The notes below the pieces were generated by a model. That model was not told the DNA's origin. It did no database searches and saw only the letters and a list, made by a program, of their open reading frames with translations. The translations under genes and the position numbers were made by a program. Below, piece after piece: positions 1 through 64,000 of a DNA stretch of 64,000 nt (position 1 is the first letter of the stretch; the number at the start of each line of letters is the position of its first letter). This DNA comes from a bacterium. GTDB lineage: Bacteria > Sumerlaeota > Sumerlaeia > SLMS01 > JAHLLQ01. Location: positions 754,979 to 818,978 of the forward strand of contig JAHLLQ010000003.1 of NCBI GenBank assembly GCA_020444065.1, in the 5' to 3' direction.

Positions 1-458
1 CAGACAAGGAAGACTTCCACGCCGCCCGCTTCGCCAACGCCGCGCAGATTCAAACCGATGAAGACCGCCATGATTCCCACGGCCGCAGCGCGTGCGAACC
101 ATTGTTCCAGACCAAACACGTGTCCGAGATATTGTCCGAACGTGAAGGCATAAACGGCGTTGGTGAGAACGTAACCAATGATCAACACCCACGACAGGCT
201 GCCGGCAAAGCCCTTGGCGTTGATCTCTCGCAGGAACGTGAACGCACCGCCGCCCTCGCCGTACTTGGCGGCCAGTCGTTCGTAGCTGTATCCGGCTACC
301 AACGCGACGAGGCCCGCCGCGATGAAGCTCAACCAAGTCCACGAACCGGCAATTGCAATGACAACGCCCAGCGTAGAGAATATCCCGCCTCCGACCATGC
401 CACCAACGGCCATGGACCATGTCTGGTTGAATGTCAGCTTGGCCTTCGAATGAGGCAT
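1..458 (-). CDS. APC-superfamily amino acid permease, N-terminal part (runs off the window)
   Basis: Only the first 152 codons are present; the gene continues past position 1. Translation on the minus strand begins MPHSKAKLTFNQTWSMAVGG, followed by a glycine-rich first membrane segment (GGMVGGGIFSTLGVV) of the kind that binds the substrate backbone in APC transporters. Several more hydrophobic helices follow, with a conserved-looking KYGEGGGAFTFLRE loop. The ATG at 456-458 has a GAGGGA ribosome site about 7 bases upstream. The family imports or exchanges amino acids or polyamines across the inner membrane; the substrate cannot be told. It is transcribed away from the large secreted protein gene that follows and is separated from it by a terminator. 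Confidence 0.8.
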   Translation of the reverse strand, partial: MPHSKAKLTFNQTWSMAVGGMVGGGIFSTLGVVIAIAGSWTWLSFIAAGLVALVAGYSYERLAAKYGEGGGAFTFLREINAKGFAGSLSWVLIIGYVLTNAVYAFTFGQYLGHVFGLEQWFARAAAVGIMAVFIGLNLRGVGEAGGVEVFLV

Positions 459-531
459 AATGGGTCCCTCTGGTTGTCTCACGAAGGGAGCATGCAAGCA
501 TCGTGCGAAGTCGGAATGCCACTCTCTCCAA

Positions 532-567
532 AGGAAAACCCGGGAAGGAGAGAGTCTCCTTCCCGGG
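532..567 (-). terminator. Rho-independent terminator of the beta-helix protein gene
   Basis: A near-perfect inverted repeat (CCCGGGAAGGAGA, 4-base loop, CTCCTTCCCGGG) lies 31 bases past the minus-strand stop codon at 598. Read on the minus strand it is followed by GGGTTTTCCTTT, the expected T-rich tail. Confidence 0.85.
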
Positions 568-597
568 TCGGTGTGACAGATTGTCGGTTCGCTGCGA

Positions 598-3500
598 TTA
601 CGGCGCCATGTCGCCGGCGTCGATCACTGTGTCGTCGTTCATGTCGTAGATTGTCAGATCGTCGATGATCTGCGTCAGGCCAACAATCACCGAAATGACG
701 TTTGCCTTTGCAGTCGCGGCGTCACCGAGCGTGTGGAACACCTCGTTTGTCTCGATAGTCTTCTCCGTATCGAAGACGATCTTAGCAACGTTCGTGATGC
801 GCACGGACAAGTCGTCGGCCAGGCCGGACTTCGGAGAGATGCGGAACGTGATGTGACCTTCGCCGCGACCCGTCTCGTCGTTCGGAGGCAGGAAGCCCGC
901 CAGAACATCCATCGGCAGTTCACCCGTCTCGGGGTCCAGCGTATGGAATGCGAACGACGCACGACCCGTCGCCGGATCGACGCTGCCTTCGATGTCCACC
1001 CACCACATTGTGGAGTCGTCCGCGCGGTAATCGGTGATGATTGCGCGTTCGTTCATCGAATGCCCATCGCCCGAGGGTGCAACAGTCTGATCGCCCCAGG
1101 CGACTTCGCTGATCTGGAACGTCGACCAGTCGAGATTCGGATCCAGATCGTCCGTGACGAACACTTCCTGCGCCGGCGCCGTGGCATCGCTGACGTTTTC
1201 GAAGTAAATCGTGTACGTCAACTCCTGGTCCGGCGAGACGATATTGTGTCCGCCCCAACCATCGGTACCAACCTTCTCGTTCGGATCGCGCGGACGGAAG
1301 ATCCCGATGAAGGCGCCATTGTACGGCGTCGGCGTCGGCACCGGAGTCGGGCGCGGGGTCGGCGGGCACTTGGGCGGACACTTCGGTCCGCAACACCCAT
1401 CTGGAACGGCCGGGATCGAGCGCTGGCCCTTCTTCAGGAAGGACAGAAGATCCTTCTCGGTACGTTTCGCCGATGTCGTTTCCTCGACGGGGACAAGCGG
1501 AACTGCGACCGGCGCATACCAGGACACGGCGTCGCCGCTGCGAGCGCAGTAGAGAAGCTGATCGCCTTCGGTCTGCGGATCGTCATCTCCATCCTGAGCC
1601 CAGACAACCTCATAGCCGTAGTAAATGCGCGCGATCGTGGGTGGCTCGCAATGATGGGCGTAGCTGATTCGCGACATCGATTGCCATGTCGAACCGCTCC
1701 ACCCCATCGCATAGACGTGGGATTCATCGTTCTCCTGATTCAGGAAGACAAGTTCGATCCATGAGCTGCCCCAGGAGCAAAGCGAAGGCGCTGTATGAAC
1801 TCCGGAAGGCGCGGGCGAGATGAGCGCGGGCGTTTCCCAGGTTCCGCTGACACGGCGCACATAGGTCAGCTTTGTCTGCTCTGTCGCATTGAGAACATCC
1901 AGGATTGGCGAGTTCTCATCCAGCCCGGCAGAGGAGGCCTCAGGCCAGACGACGAGCAGGTTGTTGCCGTTGTCGCTGGCAACGACCGGATCGCCAACGA
2001 AGTTCACGCCGCTTGAGATCGTTGTCGGGGCACTCCACGCGGCGCCGTCCCACGAAGCGGTTACAATTTCGCCGCCCAGTGCGGTGGCGTAGTCGCCCGT
2101 CATCTTTCTCCAGACAGCCACCGTCTCGCCGTCGGGCGTCCGGATGACGCATGGCTTGCCATCGTTGTAGAGATCGGCACTGACATCCGCGAGAACCGTA
2201 TCGCCCTCGTAAGTGTTGCCGGTTCCAGTGAAGGGATCGATCGTATCTTCGACGATCGTTTCGACCGGGATGTCCTCTCTGTAGTAGCGTGAAATGCGCG
2301 TGATCTTCTTGTCGGTTACAATTGTGCGGAAGCCCGGCTCGAAGTCCTTGCCGCCGCATCCCTTGCCCCACGAGCTCGTGATCTGGCGCTTGCCGTGGCC
2401 GTACAGGAATACAGCTTCGCCGATCATCTTCACGCAGAAGCCGCCCCAGTTCCAGCCCTTCACGAAGTCGTAGACGATGTTTCCGGAGATGTTGATGGTG
2501 GCCTTGCCTCCGACGAGTCCGCCGTTGTCTTTCGTGCCGGCCGCGTAGAAGGCTCCGCCGCCGCCACCGTTGGGCGAGAAAGTAATGTTGCCAAGATTCG
2601 GCATCGCACCGGCGTTGCCTTCCCAGATCAAGTTGACTGCGCCCGATCCTCCGAGTTGGACGCTCGGATAGAATGTTCCCACCGGATAGGGAATCGGCCA
2701 CACGAAGACGGGAATCGGTCGGTCGAGCTCACCCGTCAGTGCAGCAGATCCGCTGAGCTGCGTTTTGCGAATCACGTACCGGCACGGGTTCTTTCGGAGA
2801 CCATAAGTTCCGCTTCCGCTGATGGTGCCATTGCCGGTCAGAATATCGCCGAAGCCGATATTCATACCGCCGGAGATTGATTGAGTGAACCCGGTGCACG
2901 AAGGCGATCCGTTGCACTTATTACCGAAGAAGTTGATCTTGTACGACTTGCCGAAGATCGGCTGCATGACGAATGGAATCGACGTTCCCATGCCGATCGT
3001 GAACTCGAAGCAATCCGTGTCGTCGCGCAGAACATCGACGACCTTTGGAGGTATCGGCGATGCGGGCCATGCGCCTGCATTGGCGGGATCCAGTAGCGCG
3101 TAGTACATGTCCGTATCGTCGGTCAGAGCATCGTCGCGCTGCAGCCACACCAGCATGGGCACGCCGTTCTTATCGAGAACGACGGCCGGCTGAATATCTT
3201 CATGAGTCGCATCCGTCGCGGCGACGGGTTCTGTGAATTCCAACCCATTGTCGCCGATCCGTGCGAGCGACCAGAAGATCGTGCGCTCTTCCGATGCGTT
3301 CAGGCCCTCGAAGGCAACGATGTAGCCGAACGTATCAGTGCCGAGCAACTCATCGCCGAACGCGCCGGCAAACTGGGATACGCTTTGGGACATCGGAAAT
3401 GCCTCGCCCCAGGTCTCGGTCCCGCTGAACGTGCGAGCCATCGTGATGGCGCCGTGCTGCCAGATCAGAATCGGAGAGTCCGTTCCGCGCGAAACAAATA

Positions 3501-6500
3501 CGGGGTTCGTGTCCGGCGGACGTTCCTCTTCGGAATCATCGAGTGGCGGCGCATTCTTGCCCTTCAGCGCCAGGCCGTTCACGTCTTGTTGGTTTGTGAT
3601 ATCGATTTGAGGCGGCTCGTCTTGAACCTTGAGATCCAGTTGGATGCTGTATGTTGCGTCGGCAAGATTCTCGAGCAGGAAGTGTCCTTCCTTATCTGCC
3701 GTCGCGACGACCATCGCCTCGACCGATCCAACATCGATGGCCTTGACCAGAGCGCCGGCCAGCGGTGCGCCCGTATCGGCGTCTTCGACCCAGCCCGAGA
3801 TCGCTGCCACTGGGTAGTAGTCCGTCACGTCGAGCACGTGATGCTCGATCAGTGCATTTACGTCGGAGTTATTCTGCCCGCGCGCGGCAAAGCGATCCGC
3901 GATGTAGATCAAACGCGAATAGTAGGTATCCCAGTTCGCACCAAGCGAGGCCTTCACCATCGGCCAGGCGGTATCCCAGGCGGTCGCATCCATCTCGTTC
4001 GGTTGCAGGCTGGCCTTCCAGGCCTCCCAATCGATCGTCGACGAATCGATCGGGTGGGCCTGCAGATCGTAGCTCAGGTAATCGCCCACTTCGGGCAGGA
4101 AGTAAATGGGCACTCGACCAACGAAACCGGGCGGAAGCGTCCCCACCGGAGCATCCATACGCGCTCCGAGAAGCGGGAGATCGTCTGTGGTGTAAGGGAG
4201 ATCGCGCGCCAGACGCGTCTTCGTATTGTACGTGTTCTTCAGAATGAAGTACGGCGCACCCATATCGGCATCGCCGGTGTTCTCGTACTCCAGCCACATT
4301 ACCGACTCGCGATTCGGACGAACCCCGGGATTGGCGATCAGCTTCGCCTCAAGGATGCCGCCGATCCCTTCGGTGATTTCGAATGCGTCGGCCAGCACCT
4401 TCTCTTCCATGTCCGGCCAGACCACTGCGAAATTCGCAACGCGCGTCGACAGGCCGTTCAAGTCCATCGGGACAATCATCTTTGAGGACGACAGCGACGA
4501 AGGCGTGAATTCCTTGATCGTCGTTCCGGATTGATCCTGCAGTTGCACCACGCAGCCTGACTCGAAGCCGAGTCCGCTGACGGTCTCTGTGATCGTTCCG
4601 GCGTTACCGCCTGTTCCGACCGCGAGACTCGAAAGGTATCGATCCGTCGAGAGGCATGCGATTTCGAACGTCGTTGATGTCTCTGTATCGACGTCGCTGT
4701 AGTAGACGGAGAAGTAGTACGGTCCGGTCTCGGGATCGGGAATGGGAATCTCAAGGGTCCCATCCTTCGCGGCACCTTCCCAGTCGAACAAAGTGCCGTT
4801 CGGGAATCCGCCCATGAGGCCGAGCAACTTCCACTCACCACCGGATTCGTCTGGGGTCATCCGTACCAGCACATTCGTTGCATCGCCGTTCGTGAAATCG
4901 AGCCGATAGTCATTCAGCCCGAGATGTTGAATAGAAGCCGCAATCGGCGTATCGAGAAGGATCGGGTCTGCCTCTCGGTTCTCAGTTTCTGTAATTGAGA
5001 TCGCCCACGGTTCGAAGCCGATTCCATCGCTGACCTCTTCGCCGAGACCGCCCGGATTGCGCGTGGCATGATAGGGGCCACTCGCATCGCCCCACCAGCA
5101 AGTCTTCGCATTCACTGGCGTCTGGGGCGTGGAGTTGGTCATGCCCAGCGTGGACACATCGCTGTAGATCTGGTTGAAGCGGAACGTCGGTCGGGCGTTC
5201 TCGTAAATCCGCACGCCCCAACTGCCGTAATTGATGATTTTGCTGTACATGACGGAGACGTCGCTGCTTCTTATGTTCAGCGCTCCCCATCCATACTGCC
5301 CGCCTCCCTCCAGAATGCAGTTCGTGATCGAACCGCGCGAGCCTGCTTTGTACATCAGGTGCGACCAGGAGCCAGGGTCTGGTTGATCCTGTCGCCGAGA
5401 GATGATCACCGGATCGAGAGGCTCGCCCTCGATGATCATTTCTGCACCGGATACTATTTCGATGTTCCCTTGCAGGGAGTATCCCAGCGAGCCGAACCAG
5501 ATCTCTGCTCCTGGGCCTATGTAGAGGCGGGCTCCGCTCTGCAACTCGCCCCAGCCGCTCAGAAGATAGGGGATCCCGGCATCGTTCCACTCGACTTGAC
5601 CGTTCAAGTCGCCAATGTCGATATGGATGTAATCGCCTTCATTCCCTTCTGCGACGAGATCACGATACGTCGGATTCATATCCATCGTCGACTGGTAGAT
5701 CGCGACTCCCGCATTGTTGCGGAGCGTGCAATTCTCAATCCGCGGTGTGATGCCGGCCGTGCGCATCATGATTCCCTGTTGAGAAGAATTCTCAATCGTA
5801 CAATTCAGCACCTCGACATCGGAGGATTCGATGCGAAGCGTGCCGCTGTTCCACTGGCCACCGTACGTCAGATTGCAGTGATCGAGGATACCAGAAGACC
5901 CGGGGTAGTAATACACGTGCGCCCATCCGCCGGGCTGCGGATCATCAGACAGATGAGTGATTGTAATCGGCTTCTCAGCGGTGCCCTGCGCATTCAGCAC
6001 GCCGCCGCCGTAGACCTCGAAATTCGTTTGCATTGCGGATCCCAAGGCACCACACGCAATCGTCACCCCCGGCTCGATCTTCATCGTATAGCCATTCTGA
6101 ACACGAACCCAGCCGAAGAAGTTATAAAGGGGGACGGTGCCTTGAATCGTCACGTCCTGCACGACATCCAAGACACTCCCTACGCCACATGCGACGGCAT
6201 CCGCATCGTTCTCTTCAAACGTCAGGTTCGAGTACACCGGCGACATGTTGAGCGATTCCTGGCGAATCCCCTCGGGACAACGGCGGACCGTTAGCCCATC
6301 GAATGTCGGCGCGCATGGGGCATCCTTGATGCGAACGCCGGCTGTGCCGCAGTCTGTGATTTCAACATTCATTATCGTTGGGGAGCCCGTTGCCGTACCG
6401 ATTTCGATACCGGCATTGCTGCTCTCGCGAATAATCGTGTTGGTGACGGTAACCTGGTCCGATTGGATCGTCAGGGCTCCCGCACCGTATTGCCCGCCGT

Positions 6501-6903
6501 ATAGGAAGCTGCAGTGATCAATCGTCGCCTGCGATCCGGGCTCGAACTTCAGGTACGCCCAGAAACCGGCGGTTGGCGTTGTTGCGGTATCGGCCGTGAA
6601 GACGATAGGTGCGCCTTCCGTGCCCTGAGCATCAAGCTTCGCGCCGTCCTTGAAGACGACGTTCGTCTCCAGGCCTGAAGCCATCGGGCCGAAGCGCACC
6701 TCTACTCCGGGCTCGATTGTCAGAGTCGCTCCCGACTCGACAGTCAGCCAGCCAGCATACTGGATGGGGCTATCGGCAAGTTTCCAGGTTGTGTCTGTGG
6801 TGATTGTTTGGGCCGAAGCGCGGCCACATGGGAGGAGAGCCAGGCCCATAAACAGAAAAACTACCGCGTACAATCGACGCGGCAGAACAATACAACAACT
6901 CAT
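598..6903 (-). CDS. Very large secreted parallel beta-helix protein with dockerin-like tail
   Basis: A 2101-residue exported protein. Residues 1-31 form a signal peptide ending at GRASA. Residues of about 35-640 contain three ~200-residue repeats, each starting with a GWLTVESGATLTIEPGVEV-like strand block and passing through an IxxCxFxYGGQ-type turn, typical of right-handed beta-helix surface proteins. Around 1030-1100 is a carboxypeptidase-regulatory-like fold (GAPLAGALVKAID). The middle has glycine-rich and beta-propeller-like stretches. A PTPRPTPVPTPTP linker near 1850 precedes a conserved domain opening with RPRDPNEKVG (about 1865-2050), resembling uncharacterised C-terminal surface domains of diderm bacteria. 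The last ~45 residues contain one calcium-loop motif, DMNDDTVIDAGD. Start: ATG with a strong GGAGGG site 6 bases upstream. No catalytic motif was recognised; adhesion or polysaccharide contact is an inference. Confidence 0.85.
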   Translation of the reverse strand: MSCCIVLPRRLYAVVFLFMGLALLPCGRASAQTITTDTTWKLADSPIQYAGWLTVESGATLTIEPGVEVRFGPMASGLETNVVFKDGAKLDAQGTEGAPIVFTADTATTPTAGFWAYLKFEPGSQATIDHCSFLYGGQYGAGALTIQSDQVTVTNTIIRESSNAGIEIGTATGSPTIMNVEITDCGTAGVRIKDAPCAPTFDGLTVRRCPEGIRQESLNMSPVYSNLTFEENDADAVACGVGSVLDVVQDVTIQGTVPLYNFFGWVRVQNGYTMKIEPGVTIACGALGSAMQTNFEVYGGGVLNAQGTAEKPITITHLSDDPQPGGWAHVYYYPGSSGILDHCNLTYGGQWNSGTLRIESSDVEVLNCTIENSSQQGIMMRTAGITPRIENCTLRNNAGVAIYQSTMDMNPTYRDLVAEGNEGDYIHIDIGDLNGQVEWNDAGIPYLLSGWGELQSGARLYIGPGAEIWFGSLGYSLQGNIEIVSGAEMIIEGEPLDPVIISRRQDQPDPGSWSHLMYKAGSRGSITNCILEGGGQYGWGALNIRSSDVSVMYSKIINYGSWGVRIYENARPTFRFNQIYSDVSTLGMTNSTPQTPVNAKTCWWGDASGPYHATRNPGGLGEEVSDGIGFEPWAISITETENREADPILLDTPIAASIQHLGLNDYRLDFTNGDATNVLVRMTPDESGGEWKLLGLMGGFPNGTLFDWEGAAKDGTLEIPIPDPETGPYYFSVYYSDVDTETSTTFEIACLSTDRYLSSLAVGTGGNAGTITETVSGLGFESGCVVQLQDQSGTTIKEFTPSSLSSSKMIVPMDLNGLSTRVANFAVVWPDMEEKVLADAFEITEGIGGILEAKLIANPGVRPNRESVMWLEYENTGDADMGAPYFILKNTYNTKTRLARDLPYTTDDLPLLGARMDAPVGTLPPGFVGRVPIYFLPEVGDYLSYDLQAHPIDSSTIDWEAWKASLQPNEMDATAWDTAWPMVKASLGANWDTYYSRLIYIADRFAARGQNNSDVNALIEHHVLDVTDYYPVAAISGWVEDADTGAPLAGALVKAIDVGSVEAMVVATADKEGHFLLENLADATYSIQLDLKVQDEPPQIDITNQQDVNGLALKGKNAPPLDDSEEERPPDTNPVFVSRGTDSPILIWQHGAITMARTFSGTETWGEAFPMSQSVSQFAGAFGDELLGTDTFGYIVAFEGLNASEERTIFWSLARIGDNGLEFTEPVAATDATHEDIQPAVVLDKNGVPMLVWLQRDDALTDDTDMYYALLDPANAGAWPASPIPPKVVDVLRDDTDCFEFTIGMGTSIPFVMQPIFGKSYKINFFGNKCNGSPSCTGFTQSISGGMNIGFGDILTGNGTISGSGTYGLRKNPCRYVIRKTQLSGSAALTGELDRPIPVFVWPIPYPVGTFYPSVQLGGSGAVNLIWEGNAGAMPNLGNITFSPNGGGGGAFYAAGTKDNGGLVGGKATINISGNIVYDFVKGWNWGGFCVKMIGEAVFLYGHGKRQITSSWGKGCGGKDFEPGFRTIVTDKKITRISRYYREDIPVETIVEDTIDPFTGTGNTYEGDTVLADVSADLYNDGKPCVIRTPDGETVAVWRKMTGDYATALGGEIVTASWDGAAWSAPTTISSGVNFVGDPVVASDNGNNLLVVWPEASSAGLDENSPILDVLNATEQTKLTYVRRVSGTWETPALISPAPSGVHTAPSLCSWGSSWIELVFLNQENDESHVYAMGWSGSTWQSMSRISYAHHCEPPTIARIYYGYEVVWAQDGDDDPQTEGDQLLYCARSGDAVSWYAPVAVPLVPVEETTSAKRTEKDLLSFLKKGQRSIPAVPDGCCGPKCPPKCPPTPRPTPVPTPTPYNGAFIGIFRPRDPNEKVGTDGWGGHNIVSPDQELTYTIYFENVSDATAPAQEVFVTDDLDPNLDWSTFQISEVAWGDQTVAPSGDGHSMNERAIITDYRADDSTMWWVDIEGSVDPATGRASFAFHTLDPETGELPMDVLAGFLPPNDETGRGEGHITFRISPKSGLADDLSVRITNVAKIVFDTEKTIETNEVFHTLGDAATAKANVISVIVGLTQIIDDLTIYDMNDDTVIDAGDMAP

Positions 6904-6971
6904 CGAATTCCCTCCGACTTTCGAGCGGTCCCGGTGCCTGCCCCGATGTCGACTCCCCTGTCCGAGAACCC

Positions 6972-7001
6972 AAACCGCGTCCCTCTTTTTTTGCGCGGTT
7001 T
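6972..7001 (-). terminator. Weak inverted repeat, possible terminator after the O-antigen ligase gene
   Basis: Eight-base arms AAACCGCG and CGCGGTTT flank a loop containing seven T (plus strand). It lies 30 bases after the stop of the 7032-8477 gene and 68 bases upstream of the next start. No T-tract follows it on the minus strand, so it may be a terminator or an operator-like palindrome. Confidence 0.3.
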
Positions 7002-7031
7002 GTTGTTCTGTCTCTCAATCCCGCCAGGGTG

Positions 7032-8477
7032 TCAAGCAGTTCGGCTGACAGATAAACGCCGACGTTCATCCTCCACCATGGTGACGAGGGCCAGCAGGAG
7101 GGCAAAAAGAAGGAATGTTCGCGGAATGAAAAACGTGTCCTGCAGGAAAAGCGACATCCCCAATTGCACGAATCCCATAAATGCCGCAGCGAGGGCATTC
7201 CGATGGAACGTGTCTGGGAATTTCGTCGCTTGCACGAAGGTTTTCCGCCATAATCTGAACGTAAACAGTACGATCAGTAGAAAGAAACTGAAGCCGACGA
7301 AGCCTGTTTCTGTCAAAAGCTGGACATACCCAAGATCGACGTGATGCTTGAATACTCGCTCGTAGTGGATGATATACATCTCTCCCGGAACACGGTAGTC
7401 CGGCCACACATCCTTGAAATTCGTCAGGCCGATTCCGAACACCGGGTGATCCGCGATCATATGTCGGGCGGCAATGAACTTGTCCAAGCGGATCGCCAAT
7501 GAGGCGTCCGGCTTCCCCTCGCCACCGATGTTCTCAAGGCGGCCGAGGAGCTTCACGATCACCAGCGGCGCAACGGCCGTCGCTGCAATCACCAGGAAGG
7601 CGGCAATCACCGGCCGATACCGATAGCGGATCAACGGCAGTCCCAGAATGAACATTCCTGCAATGATAATCGGTGTCTGGCGATTGAACGTCAACAATGC
7701 CATTGCCAGCAGCAGCACCAAACCAATCATGGCAAAGACCTTCGCGGCTTTGCGCTTCGCCTCGATATGCAGAAACAGCGCCCAGGGAATCATCCACACC
7801 GTAATGAAAGCATACTGAATGGCATTCTTGGAGATGCCGTTAATCCGGAGCCACTCGCCCTCGGTCGTCTGATCGCTCAGACTGCCGAACAGGTCGTACC
7901 CGCGGATGAACTCCAGCAAGCCGATCGAGTTGATCGCGACGGTGATGAATAGCAAGATGCCCAGCATCTGCATGAACTCTGGGCGTTTTCGATAGTAGCT
8001 CGAAACCGCCAGCATCATCAGCATGTACATCGCCGGCTGGATCGCTGGTGGAGCTTCAGGGACCTTCAAATACAGACCAAACGCCACGGCATAGATTGTG
8101 TAGATGACGAGAAGAATGATCACAGGCGTGTGCGGGACCCGGAAGTGTCTCCGTCCCCACGCGACGACCCATGAAAGGAGAAACGCGCCCGCGAGCATCT
8201 TGTTGATTGTAACTGGCAGACCGGGAGCCGGAATGCCCTGGCTGAACCATGTGGCAAAGTAGAGCGGGAACGTCCATCGTGGGCCGGCGATCGAGATGAT
8301 CGCGACACACACGGCGGCCAATAACATGCGCGCGCCTAAGTCGGGAATGAACTTCATTGCAACCAGGAGGTAGAAGAAGACGCCCGCAATGATGAACGCG
8401 ATGAACAGCGTCACGTTCAGTTGACGGCGTTCCAGAGAGTCCTCAAACAGCAGCGATCGGAGTTCGGCGGCACTCAC
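7032..8477 (-). CDS. O-antigen ligase/polymerase family membrane protein (Wzy_C fold)
   Basis: 481 residues with roughly 11-12 hydrophobic helices and one long periplasmic loop, as in O-antigen ligases (WaaL) and polymerases (Wzy). The loop has the family signature: LAIRLDKFIAARHMIADHPVFGIGLTNF in sense, with the HPxFGxGxxNF core and a later HHVDLGYVQLLTETGFVG segment. These enzymes transfer or join undecaprenyl-linked glycan chains on the outer face of the inner membrane. The start is GTG at 8475-8477, sharing four bases with the stop of the upstream 152-residue gene, so translation is probably coupled. It is the third and last gene of the unit. Ligase versus polymerase cannot be decided from sequence. 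Confidence 0.85.
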   Translation of the reverse strand: MSAAELRSLLFEDSLERRQLNVTLFIAFIIAGVFFYLLVAMKFIPDLGARMLLAAVCVAIISIAGPRWTFPLYFATWFSQGIPAPGLPVTINKMLAGAFLLSWVVAWGRRHFRVPHTPVIILLVIYTIYAVAFGLYLKVPEAPPAIQPAMYMLMMLAVSSYYRKRPEFMQMLGILLFITVAINSIGLLEFIRGYDLFGSLSDQTTEGEWLRINGISKNAIQYAFITVWMIPWALFLHIEAKRKAAKVFAMIGLVLLLAMALLTFNRQTPIIIAGMFILGLPLIRYRYRPVIAAFLVIAATAVAPLVIVKLLGRLENIGGEGKPDASLAIRLDKFIAARHMIADHPVFGIGLTNFKDVWPDYRVPGEMYIIHYERVFKHHVDLGYVQLLTETGFVGFSFFLLIVLFTFRLWRKTFVQATKFPDTFHRNALAAAFMGFVQLGMSLFLQDTFFIPRTFLLFALLLALVTMVEDERRRLSVSRTA

Positions 8478-8932
8478 GAGGAAGCCTCCGCGCGAGACTC
8501 CTTCAGAGCCTCGACGGTCTTCTGCCAGTCACTCGGTTGATCCTTCGCAAGCGCCGCGAATTCGCTCGGTGCGCTGTCGCGTCCTGCAAACCAGCACTTC
8601 AGATCATGTCCGGCCAATGCGTGCGCAATAACCGGAATCGCCACCGTCTCATTGGTCACAACATCGGAAATCTTCTGCGAGAACGCGATACGCTCCAGAT
8701 GCATCTTCGCGCATGTTTCTTTGCCCTCTTGCGGCTGCATGACCTGAAACCAGAGACGATTCGATTCCGTGGGAAAACCAATGCGGTGGATCAGTTGCTC
8801 GCCTTCGAACTCCGTCCAGACACCGCCGAGCCCAGGCTCAAGACGCACAATCAGTAACCAATCCGCGACCTCACGCAACGCTGCGCGCAGAGCTTCATCA
8901 CTCGCCTGATATTCGAGGAGCAAGACTCTCAT
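8474..8932 (-). CDS. Hypothetical 152-residue protein between two O-antigen-ligase genes
   Basis: I do not recognise the family. The protein is soluble, with no signal peptide or membrane segment. It starts MRVLLLEYQASDEALRAALREVADW and has a mixed alpha/beta look, three cysteines or fewer and a Lys/Glu-rich C-terminus. Its ATG overlaps the upstream gene's stop by four bases (8929-8932) and its stop overlaps the downstream GTG start by four bases. It is therefore locked into a translationally coupled trio with two Wzy_C-type proteins. The context suggests a cytoplasmic partner or regulator of polysaccharide assembly; this is inference only. Confidence 0.75.
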   Translation of the reverse strand: MRVLLLEYQASDEALRAALREVADWLLIVRLEPGLGGVWTEFEGEQLIHRIGFPTESNRLWFQVMQPQEGKETCAKMHLERIAFSQKISDVVTNETVAIPVIAHALAGHDLKCWFAGRDSAPSEFAALAKDQPSDWQKTVEALKESRAEASS

Positions 8933-11900
8933 TGCTCATCCTTCAGCCCGAGCCAGTTGCGCACTTGGGCAATACGCGCATCCATCACGATCCGTTGTTC
9001 GCGACTGGAGAAATCGTTTCGCGTGTGAGTGAGGATCTGGAGGGCCTGCTGCAGATCCTGGCGCGTTCCAACATCGGTAACCGGCGACGGGACTTCTCGC
9101 ACGTCCTCAAGCTTCTCCGGCAACTCGCCGAGCCGATCGCGATGCTGCGCAATCAGCGTCATCGCCATCAGCAAACGCGTTTGGGGTTGAATCTCGGGCT
9201 CGGGGATTGCCAACCGCCGCTCCAGTGCATCTCGCGCATCCAGCGGCTGATCGAAATCGAAGAGCAGGAAGTTTGCGACCCACGTCAGGTTGTTCGGCTC
9301 ATCTTTGACCAGTTGCGCCAGATTATCCTCGGCTGCCTTGTGTTCCGATTCGTTGTCTTCGCCGAAGTCCACATGCAGTCGAATCAGATCGTACAGCACT
9401 TGCGTTGGCACGCCGAGCGTTTCGACCTTGCCGATCGTTCCGCGCATGAGCCGGTAGGCACGATCGATCTGGCCTTCTCGAATCGCGATGCGAGCCTGCG
9501 CGGCGCCGCCGGTCTCCGGCATATCCCGCGCAAGTTGCGTCGTGTACTTCTCGATCGTATCCATGTCTTGAACTTCGTACGCGGTCAGCGTTCGCGCCAG
9601 AATCAGTCGCGGATCGCGAGGATCCAGCTTCAGCAATTCACCGGAGAGTTCATGCGCCGTCTTGAAGGCGAAAATCGATCGCATGTCATCGACTTTGGCG
9701 ATGACGTTATCCTGGAAGAGTCCCGGATGCCAGCGCATAAGCAGCTTTCGTAGATTCGCAACTTCCTCTTCCCGAACTTTCTGATCGGACAGGCGGTCGC
9801 CGCTGGAACTCTCCAGAATCGAGAGCAATCGAACGATCGAATCTCCATCGCCCGGGTTCATCTCGACCGCTTTGGAGTAATACCGGATGGTCTGCCCCAG
9901 TTGCTCCGCCTTATTGCCGGATGTGAAGTAGAAGAGATAATGATGCAGACCGGCGCGCAGGCTGTAGGAGAAGTGGAAGCGTATCTCGCCGAGGCTCTTG
10001 TCGAGATATGAAAGGCCCAGGTTTGCATCGCTGACGGCTCCGCGGAACTCCTGCTCGGCTTCCTGTGTTTTGCCCTCGTTGCGCATGCGCGCGGCATGCT
10101 GGAGCCCAGAACTTGCGCTGGCATGCAATTGCTTCGCAGCTTCCAGCATCGAGCCCCCATTGTGGGGCATCAGCGCCAGAGAATTCTGCACATCGCGCCA
10201 GGCAAGGCGAAGCAGTGCCGGTTCGTTCTCACCGGGGATGCGTGCCTTCGCATATTTCTGCTGGGATTGAATGAGATACGTTTCCGAAGAGAGCCAATCG
10301 CCGACTTTCGTTCCAGCAATCACAAACAAACCGCCCAAGACGAAGACCGATACCAGCCAGGCGATCGCCGCGATGCGCATTCTCTTTCGCGGTCCTGGAT
10401 CAGGAACCGAATCGAGTTTGGGAGCCGACTCAATCGACAGCGGACCGACGCCCAGTGTTTGTTTGTCGTTTTCGATTTCCCGCTCGGACATTTCGGGGAT
10501 GCGGATCAGCCACAAGCGATCGGAAACTCCCCAAATTGCCAGCAGAATCACAACCGTCGACGCAATTGGAGCGACCCGGAATGGGAAGTCGACGAGCCCA
10601 TGCGCAAGCAGGGCAATCAGTGAAACGACGATCGAAATCTGGATCGCGATGTTGCGTTGACCCAGCGATCGCCCCATCAGGCGCCAACCCAAGAGCAGAA
10701 TAGAAATCACTGCAGTCAGGGCCAGTCCCAATCCCACAACGCCCGATTCGAATAGCGTTTGAAGATACTCGTCATGCGCGCGCTGTGTTCGCTTTGGCGT
10801 GGGGGCGATGTCTGTGTCAGGATGCGCCTGGTAGTACTCTCCCTGGGCCTGCGGATAGACGTACTGGAATGTTCCCCAGCCCGTACCCAATATTGGATGC
10901 TTCGCCACGACAGGCAACGAGGCCACAAGGATTCGGAGCCGCGTTTCCGTCTTCAGATGTTCGACGCTGATGTGCTCGATACGCGTGGAGAGTGGAATAT
11001 TGCGCCGGTAGAGTGGATTCCATTCCTGGTTGATTGTCTGAGTCAGCAGCAACAGCAGCAGGCCCACCGGAACCAGGATGTAGAAGGCCATGCCCGGACG
11101 CACGGCGGCCTGACGCCACAACAGAACGATCAGCGCAATGAATGCGACGCCGAGGATCGGAATCACACCGCGGCTTTGTGCCAGTAGAACGGCCAATGCC
11201 ATTACCGCGATCCCGGCGATTAACCCCGCAGCGACGCCCTTTGAATATCGCCCGCGATAGACCAGCAACAACGTCCAAGACATCAGCATCGGGGCGATCA
11301 TGAACGCCGACAGGGCAACGTTGTGGCCAATGAAGCCGCCCATGTCGTTGCGGAATTCACCCGGCGCCCATCTGATCCAGATGTCGGAGAGGATCGGAAA
11401 ATCGACATGCAGAAGAATGCTGGTCGTCGCTGCCATAACTCCAAGGCCGAGGATCAGGCCGGTCAGTTTGAAGGCATATCGCCGCGTTCGGATCAGATTC
11501 TGTATCACAAAGAACAGCGCGACTCCCGCAGCGACTTGCAACCACGCGATGACGGAGTTGTACGCGCCTCCGAATCCCGTCCACGTTTTGTCCGGAATTT
11601 GTGGGATGTTGGCGAGGACGCTCTCCGCGGGCAATTCCGGCGCCCAGCCCACAATCGGAAGAATCGAGATCAGCGTCCAAAGCAAGAAGCCACCACCGGC
11701 CGCCAGCGGTAAGAAGCGCAGCCAGTGCATGCCCCTGCGCAGAGGTTGAGATGGATGACGGGCCAGAACATCGATCCGAAGCAGCCACTCGGCGAGTCGC
11801 GCCGCGCCCCACGCAGCAATCACCAGCAACCCCGTCAGCAGCCACGCAGCCGACTTCAATTCCAGGACCGGGAGCTCACCCGTGATCGCCGGTCGGAAGG

Positions 11901-12261
11901 CCAGCGAAATCGCCGTGATTCCCCGATGGACCATCTGTGCGAAACCATCGCCCGACGGCGCACTCAGCAGCCATAAGTTGATTCGTGGCGGCAGGAACAG
12001 TGGATACGAGAGCACGGCTGCCAGGAACGATGCCATCACGCCGACCTCGGCGAACTTGCGCAGCATCAGCGACAGCGAAAGCTCCGGGCGCTCCAGCTTT
12101 GCTTCGATCGGTCGTGCTCTTCGATCGCGTTTCCGCGCATCCTCCAACACGAGGTCGGGCCGCTCGAGCGACTCCCGAGTCGGACGCGGCGCGACGGTGC
12201 TCGGCGCCGGCGGAGGCGCTTCGTTCTCATCGAACCTGGGGATGCGGGTCTTGTCGTCCAT
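8929..12261 (-). CDS. O-antigen ligase family protein fused to a long TPR-like C-terminal region
   Basis: 1110 residues. Residues 1-60 are cytoplasmic, proline- and charge-rich. About 12 membrane helices follow (roughly 70-660), including a Wzy_C signature near 480-540 (HPILGTGWGTFQYVYPQAQG, then RAHDEYLQTLFESGVVG). The last membrane helix (about 660-680) is followed by some 430 soluble residues with helical hairpins and TPR-like phrases such as YYSKAVEMNPGDGDSIVRLL. This architecture resembles the membrane-plus-TPR polymerases linked to exopolysaccharide assembly. It is the first gene of the three-gene unit; the start ATG lacks an obvious ribosome site. A role as glycan polymerase or ligase with a periplasmic protein-interaction scaffold is inferred. 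Confidence 0.85.
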   Translation of the reverse strand: MDDKTRIPRFDENEAPPPAPSTVAPRPTRESLERPDLVLEDARKRDRRARPIEAKLERPELSLSLMLRKFAEVGVMASFLAAVLSYPLFLPPRINLWLLSAPSGDGFAQMVHRGITAISLAFRPAITGELPVLELKSAAWLLTGLLVIAAWGAARLAEWLLRIDVLARHPSQPLRRGMHWLRFLPLAAGGGFLLWTLISILPIVGWAPELPAESVLANIPQIPDKTWTGFGGAYNSVIAWLQVAAGVALFFVIQNLIRTRRYAFKLTGLILGLGVMAATTSILLHVDFPILSDIWIRWAPGEFRNDMGGFIGHNVALSAFMIAPMLMSWTLLLVYRGRYSKGVAAGLIAGIAVMALAVLLAQSRGVIPILGVAFIALIVLLWRQAAVRPGMAFYILVPVGLLLLLLTQTINQEWNPLYRRNIPLSTRIEHISVEHLKTETRLRILVASLPVVAKHPILGTGWGTFQYVYPQAQGEYYQAHPDTDIAPTPKRTQRAHDEYLQTLFESGVVGLGLALTAVISILLLGWRLMGRSLGQRNIAIQISIVVSLIALLAHGLVDFPFRVAPIASTVVILLAIWGVSDRLWLIRIPEMSEREIENDKQTLGVGPLSIESAPKLDSVPDPGPRKRMRIAAIAWLVSVFVLGGLFVIAGTKVGDWLSSETYLIQSQQKYAKARIPGENEPALLRLAWRDVQNSLALMPHNGGSMLEAAKQLHASASSGLQHAARMRNEGKTQEAEQEFRGAVSDANLGLSYLDKSLGEIRFHFSYSLRAGLHHYLFYFTSGNKAEQLGQTIRYYSKAVEMNPGDGDSIVRLLSILESSSGDRLSDQKVREEEVANLRKLLMRWHPGLFQDNVIAKVDDMRSIFAFKTAHELSGELLKLDPRDPRLILARTLTAYEVQDMDTIEKYTTQLARDMPETGGAAQARIAIREGQIDRAYRLMRGTIGKVETLGVPTQVLYDLIRLHVDFGEDNESEHKAAEDNLAQLVKDEPNNLTWVANFLLFDFDQPLDARDALERRLAIPEPEIQPQTRLLMAMTLIAQHRDRLGELPEKLEDVREVPSPVTDVGTRQDLQQALQILTHTRNDFSSREQRIVMDARIAQVRNWLGLKDEQ

Positions 12262-12351
12262 TGAATCCGCGATTCAGGGAGTTTCCTGCACGGCCGGGAT
12301 TCTGGGGGGCCGCCGGAGACGATGCCAAGGACGAATCGCGGCGGCCGGCGC

Positions 12352-13386
12352 TCAGCAGATCCTTGGCAATTGCTCTCCGCTCAGCATATCCAGAATGCGC
12401 GTCGCGCCAATCAGGCTCTTCAGCGTTACTATCGGCCGACCGCTGCGGACTTCGCCGATGACAGCTGCCCCGTCGGCAACCGCATGGCCTGTCAAAATCT
12501 CCAGTGCCTTGTCCGTGTCTGCCGGATCGATGAATGCCGCGAACCGGCCTTCGTTCGCCACCGAGAAGGGATCGAAGCCCAGGATCTCGCACGCGCCCTG
12601 CACATCCTCTCGGACGGGCACGGCACGCTCCTCGATCGCGATCTCGCAATCCGCCGCCTGTGCAATCTCGTTGAGTGTACTCGTCAGCCCGCCGCGCGTC
12701 AGATCGCGCAGGCAGTGCACGCGCACGCCGGCTTCCAGAAGCGCCGCCACCGGCTCCCACAACGGGGCCGAATCGCTCTCGATGGCGCTTTCAAACTCCA
12801 GCCCTTCTCGGGCGGCCATAATCGCCATCCCGTGCCGTCCGAGATCGCCGCTGACAAGCACTGTATCGCCGGGCTGGATTTGTGATGGGGAGATGCATAC
12901 GCCCTTCGCAAGGCAGCCCACGCCCGAGGTGTTGATGTAGATGCCGTCGCCTTTGCCGCGCTCCACGACCTTCGTATCGCCCGTCACGACGCGGACGCCT
13001 GCGGCATGGGCGGCTTCGCCCATCGACTTTGCCACGCCCCACAGCGTCTCCATCGGAAGGCCTTCTTCCAGGATGAATCCACAGCTCAGCGCCATCGGTC
13101 GCGCGCCGCGCATCGCCAGATCGTTGACCGTTCCATGCACGGCCAGCGATCCAATGTCGCCTCCTGGAAAGAACAGCGGCCGCACGACGAATGAGTCTGT
13201 GGTAAAGGCCACTCGCTCTGTTCCGGGAGTCAGAACCGCTGCATCGTGCGGATCGTCCGGGCTTCCGAACGCTGCCATAAACAGGCGATCGATCAATTGC
13301 TGCATCAATCGGCCGCCGCCCCCGTGTGCCATCAGCACGTGGGGATAGTCGCTCAGCGGAATGGGGCACGACGCCGCGAAGTCCAT
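12352..13386 (-). CDS. hypE: HypE, hydrogenase maturation carbamoyl dehydratase
   Basis: 344 residues, the usual family length. HypE converts the carbamoyl group carried on its C-terminal cysteine to a thiocyanate, the source of the cyanide ligands of [NiFe]-hydrogenase. Family marks seen: the [13 protein letters not shown]-terminal segment, the HDAAVL and [19 protein letters not shown] nucleotide-site region, [20 protein letters not shown], and the essential terminal PRIC ending in cysteine. The start chosen is ATG at 13384-13386, preceded by GGGAGG; a longer reading frame to 13599 has no support. The start overlaps the tadA stop by one base (TGATG). No hydrogenase or other hyp gene lies in the window, so this copy is isolated from its pathway. 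Confidence 0.93.
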
Positions 13387-13859
13387 CAGTTTCCCTCCCG
13401 GTAGCGGCGGAACGTCTCGCGCAGAAGCTGGGCCGACTCCGCTTCGCGGACGCCGCCGGTTACTTCCACGCGGTGGTTGAAGGTTGGATGCTGCAGGATA
13501 TTCAGTTGATTCGTGAACACGCCCCAGCGCGGATTCGACGCGCCGTAGACCAACCGCGCTACTCGGGCATGAACGATTGCGCCGGCGCACATTGGGCATG
13601 GTTCAAGAGTGACGTACAAAGTCGCACCATCGAGACGCCAGTCGCCGCAATGCCGGGCGGCCTCTCGGATCGCAATGACTTCAGCGTGGGCCGTGGGCTC
13701 CCAATCAAGCTCCTTGGCATCGTGCCCGGCACCCAGCAACTCGCCATCGCGCACGACCACCGCCCCGATCGGAACATCTCCCCGTCGGGCCGCCAACTTT
13801 GCCAGCCCGAGCGCGCGATCCATCCACCGCGCGTCCTCGGCTGCCTGCTCCGGGCTCAT
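13386..13859 (-). CDS. tadA: tRNA adenosine(34) deaminase TadA
   Basis: 157 residues, typical for TadA. The enzyme deaminates the wobble adenosine of tRNA-Arg(ACG) to inosine. The zinc and catalytic motifs are complete: [10 protein letters not shown] (His ligand and catalytic Glu) and [16 protein letters not shown] (two Cys ligands). The substrate-side [12 protein letters not shown] and C-terminal [11 protein letters not shown] helices are also family-like. The start [13 protein letters not shown] at 13857-13859 overlaps the stop of the upstream glycosyl-hydrolase-like gene by four bases (ATGA), and its own stop shares a base with the hypE start. The three genes therefore form one coupled unit. 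Confidence 0.95.
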
Positions 13860-15388
13860 TCGTCCTCGATGCTCTTGATGGCGCTGATCGGGAACTGCAT
13901 CTTCGCCCCGCCCGCCGGTTGAATCACGATCATGCCGCTTCGATCGTCGCGGCTCAGGATACGGGCGCGCATCTTCCGGCCGTTCGAAAGCGTAATGTTC
14001 TTGAAGCCTTCCTCGGCTCCCCGCCTGTCCGGTTGAGAGGGCGAGATTACCGTTACATCTGGAGTCGGCGCGGGCGTCTTGAGCTGTTCGCGGACCATCT
14101 CCATCGAGAACTTCTCCCTCTGCGGTGTCGGCGTTGCCTTGCCGATCTGGATCGACGGGGGAGGATCGGTCATCCGCACAAACGACGGGTTGAGCAAACG
14201 GTGGGGGAACGGGTTCGGCATCGCGCCGGCGCCTTCCGGAATCGAGAACGTCGACGCCAATTGGCGGACGAATCCCGCCGCATCGTCGCGAGTCGGATGT
14301 GCGTAGTCCCACAGCACAATCCCCGCCCCGCGGGCACGTGCCAGGCGAATCTGCTTCAGGACATCCGGTGTGAAATTGGATTCTCCGCTGACCGCCGTTA
14401 CGATTTCGGTGTCGTAGGCATGACGGCGTGCGAAGTCCAGCCAAGCCAGGAACTGATCCTCTTCGCGATACTGATTGCGCAAGTTTATCAGCACGATCTC
14501 ATCCACGAGACCCGATTCGGCCCAGCGCACCCAATCCTGGAAGTGTCGGGCGTATGGCGCAGAATTCGTCCACTGCTCCCAAGACTGCGGGGCGCTGCCC
14601 TCTGCGTGAGCCATGATACCGATCTTCAACGACGGATGCGCCTGACGCAGAGTCCTGCAGACCCGATCCAGGTAATCCGTCAGGCCCTGGCGACGGTAAG
14701 CCGTCCAGACGAGGTTGTCCGGCGGGGGAGGACCGCTGCCGCCGACGCGGCGACGGAAGTCGGCGATCGTCTCTTCGTTGTATCCCCACGTCGGATCCGG
14801 ATAAGCGAAGTCCTTCAGGACGATGCCTTCAGGCTTATAGCGGTTAACAAATTCCAACATGATCCCCAGCAGATAGTCCTGGGCTGCCGGATTCAGGGGA
14901 TCGGCTAGCATCATCGAGTCGGAAGTACGCTTGTCGCCGGCCGCGTTCATTCCGACTGCGCCGGGAAAGCGCCCCAGAATCGACCACGACGGCGGGCGGT
15001 TGCCGTACACGGCATTGTAGGCCGGGAACACGGTGATCACAGGCCAGACGGCGATCGGCTCGTCGGCTTCCAAAAGGGCCGCCCGGTTGAGCATTGAAAT
15101 CGGGTCCGGGAGACTCGGGGCTACGCCGGAGGCCAGCTTCTCTGCCTTCGAGATGTAGAACACTCCATCTACTCCTCTTACCTCGGGGTAGATGCGGTTC
15201 ATATGGGTGCGGGCGACGGTGTCCATCAGCGCCTGAATCTCTGTGGCCGAATGCATTCCGGGCCCATTCCCAAAAACGACCACTCCTCGGACGGCGTCCG
15301 GAGCTTCCTGCGCCGGCAGGTGTCCCGCCAGGCACATCAGCATCGTCACAGACGCCGTCAGGGCCAAGATTCGTGTCCAGACTCGCAT
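13856..15388 (-). CDS. Secreted family-10-like glycosyl hydrolase (GHL10 type)
   Basis: 510 residues. A signal peptide (MRVWTRILALTASVTMLMCL, cleavage near PAQ) is followed by a TIM-barrel-like domain of about 330 residues. It resembles the GHL10 or DUF187 glycosyl-hydrolase-like group, with strands such as RGVVVFGNG, KPEGIVLKDFAYPDPTWGYN, LKIGIMAHAEG, LVDEIVLINLRNQY and GAGIVLWDYAHPT. A Pro-rich linker (TPAPTPDVT) leads to a ~50-residue C-terminal beta domain, FKNITLSNGRKMRARILSR and onward, that resembles the N-terminal domain of the TPR protein at 55819. The start at 15386-15388 has an AAGGGGAT ribosome site; an ATG 15 bases upstream is less likely. Substrate is unknown. First gene of the unit with tadA and hypE. 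Confidence 0.85.
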   Translation of the reverse strand: MRVWTRILALTASVTMLMCLAGHLPAQEAPDAVRGVVVFGNGPGMHSATEIQALMDTVARTHMNRIYPEVRGVDGVFYISKAEKLASGVAPSLPDPISMLNRAALLEADEPIAVWPVITVFPAYNAVYGNRPPSWSILGRFPGAVGMNAAGDKRTSDSMMLADPLNPAAQDYLLGIMLEFVNRYKPEGIVLKDFAYPDPTWGYNEETIADFRRRVGGSGPPPPDNLVWTAYRRQGLTDYLDRVCRTLRQAHPSLKIGIMAHAEGSAPQSWEQWTNSAPYARHFQDWVRWAESGLVDEIVLINLRNQYREEDQFLAWLDFARRHAYDTEIVTAVSGESNFTPDVLKQIRLARARGAGIVLWDYAHPTRDDAAGFVRQLASTFSIPEGAGAMPNPFPHRLLNPSFVRMTDPPPSIQIGKATPTPQREKFSMEMVREQLKTPAPTPDVTVISPSQPDRRGAEEGFKNITLSNGRKMRARILSRDDRSGMIVIQPAGGAKMQFPISAIKSIEDE

Positions 15389-15670
15389 GAGATCCCCTTT
15401 CACTTTCGGCCATCCATAATCCCGGTGGCAATTCGCGCCAGGAGGACTCGTTCAAGCCCCCCACCCGCATTTTGCCATCCAAGAACGATCCCTCCCCGGC
15501 GGGCAAGGGGGATTCGCAACCTGTCCGCCTTCAGTATCTGGCCTTAACCGATCCATGGCAGAGGAATCGGACGGTCCAGCAACGGGATTCGCCATTGCGC
15601 CGAACCTGAACCATTGCAAACATAAATCGTTCGCTACGGCGAGCAACCCCAGCCCGATCGAGAAGACACC

Positions 15671-16759
15671 ATGCCAGAGCTTCGCAAAGATCCAGTCGTT
15701 GGACGGTGGGTCATTATCTCCACCGAACGCGCCAATCGGCCTCGGAATCTTGTCATGCCTGTTCCGACCGACAAGGTGGACCAGTTCAATCCCTTCAAGC
15801 CCGGCAACGAGGACAAGACGCCCAAGGAAGTCCTCGCCTATCGTCCGCCCGGCACGGCTCCCGATACGTCCGGCTGGTGGCTTCGTGTCATTCCGAACAA
15901 ATTCCCCGCCTTGGACAGCAAAGGCCGCATGCAACGCGTCGGCGAAGGCATGTACGACCTCATGAACGGGATCGGTCAGCACGAGGTCGTGATCGAAACG
16001 CCGGAAGAGGGTATCCAACTTCCGGACATGGAAGAAGAGCAGGTCCAGGAAGTCATCTGGGCCTTCCGCGATCGCTCCGTCGAGTTGCGCAAGGACTCGC
16101 GATTCCGCTATGTGCTCATCTTCAAGAATTATGGCAAGGAAGCCGGTGCATCCATCTGGCACGCGCACAGCCAGATCATCGCGTTGCCGATCGTGCCGAA
16201 GAATGTGCAGGAAGAACTCGAAGGCGCACGGAAGTACTTCCAGTACAAGGAACGGTGCGTGTTCTGCGATATGATTCACCAGGAACGTGCCGATGAGAAG
16301 CGCGTCGTGATGGAGAACGAGTCCTTCGTGGCCTTCTGTCCGTTCGCGTCGCGCTTTCCGTTCGAGACATGGATCCTCCCGAAGAGCCACGAGCAGTTCT
16401 TCAGCGACATCACGAAGAACGAGGTCATGGACCTGTCGAACATCCTGCGCGGCTGCCTGAAGAAGCTGAAGCTCGCGCTCGACGACCCGGCCTACAACTT
16501 CATCATCCACACCACCCCGGACAGCGAAGGCCCGATCCCGTTCTACCATTGGCACATCGAGATCCTGCCTGCCCTGTCGCGCGTCGCCGGCTTTGAATGG
16601 GGCACTGGATTCCACATCAATCCCGTGTTGCCGGAAGATGCAGCCGAGTACTTGCGCACGGCGGAACTTCCGCACGGTTCAGACGATTCCGTGGTAGCAG
16701 ACCTTCAAACGGAAGACGAAAAGGCCAGCTCGAAGAAACGCAGCTCGGGAAAGAAGTAG
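15671..16759 (+). CDS. galT: Galactose-1-phosphate uridylyltransferase-family protein
   Basis: 362 residues of the GalT/HIT superfamily, which moves a nucleotidyl group between hexose-1-phosphates through a histidine intermediate. Seen: the DPVVGRWVIISTER N-terminal signature, GQHEVVIETP, catalytic ASIWHAHSQIIALP (HxHxQ), CVFCDMI, FPFETWILPKSHE, and the C-terminal FYHWHIEILP metal-ligand segment. At the usual first zinc motif (CPFCPGNE) this protein reads NPFKPGNE, so both cysteines are replaced. The C-terminus has a Lys/Ser-rich tail (EKASSKKRSSGKK) beyond the usual end. It could be a true GalT or an ADP-sugar phosphorylase-like relative. It stands alone on the plus strand, divergent from the tadA unit. 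Confidence 0.85.
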   Translation: MPELRKDPVVGRWVIISTERANRPRNLVMPVPTDKVDQFNPFKPGNEDKTPKEVLAYRPPGTAPDTSGWWLRVIPNKFPALDSKGRMQRVGEGMYDLMNGIGQHEVVIETPEEGIQLPDMEEEQVQEVIWAFRDRSVELRKDSRFRYVLIFKNYGKEAGASIWHAHSQIIALPIVPKNVQEELEGARKYFQYKERCVFCDMIHQERADEKRVVMENESFVAFCPFASRFPFETWILPKSHEQFFSDITKNEVMDLSNILRGCLKKLKLALDDPAYNFIIHTTPDSEGPIPFYHWHIEILPALSRVAGFEWGTGFHINPVLPEDAAEYLRTAELPHGSDDSVVADLQTEDEKASSKKRSSGKK

Positions 16760-16767
16760 CCCTGGGA

Positions 16768-16788
16768 GCGCCGGCTTCCAGCCGGCGT
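16768..16788. repeat. Short palindrome, REP-like
   Basis: CGCCGGC-TTCCA-GCCGGCG, a seven-base perfect stem with a five-base loop, lies 9 bases after the galT stop. No T-tract follows on either strand, so it is a poor intrinsic terminator. A nearby phrase at 16832-16855 repeats three 8-base units of the form CTCTGCGT. Both look like dispersed intergenic repeats. Confidence 0.45.
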
Positions 16789-16867
16789 GGTGATGGGACC
16801 GATGGGACGCAGATGACATCCGAAGACCGCTCTCTGCGTCTTTGCGTCTCTGCGCGGGAATCACTCC

Positions 16868-17944
16868 TCAGATCACCTCGCCCACATCGCCCTTCTCGCC
16901 GGGCGAGGGCACTGGTTGTTCCTCGTGCCCGGGCTCGTGCAGCGTTTCCGTGTTCACAAAGAAGACGCTGGCGAGAATCACCGCCGTGCCTGCAATGCGC
17001 CACGGGCCGAAGTCCTCCCCGCGCAGCATCGCCCCCAGGATCACCGCCACCAGCGGATTGATGTACGCGTGCAGCGAGACCTTCGCTGCCGACATGTGAT
17101 CCAGGATGTACATGTAGCACCCGTACGCGAGCACCGATCCGAAGATCGCCAGGTAGCCGACCGCCAGCCAGCCCTTCAGCGAGAGCTGCACATCCGACAG
17201 TTCGCCCGTGACTGCGCCGACCGGCACCAGCAGTGCTCCACAAATCAGCGACTGCAGCGCGACGGACATGAGCTTGTGCGTGCGCACGGGATGGCGTTGG
17301 GCGAACCAACTGCCATAGGCCCACGAAATGTTCGTGACCATCAACGCACCGATCGAAACGTAATACAGCGTTCCCTGCGGCGCGCGAATTCCCACCAGGT
17401 CCGGCCAGAACAGCACACCGATTCCGAGAAACCCGACCAGGATCCCGAGCCAGATGCGCTTGTTCATCTTCTCGCCGCCCAGCGCTGCCATTCCGACGAA
17501 GAAGAACGGAAATGCCGCGATGATCACCGACGCCAGGCCGCTCTCGACGCGCTGTTCCGCCCACGCCAGCATGTAGCTGCCGACCGCGAGGTGAGTGATG
17601 CCAACCATCGCAATCCGGCCCCACTCGCCGCGATCGCGCGGCAATGGAATTCCCATGGCGAGGCTGACAACCAGCAGCACACCGCCTGCAATTGCGAACC
17701 GGAGAGCCAGCAGCACCGATGGAGGCAACGCCTCGACGCCTTCGGCAATCGCAAGGTACGTTGTGCCCCAGAAGAAGCAGACGAGAACCAGCGCGAAGTT
17801 GGCTTTGAATTTCTGACTGAACTGCACGGAGGCCGCCGATTTGGAATTCGATGATCCGGCGGGCAATTCAGGCGACGGTTGATTCGGCCATTTGGCCTTC
17901 TCGCAAAACGAAGCGAGCCGTCGCCGCCCAATCCCGGACGTCAT
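16868..17944 (-). CDS. EamA/DMT-family transporter (10 membrane helices)
   Basis: 358 residues with two EamA repeats of five helices each. The first repeat opens with FALVLVCFFWGTTYLAIAEGVEALPP, the standard EamA start; the second opens with MVTNISWAYGSWFAQRH. The family exports amino acids, nucleosides or other small metabolites across the inner membrane; the substrate is unknown. A start at 17944 gives a 45-residue hydrophilic N-terminus and a 77-base overlap with the ABC ATPase gene. Alternative TTG or GTG starts near 17870 and 17833 would reduce or remove that overlap, and none has a clear ribosome site. The C-terminus is acidic and short. It lies downstream of the ATPase gene on the same strand. 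Confidence 0.8.
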   Translation of the reverse strand: MTSGIGRRRLASFCEKAKWPNQPSPELPAGSSNSKSAASVQFSQKFKANFALVLVCFFWGTTYLAIAEGVEALPPSVLLALRFAIAGGVLLVVSLAMGIPLPRDRGEWGRIAMVGITHLAVGSYMLAWAEQRVESGLASVIIAAFPFFFVGMAALGGEKMNKRIWLGILVGFLGIGVLFWPDLVGIRAPQGTLYYVSIGALMVTNISWAYGSWFAQRHPVRTHKLMSVALQSLICGALLVPVGAVTGELSDVQLSLKGWLAVGYLAIFGSVLAYGCYMYILDHMSAAKVSLHAYINPLVAVILGAMLRGEDFGPWRIAGTAVILASVFFVNTETLHEPGHEEQPVPSPGEKGDVGEVI

Positions 17945-18554
17945 GCTCGTGGCTCACAACCAGCATGGTGGCGCCGTGCGCTGCAACCCATTCCACAAGC
18001 AACGCCGTGATCGCATCGCCCGTTTCCTTGTCGAGCTGCGCCGTCGGTTCATCCGCAAGTACGAGCCGCGGCTCCGGCGCCAGCGCTCTCGCCAACGCCA
18101 CGCGCTGCCGCTGGCCGCCGGACAGATGCTCGACTTTGCGCTGACCGAGAGATGCCAGCCCGACGCTTTCCAGCATCGCCTTTGCCACGTTGCGCGCCTC
18201 GGCCGGTGTGTTCCCGCCGCGCCACAGCAGCGGCGTCAGCACGGCATCCAGAACGCGCGTTCCCGGCGCCAGCAGATGATGCTGGAACACGTACCCGACA
18301 GTCTCTGCGCGCCAGGCCGCTCGGCGGCTCTCTCCCAGGCGCGTGACGTCCGTTCCGTCGACACGGATCGCGCCGGAGTCCGGTCGATCCAGCCCCGCGG
18401 CGAGATTCAACAGCGTCGTCTTCCCGGAGCCGGACGGCCCGAGCAATAGTGCCGTCTTGCCTTCCTCGACGGAGAAGCTCACACCGCGCAGCGCGGGGAA
18501 CTCATCCCCGGCCTTGAAGTCTCGAACGATGTTATCGAATTCCAGGAAGGCCAT
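17868..18554 (-). CDS. ABC transporter ATP-binding protein, LolD/MacB type
   Basis: 228 residues, the normal size for a LolD-type subunit. Walker A is GPSGSGKTT, the Q-loop region reads VGYVFQHHLLAP, the signature motif is LSGGQRQRVALARAL, Walker B is LVLADEPTAQLD, and the switch histidine is in VVSHEHD. This class powers lipoprotein release (LolCDE) or tripartite efflux and peptide export. No permease gene (LolC/E or FtsX-like) is adjacent; its partner must be encoded elsewhere. It is transcribed independently of the small exported protein gene upstream, which ends in a terminator at 18581-18622. Confidence 0.9.
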   Translation of the reverse strand: MAFLEFDNIVRDFKAGDEFPALRGVSFSVEEGKTALLLGPSGSGKTTLLNLAAGLDRPDSGAIRVDGTDVTRLGESRRAAWRAETVGYVFQHHLLAPGTRVLDAVLTPLLWRGGNTPAEARNVAKAMLESVGLASLGQRKVEHLSGGQRQRVALARALAPEPRLVLADEPTAQLDKETGDAITALLVEWVAAHGATMLVVSHEHDVRDWAATARFVLREGQMAESTVA

Positions 18555-18580
18555 GATGCGTACCGGTCGGCACTAACGGC

Positions 18581-18622
18581 TAAAAAAGAATGCCACGCCG
18601 CAGGCCAAGCCTGGGCGCGGCA
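18581..18622 (-). terminator. Rho-independent terminator of the small exported protein gene
   Basis: On the minus strand a GC-rich hairpin (CCCAGGC-TTG-GCCTG core, with flanking GCCGC/GGC pairs) is followed by ATTCTTTTTTAG. It lies about 30 bases past the stop codon of the 18654-18986 gene and upstream of the ATPase gene start. Confidence 0.7.
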
Positions 18623-18653
18623 AGAGTTCCTTCATGCGTTGATCGGCGATGCC

Positions 18654-18986
18654 TTACTTGCCCATGCGCCGTTCGGCCTGGCGTTGCTCTTCACGCTCCG
18701 CGCGGATCGACGGCGAATAGTCGCCATGCACCCACTCGAAGTAGTAGTCTTCTTCCGCCATGGAGGGCGTATGTCCGAAGACGATGTCCAGGTCGTTACG
18801 TGAAACGAACCAGTGAACGGGCCGCATCACGCCGTATTCCAATGCCACGCCGACCGGGTGGAAGATGTACGCCACCAGGCGAAGCGGATGGCCGTCGGTG
18901 ACGCGCGAATAGCGATGGGCGGCGGCTGGAATTGTCAGCGCTACCATCCCCAGAGCCAGTAGGGCGATACCCAACTTTCGTTTCAT
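18654..18986 (-). CDS. Small exported protein of unknown function
   Basis: 110 residues. MKRKLGIALLALGMVALTIP followed by AAAH is a clear signal peptide. The mature part is about 85 residues with the phrases LVAYIFHPVGVALEYGVMRP and WFVSRNDLDIVFGHTP, and a charged C-terminal helix (RAEREEQRQAERRMGK). I do not recognise the family. The start used, at 18984-18986, has GGAG about 8 bases upstream; an in-frame ATG at 19046 would add 20 residues without a ribosome site and would spoil the signal peptide. A periplasmic or membrane-peripheral location is likely. Confidence 0.7.
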   Translation of the reverse strand: MKRKLGIALLALGMVALTIPAAAHRYSRVTDGHPLRLVAYIFHPVGVALEYGVMRPVHWFVSRNDLDIVFGHTPSMAEEDYYFEWVHGDYSPSIRAEREEQRQAERRMGK

Positions 18987-19066
18987 GCGAATGCTCCGAT
19001 GGTCAAGTGTCGTCCTTACAGTCACCCGCGGCCGCCTCAGCGTCAAGCGCGAAAGAGAGCCTCAGG

Positions 19067-21115
19067 TCAGTCGCCGCTGTCCGGGGCCCTCAACTTGTAG
19101 ACGCAATAGGGAGGGAATAGCTCCTCGGATGCCTGGTTCCCAGGGCCGGCAAGAAAACAATCGTTCACCTCTCCGGTTTCGGCATCGAAAGCGATCGCCA
19201 CAAATCCCGGACGCCGGGGCTGCACCACCCGATCTCCGATGGCGAAGACGCTCGCACCGCCGTAATCGCTGGGCTCGATCCGAATGATGTAGTGCCCCGG
19301 CCAACCGCGCCGTTGAGAATCTGGACGTGCGTAAATAACCCGGTGGAGGTCAGAGAGATTCTGGCTCAGGTCCACCTGCACTTCTTCGATCGGCTCCGCG
19401 GAACTCCCCTTTGGCGGGACCAGAGCAGCATAACGGTACTGCCCTTGACCCTTCGGGGGGCCTTCGAATCCTCGCTCGGCGAAGAATTCCGACCATTCGA
19501 CCGGCAAGTCCCAAGAGACTGTTCCATGTGTGGCGAGTAGCAGCGCATCGTTGCGCTCTATCAACTGTTTCAGGTGATGCGTGGACTCCCACGGCCGCGT
19601 CAGATTCTTCAGGCGCGGATGATAAGGCAGCGGCTCGTATCGGATCAGGTAGGCGACCTTCTCGCGAATTATCCACTGAAGAATCGCATCCGCCTCCGGG
19701 AGAATCGGTGGCCAGGTACTGGGCGTTTCCAGAAGATCGCCCTGTTCGTCAGTCAGGAGCACCCAGCCATTTCGGATCTGATCGCCGGAAGGCACGCCGA
19801 TCTTCTCACCCTCGGCGAGCGGATGATCCTCCAACTCCTCCTGCAACACATCGCGAGTGATGCGCAGCCGCTCGAAGCCTCCTTCCGGCGGAGTCAGCGT
19901 CAGTGCCACCTGCGATGCCAGGATCACTGCCAGAACTCCACCCGCCAGATACATCCTCAACTTTGCATCACGGTCCTTCATTGCCTCCACGAGAACGATT
20001 CCCGCCGGCACCGCGAGTGCCATGCAGTGGAAGCCGAGCAGACGCCCTCCATAGATCCAGGCCACTCCGCCCCGCGCGGAGAAGACTGTCATTGCCAGGA
20101 AGTGACAAAGCGGCGGAACGACGAGCGCCGCGTACGTCATCGACCAGCGCCGTTTCATCAATGCTACGATCGCCAGTACTGGGATCCAGAAGTTGTACGG
20201 GAGCGACTTCTCATAGAGCCCGAACGCCGTTCGGAGGCCACTGGCCTCGCCCATCCCCGTCGTCGCGAACCAGTGCGTTTGAGCAAACGGGCGCGTCCAG
20301 TCGCCATGGACTCTCGCGTGCAGGTTCAACCAGAAGACAATTGGTGCCGCGGCGACCAGCACCGCAACCGCCAGCGCTGGAATTCCGAATTGCAGCAGTT
20401 TTCTGCGTTCACTCGCGCCAGTTGCTTCTCGATAACGCCACCACAGCAGAATGGCACCGCCAACAAGGATTCCCGGCGCAAACACCCATGCCTCATATCG
20501 CGAAAGGGCGGCAACGGCAACGGCGATGCCAGCGACAACAAAGGAAACGGCCACGCGTGCGGCTCCTCCCGTTGCGGCCGCAGCCAGGGCGATCGTCGCG
20601 ATCATCAATCCCGCCCAACTGAACGGCTCGGCGAAACCGCTGAGGGAAGCAAACGTCTGCCAGGGTGACGTGAGCGCCAACAGCCCACCCACCAGCGGCG
20701 CCACCCATCCCGAACGCACCAGCCAGGCACCGTAGGCACCCACAAGCACGATCGCCAGGCAGAGCAGCGAGTTTCCGACCATCGTGACTTCCGCCACGCC
20801 GCACTTCAGGAGTTCACTCAGGCACCCGTTCACCCAAATGGGAAGAGGCAGCCACGTGTACTCGAACGTCGCGAACGAACCTGTCTCCGTGAAGTACTTC
20901 GCATACCAGAAGCGACTGAGTTCATCCCCGGAGAGGATGAACATCCCGGCGCGTTCTCCTAACGCCACCAACACGAAGTGTCCCAGCGCAAGCAACGCCA
21001 GCACGCCCCACAACTTCCAGAGATCTCGCCGTTTTGCGTCGTTCAAGTTATCCCATCCCGGCCTGAAGGCCAAGCGGAAGTAGAAACGTCCCCCAAGACA
21101 TGGGTCAAGCGACAT
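19067..21115 (-). CDS. GT-C-type membrane glycosyltransferase (GT39/ArnT-like)
   Basis: 682 residues from the ATG at 21113-21115. About 11-12 membrane helices occupy the first 410 residues and a soluble domain of ~270 residues forms the C-terminus. After the first helix comes SGDELSRFWYAKYFTETGSF, the acidic first periplasmic loop typical of dolichol- or undecaprenyl-phosphate-sugar transferases, followed by YTWLPLPIWVNG. Such enzymes transfer a sugar from a lipid carrier to a lipid or protein outside the inner membrane. The start is uncertain: ATG at 21181 or TTG at about 21049 are alternatives, and none has a strong ribosome site. Divergent from the small membrane peptide/methyltransferase pair. 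Confidence 0.75.
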   Translation of the reverse strand: MSLDPCLGGRFYFRLAFRPGWDNLNDAKRRDLWKLWGVLALLALGHFVLVALGERAGMFILSGDELSRFWYAKYFTETGSFATFEYTWLPLPIWVNGCLSELLKCGVAEVTMVGNSLLCLAIVLVGAYGAWLVRSGWVAPLVGGLLALTSPWQTFASLSGFAEPFSWAGLMIATIALAAAATGGAARVAVSFVVAGIAVAVAALSRYEAWVFAPGILVGGAILLWWRYREATGASERRKLLQFGIPALAVAVLVAAAPIVFWLNLHARVHGDWTRPFAQTHWFATTGMGEASGLRTAFGLYEKSLPYNFWIPVLAIVALMKRRWSMTYAALVVPPLCHFLAMTVFSARGGVAWIYGGRLLGFHCMALAVPAGIVLVEAMKDRDAKLRMYLAGGVLAVILASQVALTLTPPEGGFERLRITRDVLQEELEDHPLAEGEKIGVPSGDQIRNGWVLLTDEQGDLLETPSTWPPILPEADAILQWIIREKVAYLIRYEPLPYHPRLKNLTRPWESTHHLKQLIERNDALLLATHGTVSWDLPVEWSEFFAERGFEGPPKGQGQYRYAALVPPKGSSAEPIEEVQVDLSQNLSDLHRVIYARPDSQRRGWPGHYIIRIEPSDYGGASVFAIGDRVVQPRRPGFVAIAFDAETGEVNDCFLAGPGNQASEELFPPYCVYKLRAPDSGD

Positions 21116-21242
21116 GCGTCGCCAATGACGTGAAGAGCTGATGCACAGCGGGAAGGCCTGTTGAGAACCGATTGACAGCAACCCCAGCCCGTTCGTTCAA
21201 GCGATAAACACGAATAGTCAGGCTCCGGAGAACTGCCATTTC

Positions 21243-21335
21243 ATGTCGCCGAAAGTTCAGAAGCTCCTGCTCATTAGTCTCTTCATCGATGCGATCATCC
21301 TGATCGTGGTGATTTACTGGTTCTTCGTTCGATGA
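21243..21335 (+). CDS. 30-residue single-span membrane peptide
   Basis: A very short gene reading MSPKVQKLLLISLFIDAIIL then IVVIYWFFVR: a short basic N-terminus, one hydrophobic helix of about 21 residues and a terminal Arg. GGAG lies upstream, though at a long spacing of 12-13 bases. Its TGA overlaps the ATG of the following methyltransferase gene by four bases (ATGA at 21332-21335). The overlap is the main evidence that it is translated. Function unknown; it could be a small membrane partner or simply an upstream coupling ORF. Confidence 0.5.
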   Translation: MSPKVQKLLLISLFIDAIILIVVIYWFFVR

Positions 21336-22075
21336 CCAATGCCGAGTTTCTCTATGATGCTCCCGACCTGTACCGCAGAGCGCTCGGTCCCGCGGATGAG
21401 GAGGAGATCGCGTTCTACGACGCGCTGCTCCCAAAAGTGGGGACGGTGTTATCGCTTGGCTGTGGCGAGGGACGTCTGGAAGCGCCGCTATCGAGCAAGA
21501 GCAGACGATTTGTCGGACTGGATCTTTCGCCTGCAATGGCGCGCGAAGCGGCACGTCGCGATCCAAACGGGCTCTACGTTGCCGCACGAATGGAAGCACC
21601 ACCGTTCTCTCGCATTCGATTTGCCGCAGCCATCAGCGGCTTGCTCAGTTTCTCTTATCTGACGCGCGAATCCGATTTGCTGACAGCGTTGCGATGGTTA
21701 CGCGAAGTCCTCTGCGACGGCGCACCGGTGATTCTCGATGTGCCCTGCGCGCATCGTCCGAAAGAACTTCAGGGCATTGAGGAAACTCACACGGACCGTG
21801 AACTCAAGTACACGTTTCGTTACCTGGACGCAGAGTGTTCGAATGGCTTTGGCACTGTGCTGCATACACAAATCGACGTTCGCACGTTGCACCAGAACGT
21901 TTCGCGCAGTGCTCCGCTGACGGTCTTCACGCCCGATGGGTTGCGTCGACTCTTCGATCAGGCCGGACTGAACGATCTGTGTTTCTTCGCGCCTCACGAT
22001 CTGGAGACAAGAACAAGTAACCCGCCGAGGGATTGTCGGCGGGCAGTCGTGTTGGCTTTCACGCGATCGGATTAG
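21332..22075 (+). CDS. Class I SAM-dependent methyltransferase
   Basis: 247 residues with a Rossmann-type methyltransferase core. Motif I is VLSLGCGEGRLE (residues of about 39-50), the acidic end of strand 2 is FVGLDLSPAMA, and motif post-I/IV is FAAAISGLLSFSYL. The C-terminal segment FTPDGLRRLFDQAGL is typical of small-molecule methyltransferases of the UbiE/Methyltransf_11/25 type. The acceptor cannot be identified. The ATG overlaps the stop of the upstream 30-residue membrane peptide. The last 17 bases overlap convergently with the GT87-like gene on the other strand. Confidence 0.85.
   Translation: MTNAEFLYDAPDLYRRALGPADEEEIAFYDALLPKVGTVLSLGCGEGRLEAPLSSKSRRFVGLDLSPAMAREAARRDPNGLYVAARMEAPPFSRIRFAAAISGLLSFSYLTRESDLLTALRWLREVLCDGAPVILDVPCAHRPKELQGIEETHTDRELKYTFRYLDAECSNGFGTVLHTQIDVRTLHQNVSRSAPLTVFTPDGLRRLFDQAGLNDLCFFAPHDLETRTSNPPRDCRRAVVLAFTRSD
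22005..22043 (-). terminator. Probable terminator of the GT87-like gene, embedded in the methyltransferase 3' end
   Basis: CCCGCCGA and TCGGCGGG flank a seven-base loop (22021-22043). Reading the minus strand past the stop at 22059, the hairpin is followed by GGTTACTTGTTCTTGTC, a T-rich tail. The same bases encode the C-terminus of the convergent methyltransferase. Confidence 0.55.
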
Positions 22076-23492
22076 AAGTGCGTTCCTTCCATCTTTTCAG
22101 GACCATCACCAAGAGAATCGCCGCCAGACCACCGTACTGCAGCGACCACGCAAACGTCGACGGCTCCCACACTCCTTCGGCCCAGTAGCGATCCAGCGCC
22201 AGGTAAGTTGCCGGGATCGTCAGCGACCACCACAGAACTTCCGGTCGGAACTTCCGCATCGTGCATGGAATCAGCATCAGCAAATACCACGGGTGATTGA
22301 CCGGACTCAGCAGCAACGCTCCACCGAAGAGCCATAGCCACTGGCGATCCCAAGGCCCGCCATTCCAGAGAACAAACAGCCAGAGCGCTCCGAAGAGCGC
22401 GTAGACGATCAGCCGCGCCTCGACCTGGTTCGGATCGCCCGGAACCGAGTCGGCTCGTCTTTTCAGCAATCGCGCATCGAGATCCCACGGCAGGGCTTTG
22501 AAGATCGCTCCGTCCGGGTCCACGTGCTCTGTCGTCCAGAGGATGGCTCGGAAGACTGAATCGTTGTTTCGCCACCGGCTCTCGTAGTTGTCCATCGCCC
22601 GGAAGAGATCCCCGCCGGCACCGAGGAACGGCACGTAGCTCAACGCCACGACCGCCGGCACGGCCAGGAACAGGACCCAGGCTCGCCGCGGAAACAAGCG
22701 CGCCAGGTGGGGGAGCGCTACCAGAGGCACCAGCTTGGCCAGTGTTGCCACCACCAGCCCGCCGGCAGCCCCGGTGGCTCCTCGGATCGTTGGGCGCGCC
22801 GCAAACAGGAACGTCAGGGCCACGCCAAGGACAAGAAGGGCGTCCAGATGGCCATTCCCGGCGACTTCGAGAACTACTAGCGGATGCAGCAGCCAGACCG
22901 CGATGCGGTCCTGGGGAAGGCCCGCTCGGCCGAGCCAGCGCCACAGAATCGCCGCCGCCCCGAGTTCTATCCCTGTAAACGTGAGCTTCATGGCTCCCAC
23001 GCCGCCACCCAGCGCAGCCACAAGGGCGAAAATCGCCTGGGTCAGCGGGGGATAGATGGCACTGATCTCCGGATAGTTGATCCGCGACCACAGCTCGTCT
23101 CGAAGCGGTACCAGTTCCGCCGCGTCCGGAGCCAGCGCGAACGGATTGTGCCCCGCCACGATGACCCGGCCCTCCCAGACATAGCGGTAGATGTCGTCGC
23201 TCAGGAGGGGCGGAGCGGCGATCAACAGCAGTCGAACGGCAACGGCACACCCTGCAACGGCAAGGATTCGCTCCGACCGCGATTCGGGATCACTCCAGAC
23301 GTGCGCCAATATATTAAGGTACGCGACGGCGCCCAACAGGGCCAGCAGGAGCGCCCACTTGACCGAACCTCCAGCCTGAAAGGCCCAGGCCTCCGCCCCC
23401 ATAACGGCTGTCCAGCTGGTTAGAACCGCCCAGAACGGCACGCGCCGCAGCAGTGAAGGAAGCTGATTTGCCTTGAGTTCGAGCCCGGTCAT
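22059..23492 (-). CDS. GT-C-type mannosyltransferase-like membrane protein (GT87/DUF2029)
   Basis: 477 residues with about 12 membrane helices. The first large loop has PPLLSDDIYRYVWEGRVIVA, then NPFALAPDAAELVPLRDELW and INYPEISAIYPPLTQ. This DDxYRYxWdG plus YPPxxQ layout is characteristic of the polyprenol-phosphate-mannose alpha-mannosyltransferases (GT87 and MptA/B-like). The enzyme probably adds a hexose from a lipid carrier on the periplasmic side. The start MTGLELKANQLPSLLRRVPF at 23490-23492 puts a short cytoplasmic tail before helix 1; the frame stays open to 23684, but that extension is Arg-rich and unsupported. Together with the gene at 19067 it suggests lipid-carrier-dependent glycosylation. 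Confidence 0.8.
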   Translation of the reverse strand: MTGLELKANQLPSLLRRVPFWAVLTSWTAVMGAEAWAFQAGGSVKWALLLALLGAVAYLNILAHVWSDPESRSERILAVAGCAVAVRLLLIAAPPLLSDDIYRYVWEGRVIVAGHNPFALAPDAAELVPLRDELWSRINYPEISAIYPPLTQAIFALVAALGGGVGAMKLTFTGIELGAAAILWRWLGRAGLPQDRIAVWLLHPLVVLEVAGNGHLDALLVLGVALTFLFAARPTIRGATGAAGGLVVATLAKLVPLVALPHLARLFPRRAWVLFLAVPAVVALSYVPFLGAGGDLFRAMDNYESRWRNNDSVFRAILWTTEHVDPDGAIFKALPWDLDARLLKRRADSVPGDPNQVEARLIVYALFGALWLFVLWNGGPWDRQWLWLFGGALLLSPVNHPWYLLMLIPCTMRKFRPEVLWWSLTIPATYLALDRYWAEGVWEPSTFAWSLQYGGLAAILLVMVLKRWKERTSNPIA

Positions 23493-23651
23493 GTCTTGGC
23501 TTTCGCGCGCTTCGGTGGACCGGGCCAAGAAGGAAAAGCGTGAGCGGCGCAAAAACGGCTTATCTTGGAGCCTAAGTGCTGGATTGTCAGTAATGTACCT
23601 CATTTGGACCGGATGGCCCCAAAAAAAACTGCGAGTCGTTCGGTTTCGCGC

Positions 23652-23680
23652 TTGACTCGGGAGGGTCCGATCCCTAGTTT
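23652..23680 (+). promoter_or_regulatory. Candidate sigma-70-type promoter for the tuf-ribosomal block
   Basis: TTGACT, a 17-base spacer and TAGTTT match the -35/-10 consensus in five and three positions. Transcription from here would start near 23687 and give a leader of about 360 bases before the tuf ATG. No competing promoter of similar quality is visible between 23680 and 24045. Confidence 0.4.
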
Positions 23681-23773
23681 TCACCGCCCCTGCGAGAGAA
23701 AGAAGTTCGCTCTGGCAGGAAATGGCGGGTTCGGGATTCCCTCCCCCGGACAGTCGGTTCGCCCGACACCGCT

Positions 23774-23935
23774 GAGAGAGAAAGGAAGCGAGGGCGCCTT
23801 CCGACTTCGCAGTTCGCTGCGAATGGCCTTCGGGCCGGCCCTCCTGTTCGCTCTCTCTTACAAAAGAAGTACTTGGGAAAACGCGGCTTTGTGGGACCCC
23901 TTCGGGCCCGCCCTCGAGATTCCTTCGGGATAATC
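23774..23935 (+). promoter_or_regulatory. Structured 5' leader upstream of tuf with UUCG-loop hairpins
   Basis: The 553-base gap between the GT87-like gene and tuf has no convincing gene; 23493-23651 shows nothing. From 23774 the sequence folds: outer arms GAGAGAG and CTCTCTC (23774-23780, 23851-23857) and GAGGGC/GCCCTC (23790-23795, 23838-23843) enclose two hairpins, TTCGCAG-TTCG-CTGCGAA (23806-23823) and GGCC-TTCG-GGCC (23825-23836). A third stem with a TTCG loop (GATTCC-TTCG-GGATAATC) follows at about 23917-23934. C(UUCG)G loops are exceptionally stable in RNA, which favours a transcribed structured leader over chance. It may control the block's expression; no known riboswitch or L4/S10 leader fold was recognised. 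Confidence 0.5.
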
Positions 23936-24045
23936 CGAGGTCAGCAAAAGCCGCGGAGTATTATGAAAAGCGGAACTGATTTCGGGATGGAAAACCCCGG
24001 GAAGCTATAAACCACACCGTCAGAATTTTTTCGCCGGAGGCCATC

Positions 24046-25248
<1,203 letters not shown>

Positions 25249-25253
25249 TACCA

Positions 25254-25292
25254 CGGGCGGCGGTTCAGACCTCTGAGCCGCCGCCCGTTTTC
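25254..25292 (+). terminator. Strong terminator or attenuator between tuf and rpsJ
   Basis: GGGCGGCGGTTCAG and CTGAGCCGCCGCCC pair with one mismatch around a four-base loop, followed by CGTTTTC. It starts 6 bases after the tuf stop. rpsJ begins 26 bases later, so the S10 genes either rely on read-through or on a promoter I cannot see. Confidence 0.85.
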
Positions 25293-25317
25293 ATGACTGG
25301 ACGAGGTTTTTATACTC

Positions 25318-25629
25318 ATGGCGCAACAAGTGATTCGCATCAACCTGAGGTCCTTCGATTCCCGGCTGCTGGATACGTCTGTTGCCTCGATCGTCGAGAC
25401 GGCACGCAGCACTGGAGCCAATGTAGCCGGCCCGGTTCCTCTTCCAACGCGCATTCGCCGTTTCACGGTTCTGCGCTCGCCGCACGTGGACAAGAAGTCC
25501 CGTGAGCAATTCGAGATGCGCCAGCACAAGCGCTTGATCGACTTGGTGGAACCCTCCCAGAAGACCCTGGACGAACTGCAGAATCTTGAGCTCCCCGCCG
25601 GCGTGCATGTGGAAATCAAGCTGACCTGA
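25318..25629 (+). CDS. rpsJ: 30S ribosomal protein S10
   Basis: 103 residues, standard length. Begins [19 protein letters not shown] and contains the signature [26 protein letters not shown] in the ribosome-contacting loop. S10 also pairs with NusB in antitermination. First gene of the S10 cluster. The ribosome site is weak (GAGG about 13 bases upstream). A 118-base spacer, the longest in the block apart from the 115 bases before infA, separates it from rplC. Confidence 0.98.
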
Positions 25630-25747
25630 AGTAGAACCGGCGGGCTTTAGCCCCAACAACGACCCAACGAGGCCCGAATTCCGCCCTCGAACTCTTAGAG
25701 GACGATGTGCGAATTACGGGGATGACAAGACAGAGGTAAAGGGAACA

Positions 25748-26398
25748 ATGCCCCTTGGACTCTTAGGAAAAAAGATTGGAATGACCCAGATTTTCGACGA
25801 AACCGGAGCGTTGATTCCGGTGACGTTGATCCAGGCGGGTCCCTGCCACGTTGTGCAGAAGCGCGACGAGGCCAAAGACGGCTATGAGGCCCTTCAGCTC
25901 GGCTTCGATGAGAAGGCCGAGCGCAAGGTCAACAAGCCCGAACTGGGTGCATTCAAGAAAGCGGGAACCCCGGCCTGCTACCTGCTGCGTGAATTCCGCG
26001 GCCCCGAGTCCCGGGATTTCGAAGTCGGCCAGACGCTCGACGTCGAAATCTTCGAGGACGGTGAACGGGTCGACGTGATCGGCACCAGCAAAGGCCGCGG
26101 CTTCCAAGGCACCCGCCGTCGCTTCAAGACCAACCCCGGCCCCAAGACCCACGGTTCCATGTATCACAACCGTCCGGGCTCCAGTGGCGCCAGTTCGGAT
26201 CCCTCGCGGGTCTGGAAGGGTAAGAAGAACCCCGGTCAGCTCGGCTCGACGCGCGTCACCGCCTCGAACCTGTTGATCGTCAAGCGCGATCCCGTTCGTA
26301 ACCTGCTGTTCGTGCGCGGCTCTGTGCCGGGCGCCAACAATGGCTACGTCATGATTCGCAAGCGCAAAAGCAATGCCGCCAAGGCTGTCGCCGGGTGA
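25748..26398 (+). CDS. rplC: 50S ribosomal protein L3
   Basis: 216 residues, normal bacterial length. MPLGLLGKKIGMTQIFDETG is the canonical opening. The long extension reaching the peptidyl-transferase centre is present (KTHGSMYHNRPGS, with GQLGSTRVT near the modified-Gln region). AGAGGTAAAGGGAAC precedes the ATG as ribosome site. Follows rpsJ and is followed closely by rplD. Confidence 0.98.
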   Translation: MPLGLLGKKIGMTQIFDETGALIPVTLIQAGPCHVVQKRDEAKDGYEALQLGFDEKAERKVNKPELGAFKKAGTPACYLLREFRGPESRDFEVGQTLDVEIFEDGERVDVIGTSKGRGFQGTRRRFKTNPGPKTHGSMYHNRPGSSGASSDPSRVWKGKKNPGQLGSTRVTASNLLIVKRDPVRNLLFVRGSVPGANNGYVMIRKRKSNAAKAVAG

Positions 26399-26426
26399 GT
26401 AACTAAAGAAGGATCGAGTTAGAGCC

Positions 26427-27056
26427 ATGCCTAGCATCGCGATCAAAAACATCAGCGGCGAAGCAGTCGGAAACGTCGAACTTAGCGACGCCGTGTTTGC
26501 TGCCCCGCAGAACGCCATCGTCGTCCGCGAAGCTGTGAACGCCCACCTGGCCAATCGTCGTCAGGGGACCGCTTCCAGCAAAGAGCGCGGCGATGTCCGC
26601 GGCGGTGGTAAGAAGCCCTGGAAGCAGAAGGGCACCGGCCGTGCCCGCGCAGGCACAACCCGCAGCCCGTTGTGGCGCGGTGGTGCCATCATCTTCGGCC
26701 CCCATCCCCGGGACTACAGCCAGAAGATCAACCGGAAGAAGAACCGCGCCGCGTTGCGTGCCGTTCTCTCCGCCCGCGTGGAAGGAAACGGCCTGCACAT
26801 CGTCGACCAGATCGACCTGGCGTCCGAACCGAAGACCAGCCGCGTTGTCGCGCTGATCGATGCACTGGGAATCGAAGAAGGCCGCGTTCTGTTCGTGACC
26901 GAGGCCGTCAACGAGTCCCTGATGCGGGCCGCCCGGAACATCCCGTACGCGGACGTCGAGATTGCCGGCTCCATCAGCGTCTACGACTTGCTGATTGCCG
27001 ACCACATCGTCGCTACCCGCGCCGCCGTCGAGCAACTTCAGGAGATGTTCCAATGA
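26427..27056 (+). CDS. rplD: 50S ribosomal protein L4
   Basis: 209 residues. The exit-tunnel loop is intact (SKERGDVRGGGKKPWKQKG, then GRARAGTTRSPLWRGG). In many bacteria L4 represses its own operon by binding the S10 leader; whether the leader here is a target is unknown. Its stop overlaps the rplW start by four bases (ATGA). Confidence 0.98.
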   Translation: MPSIAIKNISGEAVGNVELSDAVFAAPQNAIVVREAVNAHLANRRQGTASSKERGDVRGGGKKPWKQKGTGRARAGTTRSPLWRGGAIIFGPHPRDYSQKINRKKNRAALRAVLSARVEGNGLHIVDQIDLASEPKTSRVVALIDALGIEEGRVLFVTEAVNESLMRAARNIPYADVEIAGSISVYDLLIADHIVATRAAVEQLQEMFQ

Positions 27057-27337
27057 ACAAGAGCCCGTACGATATCCTCGTTCGCCCGTTGATCACCGAG
27101 CGCGCTCTGTTGGCCCAGGAAGGCGGCAAGTACACCTTCCGCGTCGCCATCGATGCGAACAAGACCGAGATCAAGAACGCCGTCGAGAAGGCTTTCGGAG
27201 TTGAGGTCAAGTCCGTCAACACCGTGCGCAAAGAAGGCAAGGTCAAGCGAGTCGGCATGCGGTCCTCGGGCCGCCGTCCGGCAACCAAGAAAGCGATCAT
27301 CACCCTGGCCCCGGGTCAGGCGTTGGAACTGAGCTGA
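27053..27337 (+). CDS. rplW: 50S ribosomal protein L23
   Basis: 94 residues, the usual length. Starts [20 protein letters not shown]; the frame is open further upstream but that part is the rplD gene read in another frame. [20 protein letters not shown] and [12 protein letters not shown] are family hallmarks. L23 forms the docking site for trigger factor and SRP at the tunnel exit. Overlaps rplD by four bases. Confidence 0.98.
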
Positions 27338-27374
27338 CGAACCGAGAACCGAATCCTCGGGAGCAGAGAAGATA

Positions 27375-28205
27375 ATGGGAATCAAAAAATACAAGCCCTA
27401 CACACCGACGCGTCGCGAGATGACGACCAACTCCTACGAGGAATTGACTGCCTCGACACCGGAGAAGTCCCTTCTCGCCAAGAAGTCGAAGTCCGGTGGC
27501 CGCAACAACACCGGCCGTACCACTTGCCGTTTCCGTGGCGGTGGACATCGCCAGCACTACCGCAAGATCGACTTCCGTCGTGACAAGGACGGTATCCCGG
27601 CGAAGGTCGCCACGATCGAATACGATCCGAACCGCAGCGCGTTCATCGCTCTGTTGAACTACGTGGACGGCGAGAAGCGTTACATCATCGCCCCGCGCGG
27701 TTTGAAGGTCGGCCAGATGCTGAACAGTGGCAAAGAGGCGGAAGCTCGTCTCGGCAACTGCCTGCCGCTGAACAAGATCCCGGTCGGTACGACGATTCAC
27801 GCGATCGAGATGAAGCCCGGCAAGGGCGCGCAGCTCTGCCGCAGCGCCGGAACCTCCGCGATGCTCGTTGCTCGCGAAGGCAAGATGGCCACGCTCCGCC
27901 TGCCGTCTGGTGAAGTCCGCGTCGTCATGGCAATCTGCCGCGCGACGATCGGCAGCACCAGCAACCCGGACCACAACCTGGTCGTTTACGGCAAGGCCGG
28001 CCGCACGCGCTGGATGGGACGTCGCCCGCACAACCGTGGCGTCACCATGAACCCGGTCGATCACCCGATGGGCGGCGGCGAAGGCCGTACGTCCGGTGGC
28101 CGGCACCCATGTTCGCCCTGGGGCCAGCCCGCGAAGGGTCACAAGACCCGCAAGAAGAAGAAGGCGAGCACGAAGTACATTGTTACGCCGAGAAACCGCA
28201 AGTAA
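27375..28205 (+). CDS. rplB: 50S ribosomal protein L2
   Basis: 276 residues, standard. [20 protein letters not shown] at the start; the conserved C-terminal [20 protein letters not shown] with the functional histidine is present, followed by the lysine-rich tail [11 protein letters not shown]2 supports subunit association and peptidyl transfer. Preceded by GGGAGCAGAGAAGATA. Confidence 0.99.
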
Positions 28206-28250
28206 CCGATTCCGGACCGGAATCCGTCTTATTCGGAGGTTATACGAACG

Positions 28251-28529
28251 ATGCCCCGTTCACTGAAAAAGCCGCCTTTCGTTGACGATCATCTCCTGGA
28301 GAAGGTCGAGGCTCTGAACGAATCCAACCAGAAGCGCGTGGTGAAGACCTGGTCGCGCCGCTCCATGATCATTCCGGACATGGTCGGTCACACCCTGGCG
28401 ATCCACAATGGCAAGGGATTCGTCCCCGTCTTCATCAATGAAAACATGGTCGGCCACAAGTTGGGCGAATTCGCCCCGACGCGGAACTTCCGCGGTCACG
28501 GCGGCAAGACGGCAAAGACCGTCCGGTAA
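28251..28529 (+). CDS. rpsS: 30S ribosomal protein S19
   Basis: 92 residues. [20 protein letters not shown] and [20 protein letters not shown] are signature segments, with [13 protein letters not shown] near the end. Binds the 30S head next to S13. A ribosome site (GGAGG) lies 12 bases upstream of the ATG. Sits in canonical order after L2. Confidence 0.98.
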
Positions 28530-28566
28530 TAGATACGGAAGAACGTCGAAAGGACATTAAGCGATC

Positions 28567-28971
28567 ATGGGTAGGCGAGAAAGAGAACAGAAGAAGCGTC
28601 GCGAAGCGACCATCCCGACGACCCAGGACGGCCGCCAGGTTGTCTCGAAGTCGGTGACCCGTTTCGTGCGCTGCGCGCCGCGCAAGATGGCTATCGTTGC
28701 TGACTTGATCCGCGACAAGCCCGTCGTGGAAGCGCTGGAGATCCTCCAGTTCACCCACCGGCCCTCGGCGATTCCGTACATCGAGCGCACGCTCAAGTCG
28801 GCCATCGCCAACGCCGAAAACGTCGCCCCCGACCCGTACGAACTGGTCGTCGGTGAAATCCGGGTCGAAGGTGCGCCGATGTTGAAGCGCATCCGTCCCG
28901 CCTCGATGGGCCGCGCCGTGCGCGTCCGTAAACGCATGAGCCACCTTTCGATTCTGCTCACCAGCGAGTGA
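28567..28971 (+). CDS. rplV: 50S ribosomal protein L22
   Basis: 134 residues, slightly longer than the usual ~110 because of a basic N-terminal extension (MGRREREQKKRREATIPTTQ). The core begins SKSVTRFVRCAPRKMAIVAD and ends with the tunnel beta-hairpin, RIRPASMGRAVRVRKRMSHL, where macrolide-resistance changes map in other species. The ribosome site is weak (AAGGAC about 10 bases before the ATG). Confidence 0.97.
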   Translation: MGRREREQKKRREATIPTTQDGRQVVSKSVTRFVRCAPRKMAIVADLIRDKPVVEALEILQFTHRPSAIPYIERTLKSAIANAENVAPDPYELVVGEIRVEGAPMLKRIRPASMGRAVRVRKRMSHLSILLTSE

Positions 28972-29012
28972 GCTAACGCTCGAACGACTGAAGAACACCA
29001 GGAGGCATTCCC

Positions 29013-29654
29013 TTGGGTCAGAAAGTTCATCCTCACGGTTTCCGTCTCGGAGTCATTCACGACTGGCATTCACGCTGGTACGTTCCGAAAGACTATGCCG
29101 ATACGCTCCACGAGGACATCCGCATCCGGCGCACGATTAAGCAGCGCTTCATGCATGCGGGCGTCTCGAAGATCGAGATCGAGCGGGCTGCCAAGCGCGC
29201 CAAGGTCACGATTCACACCGCCCGCCCCGGCATCATCATCGGCAAGAAGGGCAGTGAGATCGAAGGTCTTCGCCGCCAGCTCGAGGGCATGACGAGTCGT
29301 CAGATCGTCATCAACATCGAGGAAGTGAAGCGCCCGGATCTGGACGCGACCCTGGTTGCGGAAAACGTCGCAGGCCAGTTGCTGCGCCGCATCAGCTTCC
29401 GCCGCGCCATGAAGCGCACGGTTCAGAGCTGCATGAAGGCCGGCGCCCTGGGCGTCAAGATTGGCTGCGCAGGCCGCCTGGCCGGCGCCGAAATGGCCCG
29501 CAGCGAATGGTTCCGCGAAGGACGCGTGCCCCTGCACACGCTTCGCGCAGACATCGACTACGGAACCGCCGAAGCCAAGACCAAGTACGGCCTGATTGGC
29601 ATCAAGGTCTGGATCTTCCGCGGAGAAGTTCTTGGCAAGGATAAAAAGTCCTGA
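29013..29654 (+). CDS. rpsC: 30S ribosomal protein S3
   Basis: 213 residues. Uses a TTG start at 29013-29015 preceded by AGGAGG, giving [20 protein letters not shown], the standard S3 opening; no ATG fits. The KH-domain [19 protein letters not shown] and the C-terminal [18 protein letters not shown] region are intact. S3 lines the mRNA entry channel. Confidence 0.98.
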
Positions 29655-29690
29655 GGTTCTGAGACCAGGACCCGTTAGAGGAAGAAAGAC

Positions 29691-30128
29691 ATGCTGCTTC
29701 CAAAGCGACCAAAACATCGCAAAGTCCAAAAGGGCAAGCGCCGCGGCAAGGCCTATCGCGGCAGCACGCTGACCTTCGGCTCCTTCGGCATCAAAGCCAT
29801 GGAGTGCGGATGGATCACGAACCGCCAGATCGAGGCCGCTCGTATCGCCATCACCCGTCACGTGAAGCGCGGTGGCAAGTTGTGGATCAACATCTTCCCC
29901 GATAAGCCGCTGACCGTGAAGCCGGCCGAAACCCGCATGGGTAAGGGCAAGGGTAACCCCGAGCACTGGGTCGCCGTCGTCAAGCCCGGCCGCATCATGT
30001 TCGAGTTGGAAGGCGTTTCGATGGAGCTGGCTCGCGAGGCCATGACCCGTGCGATCCACAAGCTGCCCATCAGGGCCAAGTTCGTTTACCGCGAGGACCT
30101 CGCAGTGTCCTCTGAGGGAGGCGCCTGA
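29691..30128 (+). CDS. rplP: 50S ribosomal protein L16
   Basis: 145 residues. [20 protein letters not shown] opening, [20 protein letters not shown] and the [19 protein letters not shown] segment that approaches the A-site tRNA. GAGGAAGAAAG precedes the ATG. Two bases separate its stop from the rpmC ATG. Confidence 0.98.
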
Positions 30129-30130
30129 TC

Positions 30131-30343
30131 ATGGCAAAGAACACACTGACCGCCGAGAAGCTGCGCGAGCAGTCCGTTGAGGAACTTCACCTGCTCTTGG
30201 AAGAATCCAAGCGTGAGCTCTTCAACATGCGGGTTCGTTCCACGACGAAGGAACTGACGGACCCGAACCAGATTCCGATGAAGAAGCGCGACATCGCGCG
30301 TATCAATACCATCCTGACAGAGAAAGCCCGTCAGGCCGGCTAA
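30131..30343 (+). CDS. rpmC: 50S ribosomal protein L29
   Basis: 70 residues, two long helices in a hairpin. Core segments LREQSVEELHLLLEESKREL and FNMRVRSTTKELTDPNQI, then KKRDIARINTILTEK. Located at the tunnel exit beside L23. Closely follows rplP with GAGGGAGGCGCC inside the rplP end as ribosome site. Confidence 0.97.
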   Translation: MAKNTLTAEKLREQSVEELHLLLEESKRELFNMRVRSTTKELTDPNQIPMKKRDIARINTILTEKARQAG

Positions 30344-30390
30344 GGGGCGATCCCCGATCGCCCTGATGTAGACTTAGGAGAGATAATCCG

Positions 30391-30675
30391 ATGGCCGAAC
30401 AAACGCCCGGAAACACCGTGGAACGCGCGAAGCCCAGAACCCAGATCGGGCTGGTGATGAGCTCCTCCATGGATAAGACCATCGTCGTCAAAGTTCAGCG
30501 ACTGGTGAAGCACCGCGTGTACAAGAAGTACATTCGGCGCGACAAGAAACTCTACGTCCACGACGAGACCAACACCGCCAACCCCGGCGACAAGGTCGAG
30601 GTTGTGGAGATGACGCGGCCCCTTTCCAAAACGAAGCGTTATCGTCTTCGCAAGGTCGTGGAGCGCGCGAAGTAA
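30391..30675 (+). CDS. rpsQ: 30S ribosomal protein S17
   Basis: 94 residues. The OB-fold core starts at QIGLVMSSSMDKTIVVKVQR and includes KYIRRDKKLYVHDETNTANP and VVEMTRPLSKTKRYRL, all S17 signatures. The first ~14 residues (MAEQTPGNTVERAK) are a short hydrophilic extension. AGGAGAG lies upstream of the ATG. Confidence 0.98.
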   Translation: MAEQTPGNTVERAKPRTQIGLVMSSSMDKTIVVKVQRLVKHRVYKKYIRRDKKLYVHDETNTANPGDKVEVVEMTRPLSKTKRYRLRKVVERAK

Positions 30676-30729
30676 TCCCGCCGCGGCGACGCGACGAGCA
30701 GACACTGGCTAACACCGGAGCAGGAAGCG

Positions 30730-31098
30730 ATGATTCAGGAATATACCGTACTCAACGTAGCGGACAACAGCGGCGCCCGCAAGATCCGCTGCTTCAAAGT
30801 CCTCGGCGGCACTCGCCGGCGTTACGCCTCGATTGGCGACGTCGTCGTGGCCTCCGTCCGCGAAGCGGACCCCCAGGGCAACGTCAAGAAGGGCCAGGTC
30901 GTGCGCGCCGTCATCGTGCGCACCGCCAAGGAAGTCGCCCGCGAGGATGGCAGCTACCTGCGCTTCTACGACAACGCGGCCGTCATTATTAACGCCAACA
31001 ATGAGCCCGTCGGCACTCGTATCTTTGGTGCCGTCGGCCGCGAACTGCGCGCCAAGAAATTCATGAAGATCGTCTCGCTGGCACCGGAAGTATTCTGA
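30730..31098 (+). CDS. rplN: 50S ribosomal protein L14
   Basis: 122 residues, exactly the common length. Starts [20 protein letters not shown] and ends with [20 protein letters not shown] and SLAPEVF, as in most bacteria. Lies at the subunit interface near L19. GGAGCAGGAAGCG precedes the ATG. Confidence 0.99.
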
Positions 31099-31135
31099 GA
31101 GACGATCGCAACGAGCCAAGGAGCGGCTAGATACG

Positions 31136-31486
31136 ATGAAGTGCAAGATTCGTAAAGGCGACCTCGTTGAGGTCATTTCCGGACCCTACCGCGCCCGCAA
31201 AGGCGAACCCGCCCTGCGTGGCCGTGTTTTGGAAGTCTACCCGAAGGCCAGCCGCGTGCTGGTCGAGGGAGTCAACCACCTGGTGCATCACGAGAAAGTT
31301 CAGAGCACCCAGGGCGGCCAGACCGGCGGCATCATTGAGCGCGAAGAGCCCATCCACATCAGCAATATTGCTCTCGTGGATCCGAAGACCGACAAGCCCG
31401 TTCGCGTCGGCATCGAAACGCAAGACGACGGACGACGTGTTCGCGTGACCCGCGGACGTAACAGCTCCGGCTCTATCGTCGAATAA
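31136..31486 (+). CDS. rplX: 50S ribosomal protein L24
   Basis: 116 residues. A KOW motif near the start ([20 protein letters not shown]), then [19 protein letters not shown] and the central [20 protein letters not shown]. An early-assembly protein that binds the 5' part of 23S rRNA. AAGGAGCGG precedes the ATG. Confidence 0.98.
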
Positions 31487-31532
31487 GACGACCTAAAGAT
31501 ATACAGGAAGACCCCAAGGGAAGAATCGACCC

Positions 31533-32126
31533 ATGGCAGAGAAGAAGAAAAAAGAAGAAGGCGCAGGGACCCAGGCACCGCTGGCGCCGCCCCGGTTGCA
31601 GACACGCTACCGCGAAGTAGTGGTCCCCGAGCTTCAGAAGAAGTTCAACTACGATAACGTCATGCAGATCCCGCGCATCCAGAAGGTTGTGGTAAACATG
31701 GGTGTGGGCGAGGCGTCTCGTGACATCAAGGAACTGGACGCGGCGGAAAAAGAGCTGGCCCTCGTGGTTGGCCAGAAGCCCCGCACGACGCGAGCGAAGA
31801 TCAGCGTCTCTCAGTTCAAGATTCGCCAGGGTATGCCCGTCGGCTGTTTCGTGACTCTTCGCGGCCGCCGCATGTGGGACTTCCTGGATCGCCTGATCAA
31901 CGTTGCGATTCCTCGTATTCGCGACTTCCGCGGCCTTCCCGGCAACGCTTTCGATGGACGCGGCAACCACTCGCTCGGCATTCGCGAGCACTCGATCTTC
32001 ATCGAGTTGGACTATAACACCATCTCCAAAGCTCGGGGGATGAACATTACGACCGTGACGACCGCCAAGTCGGACGAGGAAGCCAAAGAGCTTCTCCGCC
32101 TTCTTGGAATGGCGTTCCGCAACTAA
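31533..32126 (+). CDS. rplE: 50S ribosomal protein L5
   Basis: 197 residues, a little longer than the usual ~180 because of a Lys/Glu-rich N-terminus ([16 protein letters not shown]). The core begins [17 protein letters not shown] and includes [40 protein letters not shown] and [12 protein letters not shown]. Binds 5S rRNA and contacts P-site tRNA. Confidence 0.98.
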
Positions 32127-32140
32127 GACGGAGGCACGAC

Positions 32141-32326
32141 GTGGCACGCACAAGTCAAATGGCAAAAGCACGCAGGAAGCCCAAGTTCAAGGTTCGGCAG
32201 AACAACCGCTGCCCGATCTGTGGACGCTCCCGCGCCTACATGCGCACGTTCAAAATGTGCCGCCTGTGTTTCCGCAAGCTGGCCAACGAAGGACAGATCC
32301 CGGGCGTCACCAAGTCGTCCTGGTAA
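32141..32326 (+). CDS. rpsN: 30S ribosomal protein S14, zinc-binding type (type Z)
   Basis: 61 residues, the short zinc form. GTG start with GGAGG 8 bases upstream, giving [20 protein letters not shown]. Four cysteines are arranged as two CxxC pairs (CPICGRS, then CRLC), so this is the C+ paralogue rather than the ~100-residue zinc-free one. Ends with IPGVTKSSW as in other type-Z proteins. Confidence 0.98.
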
Positions 32327-32374
32327 CCCCGCACTATTTGCACTGGAAGTCTCACGGAGGTTTATCCGTTCACA

Positions 32375-32773
32375 ATGACGCACACGGATCCCATTGCTGA
32401 CATGTTGACCCGAATTCGGAACGCCAATGGCGTGGGCAAAGACCATGTCGATATTCCGAATTCAAAGATGAAGGTCGCTATCGCCCGTATTCTCAAGGAC
32501 GAGGGCTTCATCAAGTACTACAAAGTGATGCGCACCGACAAGCAGGGCACCATTCGCGTGTTCCTGAAGTACGGGCCGAACCGCGAAAAGGTTCTCAATG
32601 GCCTCGAGCGCATCAGCAAGCCGGGTATCCGGCGCTACGTGAAATCCGACGAGATTCCGCGCGTTCGCGGCGGGCTGGGTATCACCATCCTGTCCACCTC
32701 GCATGGAATCCTCACTGGGCAAGACTGCCGCCGACAGAAGGTCGGCGGGGAAATTCTCTGCACCGTCTGGTAA
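32375..32773 (+). CDS. rpsH: 30S ribosomal protein S8
   Basis: 132 residues. [20 protein letters not shown] opening and the C-terminal [20 protein letters not shown] signature. In other bacteria S8 represses the spc operon by binding an mRNA site near rplE; no matching hairpin was searched for here. ACGGAGGTTTAT lies upstream of the ATG. Confidence 0.98.
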
Positions 32774-32793
32774 GGTGCTGGAGGGACTGAATC

Positions 32794-33333
32794 GTGTCTC
32801 GTATTGGTAAACTTCCGATTCCCATCCCCAAGGGTGTCGAAGTCAAAATCAACAAGTCGAATGTCACCGTCAAGGGCCCCAAGGGCACCTTGGCCGTGGA
32901 CACCGAAGGCCGCGTGGAAGTCAAGGTCGAGGACAATAACATTATTGTCCAGCGCTTTGACGACCAGCGCCAGTCCAAGGCCTTTCACGGCCTCTACCAG
33001 CGCCTGATCGCCAACAACGTTGTTGGCGTTACCGAGGGTTTCCGCAAGGAGCTCGAGATCCAGGGCGTTGGTTACCGCGCTGCCATGGAAGGCAAGGACC
33101 TGGTCCTGAGCCTCGGCTACTCGCATCCCATCCGTGTGACGCCGCCGGAAGGCGTCGTCTTCCAGGCTCCGAAGCCGACGGAAGTGATCGTCGAGGGCGC
33201 GGACAAGCAGGTCGTCGGTCAGCTCGCCGCGAACATCCGCGGCTGGCGTCCCCCCGAGCCCTACAAGGGCAAGGGCGTACGCTACAAGGGCGAGTACGTC
33301 CGCCGCAAGGTCGGCAAGGCCAGCGGTAAGTAA
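32794..33333 (+). CDS. rplF: 50S ribosomal protein L6
   Basis: 179 residues. GTG start (MSRIGKLPIPIPKGVEVKIN). The two related domains are intact, with LELQGVGYRA-type motif read here as IQGVGYRAAMEGKD, and the C-terminal GQLAANIRGWRPPEPYKGKG signature. GGAGGG lies 10 bases upstream. Confidence 0.98.
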   Translation: MSRIGKLPIPIPKGVEVKINKSNVTVKGPKGTLAVDTEGRVEVKVEDNNIIVQRFDDQRQSKAFHGLYQRLIANNVVGVTEGFRKELEIQGVGYRAAMEGKDLVLSLGYSHPIRVTPPEGVVFQAPKPTEVIVEGADKQVVGQLAANIRGWRPPEPYKGKGVRYKGEYVRRKVGKASGK

Positions 33334-33404
33334 CCTATAAACTTCAACCCGCGCCGAAAGGGCTACGAAGCGTCCTTTCCAATAAGCCGGGAGGCACAGG
33401 CGAA

Positions 33405-33797
33405 ATGAAACTGAAGAGAACACTCAAGCATCGCAGAGATAAGTGGGGCCGCCAGTACCGGCGCCACCTGCGCGTGCGCAATCGGGTCAGCGGCAGCACC
33501 GAGCGTCCTCGCGTGATGGTTCGCAAGACCCTGAAGCACCTGTACGCACAGGTCATCGACGACTCGCCGACCGCCGGCAGCAAGACGCTGTTCTGCGTCA
33601 GCACCGTCGAGCGCGACGGCGTGAAGAACAAGGGCTACGCCAACATCGAAAACGCCAAGAAGGTCGGTGCCGCCGTCGGTGCAGCCCTTCAGGAGCGCGG
33701 CATCAAGGCCGTCGTCTTCGATCGCGGCGGATATCGCTACCACGGCTGCGTGAAGGCCTTGTGCGATGCGATGCGCGAATCCGGAATTCAAGTCTGA
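33405..33797 (+). CDS. rplR: 50S ribosomal protein L18
   Basis: 130 residues. Basic start MKLKRTLKHRRDKWGRQYRR, followed by the core VFRSTKHIYAQ-equivalent MVRKTLKHLYAQVIDDSPTA and the C-terminal AVVFDRGGYRYHGCVKALCD. Binds 5S rRNA with L5. Preceded by GGGAGGCACAGGCGAA. Confidence 0.97.
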   Translation: MKLKRTLKHRRDKWGRQYRRHLRVRNRVSGSTERPRVMVRKTLKHLYAQVIDDSPTAGSKTLFCVSTVERDGVKNKGYANIENAKKVGAAVGAALQERGIKAVVFDRGGYRYHGCVKALCDAMRESGIQV

Positions 33798-33852
33798 CCA
33801 GGCTCGATAGCCGGCAAACAGAGTACGACTCTCAACTCGACTGGATACGAAG

Positions 33853-34590
33853 ATGACGGTAATGGACGAGCAGAAAGATCAGGAAACGACTCAAGAAACC
33901 GTGGTGACTCCCTATGACCGCGTCGGGCGCATCGATGCCTCGAAGCTGGACCTTCGCGAAGAAGTAGTGAGCCTGAACCGCGTTGCCAAGGTGGTCAAGG
34001 GTGGCCGGCGCTTCAGCTTCGCCGCACTGGTCGTCGTTGGCGACGGACACGGACACGTCGGCGTGGGCTTTGGCAAAGCCAATGAAGTTCCCGCCGCTAT
34101 TCAGAAGGCCATCGAAGCGGGCAAGCGGGCGATGATCGTCGTGCCCATCATTGGTCGAACCATTCCGCACGATATTATCGGACGCTACGGCGCCGGTAAG
34201 GTCCTGCTGCGCCCCGCGTCCGAAGGTACCGGCCTGATCGCCGGCCCGGCGGTGCGTGCCGTCCTCGAACTGGCCGGCCTGCAGGACTGCTTGAGCAAGG
34301 TCCTCGGAACCGAGAACCAGCTCAACGTGGTCAAGGCCACCTTCCAGGGCCTCAAGGACCTCGGCAGTGCGGAAGACGTTGCAACGCTGCGCGGCAAGAC
34401 CCTGGAGGAACTCCTGGGCCGCAAGGGCGCCGAGCGCTATCGCAAGGGCCGCGAAGAAGCCATGAGCCGTAAAGCGGAAGTGGTTCAGCAGAAGCGCGAA
34501 GACAAGTCACGCCGCGGCACTTACACCGCCGGTGGTGGCGGACGTCGCCGTCGTGATGAAGACAGCGACGACAACTCCTCCAAATCTTGA
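33853..34590 (+). CDS. rpsE: 30S ribosomal protein S5 with a long charged C-terminal extension
   Basis: 245 residues against the usual ~165. The dsRBD-like N-domain ([20 protein letters not shown]) and the C-domain ([20 protein letters not shown], then [13 protein letters not shown]) are complete up to about residue 190. An added ~60 residues follow: [20 protein letters not shown] and a [15 protein letters not shown] tail, low-complexity and alternately basic and acidic. A short N-terminal extension is also present. The start could be the ATG at 33853 or the one at 33862. The extension is unlikely to be a frameshift because the codon bias stays the same. Confidence 0.97.
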
Positions 34591-34603
34591 GAGCGAAACC
34601 GGC

Positions 34604-34630
34604 GGGCGGTCTCCTTCGCTGAGACCACCC
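34604..34630 (+). other. Hairpin in the rpsE-rpmD spacer
   Basis: GGGCGGTCTC and GAGACCACCC pair with one mismatch around a CTTCGCT loop, 13 bases after the rpsE stop. No T-tract follows, so it may be an RNA-processing or stability element rather than a terminator. Confidence 0.45.
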
Positions 34631-34658
34631 TCCCACTGATACCGGGAGTATTGGCGAG

Positions 34659-34844
34659 ATGAAGAAGGTCAAGGTTACATGGAAGAAGAGTACGATCGGG
34701 ACGATCCAGAAGCACCGTCGCACGATCGAGGCTCTCGGCCTGCACCGCGTAGGCCATAGTGTGGTCAAGGAACTGACACCGCAAATCCAGGGGATGATCG
34801 ACAACGTCGATTACCTCGTTGAAGTCGAGGAAGTGACAGAATAA
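34659..34844 (+). CDS. rpmD: 50S ribosomal protein L30
   Basis: 61 residues, standard. [20 protein letters not shown] and [20 protein letters not shown] match the family; L30 packs on 23S rRNA near the 5S site. Its TAA shares the last base with the rplO ATG (TAATG), so translation is coupled. Confidence 0.97.
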
Positions 34845-35284
34845 TGAAACTTCACGAGTTGCCCGGCGATCCCGGGATGAAGCAGAAGAAGAAGCGCCTC
34901 GGCCGCGGCGAAGGCAGCGGACGTGGCAAGACTGCCGGCAAGGGCCACAAGGGCAAGCAAGCTCGCTCGGGCTCCGGCAAGGGCCCGTACTTCGAAGGCG
35001 GCCAGATGCCTCTGATCCGCCGTATTCCGAAGTTCGGATTCAGCAATCCCTTCCGCGTCGAGTACGAAGCCGTCAACGTGGCCGCCCTCGAGAAGAAGTT
35101 CGAGGCTGGCGCCACCGTCGATCGCGCTGCTCTGGAAGCCGCCAAGCTGGTTCGCACGAGCAAGCCCGTCAAGGTTCTGGGCAACGGCGAAATCAGCAAG
35201 GCTCTGACGATCAAGGCCAACGCTTTCTCGAAGAGCGCGGCCGAGAAGATCGCAGCGGCCGGAGGCACGGCGGAAGTCGTCTGA
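34844..35284 (+). CDS. rplO: 50S ribosomal protein L15
   Basis: 146 residues. Opening [20 protein letters not shown], the Gly/Lys-rich [20 protein letters not shown] segment, [17 protein letters not shown], and the C-terminal [18 protein letters not shown]. Coupled to rpmD by a one-base overlap; precedes secY as in most bacteria. Confidence 0.98.
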
Positions 35285-35330
35285 ACTTAACTTTCAAGCG
35301 CCCCGGCGCATGAACCAGGTTGGTTAGCGA

Positions 35331-36767
35331 ATGTTTGGTACAGTAGCGAACCTTTGGAAGATCAAGGACCTGCGTAAGAAGATCCTCTACACGTTGTGGA
35401 TGATCGCTGTGTTCCGCATTGGCGCTCACATTCCGACGCCTTTCGTGAACACCGAGACGGTTCGTGAGTTCTTCGAGAAAGCCTCTGGCGCAGGCCAGGG
35501 CGTTTTCTCCATGGTCGACATGTTCACCGGCGGTGCATTCAGCCAGATGACGATCATGGCCCTGGGCATCATGCCCTACATCTCGGCCCAGATTATTATC
35601 CAGCTCTTGATGGTCGTTGTCCCACGCCTTGAGAAGATGAAGAAGGAAGGCGAGGCCGGCACCAAGAAGATCGAGCAGTACTCCCGCTACGGCACCGTCG
35701 CCCTGGCGGGGTTCCAGTCTCTTGGCCTCGGCATGCTGATGATCAGCCAGGGCTGGGTGACGCCGATGATGGAACAGCACCGCGTGATTTTCATGCTGCT
35801 CACGATGTTCTCGATGACCGCCGGCACCACGCTGTTGATGTGGATCGGCGAGCGCATCACGGAGAACGGCGTCGGCAACGGCATCTCGCTCATTATTGCT
35901 CTCGGCATCATGGCAGCCTATCCCGGCGCCGTCAGCCAGACCTACGCCCGCCTTCACTTCCAGGACCTTTCGAAGATCTGGGTTCCGGTCATCGCCGGGC
36001 TCTGCATCGTCATGACCGTCCTCATCATTGCCATGCAGGAAGGATCCCGCAAGATTCCCATCCAGCATGCGCGACGCACCGTCGGCCGGCGTGTCCAGCA
36101 GGCGCAGACCAACTACCTGCCCCTGAAGGTCAACACCGCGGGCGTTATCCCGGTGATCTTCTCCAGTGCCATCCTTACCCTGCCCCAGACTTTGCTGGGC
36201 TGGGTCGGCACTGGCCAGTCGGGAGCCATGGCCGGTCTCGGCACCTGGTTCTCCCCATATTCCCCCTATAACCTCTACGACGCCTTCGGCATTCAGAAGG
36301 AAAGCATCTTCCTTCTGCTGAAGTCTGCGAACCTGTACACGTTGTTGTACATGATCCTGACGGCATTCTTCTGCTTCTTCTACACCGCGGTGACCTTCAA
36401 TCCGCAGGATGTCGCAGATAACCTGAAGCGTGCCGGCGCGTTTATCCCGGGCTACCGTCCCGGCAAGCAGACTGCCGACTACATCGACATGGTCCTGACA
36501 CGCATCACCACGGTGGGCGCGATCTTCCTGGTCGGTGTGGCTCTCGTTCCTCAGATCCTGTCGAATGCCTTCGGCATTGCATACAGTACTGCACAGTTCG
36601 CCGGTGGCACGGGACTCATCATCGTGGTCGGCGTTATATTGGACACCATGAAGCGCGTGGAGAGCCAGTTGCTGCTGCGCCACTACGATGGCTTCAAGAT
36701 TCGGCGCCAGGCGGGTGCCGGCGGCCGCGGCGAGTCTCGTCGCTGGTCGGGACGCAAGGCGCAGTAA
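35331..36767 (+). CDS. secY: Preprotein translocase channel subunit SecY
   Basis: 478 residues with ten membrane helices. SecY forms the protein-conducting channel with SecE and SecG. Helix 2 region with plug (FSMVDMFTGGAFSQMTIMAL), helix 4-5 loop (YGTVALAGFQSLGLGMLM), the conserved cytoplasmic loop SRKIPIQHARRTVGRRVQQA and LKVNTAGVIPVIF, and the late loop FIPGYRPGKQTADYID are all present. The C-terminus is Gly/Arg-rich (RRQAGAGGRGESRRW). It sits between rplO and adk, so export and translation genes are co-expressed. Confidence 0.99.
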   Translation: MFGTVANLWKIKDLRKKILYTLWMIAVFRIGAHIPTPFVNTETVREFFEKASGAGQGVFSMVDMFTGGAFSQMTIMALGIMPYISAQIIIQLLMVVVPRLEKMKKEGEAGTKKIEQYSRYGTVALAGFQSLGLGMLMISQGWVTPMMEQHRVIFMLLTMFSMTAGTTLLMWIGERITENGVGNGISLIIALGIMAAYPGAVSQTYARLHFQDLSKIWVPVIAGLCIVMTVLIIAMQEGSRKIPIQHARRTVGRRVQQAQTNYLPLKVNTAGVIPVIFSSAILTLPQTLLGWVGTGQSGAMAGLGTWFSPYSPYNLYDAFGIQKESIFLLLKSANLYTLLYMILTAFFCFFYTAVTFNPQDVADNLKRAGAFIPGYRPGKQTADYIDMVLTRITTVGAIFLVGVALVPQILSNAFGIAYSTAQFAGGTGLIIVVGVILDTMKRVESQLLLRHYDGFKIRRQAGAGGRGESRRWSGRKAQ

Positions 36768-36812
36768 GATTCTCGGAGAGCGGACCAACCATCGCCAGGG
36801 AGGGAGCCTTCT

Positions 36813-37466
36813 GTGAACCTGGTTTTGTTCGGCCCCCCCGGCTCGGGAAAAGGAACCCAGTCCGAGCTGGTTTGTGAGAAGTTTCACCTCTCCCACCTGT
36901 CCACCGGCGAAGCCATGAGGGCCGCCATCCGGGCAGGAACGGACCTGGGAAAGCGGGTCAAAGCGATCGTCGAACGAGGCGAGCTGGTACCCGACGAACT
37001 GGTCTCGGAAGTGGTTGACAAGATCGTGGTTGAGAAGCGTCCGAGTACCGACAGCTTTCTCTTTGACGGATACCCCCGGACCGTCAGCCAGGTCGCAGAC
37101 CTCGATCGAATCTGCGAATTTCACACATTGAGTTCGCCGGCGATCGTGAATCTGGAAGTCCCATCCGAGATCCTGATGCTGCGCTTGACCGGCCGGCGAC
37201 TTTGCTCGGAATGCAGGCGCACCTACAACGTTTACTTCGATCCGCCGAAACAGACCGGCGTTTGCGATCTCTGCCACGGCCCGCTGATGAAGCGCGTCGA
37301 CGATACGCCGGAGACAGTCAAGGAACGGCTCGAAGTGTATGAACAGCAGACGAAACCCGTTCTGCATGAGTACGACAACCGCCACGTTCTGAGCAACATC
37401 GACGGGACGGGCACTACCCAGGAAGTCTTCGAGAGAATTCGAGCCATCCTGGCGGAGCAATACTGA
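36813..37466 (+). CDS. adk: Adenylate kinase, zinc-LID type
   Basis: 217 residues, long-form adenylate kinase (AMP + ATP to 2 ADP). GTG start with AGGGAGGGAGCC upstream. P-loop GPPGSGKGTQ (7-16), AMP-site LSTGEAMR and FLFDGYPRTVSQ, and a LID with four cysteines, C131-x2-C134 and C151-x2-C154, which should bind a structural zinc ion. Catalytic arginines in GRRL and the KRVDDTPETVKERL helix are intact. Confidence 0.98.
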   Translation: MNLVLFGPPGSGKGTQSELVCEKFHLSHLSTGEAMRAAIRAGTDLGKRVKAIVERGELVPDELVSEVVDKIVVEKRPSTDSFLFDGYPRTVSQVADLDRICEFHTLSSPAIVNLEVPSEILMLRLTGRRLCSECRRTYNVYFDPPKQTGVCDLCHGPLMKRVDDTPETVKERLEVYEQQTKPVLHEYDNRHVLSNIDGTGTTQEVFERIRAILAEQY

Positions 37467-37503
37467 GGAGATTTCGGCCCTTTGGCAGCGGGCCAAAGAC
37501 GTC

Positions 37504-38277
37504 ATGGCGCAGACTGGGAGTCATCCCCTGGAATTGAAAAGCACGGCGGAGATTTCGAAGATCCGCCGCGCCGGCCATCTGCTCCAGCGCGTTATTATGG
37601 AAGTTGCCCGGGCAGTCGACGTCGGAGTAACCACTCTCGAACTCGACCGGCTGGCAAAATCCAGGATCAAGGAAGCGGGCGCCATTCCTGCCTTCCTCGG
37701 AATGTACGGGTTCCCGAACACGCTCTGCGTGTCGCTCAACGAGGCGGTGGTCCACGGCATTCCGAACAAAGCCCCCCTGAATGAAGGCGATCTGCTTTCC
37801 ATCGACTGCGGGGTCTTGCTCGATGGCTTCTTTGCCGACACGGCCTATACGGTTGGCGTCGGCAAGTGCAGCGCAGAGGCTGAGAGGCTGATGCAGGTCA
37901 CGCGCGAATCGCTCGAACTGGCGATCGCCAAGTGCCAGCCCGGCTGTCGCCCCGGCGACATCGGCCATGCGGTGCAAACCCACGTGGAGAGCAATGGATT
38001 CCACGTGATTCGGGATTATACGGGCCATGGCATTGGCCGCCACCTGCATGAGGATCCGAAGATCGAGAACTTCGGCCCGGCAGGAAAAGGCAAACGCCTG
38101 ATGCCCGGAACCGTGATCGCCGTCGAGCCCATGGTGGCTGTCGGCACGGGCGACACGGAAGTCCTGAACGACGACTGGACGGTCGTCACAAAGGATCGCA
38201 GTCTGTCGGCTCACTATGAGCATACGATCGCGATCACACAAGGCGGACCCGAGATCTTGACTCTGGCCGAGGACTAA
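37504..38277 (+). CDS. map: Methionine aminopeptidase, type I
   Basis: 257 residues. Removes the N-terminal Met from new proteins. The five metal ligands are all present: D101 (SIDCGVLLDG), D112 (FFADTAY), H175 (TGHGIGRHLHEDP), E208 (IAVEPMVA) and E239 (HYEHTIAI). The start ATG at 37504 gives MAQTGSHPLELKSTAEISKI; the family core begins at LKSTAEISKIRRAGHLL. It overlaps nothing and follows adk by 37 bases. Confidence 0.98.
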   Translation: MAQTGSHPLELKSTAEISKIRRAGHLLQRVIMEVARAVDVGVTTLELDRLAKSRIKEAGAIPAFLGMYGFPNTLCVSLNEAVVHGIPNKAPLNEGDLLSIDCGVLLDGFFADTAYTVGVGKCSAEAERLMQVTRESLELAIAKCQPGCRPGDIGHAVQTHVESNGFHVIRDYTGHGIGRHLHEDPKIENFGPAGKGKRLMPGTVIAVEPMVAVGTGDTEVLNDDWTVVTKDRSLSAHYEHTIAITQGGPEILTLAED

Positions 38278-38392
38278 AAAACCTCAGCTCGGGCTTGACA
38301 GGCCGCCCGCCGCTATGGAGCAATCAGAAATTGCGGTTCGGGGAAACCCGTCAACCGTGCCCATGCGGTCCAGCTTTTGAAACGGAAGGTTT

Positions 38393-38611
38393 ATGGCCAA
38401 GGAAAAAGGCATCGAAGTCGAGGGCGTCGTAACGGAAACCCTCCCCAACGCCATGTTCCGAGTGGAACTGACGAACGGGATGAATGTACTCGCTCACATC
38501 TCTGGCAAAATGCGTATGCACTACATCCGCATTCTGCCCGGCGATCGAGTCACCGTGGAGCTCTCACCCTACGATCTGACGCGCGGCCGCATTACCTACC
38601 GCAACAAATAG
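38393..38611 (+). CDS. infA: Translation initiation factor IF-1
   Basis: 72 residues, exactly the usual size. [20 protein letters not shown], then [20 protein letters not shown] and the C-terminal [13 protein letters not shown]: the complete OB fold. Blocks the A site during initiation. It follows a 115-base spacer after map, the longest in the spc-alpha part, which might hold its own promoter, though only a bare TTGACA at 38296 was found. Confidence 0.98.
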
Positions 38612-38688
38612 ACTACCCGAGCGGGTTCGAAATCGATGAATCCGCTGAATACCAGAGGGCGAGTACGCTCGACGGGAGTTAGGCAACA

Positions 38689-38802
38689 ATGAAAGTTCGC
38701 GCCTCCGTAAAGAAGATTTGCAAGGACTGTCGCGTGATTCGTCGTCGCGGCGTCGTTCGCATCATTTGCAAGAATCCCCGCCACAAGCAGCGGCAGGGAT
38801 AA
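38689..38802 (+). CDS. rpmJ: 50S ribosomal protein L36, zinc type
   Basis: 37 residues. [20 protein letters not shown] is the standard opening and NPRHKQRQG the standard end. Zinc ligands are C11, C14, C27 and a His near the C-terminus (C+ form). It lies between infA and rpsM as in most bacteria, with GGGAGTTAGGCAACA before the ATG. Confidence 0.97.
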
Positions 38803-38829
38803 CCCACGACTTAGGCAGGAGCACCGACT

Positions 38830-39198
38830 GTGGCACGTATTGCTGGCGTCGACCTCCCGCGCGATAAGCGCGTCGAGTACGGACTAACTTACATCTTCGG
38901 CATCGGGGTTACCCGCAGCCGCGAGATCCTGAAGGCCGCCGGTGTCGAGCTCGACACCCGTGTGCGCGACCTGACAGAGGCCGAGGTCTCCAAGATCTCC
39001 GCCATCATCACCGGGAACTACAAAGTCGAAGGCGATCTGCGTCGCGAAGTCGGCCAGAACATCAAGCGCCTTATGGACATCGGCTGTTACCGCGGCCTTC
39101 GCCACCGCCGGGGCCTTCCCGCCCACGGTCAGCGCACCCGCACCAACGCCCGGACTCGCAAGGGCCCCCGCCGCACGGTCGGTAAGGGTTCCAAGTAA
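38830..39198 (+). CDS. rpsM: 30S ribosomal protein S13
   Basis: 122 residues, GTG start with AGGAG about 8 bases upstream. [20 protein letters not shown], the helix-two-turn-helix region [17 protein letters not shown], and the basic tail [20 protein letters not shown] that reaches tRNA. Begins the alpha-operon part. Confidence 0.98.
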
Positions 39199-39227
39199 TC
39201 TACGGATTTTTCTGAGGAGAACGACCT

Positions 39228-39620
39228 ATGGCCAAGAAGAGTGGCCCCCGGCAGAAGAAAAAAGCCAAAAAGAACATCGGGCATGCCATCGTCCATGTGC
39301 ATGCGACGTTCAATAATACGATCGTGACCTTTGCGGATCCCACCGGGAACACCATTTCCTGGGCAAGCGCCGGCGCCGCCGGTTTCAAGGGCTCCCGCAA
39401 GAGCACCCCGTTCGCGGCCGGCCAGGCTGCAGAGCGGGCCGCCAACCAGGCACGCGACCATGGCGTTAGCTCCTGCGACGTCGAGGTCAAGGGCCCCGGC
39501 TCCGGACGCGAATCGGCCATCCGGTCGCTTCAGGCCGCAGGCATCGTCATTCGCACCATCAAGGACGTAACCCCCATTCCCCACAACGGTTGCCGGCCTC
39601 CGAAGCGGCGCCGCGTCTGA
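39228..39620 (+). CDS. rpsK: 30S ribosomal protein S11
   Basis: 130 residues. Basic N-terminus ([20 protein letters not shown]), then [40 protein letters not shown] and the end [18 protein letters not shown]. The isoaspartate-prone Asn-Gly of S11 is retained in HNGC. GAGGAGAACGACC precedes the ATG. Confidence 0.98.
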
Positions 39621-39700
39621 CGGGATACATCCAGCCCGGCCCTGTGTCGGACTGACCCATCGACTTCGAGGAATTTTCGTCGGAAAGAGGATAGATCACC

Positions 39701-40330
39701 GTGGCTCGATATCGCGGAGCAGTTTGCCGGCTTTGCCGGCGTGAAGGCAAAAAGCTTTTCTTGAAGGGCGAGCGTTGCCATGGCGCCAAGTGCGCTATTG
39801 AACGTCGCAACGTGCCCCCCGGCCAGCACGGCCAGACGCGCAAGAAGATGTCCACCTACGGCGTCCAGTTGCGCGAGAAGCAGCGTGCCAAGCGCATCTA
39901 TGGCATCCTGGAACGTCAGTTCCGGCGCTACTTCGCCACTGCGGACCGCTATCGCGGCGTCACCGGCACCGTGCTGCTCCAGCTTCTGGAGCGCCGTCTG
40001 GACAACGTCGTCTTCCGCATTGGCTATATGGCCAGCCGTAAGGCTGCCCGCCAGTTCGTCCGCCACAACCACGTTTTGGTCAACGGCACCCGGGTCAACA
40101 TTCCGTCCTACCAGGTTCGCCCCGGCGACGTGATTTCGATAACCGCCAAGGCTCGCGAACTGGCTCCGGTTCAGGAATTCGTGTCCCAGCTCGACCGTCG
40201 CGGCCGCAAGCCGTGGATCGAGTTCAACGTCGAAGACTACTCGGCTCGGTTCGTCAGCGTTCCCTCTCGCGAGGACCTGGACGACATCGATCTGCGCGAG
40301 CAGCTCATCATCGAGCTCTACTCGAAGTAA
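39701..40330 (+). CDS. rpsD: 30S ribosomal protein S4, zinc-binding form
   Basis: 209 residues. GTG start giving MARYRGAVCRLCRREGKKLF. Four N-terminal cysteines (C9, C12, C26 and C31 by position) match the C+ zinc form of S4. The S4 RNA-binding domain LERRLDNVVFRIGYMASRKA and VRHNHVLVNGTRVNIPSYQV is complete. In other bacteria S4 represses the alpha operon through an mRNA pseudoknot near rpsM. Confidence 0.98.
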   Translation: MARYRGAVCRLCRREGKKLFLKGERCHGAKCAIERRNVPPGQHGQTRKKMSTYGVQLREKQRAKRIYGILERQFRRYFATADRYRGVTGTVLLQLLERRLDNVVFRIGYMASRKAARQFVRHNHVLVNGTRVNIPSYQVRPGDVISITAKARELAPVQEFVSQLDRRGRKPWIEFNVEDYSARFVSVPSREDLDDIDLREQLIIELYSK

Positions 40331-40433
40331 CCGGCAGCCCTTTCGCGCGACAATCGGCTCGGTTTTTGCGCGAATGGGCTCCAACTGCGTTTCGGACTCT
40401 CGCGCCAACCGGTAATCGCCGACCCTAAGGAGA

Positions 40434-41474
40434 ATGACTCGACTCATGGAGCTGGAACTTAAGCCGCTCATTCGGCCCACGCGCCTTGTACCTGACAAGC
40501 TGACGCTCAGCGACCACTTCGGACGTTTCTACGTCGAACCGCTGGAGCGTGGCTTCGGTACAACCATCGGCAACTCCCTTCGCCGGATCCTGCTGTCCTC
40601 GATCCAGGGAGCTGCCGCGACCAGCGTCCGCTTTGAAGGCGTTCGCCACGAATTCACCGCGATCCCCGGCGCTCGCGAAGACGTTAATGACGTCATCCTC
40701 AACCTCAAGCAGGTCGTCTTCAAGCTCGACGGCGTCCATGGCAAGACCACCATCTTCCTGGACAAGAAGGGCCCCGGCCGCGTTACCGCTGCCGACTTCG
40801 AACTGCCCGAGCACCTGACGATCCTGAACCCGGATCAGCACATCGCAGAATTGACCGGCGACGGTCACCTGCAGATGGAAGTTCTCGTGGCCCAGGGACG
40901 TGGCTACCTGCCCGCCTCCTACCCCGAGATGGAAGATGAAGACGACATCGGCATCCTGCCGATCGATGCGGTCTTCTCTCCGATCCGCAAGGTCCGCTAC
41001 GAAGTCGCCGAGGCCCGCGTTGGCCAGCGCACCGACTACGACAAGCTGACCCTCGAAGTGACCACCGACGGCAGCGTCCGTCCGGAGGAATCGATCAGCT
41101 TTGCCGCCAAGATTCTGCGCGACCACCTCGACATCTTCATCCGCGTCGAGGATCGCGATTCCGCCATGTCCGAGACAATGGGCGGTGGGGAAGAAGAGGC
41201 GGAAGGCGCGGCACCGATCCAGGCCGTTCTCGATAAGTCGATCGAGGAACTGGAACTGTCCGTCCGCTCCTTCAACTGTCTGGAGGCCGCCGGCATCAAG
41301 ACGATCCGCGACCTGGTCCAGAAGACCGAAAGCGAAATGCTGAAGTATCGTAACTTCGGCCGCAAGTCGCTGTCGGAAATCAAGGCGATCCTCAAGGGCT
41401 TCGGCCTCGGCTTCAACATGAAGCTGGACGAGCGCGGATTGCCCGTGAACCTGAACGTCGACGACAAGGAATAA
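40434..41474 (+). CDS. rpoA: RNA polymerase alpha subunit
   Basis: 346 residues. The N-terminal domain that dimerises and nucleates polymerase assembly has FGRFYVEPLERGFGTTIGNS and LRRILLSSIQGAA. A linker (GGGEEEAEGAAP) leads to the C-terminal domain that binds UP elements and activators: LELSVRSFNCLEAAGIKTIR, TESEMLKYRNFGRKSLSEIK. Two starts are possible: ATG at 40434 lies 1 base after AAGGAG and ATG at 40446 lies 13 bases after it; the second gives the more usual MELELKPLIRPTR. Confidence 0.98.
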   Translation: MTRLMELELKPLIRPTRLVPDKLTLSDHFGRFYVEPLERGFGTTIGNSLRRILLSSIQGAAATSVRFEGVRHEFTAIPGAREDVNDVILNLKQVVFKLDGVHGKTTIFLDKKGPGRVTAADFELPEHLTILNPDQHIAELTGDGHLQMEVLVAQGRGYLPASYPEMEDEDDIGILPIDAVFSPIRKVRYEVAEARVGQRTDYDKLTLEVTTDGSVRPEESISFAAKILRDHLDIFIRVEDRDSAMSETMGGGEEEAEGAAPIQAVLDKSIEELELSVRSFNCLEAAGIKTIRDLVQKTESEMLKYRNFGRKSLSEIKAILKGFGLGFNMKLDERGLPVNLNVDDKE

Positions 41475-41527
41475 TCCCGGCCACGGCCGGTCAGCATTGC
41501 ACCAATTCTTGAGAAGGCATCGGAATC

Positions 41528-41932
41528 ATGCGTCATCGAAAACACCGCCAAAAACTCAGCCGGCCGACTGGCCATCGCCGGGCCCTGCTTCGTAACTTGG
41601 CCATAGGCCTGATTGAGCACGAGCGCATCCGCACGACCGAGGCGAAGGCCAAAGTTCTTCGTCCGTTCATCGAGCGTCTCGTGACCCTTGGCAAGAAGGG
41701 CGAGCAGCACCACCGCCGCCGCGCCTTCTCCGCCTTGGGCAAGAAGGTCCCTGTTCACAAGCTGTTCGAAGATATTGCGCCGCGTTTCGAAGGCCGCCCC
41801 GGTGGCTACACGCGCATCATTCGCGACGACCAGCGTGCCGGCGACGGCGCCTGGATGGCGTACATCGAATTCGTCGAGCAGGGCGCTGCCGCTTCCTCGG
41901 CTCCCGCCGAGACCGCAGCCGCCGAAGCCTGA
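41528..41932 (+). CDS. rplQ: 50S ribosomal protein L17
   Basis: 134 residues. MRHRKHRQKLSRPTGHRRAL and LLRNLAIGLIEHERIRTTEA are the signature opening; IAPRFEGRPGGYTRIIRDDQ closes the core. A short Ala-rich tail (ASSAPAETAAAEA) extends the usual end. Last gene of the ribosomal block, followed by a terminator. Confidence 0.98.
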   Translation: MRHRKHRQKLSRPTGHRRALLRNLAIGLIEHERIRTTEAKAKVLRPFIERLVTLGKKGEQHHRRRAFSALGKKVPVHKLFEDIAPRFEGRPGGYTRIIRDDQRAGDGAWMAYIEFVEQGAAASSAPAETAAAEA

Positions 41933-41960
41933 TTCGAACGCTGACAAACTCGATTCACCA

Positions 41961-41997
41961 ACGCGCCTCCGGTTTGCCGGGGGCGCGTTTCTTCTTT
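41961..41997 (+). terminator. Terminator of the ribosomal block
   Basis: ACGCGCCTCCGG-TTTG-CCGGGGGCGCGT forms a 12-base stem with one G-T pair, followed by TTTCTTCTTT. It starts 29 bases after the rplQ stop. Confidence 0.9.
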
Positions 41998-42084
41998 GAG
42001 GACCAGCCGCGTTCGACTTCCTGTTTGCCACGCCGAACCGCCGTAGCCATCATCCCGGGTTGAACTTCGCACAAAGGAATCGCC

Positions 42085-42909
42085 ATGGCTTCCAACAACC
42101 CGCTCCACTCCGCACTGTCGTTTCTCAACGAACGTCGCCCAGCATTTTGCGCCATGATTCATGTGCTGCCGTTGCCGGGCACCCCGCGCTACGGCGGGTC
42201 GCTGAAGGCCGTGATCGATGCAGCCCGGCGTGAGGCCCGCACCCTGGCCGACGCCGGCGTCGACGCGATCATGATCGAGAATATGCACGACGCCCCGTAC
42301 GTTCTCCGGAATGTGGGGCCGGAGATCACCGCCGGTATGACGGCCGTCGGCTGTGCGGTTCGCGAAGAGATCGGCGACATGCCGCTCGGCGTCCAGGTTC
42401 TGGCTGGAGCGAACTGCGAAGCCATCGCCGTGGCGCAGTCCTGCGGGGCCAACTTCATTCGTGCGGAGGGATTCGTCTTTGCCCACGTCGGGGACGAAGG
42501 CACCCACGAGGCCTGCGCGGCGGAACTGCTGCGCTACCGCCGCATGGTCGGGGCGGAGGACATCGCGGTCTTGACCGATATCAAGAAAAAGCACTCGGCC
42601 CACGCCATTACCGCCGATGTCGACCTGGCGGAGACGGCCCACGCTGCCGAGTTCTTCGGCTCGGACGGCCTGATCGTGACCGGAACGGCGACAGGTCGGC
42701 CTGCGAAGCCGGGCGATCTGAAGGAAGTTCTCGGCGCGACCCACCTGCCTGTCGCGATCGGCTCGGGAATCACGCCGGAGAACGCTGCAGAGTATCGCGA
42801 CGCGCATCTTCTGATCGTTGGGAGCTGGTACAAGCGCGATGGCTATTGGGAGAATGAAATCGATCCGGACCGCGTGGCCCGGCTGGTCGAGAGCATTCGC
42901 AAGTCCTGA
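42085..42909 (+). CDS. BtpA/SgcQ-family TIM-barrel protein
   Basis: 274 residues. The family signatures are clear: CAMIHVLPLPGTPRYGGSL, AGVDAIMIENMHDAPYV, GVQVLAGANCEAIAVAQ, LTDIKKKHSAHAITAD and LIVTGTATG. In cyanobacteria BtpA stabilises photosystem I; most members occur in non-photosynthetic bacteria and archaea and resemble nucleoside- or sugar-processing barrel enzymes, so a metabolic role is more likely here. AAAGGAATCGCC precedes the ATG. It starts 87 bases beyond the ribosomal terminator, so it is a separate unit, and it ends six bases from the convergent GNAT gene. Confidence 0.85.
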   Translation: MASNNPLHSALSFLNERRPAFCAMIHVLPLPGTPRYGGSLKAVIDAARREARTLADAGVDAIMIENMHDAPYVLRNVGPEITAGMTAVGCAVREEIGDMPLGVQVLAGANCEAIAVAQSCGANFIRAEGFVFAHVGDEGTHEACAAELLRYRRMVGAEDIAVLTDIKKKHSAHAITADVDLAETAHAAEFFGSDGLIVTGTATGRPAKPGDLKEVLGATHLPVAIGSGITPENAAEYRDAHLLIVGSWYKRDGYWENEIDPDRVARLVESIRKS

Positions 42910-42915
42910 CCGCCG

Positions 42916-43371
42916 TCAGTCGTCCAGATCCCGCTCGAGCAACACCGCATCCTCGTCGAATCCACAGCGCTGATAAAATTCCCGCGCGCGCGTGTTCGAT
43001 AGCTCGGTGCTGACTTCGACCTCTACGCAACCCATCTCGCGGCATTTCGCGACGGCTGCTTCGAGCAGGCGCCGCCCCAGTCCTCCCAGGCGAAATCCCG
43101 ACGCAACGAAGAGCTCGTCGATGATTCCGGATGGGCCGGGATGACAGATCGTTCGTCGTGTCGTGAAGTTGATGAATGCGATCGGCATCTCGTTCCAGAC
43201 ACCAACGAGCACGGAGCTATTCGGATCCATCAGTAGCGCCCTGCAGTTCTCCGTTGCGTCGTTGATGCTTGCGCCGGTGGCCTGCTCCAGGACCTGGAGC
43301 AGTTCGGCAATCAGGCCGCGCAAGTAGGGGAGATCATCCTCCGTCGCCGGCCGAATCGTGATTTCCTCCAT
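42916..43371 (-). CDS. GNAT-family N-acetyltransferase
   Basis: 151 residues. Begins MEEITIRPATEDDLPYLRGL, the usual GNAT opening. The acetyl-CoA site is read as FRLGGLGRRLLEAAVAKCRE (the R/Q-x-x-G-x-G/A motif as RLGGLGRR), and the C-terminal RAREFYQRCGFDEDAV motif is standard. The acceptor is unknown. The start at 43369-43371 has GAGGG with a five-base gap; an ATG 30 bases upstream has no usable spacing. It follows the zinc-ribbon membrane protein gene on the same strand by about 70 bases. Confidence 0.9.
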   Translation of the reverse strand: MEEITIRPATEDDLPYLRGLIAELLQVLEQATGASINDATENCRALLMDPNSSVLVGVWNEMPIAFINFTTRRTICHPGPSGIIDELFVASGFRLGGLGRRLLEAAVAKCREMGCVEVEVSTELSNTRAREFYQRCGFDEDAVLLERDLDD

Positions 43372-43443
43372 GGTTGCCCTCGTCTCGATGATTGAGGGCA
43401 TCCTTCATCGCTCATCGCACTGTCCGCAAGAGCGTAACTCGCA

Positions 43444-44190
43444 TCAGATCCATCGGCCGCTGAAGTAGCCCACTGTGTAGGCAACGTTGCACGCATCGCA
43501 ATGATGGCGGCGGCCATGGAATTCCTGATCCAGGCCGATGATGTTCGAATCGCCGCTGATCCGGCGATTCTTGATCTCCATCAGGCACCCACAGTTGGGG
43601 CAACGCACCCGCGCCAGGCTGTGGCAGAACACCAGGGCGAACAACGCGGGCAGGACCAGCGCGACGGCGCCCGTGAACAATACCGGCATACCGGCCCAGG
43701 TCCGTCCGACGAACCACCCGATGGCAAGGGCCGTCGCAAGGCCCGCTGTTACGGCAAGAACCGTCGAGTAGGCCAGCTTCCGGAGGCGGCGCAGACCTGT
43801 CAGTGACATCGGCCACCGGCGCGAGAACGCACGCAGCGCCAGGAAGATCGATCCCGTGACGACAAATGCAATTCCCGCAATCGGCAACACGTTCGCCCAC
43901 GTGAGTGCGTCCCCATTTGGGAGAATGTCGCCCACAATGGCGGCGACGTCCGCCGTTGCATGCGGCGGGATCTGGATCCCGAGCGCATAGTAGAACATCG
44001 CCGCCAGCCCCGCCCAGAATAGGCCGAGAATGCCGAGTTCCACGTACGACATCCGCAGGCCGACCTCGAGAATCTCGCCATGCGTGTGCTCGTCATGATG
44101 ATGGTGGTGAGTGAAGCGCGTTCCTCCGCAGATATAGCAGTGCTTATCCGAGGACGCGTTGACTGTTCCGCAGCGTTTGCATTCTTTCAT
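43444..44190 (-). CDS. Membrane protein with two zinc ribbons and a His-rich segment
   Basis: 248 residues; family not recognised. The N-terminus is a zinc ribbon (CKRCGTVNASSDKHCYICGG), followed at residues 28-38 by THHHHHDEHTHGE, a likely metal-binding stretch. Four hydrophobic helices follow (about 48-68, 100-120, 140-165 and 168-190). The C-terminus has a second set of pairs, CPNCGCLMEIKNRR and HHCDACNVAY, forming another ribbon. Both ribbons are predicted cytoplasmic with an even number of helices. A role in metal sensing or as a membrane-bound nucleic-acid or protein adaptor is possible. AGCGAG precedes the ATG. It is divergent from comEC. Confidence 0.75.
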   Translation of the reverse strand: MKECKRCGTVNASSDKHCYICGGTRFTHHHHHDEHTHGEILEVGLRMSYVELGILGLFWAGLAAMFYYALGIQIPPHATADVAAIVGDILPNGDALTWANVLPIAGIAFVVTGSIFLALRAFSRRWPMSLTGLRRLRKLAYSTVLAVTAGLATALAIGWFVGRTWAGMPVLFTGAVALVLPALFALVFCHSLARVRCPNCGCLMEIKNRRISGDSNIIGLDQEFHGRRHHCDACNVAYTVGYFSGRWI

Positions 44191-44524
44191 CTCGCTTGCT
44201 CCTTGGATTCGCGGGGGCTGACTTCGGTTTGCGAACCCGGCTGGCGTTTCTTGCGAGAGGGCAACGGGCGGGCACTACAAACAAATGCTATGAAAAGATG
44301 GTGCCAGTTTTCGGAGACCGCATGGATCGTGGCGGATTCCGCGTAAGTTCAACGCTGAGAAAGATCTCGTTTGAGAGCTCTCGCCGCGAAGGTTTGTCAC
44401 ACTTGAGCAAGTGCGACTCGTTTTGCAGGGCTGCAACGTCATCCACCCAATCCCGCTTGCGCCATCCCGGACATCGCCAAAAGGTCGGAGACGTCGAATC
44501 TGTGAACGAGGAACCGACGAATCC

Positions 44525-46966
44525 GTGGAACGCGACCTGCCCCGTCCGACATTGCTGGCCGTCCTTGTGCTGATCCTGGGTCGTGTCCTGGCATGGTCGG
44601 TCGGTTTCACAGGTTGGGGCGTTGCGGTTGTGCTGCTGGTGGCAGCCATCGGGGTTGGCCTCTCGAAGAGGCGTTCCGGGCATGCGCGTGCGGTTTCGCT
44701 TTTTCTGGGATTCCTATCAGTTGGAGTCGCCACCCAGGCTGGGCTCCAATCCTTCGAGTTCCACGATCGAGCAGCGGTTGCCTCATTGCCCGAGGCGCCG
44801 TTTGTCGAGGTCTCCGGCACCGTGGACGGCCACCCACGCGTTGGATCCGAGACGCTGCTTCTTTGGCTTCAGCCGGGGGCAGAGCTTTCGGCCGACGGAT
44901 CTGAGGCCTTCCTTTCCACTCCGTTGCCCGTTCAGTTCCGGACAGACAACAACGCGCCGCGAGTCGAGACCGGCGATCACTTGCAGGCCCTCGGCCGAGT
45001 TGTCCCCGTGGATGGCGATGGTAATCACCTCTCCTGGGATCGATGGCTGGATGCGCAGGGGGCGGTGCTACTTGTTCGCGCATCGACGCTTCAATCCACG
45101 CCGCCAGCCGATCCATCGTTTTGGTTGCGGTATCGCCGAGCAATGGGGCGGCTCTCGGATTCCACCGAGGAACTTCTGAACGAAAACCTCTCGACGAACT
45201 CCGCATCGTTGTTGTCGGCGATCATGCTGGCGAGAACGGGCGGATTGTCGGAGCAGCAGCGGCATGACTTCCAACGCGCCGGACTGATGCACTTGTTTGC
45301 CGTTTCCGGACTGCACGCGGGATTGATTGCGGGATTGATCGTCTTGGTCGCGGCGATGCTGGGACTCGGTCCGCGAAGTCGTGCCATCGTTGTGCTGGTT
45401 GGTCTGCTTGTATTCTGTACCCTGACAGGGTTTCGATCGAGCGTGTTGCGCGCCTCACTTCTCGTCGGCGTGTTCGTTCTCCAGCCTCTCGTGCGGCGCG
45501 AAGTCGAACCCCTCTCCGCGCTTTCCTCCGTTGCGCTCGTGCTATTGGTATTTCGCCCGCGCGCGCTTTGGCAGTTGGACTTCCAGTTGTCATTTTTGTG
45601 CGCACTGACACTCGTGTTGGCCAGCCCTGGAGTGATCGCAATCCAGGAACACCTTGGCCCGAAACTTGGCTGGAAGCTGCCGGCGCGCATCGCCATACGA
45701 TGGCTGCAGCTCGCATTCGTCTCCGCGTGCCTTCAACTCGCTCTCGCGCCGATTGTGGCCGGGCCATTCGGGATGGTGTCGTTGATCGCTCCAATTGCGA
45801 ACGCACTGATTCTGCCGTTTGCCGCACCGATTCTCGGCGTCGGTTTCCTCGGCGCGCTTCTCCATCCAATCGCGCCCGAGATGGCGGCAGGGCTGGTGGG
45901 ATTGCTGGATTGGCCGGTTGCCGGACTCAGCATGGCTACGACCCTTTTTGCGCGAGTGCCGGGCGGTGCCATCGAAGGCCTGGCTCCCTGGCCCGCGTGG
46001 GCGATCGGCATCTACTACCTGATTCTCCTTTCCGGACGTTGGATGCGATTGCGCCGCCACTTCAGCCCGGTTGATGGGGCGTGGTCGGTTGGGCTCACTG
46101 CGATCTTCGCGCTGGTCTTCCTCATCTGGTTTCCGTTGCTGCAGCCGATCGATCGCACGGCCCGCGTCACGTTTCTGGACGTCGGGCAGGGCGATGCGGT
46201 TCTTGTAGAAACGGGGGACGGAGTCACGATGCTTGTCGATGCCGGGCCGGAGCGCGGCCAGTCGCTTGTGCGGGAGCTACGGGCCATCGGCGTCGATCAT
46301 CTGGATACGCTTGTCCTGACGCATGCGGATGCGGATCACGTTGCGGGGGCACCGGCGCTGATGGACGCCTTCCCAGTCGGGCGCCTCGTTGTCGGCGGCA
46401 GTCTCGCAACGACGAAGTCATGGGTTTCCGTTGCCGAATCCGTCGACCGCCATCGAATCCCCGTCGTGCAAGTGTCGCGAGGCGATGTCTTGCATCTCTC
46501 GTCGGGGATTCAAGCGGATGTGCTGCATCCTACGGCGGAGTTCCTCGACGAAGGCGATGAACGAAACGCCGCCTCTGTTGTCCTCCGCGTGTCGGTGGGG
46601 GAGACGTCCTTCCTGCTGACCGGCGATGCGGACTTTGACTCCGAGTCGGACATGCTCGCCCATTTGCCTGAAGCCAATCTGCGTTCCGTTGTTCTGAAGG
46701 CCGGGCATCACGGCTCCGCATCATCGACATCCATGCCATTCCTTGGGACGGTGCGCCCGGCCCACGCTGTGATCAGTTGCGGGCGGAATAACCGCTATGG
46801 TCATCCCGCGCCGGAAGCACTCGCGCGACTGCAAGAAATGGGAGTCCGCATCTGGCGAACCGATCGCCAGGGAACGCTGTCTTTTGAATCGGATGGGGAG
46901 CACTTGTGGGTGCGTGTCGAGCGGCTGACGGACGCCGAACCGCTAATCGCCTCGTGGAGCAAGTGA
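44525..46966 (+). CDS. comEC: DNA-uptake channel ComEC/Rec2
   Basis: 813 residues from a GTG start at 44525-44527 with GAGGAA 11 bases upstream; the frame is open to an ATG at 44411, but that adds a Pro/Arg-rich stretch unlike the family. An N-terminal DUF4131-type domain is followed by the competence domain (LMHLFAVSGLHAGLIAGLIV), 10 or so membrane helices, and a C-terminal metallo-beta-lactamase domain. That domain has VTFLDVGQGDAVLVETGDGV, the THADADHVAG metal motif, LLTGDADFDSE and LKAGHHGS. ComEC passes single-stranded DNA through the inner membrane. No comEA or pilus gene is adjacent. Confidence 0.95.
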   Translation: MERDLPRPTLLAVLVLILGRVLAWSVGFTGWGVAVVLLVAAIGVGLSKRRSGHARAVSLFLGFLSVGVATQAGLQSFEFHDRAAVASLPEAPFVEVSGTVDGHPRVGSETLLLWLQPGAELSADGSEAFLSTPLPVQFRTDNNAPRVETGDHLQALGRVVPVDGDGNHLSWDRWLDAQGAVLLVRASTLQSTPPADPSFWLRYRRAMGRLSDSTEELLNENLSTNSASLLSAIMLARTGGLSEQQRHDFQRAGLMHLFAVSGLHAGLIAGLIVLVAAMLGLGPRSRAIVVLVGLLVFCTLTGFRSSVLRASLLVGVFVLQPLVRREVEPLSALSSVALVLLVFRPRALWQLDFQLSFLCALTLVLASPGVIAIQEHLGPKLGWKLPARIAIRWLQLAFVSACLQLALAPIVAGPFGMVSLIAPIANALILPFAAPILGVGFLGALLHPIAPEMAAGLVGLLDWPVAGLSMATTLFARVPGGAIEGLAPWPAWAIGIYYLILLSGRWMRLRRHFSPVDGAWSVGLTAIFALVFLIWFPLLQPIDRTARVTFLDVGQGDAVLVETGDGVTMLVDAGPERGQSLVRELRAIGVDHLDTLVLTHADADHVAGAPALMDAFPVGRLVVGGSLATTKSWVSVAESVDRHRIPVVQVSRGDVLHLSSGIQADVLHPTAEFLDEGDERNAASVVLRVSVGETSFLLTGDADFDSESDMLAHLPEANLRSVVLKAGHHGSASSTSMPFLGTVRPAHAVISCGRNNRYGHPAPEALARLQEMGVRIWRTDRQGTLSFESDGEHLWVRVERLTDAEPLIASWSK

Positions 46967-46975
46967 GTCCGAGAC

Positions 46976-47260
46976 CTACTGCTGGACCTGAAGGATCTCC
47001 AGCTTCTCGCCGGGCTTGATCAGGCGATACTCGCGTCGGGCGCCGAGTTCGATGGAATCGATGTGGGTTCGCAGGGCCGTCACCTGGTTCTCCAGGACCT
47101 TCTGCTGCAGATCGACGGCTTCCAGGTTCTCTCGGGCCTCCGCGTAATGGACCTTCGCACGATGCATATCGGTCAACGACGGCGCGAGCAGCAGCGAGAA
47201 GGCTCCCACAGCCAGGAGCAGGGCAAGCGTCGCCCAAATCACCAATCGCCACCGCATCAT
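46976..47260 (-). CDS. ftsB: FtsB/DivIC-family cell-division protein
   Basis: 94 residues. A short cytoplasmic start (MMRWR), one membrane helix (LVIWATLALLLAVGAFSLLL), a coiled coil with heptads (ENLEAVDLQQKVLENQVTAL) and the family ending ARREYRLIKPGEKLEILQV, in which LIKPGE matches the FtsB/DivIC box. These proteins link FtsL and FtsQ at the division site. The start is one of two adjacent ATGs at 47255-47260. Convergent with comEC across nine bases. The assignment rests on the layout and the PGE box. Confidence 0.75.
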   Translation of the reverse strand: MMRWRLVIWATLALLLAVGAFSLLLAPSLTDMHRAKVHYAEARENLEAVDLQQKVLENQVTALRTHIDSIELGARREYRLIKPGEKLEILQVQQ

Positions 47261-47710
47261 TGTCGCAGACTGCCTCCATCGAGTGTCCCCGACTGTGGCG
47301 CTCTCTCTGGCAACACTGTCAAGATCGAAGCACCGAATCGCATCGACCCCCTCGGCAACCCTCACCTATGCAATTATCCCGACTGCCACAACTTCCGTCG
47401 CGATGATACCAACCCTCCCACGCCTGACGAGCATGAGGAGTGAGTGGTGCACCAAGCCTTGGATAGACGGCTGTCCTGAAAGGGCTCTGCCCACCATTCG
47501 CCGGTGGGCAGAGCTCCCGGCAGCCTGCTTCAGAAGGTGAAATCCGTTGACAAACCATCACTTCCAAATGGCACCCTACCCCATTACTCACGGGGTTCCA
47601 GACCGCATCCATTCGATGGAGAGGGCGTTGGCTCGATGCGGTTATGCATCCGATGGGATTCGGGAATGCAAATGGATCGACCCTAAGGCCCAAAGTGGAG
47701 GAAGTCCCCC
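47261..47710. other. 450-base gene-free stretch with a strong inverted repeat
   Basis: No ORF in this gap has gene-like content. At 47482-47516 GCTCTGCCCACC and GGTGGGCAGAGC form a perfect 12-base stem around ATTCGCC. No T-tract follows on the plus strand, so it is not a standard terminator for either neighbour. The stretch also holds a bare TTGACA near 47549 without a matching -10. The 3' end contains the GGAGG ribosome site of the subtilase gene. Confidence 0.5.
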
Positions 47711-50700
47711 ATGTTGCGTAAAGCGTGGCGCCGATCGGCGTTGACGATACTCGTGGTGGTTGCTGCTGCGGCAGCCGTCGCGGGTCAGACCATCACACTC
47801 AAACCGACATTGACAAAGGAAGGCATCGAGCAGGGCATCAAGTTGCCCGAGATGCAAGTCACCTCCAACCGTGTCCCCAGCTCAATTTCCGTTGGGGACT
47901 TCTACATGGTGGACGGCAAGTCCGTTCAACTGGAACGCGCCGACAGCGAGATCGCCATCCAGTATGGCAGTCGCGCCTCCCTCGAGAAACACTATCCCGC
48001 ACTGGAGTCATCCCGGGCTCTTGGCGACTTCGATACCGTTGGTCGCTTTCACCCGAAGGGCGTTGCCATCGTGCAAGATCGCCCCGGCGGTAAAGGGATG
48101 AAGGCTCGCGGGGCCGCGGAACTGAAGGCACTCGCCGAGGCTCAGCCGGGCGTCGAGTTCGTCCTGCCGGTCTATGTGAATCCGACGGACAAGAAGCGGA
48201 TGATCGCCACCGACGAGCTTTCGATATGCCTGGAGAAGGGCTCCAGCACGGACTTGCTCGAGAAGGGTCTCGCACGGATTGGCGGCGTGATCTTCGAGAA
48301 GTCCAGCGCCGACTACGCTGATATTTATCACGCCCGCCTGGACAATCCGCTCAGGAACTCCCCGCTGGACGTCAGCGTCGAGATCTCGAGCTGGCCAGGA
48401 GTGGAATGGGCAGAGCCCAACTTCATTCGCGAAATGGAGTTTTATTACACACCCAACGACCCGTTATTCTCCCAGCAGCAATACCTGCATAACACAGGTG
48501 CGAACGGCGCGGTCAGCGATGCGGATATCGACGCGCCGGAAGCATGGGACACGACGACCGGAAGTTCCTCGATCGTGATCGCCATCATCGATGACGGCGT
48601 GGACGAGTCCCATACGGACATGAACTTCGACGCCAATGGTTACGATTTCTACAACAGCGACAGCGATCCAAGCCCCACCGGAACGGATGGACACGGCACC
48701 GGTTGTGCGGGCGTTGCGGCGGCGATTGGAAACAACAGCTACCGCACGGCTGGAACGGCCCCAGGCTGTACAATCCTTGCGGTCAAGGTGGCCGATGGTA
48801 GTTTCGGAACAAATACCATCATCGCAAACGGCATCGACCACGCGGCGACTTACGCTGACGTTCTCAGCAACAGTTGGGGCGGCGGCTCAAGCAGCAGCGA
48901 GATCAACACAGCCATCACGAATGCGGCGACGAACGGGCGTGGCGGACTCGGCTGCCCGGTGTTCTTCGCCAGTGGCAACTCCGCCAGCACGTGGTACCAA
49001 GGCGGTGGGCGTTACCGCTTCTCGACCAGCGGCTTGGTTGGCGACTTCTATTACGCATTCCGCTATCTGAAAGATGTTAACACTTCCTCTGGTTCCGACC
49101 TGGCCCGCGTTGACAATGTCTGCCTGATCGGTTCCGACGAGTACACGCACACTTGGCGCCAGGACTTTGAAGGATCATTCCCTCCGACCGGATGGACGTT
49201 GGCGAACAGCGGCAGCACGAACAACTGGTATCGGAGTTCAACGGATGCCCTTGTTGGAACGGGCGGGACGTACTCCGCCACTTCCGGATCGATCAGCGAT
49301 AGTCAGTGGTGCGAGTTGCGTACACCATTGATGACCTTGACAGGTGCGGAGACCTTCGCTTTTGCGGCCAGCGTCTCTTCCGAGTACAACTATGATGGCC
49401 TCCAGGTCTACGTCTACGACAGTAGCTGGGGTCAGCTCGGATACTACGGTCTTCTCAGTGGCGTTCCTTCCGTCAATACGGCCGTATCCTATCCCGCCAG
49501 TCAGGCCGATGCGATCGCAGTCGGCTCGGCGACCGACAACGACTACCGCAGTTCATATAGCGAATATGGTTCGAATCTCGACTTCGTTGCCCCGAGTAAC
49601 GGCGGCTGGAATGACGTCTGGACACTCGATCCGACAGGAACTGTCGGCTGGACGAGCACCGACTATAAGCCGAACTTCGGCGGTACCTCTTCGGCTTCCC
49701 CGACGGCGGCTGGTGTGGCCGCGCTGATGCTTTCCGCCAACGGCGCCCTGACCGGGTCGCAGGTGCGGACTTACATGCGCGATAGCTGCGATGAAATTGG
49801 CGGCGTGACTTACGTCGGCGGATTCCACAACGAGTACGGCTACGGACGCATCAACGCGAATGCGGCAGTTGCTCTCGCACTTGCCGCTCCCAGCCCGACG
49901 CCCACTCCAACTCCATTCTGCGATGCAATTCCCTACACCGAGGGATTCGAAGCAGGTGCAGTCGGGGCCGAGTGGACCATCTCCGGCACCAATACCTATC
50001 GGACCCAGGTCACCACGGCGAATACACCCAACAGTGGCTCTTACCATCTGACGATGGACTCGACCACCAACGGGTCTTACGCACGCAATGAGGCGACTCT
50101 GTGCGTCGATCTCGCCGGTTACGAGAATGTTGTCGTGCAGTACTACGCCAAAGAATTTGGCGATGAAGCCGACTCGACGACCAGCCCGTTCACTGGTGGA
50201 GCCGACTTCGATGGTCTCGCGATGAGCGGCGATGGCGGAACGACCTGGTATGTGATTAATGATCATACTACGCTGGGTTCCAGCTACGCACTGCAGACGG
50301 TCGATCTGGACGCCGCGATTGCTTCCGCCGGGATTTCCTACTCGTCCGAATTCAAGCTCCGCTGGAACCAGTACGATAACTACCAAATCACGACCGACGG
50401 TGTCGCTTTTGACGACATCAGCATTACGGGCAATGTGATCCAGACGCCGACACCAACGCCAACTCCTTCCGACACTCCCACAGCGACCCCATCTGATACG
50501 CCGAGCCCGACGCCTTCCGACACGCCGTCTCCTACGCCATCGGACACGCCGAGCCCGACCCCGTCGGATACGCCGTCGCCAACGCCTTCGGCGACGCCGT
50601 CACCGACACCGGTGCCGGTGCCCGGCGATGAAGACGGCGATGGAGAGGTTCACCTGCTCGAGTTGAACGCCGTTCTACTTGGGTTCCGTGGCCTTGGTGC

Positions 50701-50794
50701 GGTGCCGGCCAGTGCCGACATCGACCCGACCGATGGCGTGATCAGTCTGGCTGAATTGAATGCCGTCATCCTGGCTTATCGCGCAACGCCGTAG
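47711..50794 (+). CDS. Secreted subtilase (S8) with inserted beta domain, Pro-Thr linker and dockerin-like tail
   Basis: 1027 residues. Signal peptide at 1-25 ([15 protein letters not shown]), a propeptide-like region to about 235, then the catalytic domain with D294 ([10 protein letters not shown]), H328 ([14 protein letters not shown]), oxyanion N423 ([10 protein letters not shown]) and S660 ([16 protein letters not shown]). Between N423 and S660 about 160 residues are inserted (428-590), including a jelly-roll-like segment starting [13 protein letters not shown] second such domain (about 740-910) begins [31 protein letters not shown] linker (about 912-971) leads to the tail starting [15 protein letters not shown]. 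Start: ATG with GGAGG upstream. Probably an exported protease anchored or docked through the tail. Confidence 0.93.
50444..50623 (+). repeat. Coding tandem repeat, Pro-Thr-Ser linker of the subtilase
   Basis: About 60 codons made of variants of the octapeptide DTPSPTPS (24-base DNA period), with drifted copies DTPTATPS and ATPSPTPV at the edges. It joins the jelly-roll domain to the dockerin-like tail. The same unit occurs in the next gene. Confidence 0.85.
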
Positions 50795-50825
50795 TAAGTC
50801 GTGAAGTAAGAATGTTCGATATTAT

Positions 50826-50857
50826 TTGGCCGCCGGGTTGACTCGGCGGCCAAATGT
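50826..50857 (+). terminator. Terminator of the subtilase gene
   Basis: TTTGGCCGCCG and CGGCGGCCAAA pair perfectly around a GGTTGACT loop, about 30 bases after the stop codon. Only a short T-run (ATGTTTG) follows, but the 11-base stem is strong. Confidence 0.7.
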
Positions 50858-50873
50858 TTGCTACTCCATGTAC

Positions 50874-50882
50874 TGTTATACT
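50874..50882 (+). promoter_or_regulatory. Candidate extended -10 promoter of the metalloprotease gene
   Basis: TG-T-TATACT matches the extended -10 consensus; no clear -35 is visible. A start near 50889 would give a leader of about 175 bases before the ATG at 51066. Confidence 0.35.
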
Positions 50883-51065
50883 CAAAATCCGGCTGAGAAC
50901 TGCCAATCCGCCGGATTGCTGCGTTTGGACGTCCTGCTTTGTCCCCAGGTCAGGTGACTTGTTCCTGGTCATGGTGGAGGGTACTTTTTCGAGCTGCCGA
51001 GGACAGCCGCTGGACGAACGGAGGCTAGCAACACTCAAGGCACACCTTTGAGGAGGTATTCCCCC

Positions 51066-53138
51066 ATGCCGCAACGAGACTTCAGAAAGCTGGCGATCGG
51101 TCTGTTCGCAACCGTTGGCCTCGCCGCATCACTGGCCCTGGCGGTCGATCCATCCTACATCGATCCCGAGGCTGGAACCGTCATCAAGGACCAACGCGAA
51201 ACAGCCCAACCCGACTGGGTGGCAGAAATGCTCGCCCGGCCGCACGATTCCAAGAAGATCGCCCGCGATAACGGCGTGGACTGGTGTCAGACAGAGGCCC
51301 ACTTCCTCCGCGACAACCACATGACCGAAGCCCTCCGTGCCTGCGCCACCGAAGGTCCCTGCGATACCCCGGCAACCCGTGATGGCTACATTCCCGGTCC
51401 CGGCGATCCGGTCCGCGTGATTAATGTGAGATTCCACGTGTTCCGTCGCGATAATGGATCCGGCGCCACGGCCACCGCGCAGGATTGCGCCGACCAGATC
51501 GCGCAGATGAACGCCGATTACGGTCCGTACAACATTCAATTCGCCTACACCTACGGGTTCGTCGACGACACCACCTATCGCGATTTCGCCGATTCGGAAG
51601 AGATCGCGATGAAGAATGCCTACGCAGACAGTCCGAGCACGCAGCTCAACGTCTACGTGGTAAACATCCAGGCCGGCTACCTCGGCGTGGGAACGTTCGC
51701 CTGGGAGCCCGACGCGCTTTCGGCTCAGGGCGGTCTCATCGTCGATGACAACTACTTCGGCGCTGGCGAAAAGACGATGACCCACGAGGTGGGACACTGC
51801 CTCGGCCTGTGGCACACGCACCATGGCGTCAGCGAAGTCACTGCCTGCTCCGATTGTTGGGAGCGCGCCGATGGCTTGAACGGCGACACAACCGGCGACT
51901 TCTGCGATGATACGCCCCCGACGCCAGTGAACTACAACTGCGCCGATCCGGGCGGTACTGATTCCTGCAGCGGCGTGGCCTGGGGAACGACGGCTCCCGA
52001 GAACTACATGGGATACGCGGACGATGCGTGCTACTCTGAGTTCACCCCGAAGCAAGCCGGCCGTATGCACTGCTGGATCGCCTCGACGCTCTGGAGTTGG
52101 GATTCGACGGCTCCATCGCCGACGCCGAGCCCGACGCCTTCTCCGACGCCGACTCCAGGTCCCGGCCAGCCGCAGTATTGCCAGTCGCCGAGTCTTCCGC
52201 TCGTCGATGGCGGCAGCACCTTCACCGAATTCACCATTCTGGACAATGGCATCATCAGCGACCTCGATGCTTATGTGAACCTGGACCACAGCTACATTGG
52301 CGATCTGACGTTGACGCTGACGCACGTCGACACCGGCACGGCCGTCGTGATCATTGATCGCCCGGGCTACACCACCAGCGGGTATGGGTGTGCCGGGTCG
52401 GATATCGTGGCGACATTAGATGACGAAGCCGGCAGCCCCGTCGAAGACCAGTGCGATACTGGCACGACAGCGATCTTCGGCACCTTCTCGCCCAACAATC
52501 CGCTGAGCGCCTTTGACGGCGAGGATATCAACGGCACCTGGCGTTTGACCATCGCGGATGCGGTGACGCCGGACTCCGGTATCCTGAACGAGTGGTGTCT
52601 GAATGTGACCTACTCATCGGTGACACCGACTCCGACGCCGACGGATACCCCATCGCCGACGCCAACCGATACCCCGAGCCCGACACCTTCGGATACGCCC
52701 AGTCCAACGCCTTCGGACACACCAAGCCCGACGCCTTCGGACACACCAAGCCCGACACCGTCGGATACGCCAAGCCCCACTCCGTCCGACACGCCGAGCC
52801 CGACGCCCTCCGATACGCCGTCTCCGACACCTTCGGATACTCCGTCGCCAACGCCGTCGGATACTCCGTCGCCGACTCCTTCGGATACGCCGAGCCCGAC
52901 GCCTACGGACACGCCGACGGCGACGCCTTCGGCCACTCCGAGTCCGACTCCGGCGACGCTGGCCGGCGATGCGGATGGCAACAACATCGTGGATCTGTTC
53001 GAGCTGAACGCGGTCCTGATCGGCTACCGCGGCCTTGGCCCGGTTCCGCCGAGCGCGGACCTGGATCCTACCGATGGCTCTCTGACCTTGCAGGAAGTCA
53101 ATGCGGCGATCCTGGCCTATCGGGCGACCGCCTACTGA
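51066..53138 (+). CDS. Secreted M43-type metalloprotease with P-domain, octapeptide linker and dockerin-like tail
   Basis: 690 residues. Signal peptide in 1-27 ([18 protein letters not shown]). The zinc motif is H240-E-x-x-H244-x-x-G-x-x-H250 ([16 protein letters not shown]), and the Met-turn region reads [20 protein letters not shown]: the pappalysin/cytophagalysin (M43) pattern. A first linker ([19 protein letters not shown]) joins a proprotein-convertase P-domain (about 375-517; [20 protein letters not shown], then [20 protein letters not shown]). The second linker has about twelve DTPSPTPS units, then the tail starting [15 protein letters not shown] and ending [10 protein letters not shown]. 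The start ATG follows GAGGAGG; an upstream TTG-initiated reading is discarded because the ribosome site lies inside it. Confidence 0.93.
52621..52955 (+). repeat. Coding tandem repeat, about twelve octapeptide units
   Basis: A 24-base DNA period encoding DTPSPTPS, with ten nearly identical units, DTPSPTPT at each end of that series and a terminal DTPTATPS. Codon choice varies between units (TCG, TCC, AGC, AGT for Ser; CCG, CCC, CCA for Pro), so the protein sequence is kept while the DNA drifts. It is a linker, not a CRISPR. Confidence 0.9.
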
Positions 53139-53162
53139 TCCTCCATCGACAACCGAGAACCC

Positions 53163-53194
53163 TGAAGGGCCGCCGACCTCCGGCGGCCCTTCTT
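53163..53194 (+). terminator. Terminator of the metalloprotease gene
   Basis: AAGGGCCGCCG-ACCT-CCGGCGGCCCTT followed by CTTCTATG lies 25 bases after the stop. The stem is 11 bases with a short loop. Confidence 0.85.
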
Positions 53195-53306
53195 CTATGT
53201 CCCGCGCCACGATGAACAGGTCTAGAAACGGCTCGACACCACGCCGACATGGACATTATTCAATCTTCACATCCAGTGACAATCGGACCCATGGGAGGGA
53301 TCTCTG

Positions 53307-55586
53307 ATGATGTTGGGAATTCGCAAGATGCTCGGCTTCGGCATCGGCTGCTGCGTTCTTGGCGCATCTGTGTGGGCGCAGCCGCTGACAAATGTCAGCG
53401 TTGCCCCGACGATCGACGGCAGTGCTGCCGAGTGGGGGGCGATCGGCGTATCCGAAAACACCGGGGCAGTCGTGTCGGCCGGCGTGATCGGTTCTCAATA
53501 CCAATGGAACGATCCGACCGGCGATGACACCGGCGATGGCGATTACGCTTACCCCGGTGCCAGCTACGATGGAACGGAAGCCGATATCGGCGCGTTCCGG
53601 ATGAGCTATGATGCGAACAACATCTACTTCCTTCTCGAGGTGGCGGGCGACGCGGAGTTGTACTCCGCCGTCACCACGCGCATGCAAGTCTACATCGATC
53701 GCAGCGACATCGCGGGAACCAGCACGACGAACACCGGCTTACACGTCGCGCACTGGCAAACGATCGATTCTGATTTCGATCCGAGCTTTGAGTGGTCCTA
53801 CGTCGTTTCGAATCGTGGTGGACTTGGTTCGCTCTACGTTTATCAGTGGCCGATCGACACGCCGAGCTATGGCGGCCCAGGCAGCGAATACGAGAGCATC
53901 GCGAATGACCTGATCGAAGTGGCGATTCCCTGGTCGGTGCTCGGTGGGTATCCGACTGGACCGATCACGATGAACCTGGTTGTTGGCACCGGTCTCGGAG
54001 GGGAGTCCAATTTCACTCCGATCGAGATTCCGTACGGCGGATGCGAAAGCCTGGATGGTTCACAGAGCCAGGATGGTGATGCCGATGTCTTTGATCTGAT
54101 CGGCGCCGCGCAAGTCGACCAGGAAGCTGACTTGGCCGGCTGTACCGGCGTTGGCGAAGGACGGCCAATCATTACCCATAGCATCGTCAGTGTTCCGCTA
54201 TACCCACAGCAGAATCTCTCACTCGCCGCCGCGGACATCTTCTGGGCGAATGACTTCGTGCGCGCCTCGTTTTCCGAGCCGGCGACAGTCGCCACCGCCA
54301 CGGATCCTGCCAATTGGTCGATCGCTGACGCCAATCCCAATGATATCACAGTGACCAACGTGGAAGTTGGTACCGGCACCGAGGAAGACAACCTGTTTCT
54401 GACGCTCAGTCGCCCAATCACCGCAGCGGACGAGGCTGCCGGTGTGCGCCTGGTTGCTTCATCCGCTATTGAGGCAGTCTCCGGCGCACCGATGGGGACG
54501 CAGAACTCCGATCAACTGGCCTTTGCGGAGATCATCGATGTGACGATCGATGCCTCCGGAAATCGCCAGAACTTCCTGCCCGATCCTTTCATTCGTGGCT
54601 CGTGGAACGAGTGGGCGAATCCCGGCTGGCCACTTGCCGACGGAATGGATCCTTATCCGGATGTTCCCGGCGACCAGACCGAGTCGTCCGATATCGCCGG
54701 TGACAAAGTCTATCGCGGCCGCGTATTCACGAGCGCTGGGTTGCTCGACCAGTTCGGCGATCCGCAGCGCTACCGGATCGAATCCAATTACGATTTTGGT
54801 GGTTTCATGCGACCGTTGAACATCGGTTACTGGGGGAACTCGGCGAACAAGAATTTCGATGGGCTCTGCCAGACCAATTCCATCCTGGTCGTGGATGACA
54901 TCGACAATCGCGTGATCTGCAACTCGATCGACGTCGAATTGAATCTCGCTATTCCCACTTTCTTCTTCATGGATGAAGCACAAGCCACTACGTCGACCAT
55001 CTTTGTCGAAGCCGGACCCACATACGGCGGCGACAATGCGATTCCGGACGCCAGCGGCGATCTGCCCGGTGAGCGCGATGTGATGGGTGCGCACGAGATG
55101 ACCTACGCCGGCAAGGATGCAGACTTCTACTATTACACCACAACGGTGACCTACGAGGCCGGCATGCCCGATGTCTCCGGTTTTCGGTTTGGCGTCCGTG
55201 TTCCCGTCTATGGCGATTACCCGGAATATCAGTGGGACTTCACTGCGGCGGAGTATTCGCCGGCGCCGACGAATGTGGACAATTACAGCTACAATGGACA
55301 CATCCATCGCCTGCACACGACCGCTGGATGGCACTCCTCAGGTCGCGTGCTGAACATGACGTTCAGGGAGCCCAGCTTCGATGTTCCCACCGTCATGCCG
55401 GAGCCGCCCATCGGCGACCAGAACGCAGATGGAAAGGTGTCGCTTCTGGAAATCAACGCGGTGCTGATCGGCTTCCGAGGTCTGGGGCCCGTCCCATCCA
55501 GCGCCGATCGGAGCCCAATCGACGGTATGCTCAGCGTCGATGAACTGAATGCGGCCATCCTCTCGTACCGCGCCACGGCATACTAA
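53307..55586 (+). CDS. Secreted protein with glucodextranase-C-like module and dockerin-like tail
   Basis: 759 residues. Signal peptide at 1-25 (IGCCVLGASVWA). The N-terminal ~240 residues open with a short PTIDGSAAEW phrase, then WNDPTGDDTGDGDYAYPGAS and DIGAFRMSYDANNIYFLLEV. That pattern resembles the C-terminal carbohydrate-binding module of glucodextranase and pullulanases (CBM9/DOMON-like beta sandwich). A second domain near 300-410 has a cadherin-like look (DFVRASFSEPATVATATDPA). The remainder (FLPDPFIRGSWNEWANPGWP) resembles starch-binding style sandwiches. Unlike its neighbours it lacks a long Pro-Thr linker. It ends in the shared tail starting GDQNADGKVSLLEIN and closing AILSYRATAY. 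GGGAGGG lies seven bases upstream of the ATG. No catalytic residues were found; a binding role is likely. Confidence 0.85.
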   Translation: MMLGIRKMLGFGIGCCVLGASVWAQPLTNVSVAPTIDGSAAEWGAIGVSENTGAVVSAGVIGSQYQWNDPTGDDTGDGDYAYPGASYDGTEADIGAFRMSYDANNIYFLLEVAGDAELYSAVTTRMQVYIDRSDIAGTSTTNTGLHVAHWQTIDSDFDPSFEWSYVVSNRGGLGSLYVYQWPIDTPSYGGPGSEYESIANDLIEVAIPWSVLGGYPTGPITMNLVVGTGLGGESNFTPIEIPYGGCESLDGSQSQDGDADVFDLIGAAQVDQEADLAGCTGVGEGRPIITHSIVSVPLYPQQNLSLAAADIFWANDFVRASFSEPATVATATDPANWSIADANPNDITVTNVEVGTGTEEDNLFLTLSRPITAADEAAGVRLVASSAIEAVSGAPMGTQNSDQLAFAEIIDVTIDASGNRQNFLPDPFIRGSWNEWANPGWPLADGMDPYPDVPGDQTESSDIAGDKVYRGRVFTSAGLLDQFGDPQRYRIESNYDFGGFMRPLNIGYWGNSANKNFDGLCQTNSILVVDDIDNRVICNSIDVELNLAIPTFFFMDEAQATTSTIFVEAGPTYGGDNAIPDASGDLPGERDVMGAHEMTYAGKDADFYYYTTTVTYEAGMPDVSGFRFGVRVPVYGDYPEYQWDFTAAEYSPAPTNVDNYSYNGHIHRLHTTAGWHSSGRVLNMTFREPSFDVPTVMPEPPIGDQNADGKVSLLEINAVLIGFRGLGPVPSSADRSPIDGMLSVDELNAAILSYRATAY

Positions 55587-55610
55587 GTCTTTTGATTCCA
55601 GCTTCCTATA

Positions 55611-55650
55611 CGCCCCGGCCATCATTTGCGAGAAAGCCGGGGCGGCCTTC
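55611..55650 (+). terminator. Terminator of the glucodextranase-C-like protein gene
   Basis: CGCCCCGGC and GCCGGGGCG pair perfectly across a 16-base loop, about 25 bases after the stop, followed by GCCTTCTGCC. The long loop and poor T-run make it average. The rest of 55587-55818 shows nothing. Confidence 0.6.
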
Positions 55651-55818
55651 TGCCACCAATCCTCCGCCTCGCCCTCAGGGTCTGATCATTGGACGTTACC
55701 CGGAATGAAGGCTCGGCGTTGACGCCCCGGTTCGAGTGCTCGACACTTGATAGTTGAGAACTTGTCCCGGCCTCCGGGGCCACAGAATTTCTTGCGCCCC
55801 CAACGCCGCCGGGAATAA

Positions 55819-57807
55819 ATGGAACCAAACGACAAGGAAGAGGCGGACAACACGCTTATGAACGCATGGAATGCGAGCTTCAGTCGACGGGCGGTAGTTC
55901 GGGCTGCAGCGACACTGGCCCTGCTCGGGATTCTCCTGGCCTTGCCGGTCCTCACGCATGCCGCCAAGATCATCCTCAAGAATGGCGAGGTGATCGAAGG
56001 CCACATCATCTCCGAGACTGAACAAATCGTCACCGTCCAGACCTTGAAGCTGACGATACCTCTGGATCGATCACGGATCGCCTCGATCGAGCGAGGCAGC
56101 AGCTCGGTCTACGAGAAGCAGATGGGCGACGAAGCGCTCCAGTTGGAGAACTACGAAGAGGCGATCGCACATTATGAGAAAGCGATGGCTCTTGGGGGCA
56201 ACGGTTCGGAACTGATGGATCTGATCAATCAGGCCCGTCGAGCCCAGGAAGACATCGAGCTGGCTCAATACGCAGATCAAGTCAATGCGGCGCGGAAGCT
56301 CCTCGATGACGGAGATATTTCTCACGCCCAGATAGCACTCGAGGAGCTTCAAAGGACGATCCCTGAGACTGAAGAAGCCTACGCGATTGTCCTTCGTCTA
56401 CTGGCACGCAGCCATTACATGCAGGCCCAGGAACTGCGCGATTCGATCGACTACATCGGTGCCGAGCACCAGCTTCAACTGGCCCGCGAGTTGGATCCGG
56501 ACAACGCATCCATCTACATCGAGCTGGGAGATCTGAATGCGCTCAGTTCGCGTACGCATCGCCAGGCAATCCAGTATTTCCAGAGAGGGCTTCAGCTTGG
56601 CTCGAAGTCACTGACACCTGCCGAGAAGATGCGCGTCGGTTTCCGCCTTGGCGAGTTGTTCCGGACGATCGGCGATCACGCCCGCGCCGTGCATTACTTC
56701 CAGATCGTCTACAACATCGATCCTCGCTACAAGCCCCACCTCGAAGAGAACCTCGTCACCGAATACAAGGAATTAGCAGACAGCGCCGAGGCGACCGATC
56801 GTTCACGGGCTGTGGAAGCACTGAAGCGTGCTCTTGCCGTTCGTCCGTTCAGTGCAGACCTGCGCTACGCTCTTGCCAATAACCTGCAGCAGATGGACGA
56901 GACCGACGCTGCCATCGAGCAATATCAGAGGCTGCTGGAAGTCGATCCAGGGTACCGCCGCGCCAACTACAATCTGGCTCTCTGCTACATGCGCAAAGGC
57001 GAGATTCTGAAAGCGCGCGATTCCTTCGAGAAGGAAATCGAGTTCTACCCTTCGCACTACGAATCGCTCGTCGAATTGGGCGACATCGCGATGCGTGCCG
57101 GCGACCTTGAAGTTGCCAAGGGGTATTTTGAATCCGCGCACGAAAACGAACCGGAGCGCACGCAGGCGACAATCTCACTGGCAAAGATCGAACGCCAGCT
57201 CGAGAATCTGGAAGACTCTCGCGCCCTTGTGCAGGAAGTCCTTCGTCTTTCTCCAAACGATCGTGACGCGAACCTGGAGATGGGGCGCATCCTGCGCGAC
57301 GAGAAAGACTACCAGGGCGCGACTCGGTTCTTCACGAATGTCGTGAAGCTGCTCGAGAAATCCGATGCAAAGGAATCCGAAGAAGGGCGCCAGTTGATGG
57401 CAGATGCCTTGATTGCCCGCGGCGAGGTTCGTCTTCTGACCACAGGCCCTGGTACCGCGACCGGCGACTTCCGGGAAGCGCTCGAAATCTATCCCGACTA
57501 CGCCGATGCCTACTATAAGATCGGCGAAGCCTATAAGAAGAAGTACGCCTCCTCGAAGACCGTATCGGACTTGAAGAGCGCGGAAGAGAATATGCTGAAG
57601 GCACGCGAGATCGATCCGAAGAATCCGGAGTACGCGCTCGGCCTCGGCATTCTCTATCACCAGAGCCTGGCCTCCGCAGACGACGAGAACAAGGCCGAGT
57701 ACATGGAGAAAGCCGTCAAGAACTACAGAGATTATATTTCGAACGGCGGTCGCGATGCCGATACCGTGCGCAATTGGATCAAGGAATCGGGAGGAGGCCA
57801 GTCCTGA
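55819..57807 (+). CDS. TPR-repeat protein with N-terminal beta domain
   Basis: 662 residues. A cytoplasmic N-terminus, a membrane or signal helix (residues 27-48, AAATLALLGILLALPVLTHA), then a small beta domain KIILKNGEVIEGHIISETEQ to about residue 93 that resembles the C-terminal domain of the protein at 13856. At least ten TPR motifs follow from about 100 to 640, with phrases such as ALQLENYEEAIAHYEKAMAL and YADAYYKIGEAYKKKY. TPRs form a scaffold for protein partners, probably in the periplasm. Two starts are possible, ATG at 55819 and ATG at 55858; no ribosome site is decisive. The stop overlaps the lipoprotein ATG by one base (TGATG), so the two are coupled. Confidence 0.85.
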   Translation: MEPNDKEEADNTLMNAWNASFSRRAVVRAAATLALLGILLALPVLTHAAKIILKNGEVIEGHIISETEQIVTVQTLKLTIPLDRSRIASIERGSSSVYEKQMGDEALQLENYEEAIAHYEKAMALGGNGSELMDLINQARRAQEDIELAQYADQVNAARKLLDDGDISHAQIALEELQRTIPETEEAYAIVLRLLARSHYMQAQELRDSIDYIGAEHQLQLARELDPDNASIYIELGDLNALSSRTHRQAIQYFQRGLQLGSKSLTPAEKMRVGFRLGELFRTIGDHARAVHYFQIVYNIDPRYKPHLEENLVTEYKELADSAEATDRSRAVEALKRALAVRPFSADLRYALANNLQQMDETDAAIEQYQRLLEVDPGYRRANYNLALCYMRKGEILKARDSFEKEIEFYPSHYESLVELGDIAMRAGDLEVAKGYFESAHENEPERTQATISLAKIERQLENLEDSRALVQEVLRLSPNDRDANLEMGRILRDEKDYQGATRFFTNVVKLLEKSDAKESEEGRQLMADALIARGEVRLLTTGPGTATGDFREALEIYPDYADAYYKIGEAYKKKYASSKTVSDLKSAEENMLKAREIDPKNPEYALGLGILYHQSLASADDENKAEYMEKAVKNYRDYISNGGRDADTVRNWIKESGGGQS

Positions 57808-58739
57808 TGCGACTGTCGCTTCCTTCGAACTTTCTGGCCCGCCCGAGTTTCTCGGCGGGCCTCTTCCTTCTTGGGCTGATTGCGCTCCTTGTCGGTTGTG
57901 CGGGACAGAAGTATCCGCCCTACTCGCCACACGAGAATGTGCTATCTATCGCGGCAGAGTTTGAACTTCTTGCCGCCCGCGATCCCTACGAAGATGGCCC
58001 TGCAGAAGAGCTGACCGGACAGAACATCGCTCGTGCGACGCTCGTGCGTCTGGCGAATTACCAATCACTGCATCCCGAACGGTTCACACCGGAAGTGGCA
58101 GTGTTGAAGGCGCGCGCGTACGAGTGGCTCGGCGATCTGGAGAGCGCGCGCGCGAACTACGCCGACGCGGCCGAGTTCGACACTGAATTGCGCGATGAAT
58201 GTCTGCGTCGCATCGATGTTCTCGATGAACTGATCGCAACCAGTCGCCTCGCCTTGCCCGGCGCCAGCCTGGAACAGTACATCCTGGATCTTCGCACGCA
58301 GGCAAAGGCCTACGCCGATTACGCCACACAAACGGAAGACCCTTTTGCGGCAGCACTGGCACGTCGCGCGGCGGAGCAGGCCGAGGTCGACCGAGCGGAG
58401 CTCCTTGCGTCGAATCGTTGGATTCTTCCGGATGGCGAGAACCAGGCGCTCGAAGCTCTGAACGATCTCGTCAACGATCACCGCCGATCGTGTCGAGCCC
58501 TTGAGCACGCACTTCGCCTCGCGCGATTCCATCGGAGTCTGGCAGAGGAAGAACTGCGTCTTCATCCCCCCACGACGCTCGGTTTCGATGCCGATCGATT
58601 CGCCGAGAATCTGAATCGCGCGCGCGACATTCTGTATCGCGTCAGCCAGGCGGACGGCCGACCGGAACGATTACTCGCCTCGCATGAATTGGATACGGTG
58701 ATTGCGCTGGGTGAACTGACCGCTGCTCAGGCAGATTGA
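57807..58739 (+). CDS. Lipoprotein with helical repeats, partner of the TPR protein
   Basis: 310 residues from the ATG at 57807 (an in-frame ATG 33 bases upstream is inside the TPR gene). The N-terminus has a signal with lipobox LLGLIALLVGCAGQ, so the mature protein would be anchored through Cys. Helical repeats follow (VAVLKARAYEWLGDLESARA and NYADAAEFDTELRDECLRRI resemble TPR units), then long amphipathic helices to the end. It shares one base with the TPR gene stop. The family is unknown; it is likely part of the same envelope assembly. Its TGA abuts the stop of the convergent GT4 gene at 58740. Confidence 0.8.
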   Translation: MRLSLPSNFLARPSFSAGLFLLGLIALLVGCAGQKYPPYSPHENVLSIAAEFELLAARDPYEDGPAEELTGQNIARATLVRLANYQSLHPERFTPEVAVLKARAYEWLGDLESARANYADAAEFDTELRDECLRRIDVLDELIATSRLALPGASLEQYILDLRTQAKAYADYATQTEDPFAAALARRAAEQAEVDRAELLASNRWILPDGENQALEALNDLVNDHRRSCRALEHALRLARFHRSLAEEELRLHPPTTLGFDADRFAENLNRARDILYRVSQADGRPERLLASHELDTVIALGELTAAQAD

Positions 58740-59903
58740 TCAAACGATTCCCGCAAACGCATCGTAGGTCTTCCGGGCGCATTCCGGCCACGTATAGAGC
58801 CGCGCGCGTTCGAGTCCGCGCGCACGGTACTCGCGCCGCAGCGCCGGATCGCTCCAGAAGCGCTTCAAGCCCGACGACATATCTTCGACATTCCAGGGAT
58901 CGACAAGAATCGCCGCTTCGCCGGCGATCTCCGCCATTGACGAGCAGTTGCTCGTCACAACCGGCGTGCCGCAAGCCATCGATTCCGTGATCGGAAGGCC
59001 GAAGCCTTCGGTGAAGGAAGGAAGCACCGCCGTGCTGGCGTTTTCGTAGAGGGCTGGCATGAACTCGTCTTCCACGTATCCCAGTTCATGGACGACACTG
59101 CCGAGAGAGTTGCGCTCGATCGCGGCGGCGACTTTGTCGTAGCCCGTGCCGCGTTTGCCCGCGAGCACCAGGTGCATGTCATCGCACCCCATCGCTCTCG
59201 CGCGAGCGACAGCCTCCACAAGGCGCGGCACATTCTTGTGCGATGTCAATGTCCCGAGGAAGAACACATAGCGCTGCGGCAGGTTTGGGAAGCGCTCCAG
59301 CAGCGCGTTGAACCGATCGCTGTGCCCTTCGCGATCCGCACCGACGAAGAAACGCTCGTCCGTGCCGATCGGGATGACCTGGATTCGCGATGGATCAGCA
59401 TTGCCAAAATATATGATGTCGTCGCGAGAGGCTTCGCTGTCGGTCAGAATCAAGTCGGCAACCTTGATCGTGCGACGCGTCCAGCGGTGCCAGTAGATTC
59501 GCCGCGCGGGCGTCAGAAAATCCGGATGACGGAAGAACGTCATATCGTGGATTGTTACAACATTCGGCACGCCGCTACGGCGCGGCGGCAGGAAGTTGGA
59601 CGGCCCAAAGAAGAGGCTCGGCTTCTTGGCGCGAATCACATCGTTCAGGTAGATCCATTCCTCGATGCGGCGTGCCATGACGTTGTTCCAAGGACGCCCC
59701 CACACGATCTGGGAGTAGTTCTCCTTCCCCTCGATGCGAAACGATTCCCGATTGATTGGTGAACAGACTCCGAGAATCTGAGGGCGTTCGGGAAGATCGA
59801 GAAGGGCGCGCGCAAGGCAGAGCGAGTAGTAGCCGGAACCCGTCAGCGTGCGTTGCGCATGCAGCAGATTCATCATGATCCGAAGCGGAGCGCGCGGAGA
59901 CAT
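58740..59903 (-). CDS. Glycosyltransferase family 4 (GT-B fold)
   Basis: 387 residues. The N-terminal Rossmann domain starts LRIMMNLLHAQRTLTGSGYY and includes VVTIHDMTFFRHPDFLTPAR. The C-terminal domain has RYVFFLGTLTSHKNVPRLVE, VHELGYVEDEFMPALYENAS and the nucleotide-sugar motif FTEGFGLPITESMACGTPVV (E-x7-E). This is the usual retaining GT4 layout for polysaccharide or lipopolysaccharide sugars; the donor is unknown. The start ATG at 59901-59903 shares one base with the GT2 stop (TGATG); the frame is open further upstream but that is GT2 sequence. Last gene of the lpxA-GT2-GT4 run. Confidence 0.92.
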   Translation of the reverse strand: MSPRAPLRIMMNLLHAQRTLTGSGYYSLCLARALLDLPERPQILGVCSPINRESFRIEGKENYSQIVWGRPWNNVMARRIEEWIYLNDVIRAKKPSLFFGPSNFLPPRRSGVPNVVTIHDMTFFRHPDFLTPARRIYWHRWTRRTIKVADLILTDSEASRDDIIYFGNADPSRIQVIPIGTDERFFVGADREGHSDRFNALLERFPNLPQRYVFFLGTLTSHKNVPRLVEAVARARAMGCDDMHLVLAGKRGTGYDKVAAAIERNSLGSVVHELGYVEDEFMPALYENASTAVLPSFTEGFGLPITESMACGTPVVTSNCSSMAEIAGEAAILVDPWNVEDMSSGLKRFWSDPALRREYRARGLERARLYTWPECARKTYDAFAGIV

Positions 59904-60940
59904 CAGGACTTCCTGCCGTGCGTGCGATTCCATCGACGAACGCCTGGCGCTTCCGGCCGCGGGCGGTCCTCGGGGTACAATGTCGGGTTGTTGTATCGAT
60001 ACATCGCCAGCACTCGGCGCACGGACTCGAGTCGTTCGCTCTCGCGTCCGAGCATGTGAATCGGCAGTCGCATCAGCATGTCCAGCACCACCGCGTACCG
60101 CAGTGCCTTTGCCGGCACGCCGTGCAGGTGCTTGTGCATATACATCAGCAGACTGCGGTAGAGCCGTCGGAAGGCAAACTCGGGGCTGTGTCGCGACGAC
60201 GTTCCGTGGTGATGCACGATACGCCATTGTGGCAGGTGGGCGATGCGGTAACCGGCATCACGAATACGCCGGCACCAATCCACATCTTCGCCGTACATGA
60301 AGTATGTTGGGTCCAGGCCACCAATTTCTTCTGCAACAGGCCGCGGAACCATCAGGCACGCGCCCATCAACCACTCGACATAGATTGGTCGCGCCTTGCG
60401 GCTGCGCAGGCGGCGGACATGCAGTGCCTTGCGGATGCGCAGCACCAGCGGGCTGATCAATGAATGCGTTCCCCAGTACGACCACCACGAGGGCTCGCGA
60501 TGGTAACTGTTCTGCGGCAGACCATCTCCATGCAGCAGCGTGCAACCGGCTGCGCCGACGCGCGGGTGCTTCTTCAGGAATTCGATCATTCCTGCCAAGG
60601 CCTTCGAATTCGCTTCACAGTCCGGGTTGAGCAAGAGAAGGTAGTCGCCCGTGGCCGCGGCAAGGCCCTGGTTGCAGGCCTGGGCGAAACCGAGATTCTC
60701 GTCGTTGCGAATCAGGTGCACCCACGGAAACTGCTTCGCGATCGCGTCGGCCGTTCCATCCTCGGAGGCATTGTCGATCGCCAGGACCTCGATTTCAAAG
60801 TCCAACGCCTCGCGTGCTTTCTCCACGGCCCCGAAGAACGAAGGCACATCGTCGCGGCTGTTCCAGAAGATCGTAATGATCGACAGGAGCGGCGCAGACT
60901 GCGGATTCGGGTCGGGAACTGGGGAGCGGGAAGCATTCAT
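59903..60940 (-). CDS. Glycosyltransferase family 2, rhamnosyltransferase-like
   Basis: 345 residues, GT-A fold. Nucleotide-sugar and metal motifs: SIITIFWNSRDDVPSFFGAV, VLAIDNASEDGTADAIA, NLGFAQACNQGLAAATGDYL, the LLLLNPDCEAN DXD-like site, and WLMGACLMVPRPVAEEIGGL with FFMYGEDVDWCRR-type acid motif read here as YFMYGEDVDWCRRIRDAGY. This matches the WbbL/RfbF-like rhamnosyltransferases. It starts 36 bases after lpxA ends and its stop overlaps the GT4 start. Confidence 0.92.
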   Translation of the reverse strand: MNASRSPVPDPNPQSAPLLSIITIFWNSRDDVPSFFGAVEKAREALDFEIEVLAIDNASEDGTADAIAKQFPWVHLIRNDENLGFAQACNQGLAAATGDYLLLLNPDCEANSKALAGMIEFLKKHPRVGAAGCTLLHGDGLPQNSYHREPSWWSYWGTHSLISPLVLRIRKALHVRRLRSRKARPIYVEWLMGACLMVPRPVAEEIGGLDPTYFMYGEDVDWCRRIRDAGYRIAHLPQWRIVHHHGTSSRHSPEFAFRRLYRSLLMYMHKHLHGVPAKALRYAVVLDMLMRLPIHMLGRESERLESVRRVLAMYRYNNPTLYPEDRPRPEAPGVRRWNRTHGRKS

Positions 60941-60976
60941 GCAGCGGGTTTGGTCGAGACGGAGAGCAAGAGGTCC

Positions 60977-61822
60977 TTATTCGACACCATCATCCTCCGT
61001 CCAATTCTCCACACCGTACTCGCGACTGCGGCCGCTCATCAGGCCGCGCTTCGACGGAGCGCTGCAGAAGTCCACCAGATACTTCAACTCTTCGGGCATC
61101 GGCTCCTGCTTCGCTTCCCATTCCTCGCACACGGCTCGCAGCGCGTGGGGAACCGATAGGCCGGAGCGGAAGATATTCCGGAAGGCCTGGCGAATCGCCA
61201 ACCGAGTCTGGCCCGAAACGCCGGCGCGACGGAGGCCGATTACGTTGACCCCAGTCAGGAATCCGAAGCCACCCTTCACCGTCATGAACGGCGGGACATC
61301 CTTGCTGATGCCCGCATGGCCACCGGCCATAGCACCCTTGCCGATTCGACAGAACTGGTGCACGGCGACCATGCCGGACAGGAAAACGCGATCCTCTACG
61401 ACGACGTGCCCGGCCAGGGCCGAGAAACTTGCCAGCACGACATGATTGCCCACGTGGCAGTCGTGGGCCACATGGGCAGTCGCCATCATGAAATTGTGAT
61501 TTCCGATGATCGTATTGTTGCCCTCGTGGATCGCGCGGTGAATCTGGGCGAACTCGCGGATCTCGTTATCGTCGCCGATGATCACACCCGTATTCAGGGT
61601 GCGATCGAATCCGACGAACTGGGGCTCGTGCCCGATCACCGTGTGATAATGAATGCGGTTGCGCTTGCCGATCTTGGTATTGGGGCCGATCACCGTGCCG
61701 GCCATGATTTCCGTACCCTCGCCGATTTCCACATTGGCGTCGACGATCACATTGGGACCGATTTCTACGCTCTCATGGATGACGGCCGAGGAGTCGATGA
61801 TTGCACTGGGATGAATTGCCAT
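60977..61822 (-). CDS. lpxA: UDP-N-acetylglucosamine O-acyltransferase LpxA
   Basis: 281 residues. LpxA transfers a 3-hydroxyacyl chain from ACP to UDP-GlcNAc, the first step of lipid A. Left-handed hexapeptide repeats run through the first ~190 residues (ESVEIGPNVIVDANVEIGEG and IMAGTVIGPNTKIGKRNRIH). The catalytic His of the AHVAHDC motif is present in FMMATAHVAHDCHVGNH, with HQFCRIGKGAMAGGHAGISK after it. The C-terminal helical region is present (NVIGLRRAGVSGQTRLAIRQ). Start ATG with AGGA seven bases upstream; an ORF extension to 61888 is unsupported. lpxD, fabZ and lpxB are not adjacent. Confidence 0.95.
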   Translation of the reverse strand: MAIHPSAIIDSSAVIHESVEIGPNVIVDANVEIGEGTEIMAGTVIGPNTKIGKRNRIHYHTVIGHEPQFVGFDRTLNTGVIIGDDNEIREFAQIHRAIHEGNNTIIGNHNFMMATAHVAHDCHVGNHVVLASFSALAGHVVVEDRVFLSGMVAVHQFCRIGKGAMAGGHAGISKDVPPFMTVKGGFGFLTGVNVIGLRRAGVSGQTRLAIRQAFRNIFRSGLSVPHALRAVCEEWEAKQEPMPEELKYLVDFCSAPSKRGLMSGRSREYGVENWTEDDGVE

Positions 61823-62009
61823 CGCGTGTCCTACTGGATCTGGGGAAATAGCCATCAAACAAGCCGCCGGCCGCCCGTCCGCCCACACGCGGCCAACCCA
61901 TGATGGCTAGGCCATCGCAGGCAGCGGGGTCAACTCCGCTCTGGCCCGGGATAGAGAATGGCTACGGGAGTAAATCGGGAGCTTGGACGGGGGCGCCAGC
62001 CAGCACCTG

Positions 62010-64000
62010 TCAGTTCCCCCGGGGGGAAAGGCGCTGCGATCCCATCCCACGACGGAATTCAGCGATCACCGTATCGAAATCCTCCCCCATGTCCACCAAC
62101 CCATAGTAGGCGCGCTCGCGCAGGCGATCATCCTCATCCGAGCGCAGGATCTCCCATAGCTTCTCGCGGGCCTCGTCGGTGCCCTGGAATCCGAGACCGG
62201 CGATCAGATTGGAACGGAAATCCTCCATTGAATCCGAGTCGTACGCCTCAACAAGGACACTCGCCACGGCCGGGCGGAGTCCCGCGGGGGCCGGATGCGT
62301 CGCCAGCGCGAGTGCCGCCGCCGGGCGGGCCTGCGGTGCAAGCGACTCGTCGCGCCAGACCTCCAGCATGCGCTTCGTGAGCGGAAGGCTCACTTCCGGC
62401 GCGTTCTGATAGAGAAACGCAACCTCTCCGACTGCCATGGGATCGTGGGAAAGCTGCACCAGGGCTTCCTCGATCCCCGGGGAGATGGGGCGAGTAGAAA
62501 GCGCCGCAATGGAGGCGTACGCGACCAGGCCGTCCTCACTCAACAGCTTCAGAATCACAGTCTCCGCCGGGGGAACTGTTGCGTCGCCACCACACTGTAT
62601 CGTGGCCATTGCAAGACGCATACGTACCAGATCGGAGGGATCATCAACCAGTTGAGCCAGCCGCTGAACGTCGGACCCGTCACCGCCCGCGTATGGAAGA
62701 GCGGCGACAGCGGCCGCCCGCACGATCTCGCTTTCGGCCGCAAGCAATCGCCGAACGCGTGGAAGGAACAACTCTGGCCTATCCAATCGGCCGCCGAACT
62801 CGATCATCGCCACAAGGGCGGCGGAGGCCCGGGCATTCCCTTCGGGATTCGAGTCGGCCTGATCGAGCAGGGCCAGGATCCTGTCTGCCGCGTTCGGGAT
62901 CAACGAAGTTCCATCTGGTTGGATCTCTGCCAGCAGTTCCTCGTGGGCTTTGGCAACTTGGGGATCACCGAGCAATCCCCGACGGAGCTGTTCCTCCTTC
63001 GAGGTCTCATCCTGAGCGTTCACGGGCGCCTCCTGTCCGCTGACACGTCCAATCGTCAGGATTCCGGCCGCGGCGACGACGACGAGCACTCCGGCGATTC
63101 CGATCGCGCGGTGGCGGCCGCTGACGGGCGATTCGAGCTTTCCATTCTCCAATCTACGCAAGCGGCGCAGGATCTCCGGACTTCCGAACAGGGCGGTGTC
63201 AGGCTCGAACCTCGGGGATGATGCGAAGAGCAAGGCCAGCCGAGCTAGAGTCCGCGCATAGCCAGTTCGATCGCCGATGTCCCGCGCCGCGGCCGCGTCG
63301 CAGGCTTCTTCGCACAGCCCGCGATGCAGCGCCGCTGCCACCCACAGCAGCGGATGGAACCAAAACAACACCTGCAGTACGCGCATGCCGAGACTCCAAA
63401 GCGGATCGCGGTGGCGCCAGTGAGCCGACTCGTGTGCGACAACTCCGAGTAGTTCCTCTTCCGTTGCCTCATCGATCAAACGCCGCGGCAGGACGATCGC
63501 CGAGCCGGATATCATCGTCACAAAAGGCGTGACCATCTCCTCCGAGATCAGAATTCGCAATCCTGGAGGCAATATATCACGAATGCGCGCTGGCAATTCA
63601 TCTGCTGCAGGATGCGCGTTCTTGATTACTCCCACGATTCGGCGGAAACCCACGCCGAGCCAGGCGAGGCCGATTGCGACTCCGAACAACCATATTCCAA
63701 CAAGAGCGGCAGTGGGGGAGAGGCTGGACGATACCTTCTCCGTCCGCCTGAGTGAATTCGAAGACCGCGTAGTATTGGCTTCAGACCTCGTTGCGCTCGG
63801 CAATGCAATTCGGGAAAAATGTGGTGCTGTTCCGTCGGCCGGCAGGAGAGGGACGGAGATTTGGGGGGCAAAGGCACTGACGATCAAAGTGCCGAATGCC
63901 GCGAGGATTCCCGCGCGCAGGATGAACAAGCGAACGTTCGCTCGCCCCCTGGCCATGAGCATTGTGACCGCGATTGCGATTGCCAGAACAACTGTGCTTC
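62010..64000 (-). CDS. M56-family metallopeptidase (BlaR1-like) fused to HEAT-like repeats, partial
   Basis: 662 residues are visible; the frame continues past 64000. Membrane helices near the N-terminus (FILRAGILAAFGTLIVSAFA and PTAALVGIWLFGVAIGLAWL) surround the cytoplasmic zinc-protease site LLGVVAHESAHWRHRDPLWS (HExxH), followed by another helix after LVLPRRLIDEATEEE, as in BlaR1/MecR1. A helix at about residue 305 (IGIAGVLVVVAAAGILTIGR) leads to about 330 soluble residues of HEAT-like repeats (RAAAVAALPYAGGDGSDVQR, RERAYYGLVDMGEDFDTVIA). The penicillin-binding domain of BlaR1 is replaced by the HEAT region. The regulator that usually pairs with this family would lie upstream, outside the window. 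Confidence 0.88.
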   Translation of the reverse strand, partial: STVVLAIAIAVTMLMARGRANVRLFILRAGILAAFGTLIVSAFAPQISVPLLPADGTAPHFSRIALPSATRSEANTTRSSNSLRRTEKVSSSLSPTAALVGIWLFGVAIGLAWLGVGFRRIVGVIKNAHPAADELPARIRDILPPGLRILISEEMVTPFVTMISGSAIVLPRRLIDEATEEELLGVVAHESAHWRHRDPLWSLGMRVLQVLFWFHPLLWVAAALHRGLCEEACDAAAARDIGDRTGYARTLARLALLFASSPRFEPDTALFGSPEILRRLRRLENGKLESPVSGRHRAIGIAGVLVVVAAAGILTIGRVSGQEAPVNAQDETSKEEQLRRGLLGDPQVAKAHEELLAEIQPDGTSLIPNAADRILALLDQADSNPEGNARASAALVAMIEFGGRLDRPELFLPRVRRLLAAESEIVRAAAVAALPYAGGDGSDVQRLAQLVDDPSDLVRMRLAMATIQCGGDATVPPAETVILKLLSEDGLVAYASIAALSTRPISPGIEEALVQLSHDPMAVGEVAFLYQNAPEVSLPLTKRMLEVWRDESLAPQARPAAALALATHPAPAGLRPAVASVLVEAYDSDSMEDFRSNLIAGLGFQGTDEAREKLWEILRSDEDDRLRERAYYGLVDMGEDFDTVIAEFRRGMGSQRLSPRGN

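Follow-up and report, generated by a model that had tools for sequence, protein, structure and literature searches.

Comparative sequence evidence makes it almost certain that a new structured leader RNA heads the tuf–S10 operon across the class Sumerlaeia, and this leader is probably a previously undescribed regulatory RNA that is absent from the RNA catalogues. In the window (the whole stretch of 64,000 nucleotides that we analysed, from a metagenome-assembled genome of Sumerlaeota), the RNA carries two short hairpins, A and B, which together form a module with complementary loops. EF-Tu, the product of tuf, ranks among the most abundant proteins of bacteria, and to our knowledge the tuning of its operon beyond the model phyla is largely unknown. 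A leader that is kept class-wide in uncultured bacteria, its stem free to change and its complementary loops frozen, makes a well-defined target. It can be synthesised, probed and used to pull down a protein partner without culture of the host.

The leader, its promoter and its operon

An earlier note on this DNA had proposed a promoter followed by a structured leader ahead of the tuf–ribosomal block. The leader is confirmed; with transcription predicted to start at about 23686, it is about 360 nt long, and the gene order tuf-rpsJ-rplC-rplD identified by Pfam places an r-protein operon behind it (Table 1). The proposed promoter was also borne out by conservation, as a TTGAC-N17/18-TA box is equally placed in nearly all relatives from f1 and f2, the family of the window and its sister, and in most of the class. 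A -10-like element lies downstream of the TTGAC box in most genomes, and in most genomes with such a box the distance from it to the A loop is 82–97 nt. This near-fixed distance indicates that the module is tied to the 5' end of the transcript. Its position is constant, within the predicted transcript and in front of a single gene or operon.

Table 1. Features of the tuf–S10 leader and operon, numbered from the first letter of the window.
Feature	Position	Strand	Details
Promoter TTGACT-17-TAGTTT	23652..23680	+	-35 TTGACT, 23652-23657; spacer 17; -10 TAGTTT, 23675-23680; relatives have this box at an equal distance
P1, hairpin at the transcript 5' end	23689..23719	+	From folds; most f1/f2 relatives have an equivalent whose sequence differs
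P2, three-way junction GCGG-(hairpin A)-(hairpin 23753-23767)-CCGC	23725..23772	+	From constrained folds
Hairpin A	23729..23751	+	Loop AUUCCCUCC with invariant CCCUC, 23739-23743; constrained fold, strict rule, covariation
P3, outer stem GAGAGAG/CTCTCTC	23774..23857	+	From folds; arms 23774-23780 and 23851-23857; encloses hairpin B as well as the UUCG hairpins 23806-23823 and 23825-23836
Hairpin B, GGAAG-C-GAGGGC-GC-CUUCC	23784..23802	+	GAGGG, 23790-23794, complements the hairpin A loop
GCCCUC, tentative alternative partner of GAGGGC 23790-23795	23838..23843	+	P 0.045 in the window
Element II	23882..23955	+	Stem CGCGGCUUU/AAAGCCGCG round two hairpins, one of them CGAGAUUCC..GGGAUAAUCCG
Shine-Dalgarno GGAGG of tuf	24036..24040	+	
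tuf (EF-Tu)	24046..25248	+	Gene 1 of the operon; Pfam GTP_EFTU domains
rpsJ (S10), rplC (L3), rplD (L4)	25318..27056	+	Downstream of tuf, same operon; Pfam

Compensatory change in hairpin A and invariance of the loops

When the sequences that precede tuf in the relatives were aligned, two blocks emerged: hairpin A, with the consensus loop NN-CCCUC-N, and hairpin B, with the consensus GAAG-N1-3-GAGGGC-NN-CUUC. Hairpin A was recovered in 29/29 leaders by constrained folding and in 25 of the 29 by a strict mechanical rule, against 0.77 expected. A covariance model of related tuf leaders, which the earlier note had named as the check to be made, was made with 12 leaders and a prescribed structure, and the other leaders were then aligned to it. 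Compensatory changes were found in the stem of hairpin A, all six pairs of which (6/6) have changed on both sides; the 54 double-change cells compare with 12.9±3.3 in shuffles (0/500), and the covariation score of 0.51 fell below 0.08 after the partners had been slid by one to three columns. Two of the 30 aligned rows are misaligned or spurious (L104 and L144:539), which biases the analysis against the covariation result and not toward it. The pairing of helix A is thus conserved by compensatory change, as expected of a structured cis-regulatory leader.

The four pairs of hairpin B are nearly invariant, so that covariation neither supports nor contradicts them. In 29/29 leaders loop A contains CCCUC and loop B its complement GAGGG, with zero variation, and from this complementarity we predict a 5-bp kissing loop, for which the geometry appears suitable. 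As the kissing pairs are invariant, covariation offers no proof of them; the combination of a free A stem with two frozen loops implies that something other than the partner loop also reads each of them. The proposal of a new regulatory RNA before the tuf block is therefore upheld by strong covariation and synteny together with the lack of an Rfam match. Covariation is present and the promoter is conserved, so that neither of the outcomes named in the note as refuting its proposal came about. The conserved features themselves, hairpins A and B with their complementary loops, had been overlooked in it.

That note had dwelt on the outer stem and on two UUCG hairpins, TTCGCAG-TTCG-CTGCGAA and GGCC-TTCG-GGCC; these are real, and, in line with its third TTCG-capped stem, further UUCG-capped stems are present in 23882-23955. 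Its emphasis on UUCG caps as a hallmark did not survive comparison. TTCG occurs 11 times in the window's leader (2.8±1.4 expected, 0/500 shuffles), and two UUCG caps there sit on stems of at least 4 bp; the three relatives of the same family that have a leader contain two TTCG each in it, of which only one caps a stem. The caps are species-specific and are ruled out as a conserved feature by these two TTCG per family relative; as a local habit of this species they say little about function. Thermodynamic stability was likewise rejected as proof, with a modest z of -1.7 to -2.6 (whole leader, z = -1.69, 7/100 shuffles equally good; 96-nt domain, z = -2.59, 3/200 shuffles equally good).

Distribution of the module

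Loci with tuf-rpsJ were collected by an EF-Tu protein search, which avoids their selection by the motif. The A/B module lies ahead of 23 of 24 such operons across Sumerlaeia. The exception, G007 (L103), has a clear promoter and a differently built leader. Across the phylum, the hairpin B pattern was found in 32 of 40 genomes, about once per genome and with few matches to the reversed pattern, and its matches precede tuf, bar a few apparent chance ones; those at G001:C69, G027:C50 and G019:C296 lie inside other genes and are seemingly of this kind. Five further genomes have a contig that stops at tuf or within it, directly behind the leader, as would fit assembler breakage at duplicated tuf genes.

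One genome, G026, contains two nearly identical complete tuf leaders on separate contigs (L153 = G026:C274 and L136 = G026:C25), both of which keep the module exactly; these represent either a duplicate tuf or a strain mixture. In G013 (L122), an EF-G-like open frame lies upstream of the leader, apparently placing the module between fusA and tuf. The second copy in G026 and the fusA–tuf placement in G013 suggest that the module follows tuf as much as S10. A tuf copy beside secE/nusG in G001 (L101) and G002 (L107) has a tRNA-like sequence upstream and lacks the A/B module, from which it appears that the module marks the S10-linked tuf.

Under strict filters, the covariance model gave no match in 251 genomes of other phyla, at a sensitivity that is limited, given that the window's own copy scores just 22 bits with a model built from other variants. 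In the set of other-phylum tuf loci, the model matched only the window and a Sumerlaeota relative (L001). The pattern gave scattered matches in the 251 genomes, little above the reversed-pattern control, and none in the 79 other-phylum tuf loci. By model and by pattern, the module appears confined to Sumerlaeota and class-restricted within the genomes searched.

No Rfam 15 covariance model matched the window above gathering, and a search of the leader region with E up to 5 returned nothing credible (best E 2.5–4.5, all below gathering). The literature on tuf leader RNAs contained nothing matching. No rRNA look-alike of the module was found, by short motifs and by eye, in the 23S of one class member, while no 16S was identified; a search for the 23S gene of the window's own assembly gave no LSU match.

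Wider architecture of the leader

A common plan recurs in most f1/f2 leaders, comprising a 5' hairpin, a three-way junction that contains hairpin A, and an outer stem that encloses hairpin B. Constrained folds give the P2 junction likewise in most f1/f2 relatives, and in most of them hairpin B is flanked by a stem of different sequence. By a duplex-shuffle test P3 was weak and reached significance in some f1 members only, so the case for it comes from the recurrent architecture. Element II of the window recurs only in G020 (L083), which represents one genus of the same family (E 3.4e-6, 75%). In G020, its CGAGAUUCC..GGGAUAAUCCG hairpin has CGAAAC for the UUCG cap, together with one compensated stem pair.

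Between hairpin B and tuf no conserved intrinsic terminator was found, a candidate being present in 1/29 leaders, and no expression platform linked to the Shine-Dalgarno sequence was recognisable in the leaders. Hairpin B lies 77–370 nt from the start codon. An intrinsic attenuator of the rpsL-leader type was rejected on the single terminator candidate and on this variable distance, which also makes it less likely that hairpin B masks the start site directly.

Discussion

The heads of r-protein operons are the usual seat of feedback leaders, and an autoregulatory role of the tuf–S10 leader is plausible. We tentatively favour, at somewhat less than an even chance, feedback control of the operon through binding of a translation-machinery protein. 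A binding site for such a protein is favoured by the gene context, by the frozen loops and by analogy with the Escherichia coli S10 leader, in which uL4 binds and exerts feedback at the head of an r-protein operon (PMC10931766). Both leaders are long and structured and head the S10 operon; in contrast to the E. coli leader, however, the one described here has another sequence and fold according to Rfam, is followed first by tuf and is without a conserved terminator. Since the uL4-type S10 leader is itself restricted to some gamma-proteobacteria (PMC10931766), it would be unsurprising if Sumerlaeia had a solution of their own.

Under this feedback hypothesis, transcription would start near 23686 and the RNA would fold into the 5' hairpin, hairpin A and hairpin B, after which the pairing CCCUC:GAGGG would lock A against B. 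The resulting compact fold may expose the invariant bases of the loop and of the B stem to a protein, which would most likely be an operon product or a protein handled by the ribosome, such as L4, another primary r-protein or EF-Tu. When in excess of ribosomes, this protein would bind and lower operon expression, possibly through an altered long-range fold, translation initiation, pausing or Rho, and not through an intrinsic attenuator. A bolder version, which we consider unlikely, is that the two hairpins, joined by the invariant CCCUC:GAGGG kissing loop, form a class-defining sensor that sets the output of EF-Tu and the S10 operon, with EF-Tu itself or a ribosome-assembly protein as the signal; EF-Tu would then be governed by a feedback loop unlike any known r-protein leader.

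Other known leaders offer partial parallels. The rpsL-leaders of str operons act as attenuators of the terminator/antiterminator kind ahead of rpsL or fusA and come in phylum-specific forms (PMC2965389); like the tuf–S10 leader they head operons with translation factors and r-proteins, but the conserved terminator is absent here. The S15 (rpsO) pseudoknot leaders are alike in that loop pairing occurs within an r-protein operator. Their pseudoknots include or adjoin the initiation site, whereas the present module lies well upstream of it, is predicted to link two distinct hairpins and differs in sequence.

The fixed promoter distance makes transcription processivity the strongest rival to protein-mediated feedback. 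The module may act on RNA polymerase, either as a promoter-proximal processivity antiterminator resembling EAR or put or by controlling pausing. Besides the near-constant spacing, such an action would be in keeping with the place of the module in front of a very long operon, with the invariance of its loops, and with the absence of both a terminator and an expression platform linked to the Shine-Dalgarno sequence. However, there is about one site per genome, where an antiterminator serving several long operons might recur, and no boxA was clearly recognised; on balance, we regard an action on RNA polymerase as rather improbable.

The hairpin at the transcript 5' end raises a further alternative, passive mRNA stabilization, in which a stable 5' structure would shield an abundant mRNA from RNase E or its 5' end from RppH. 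The need for abundant EF-Tu mRNA would be met in this way, and the species-specific UUCG caps would add stability. Passive stability nevertheless leaves the class-wide invariant complementary loops unexplained, and we consider it very unlikely to be the main role of the leader.

Loop–loop pairing between two hairpins is also known from kissing-loop riboswitches of the purine and guanidine-II types, and a small-molecule riboswitch that reports translation capacity, with a ligand pocket formed by A and B around a kissing loop in the purine-riboswitch style, would be compatible with the invariant loop bases, the kissing geometry and the narrow spread of the module. Our leader nevertheless has no sequence match to these riboswitches and differs from them in loops, spacing and gene context. 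Moreover, only one operon carries the module, a recognisable expression platform is absent and the Rfam riboswitches are unmatched, which leaves the riboswitch with a slim chance.

Similarly slight is the chance that the A loop is an anti-Shine-Dalgarno element and B a Shine-Dalgarno decoy, with capture of B by the downstream GCCCUC leaving the A loop to mask the tuf Shine-Dalgarno sequence: the A-loop CCUC can pair with GAGG or GGGG of tuf Shine-Dalgarno sequences and the downstream complement of GAGGGC beats shuffles in some leaders (P ≤ 0.05 in 7/29), but CCUC pairs with any Shine-Dalgarno sequence and is thus not discriminating, and the complement is absent or non-significant in most families.

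With regard to the region nearest to tuf, two leaders of family f13 (L090 and L095, from G028 and G035) share a conserved GGGCAGUC..GACCGCC hairpin shortly upstream of the tuf start, and it is possible that this hairpin serves as an expression platform in that family.
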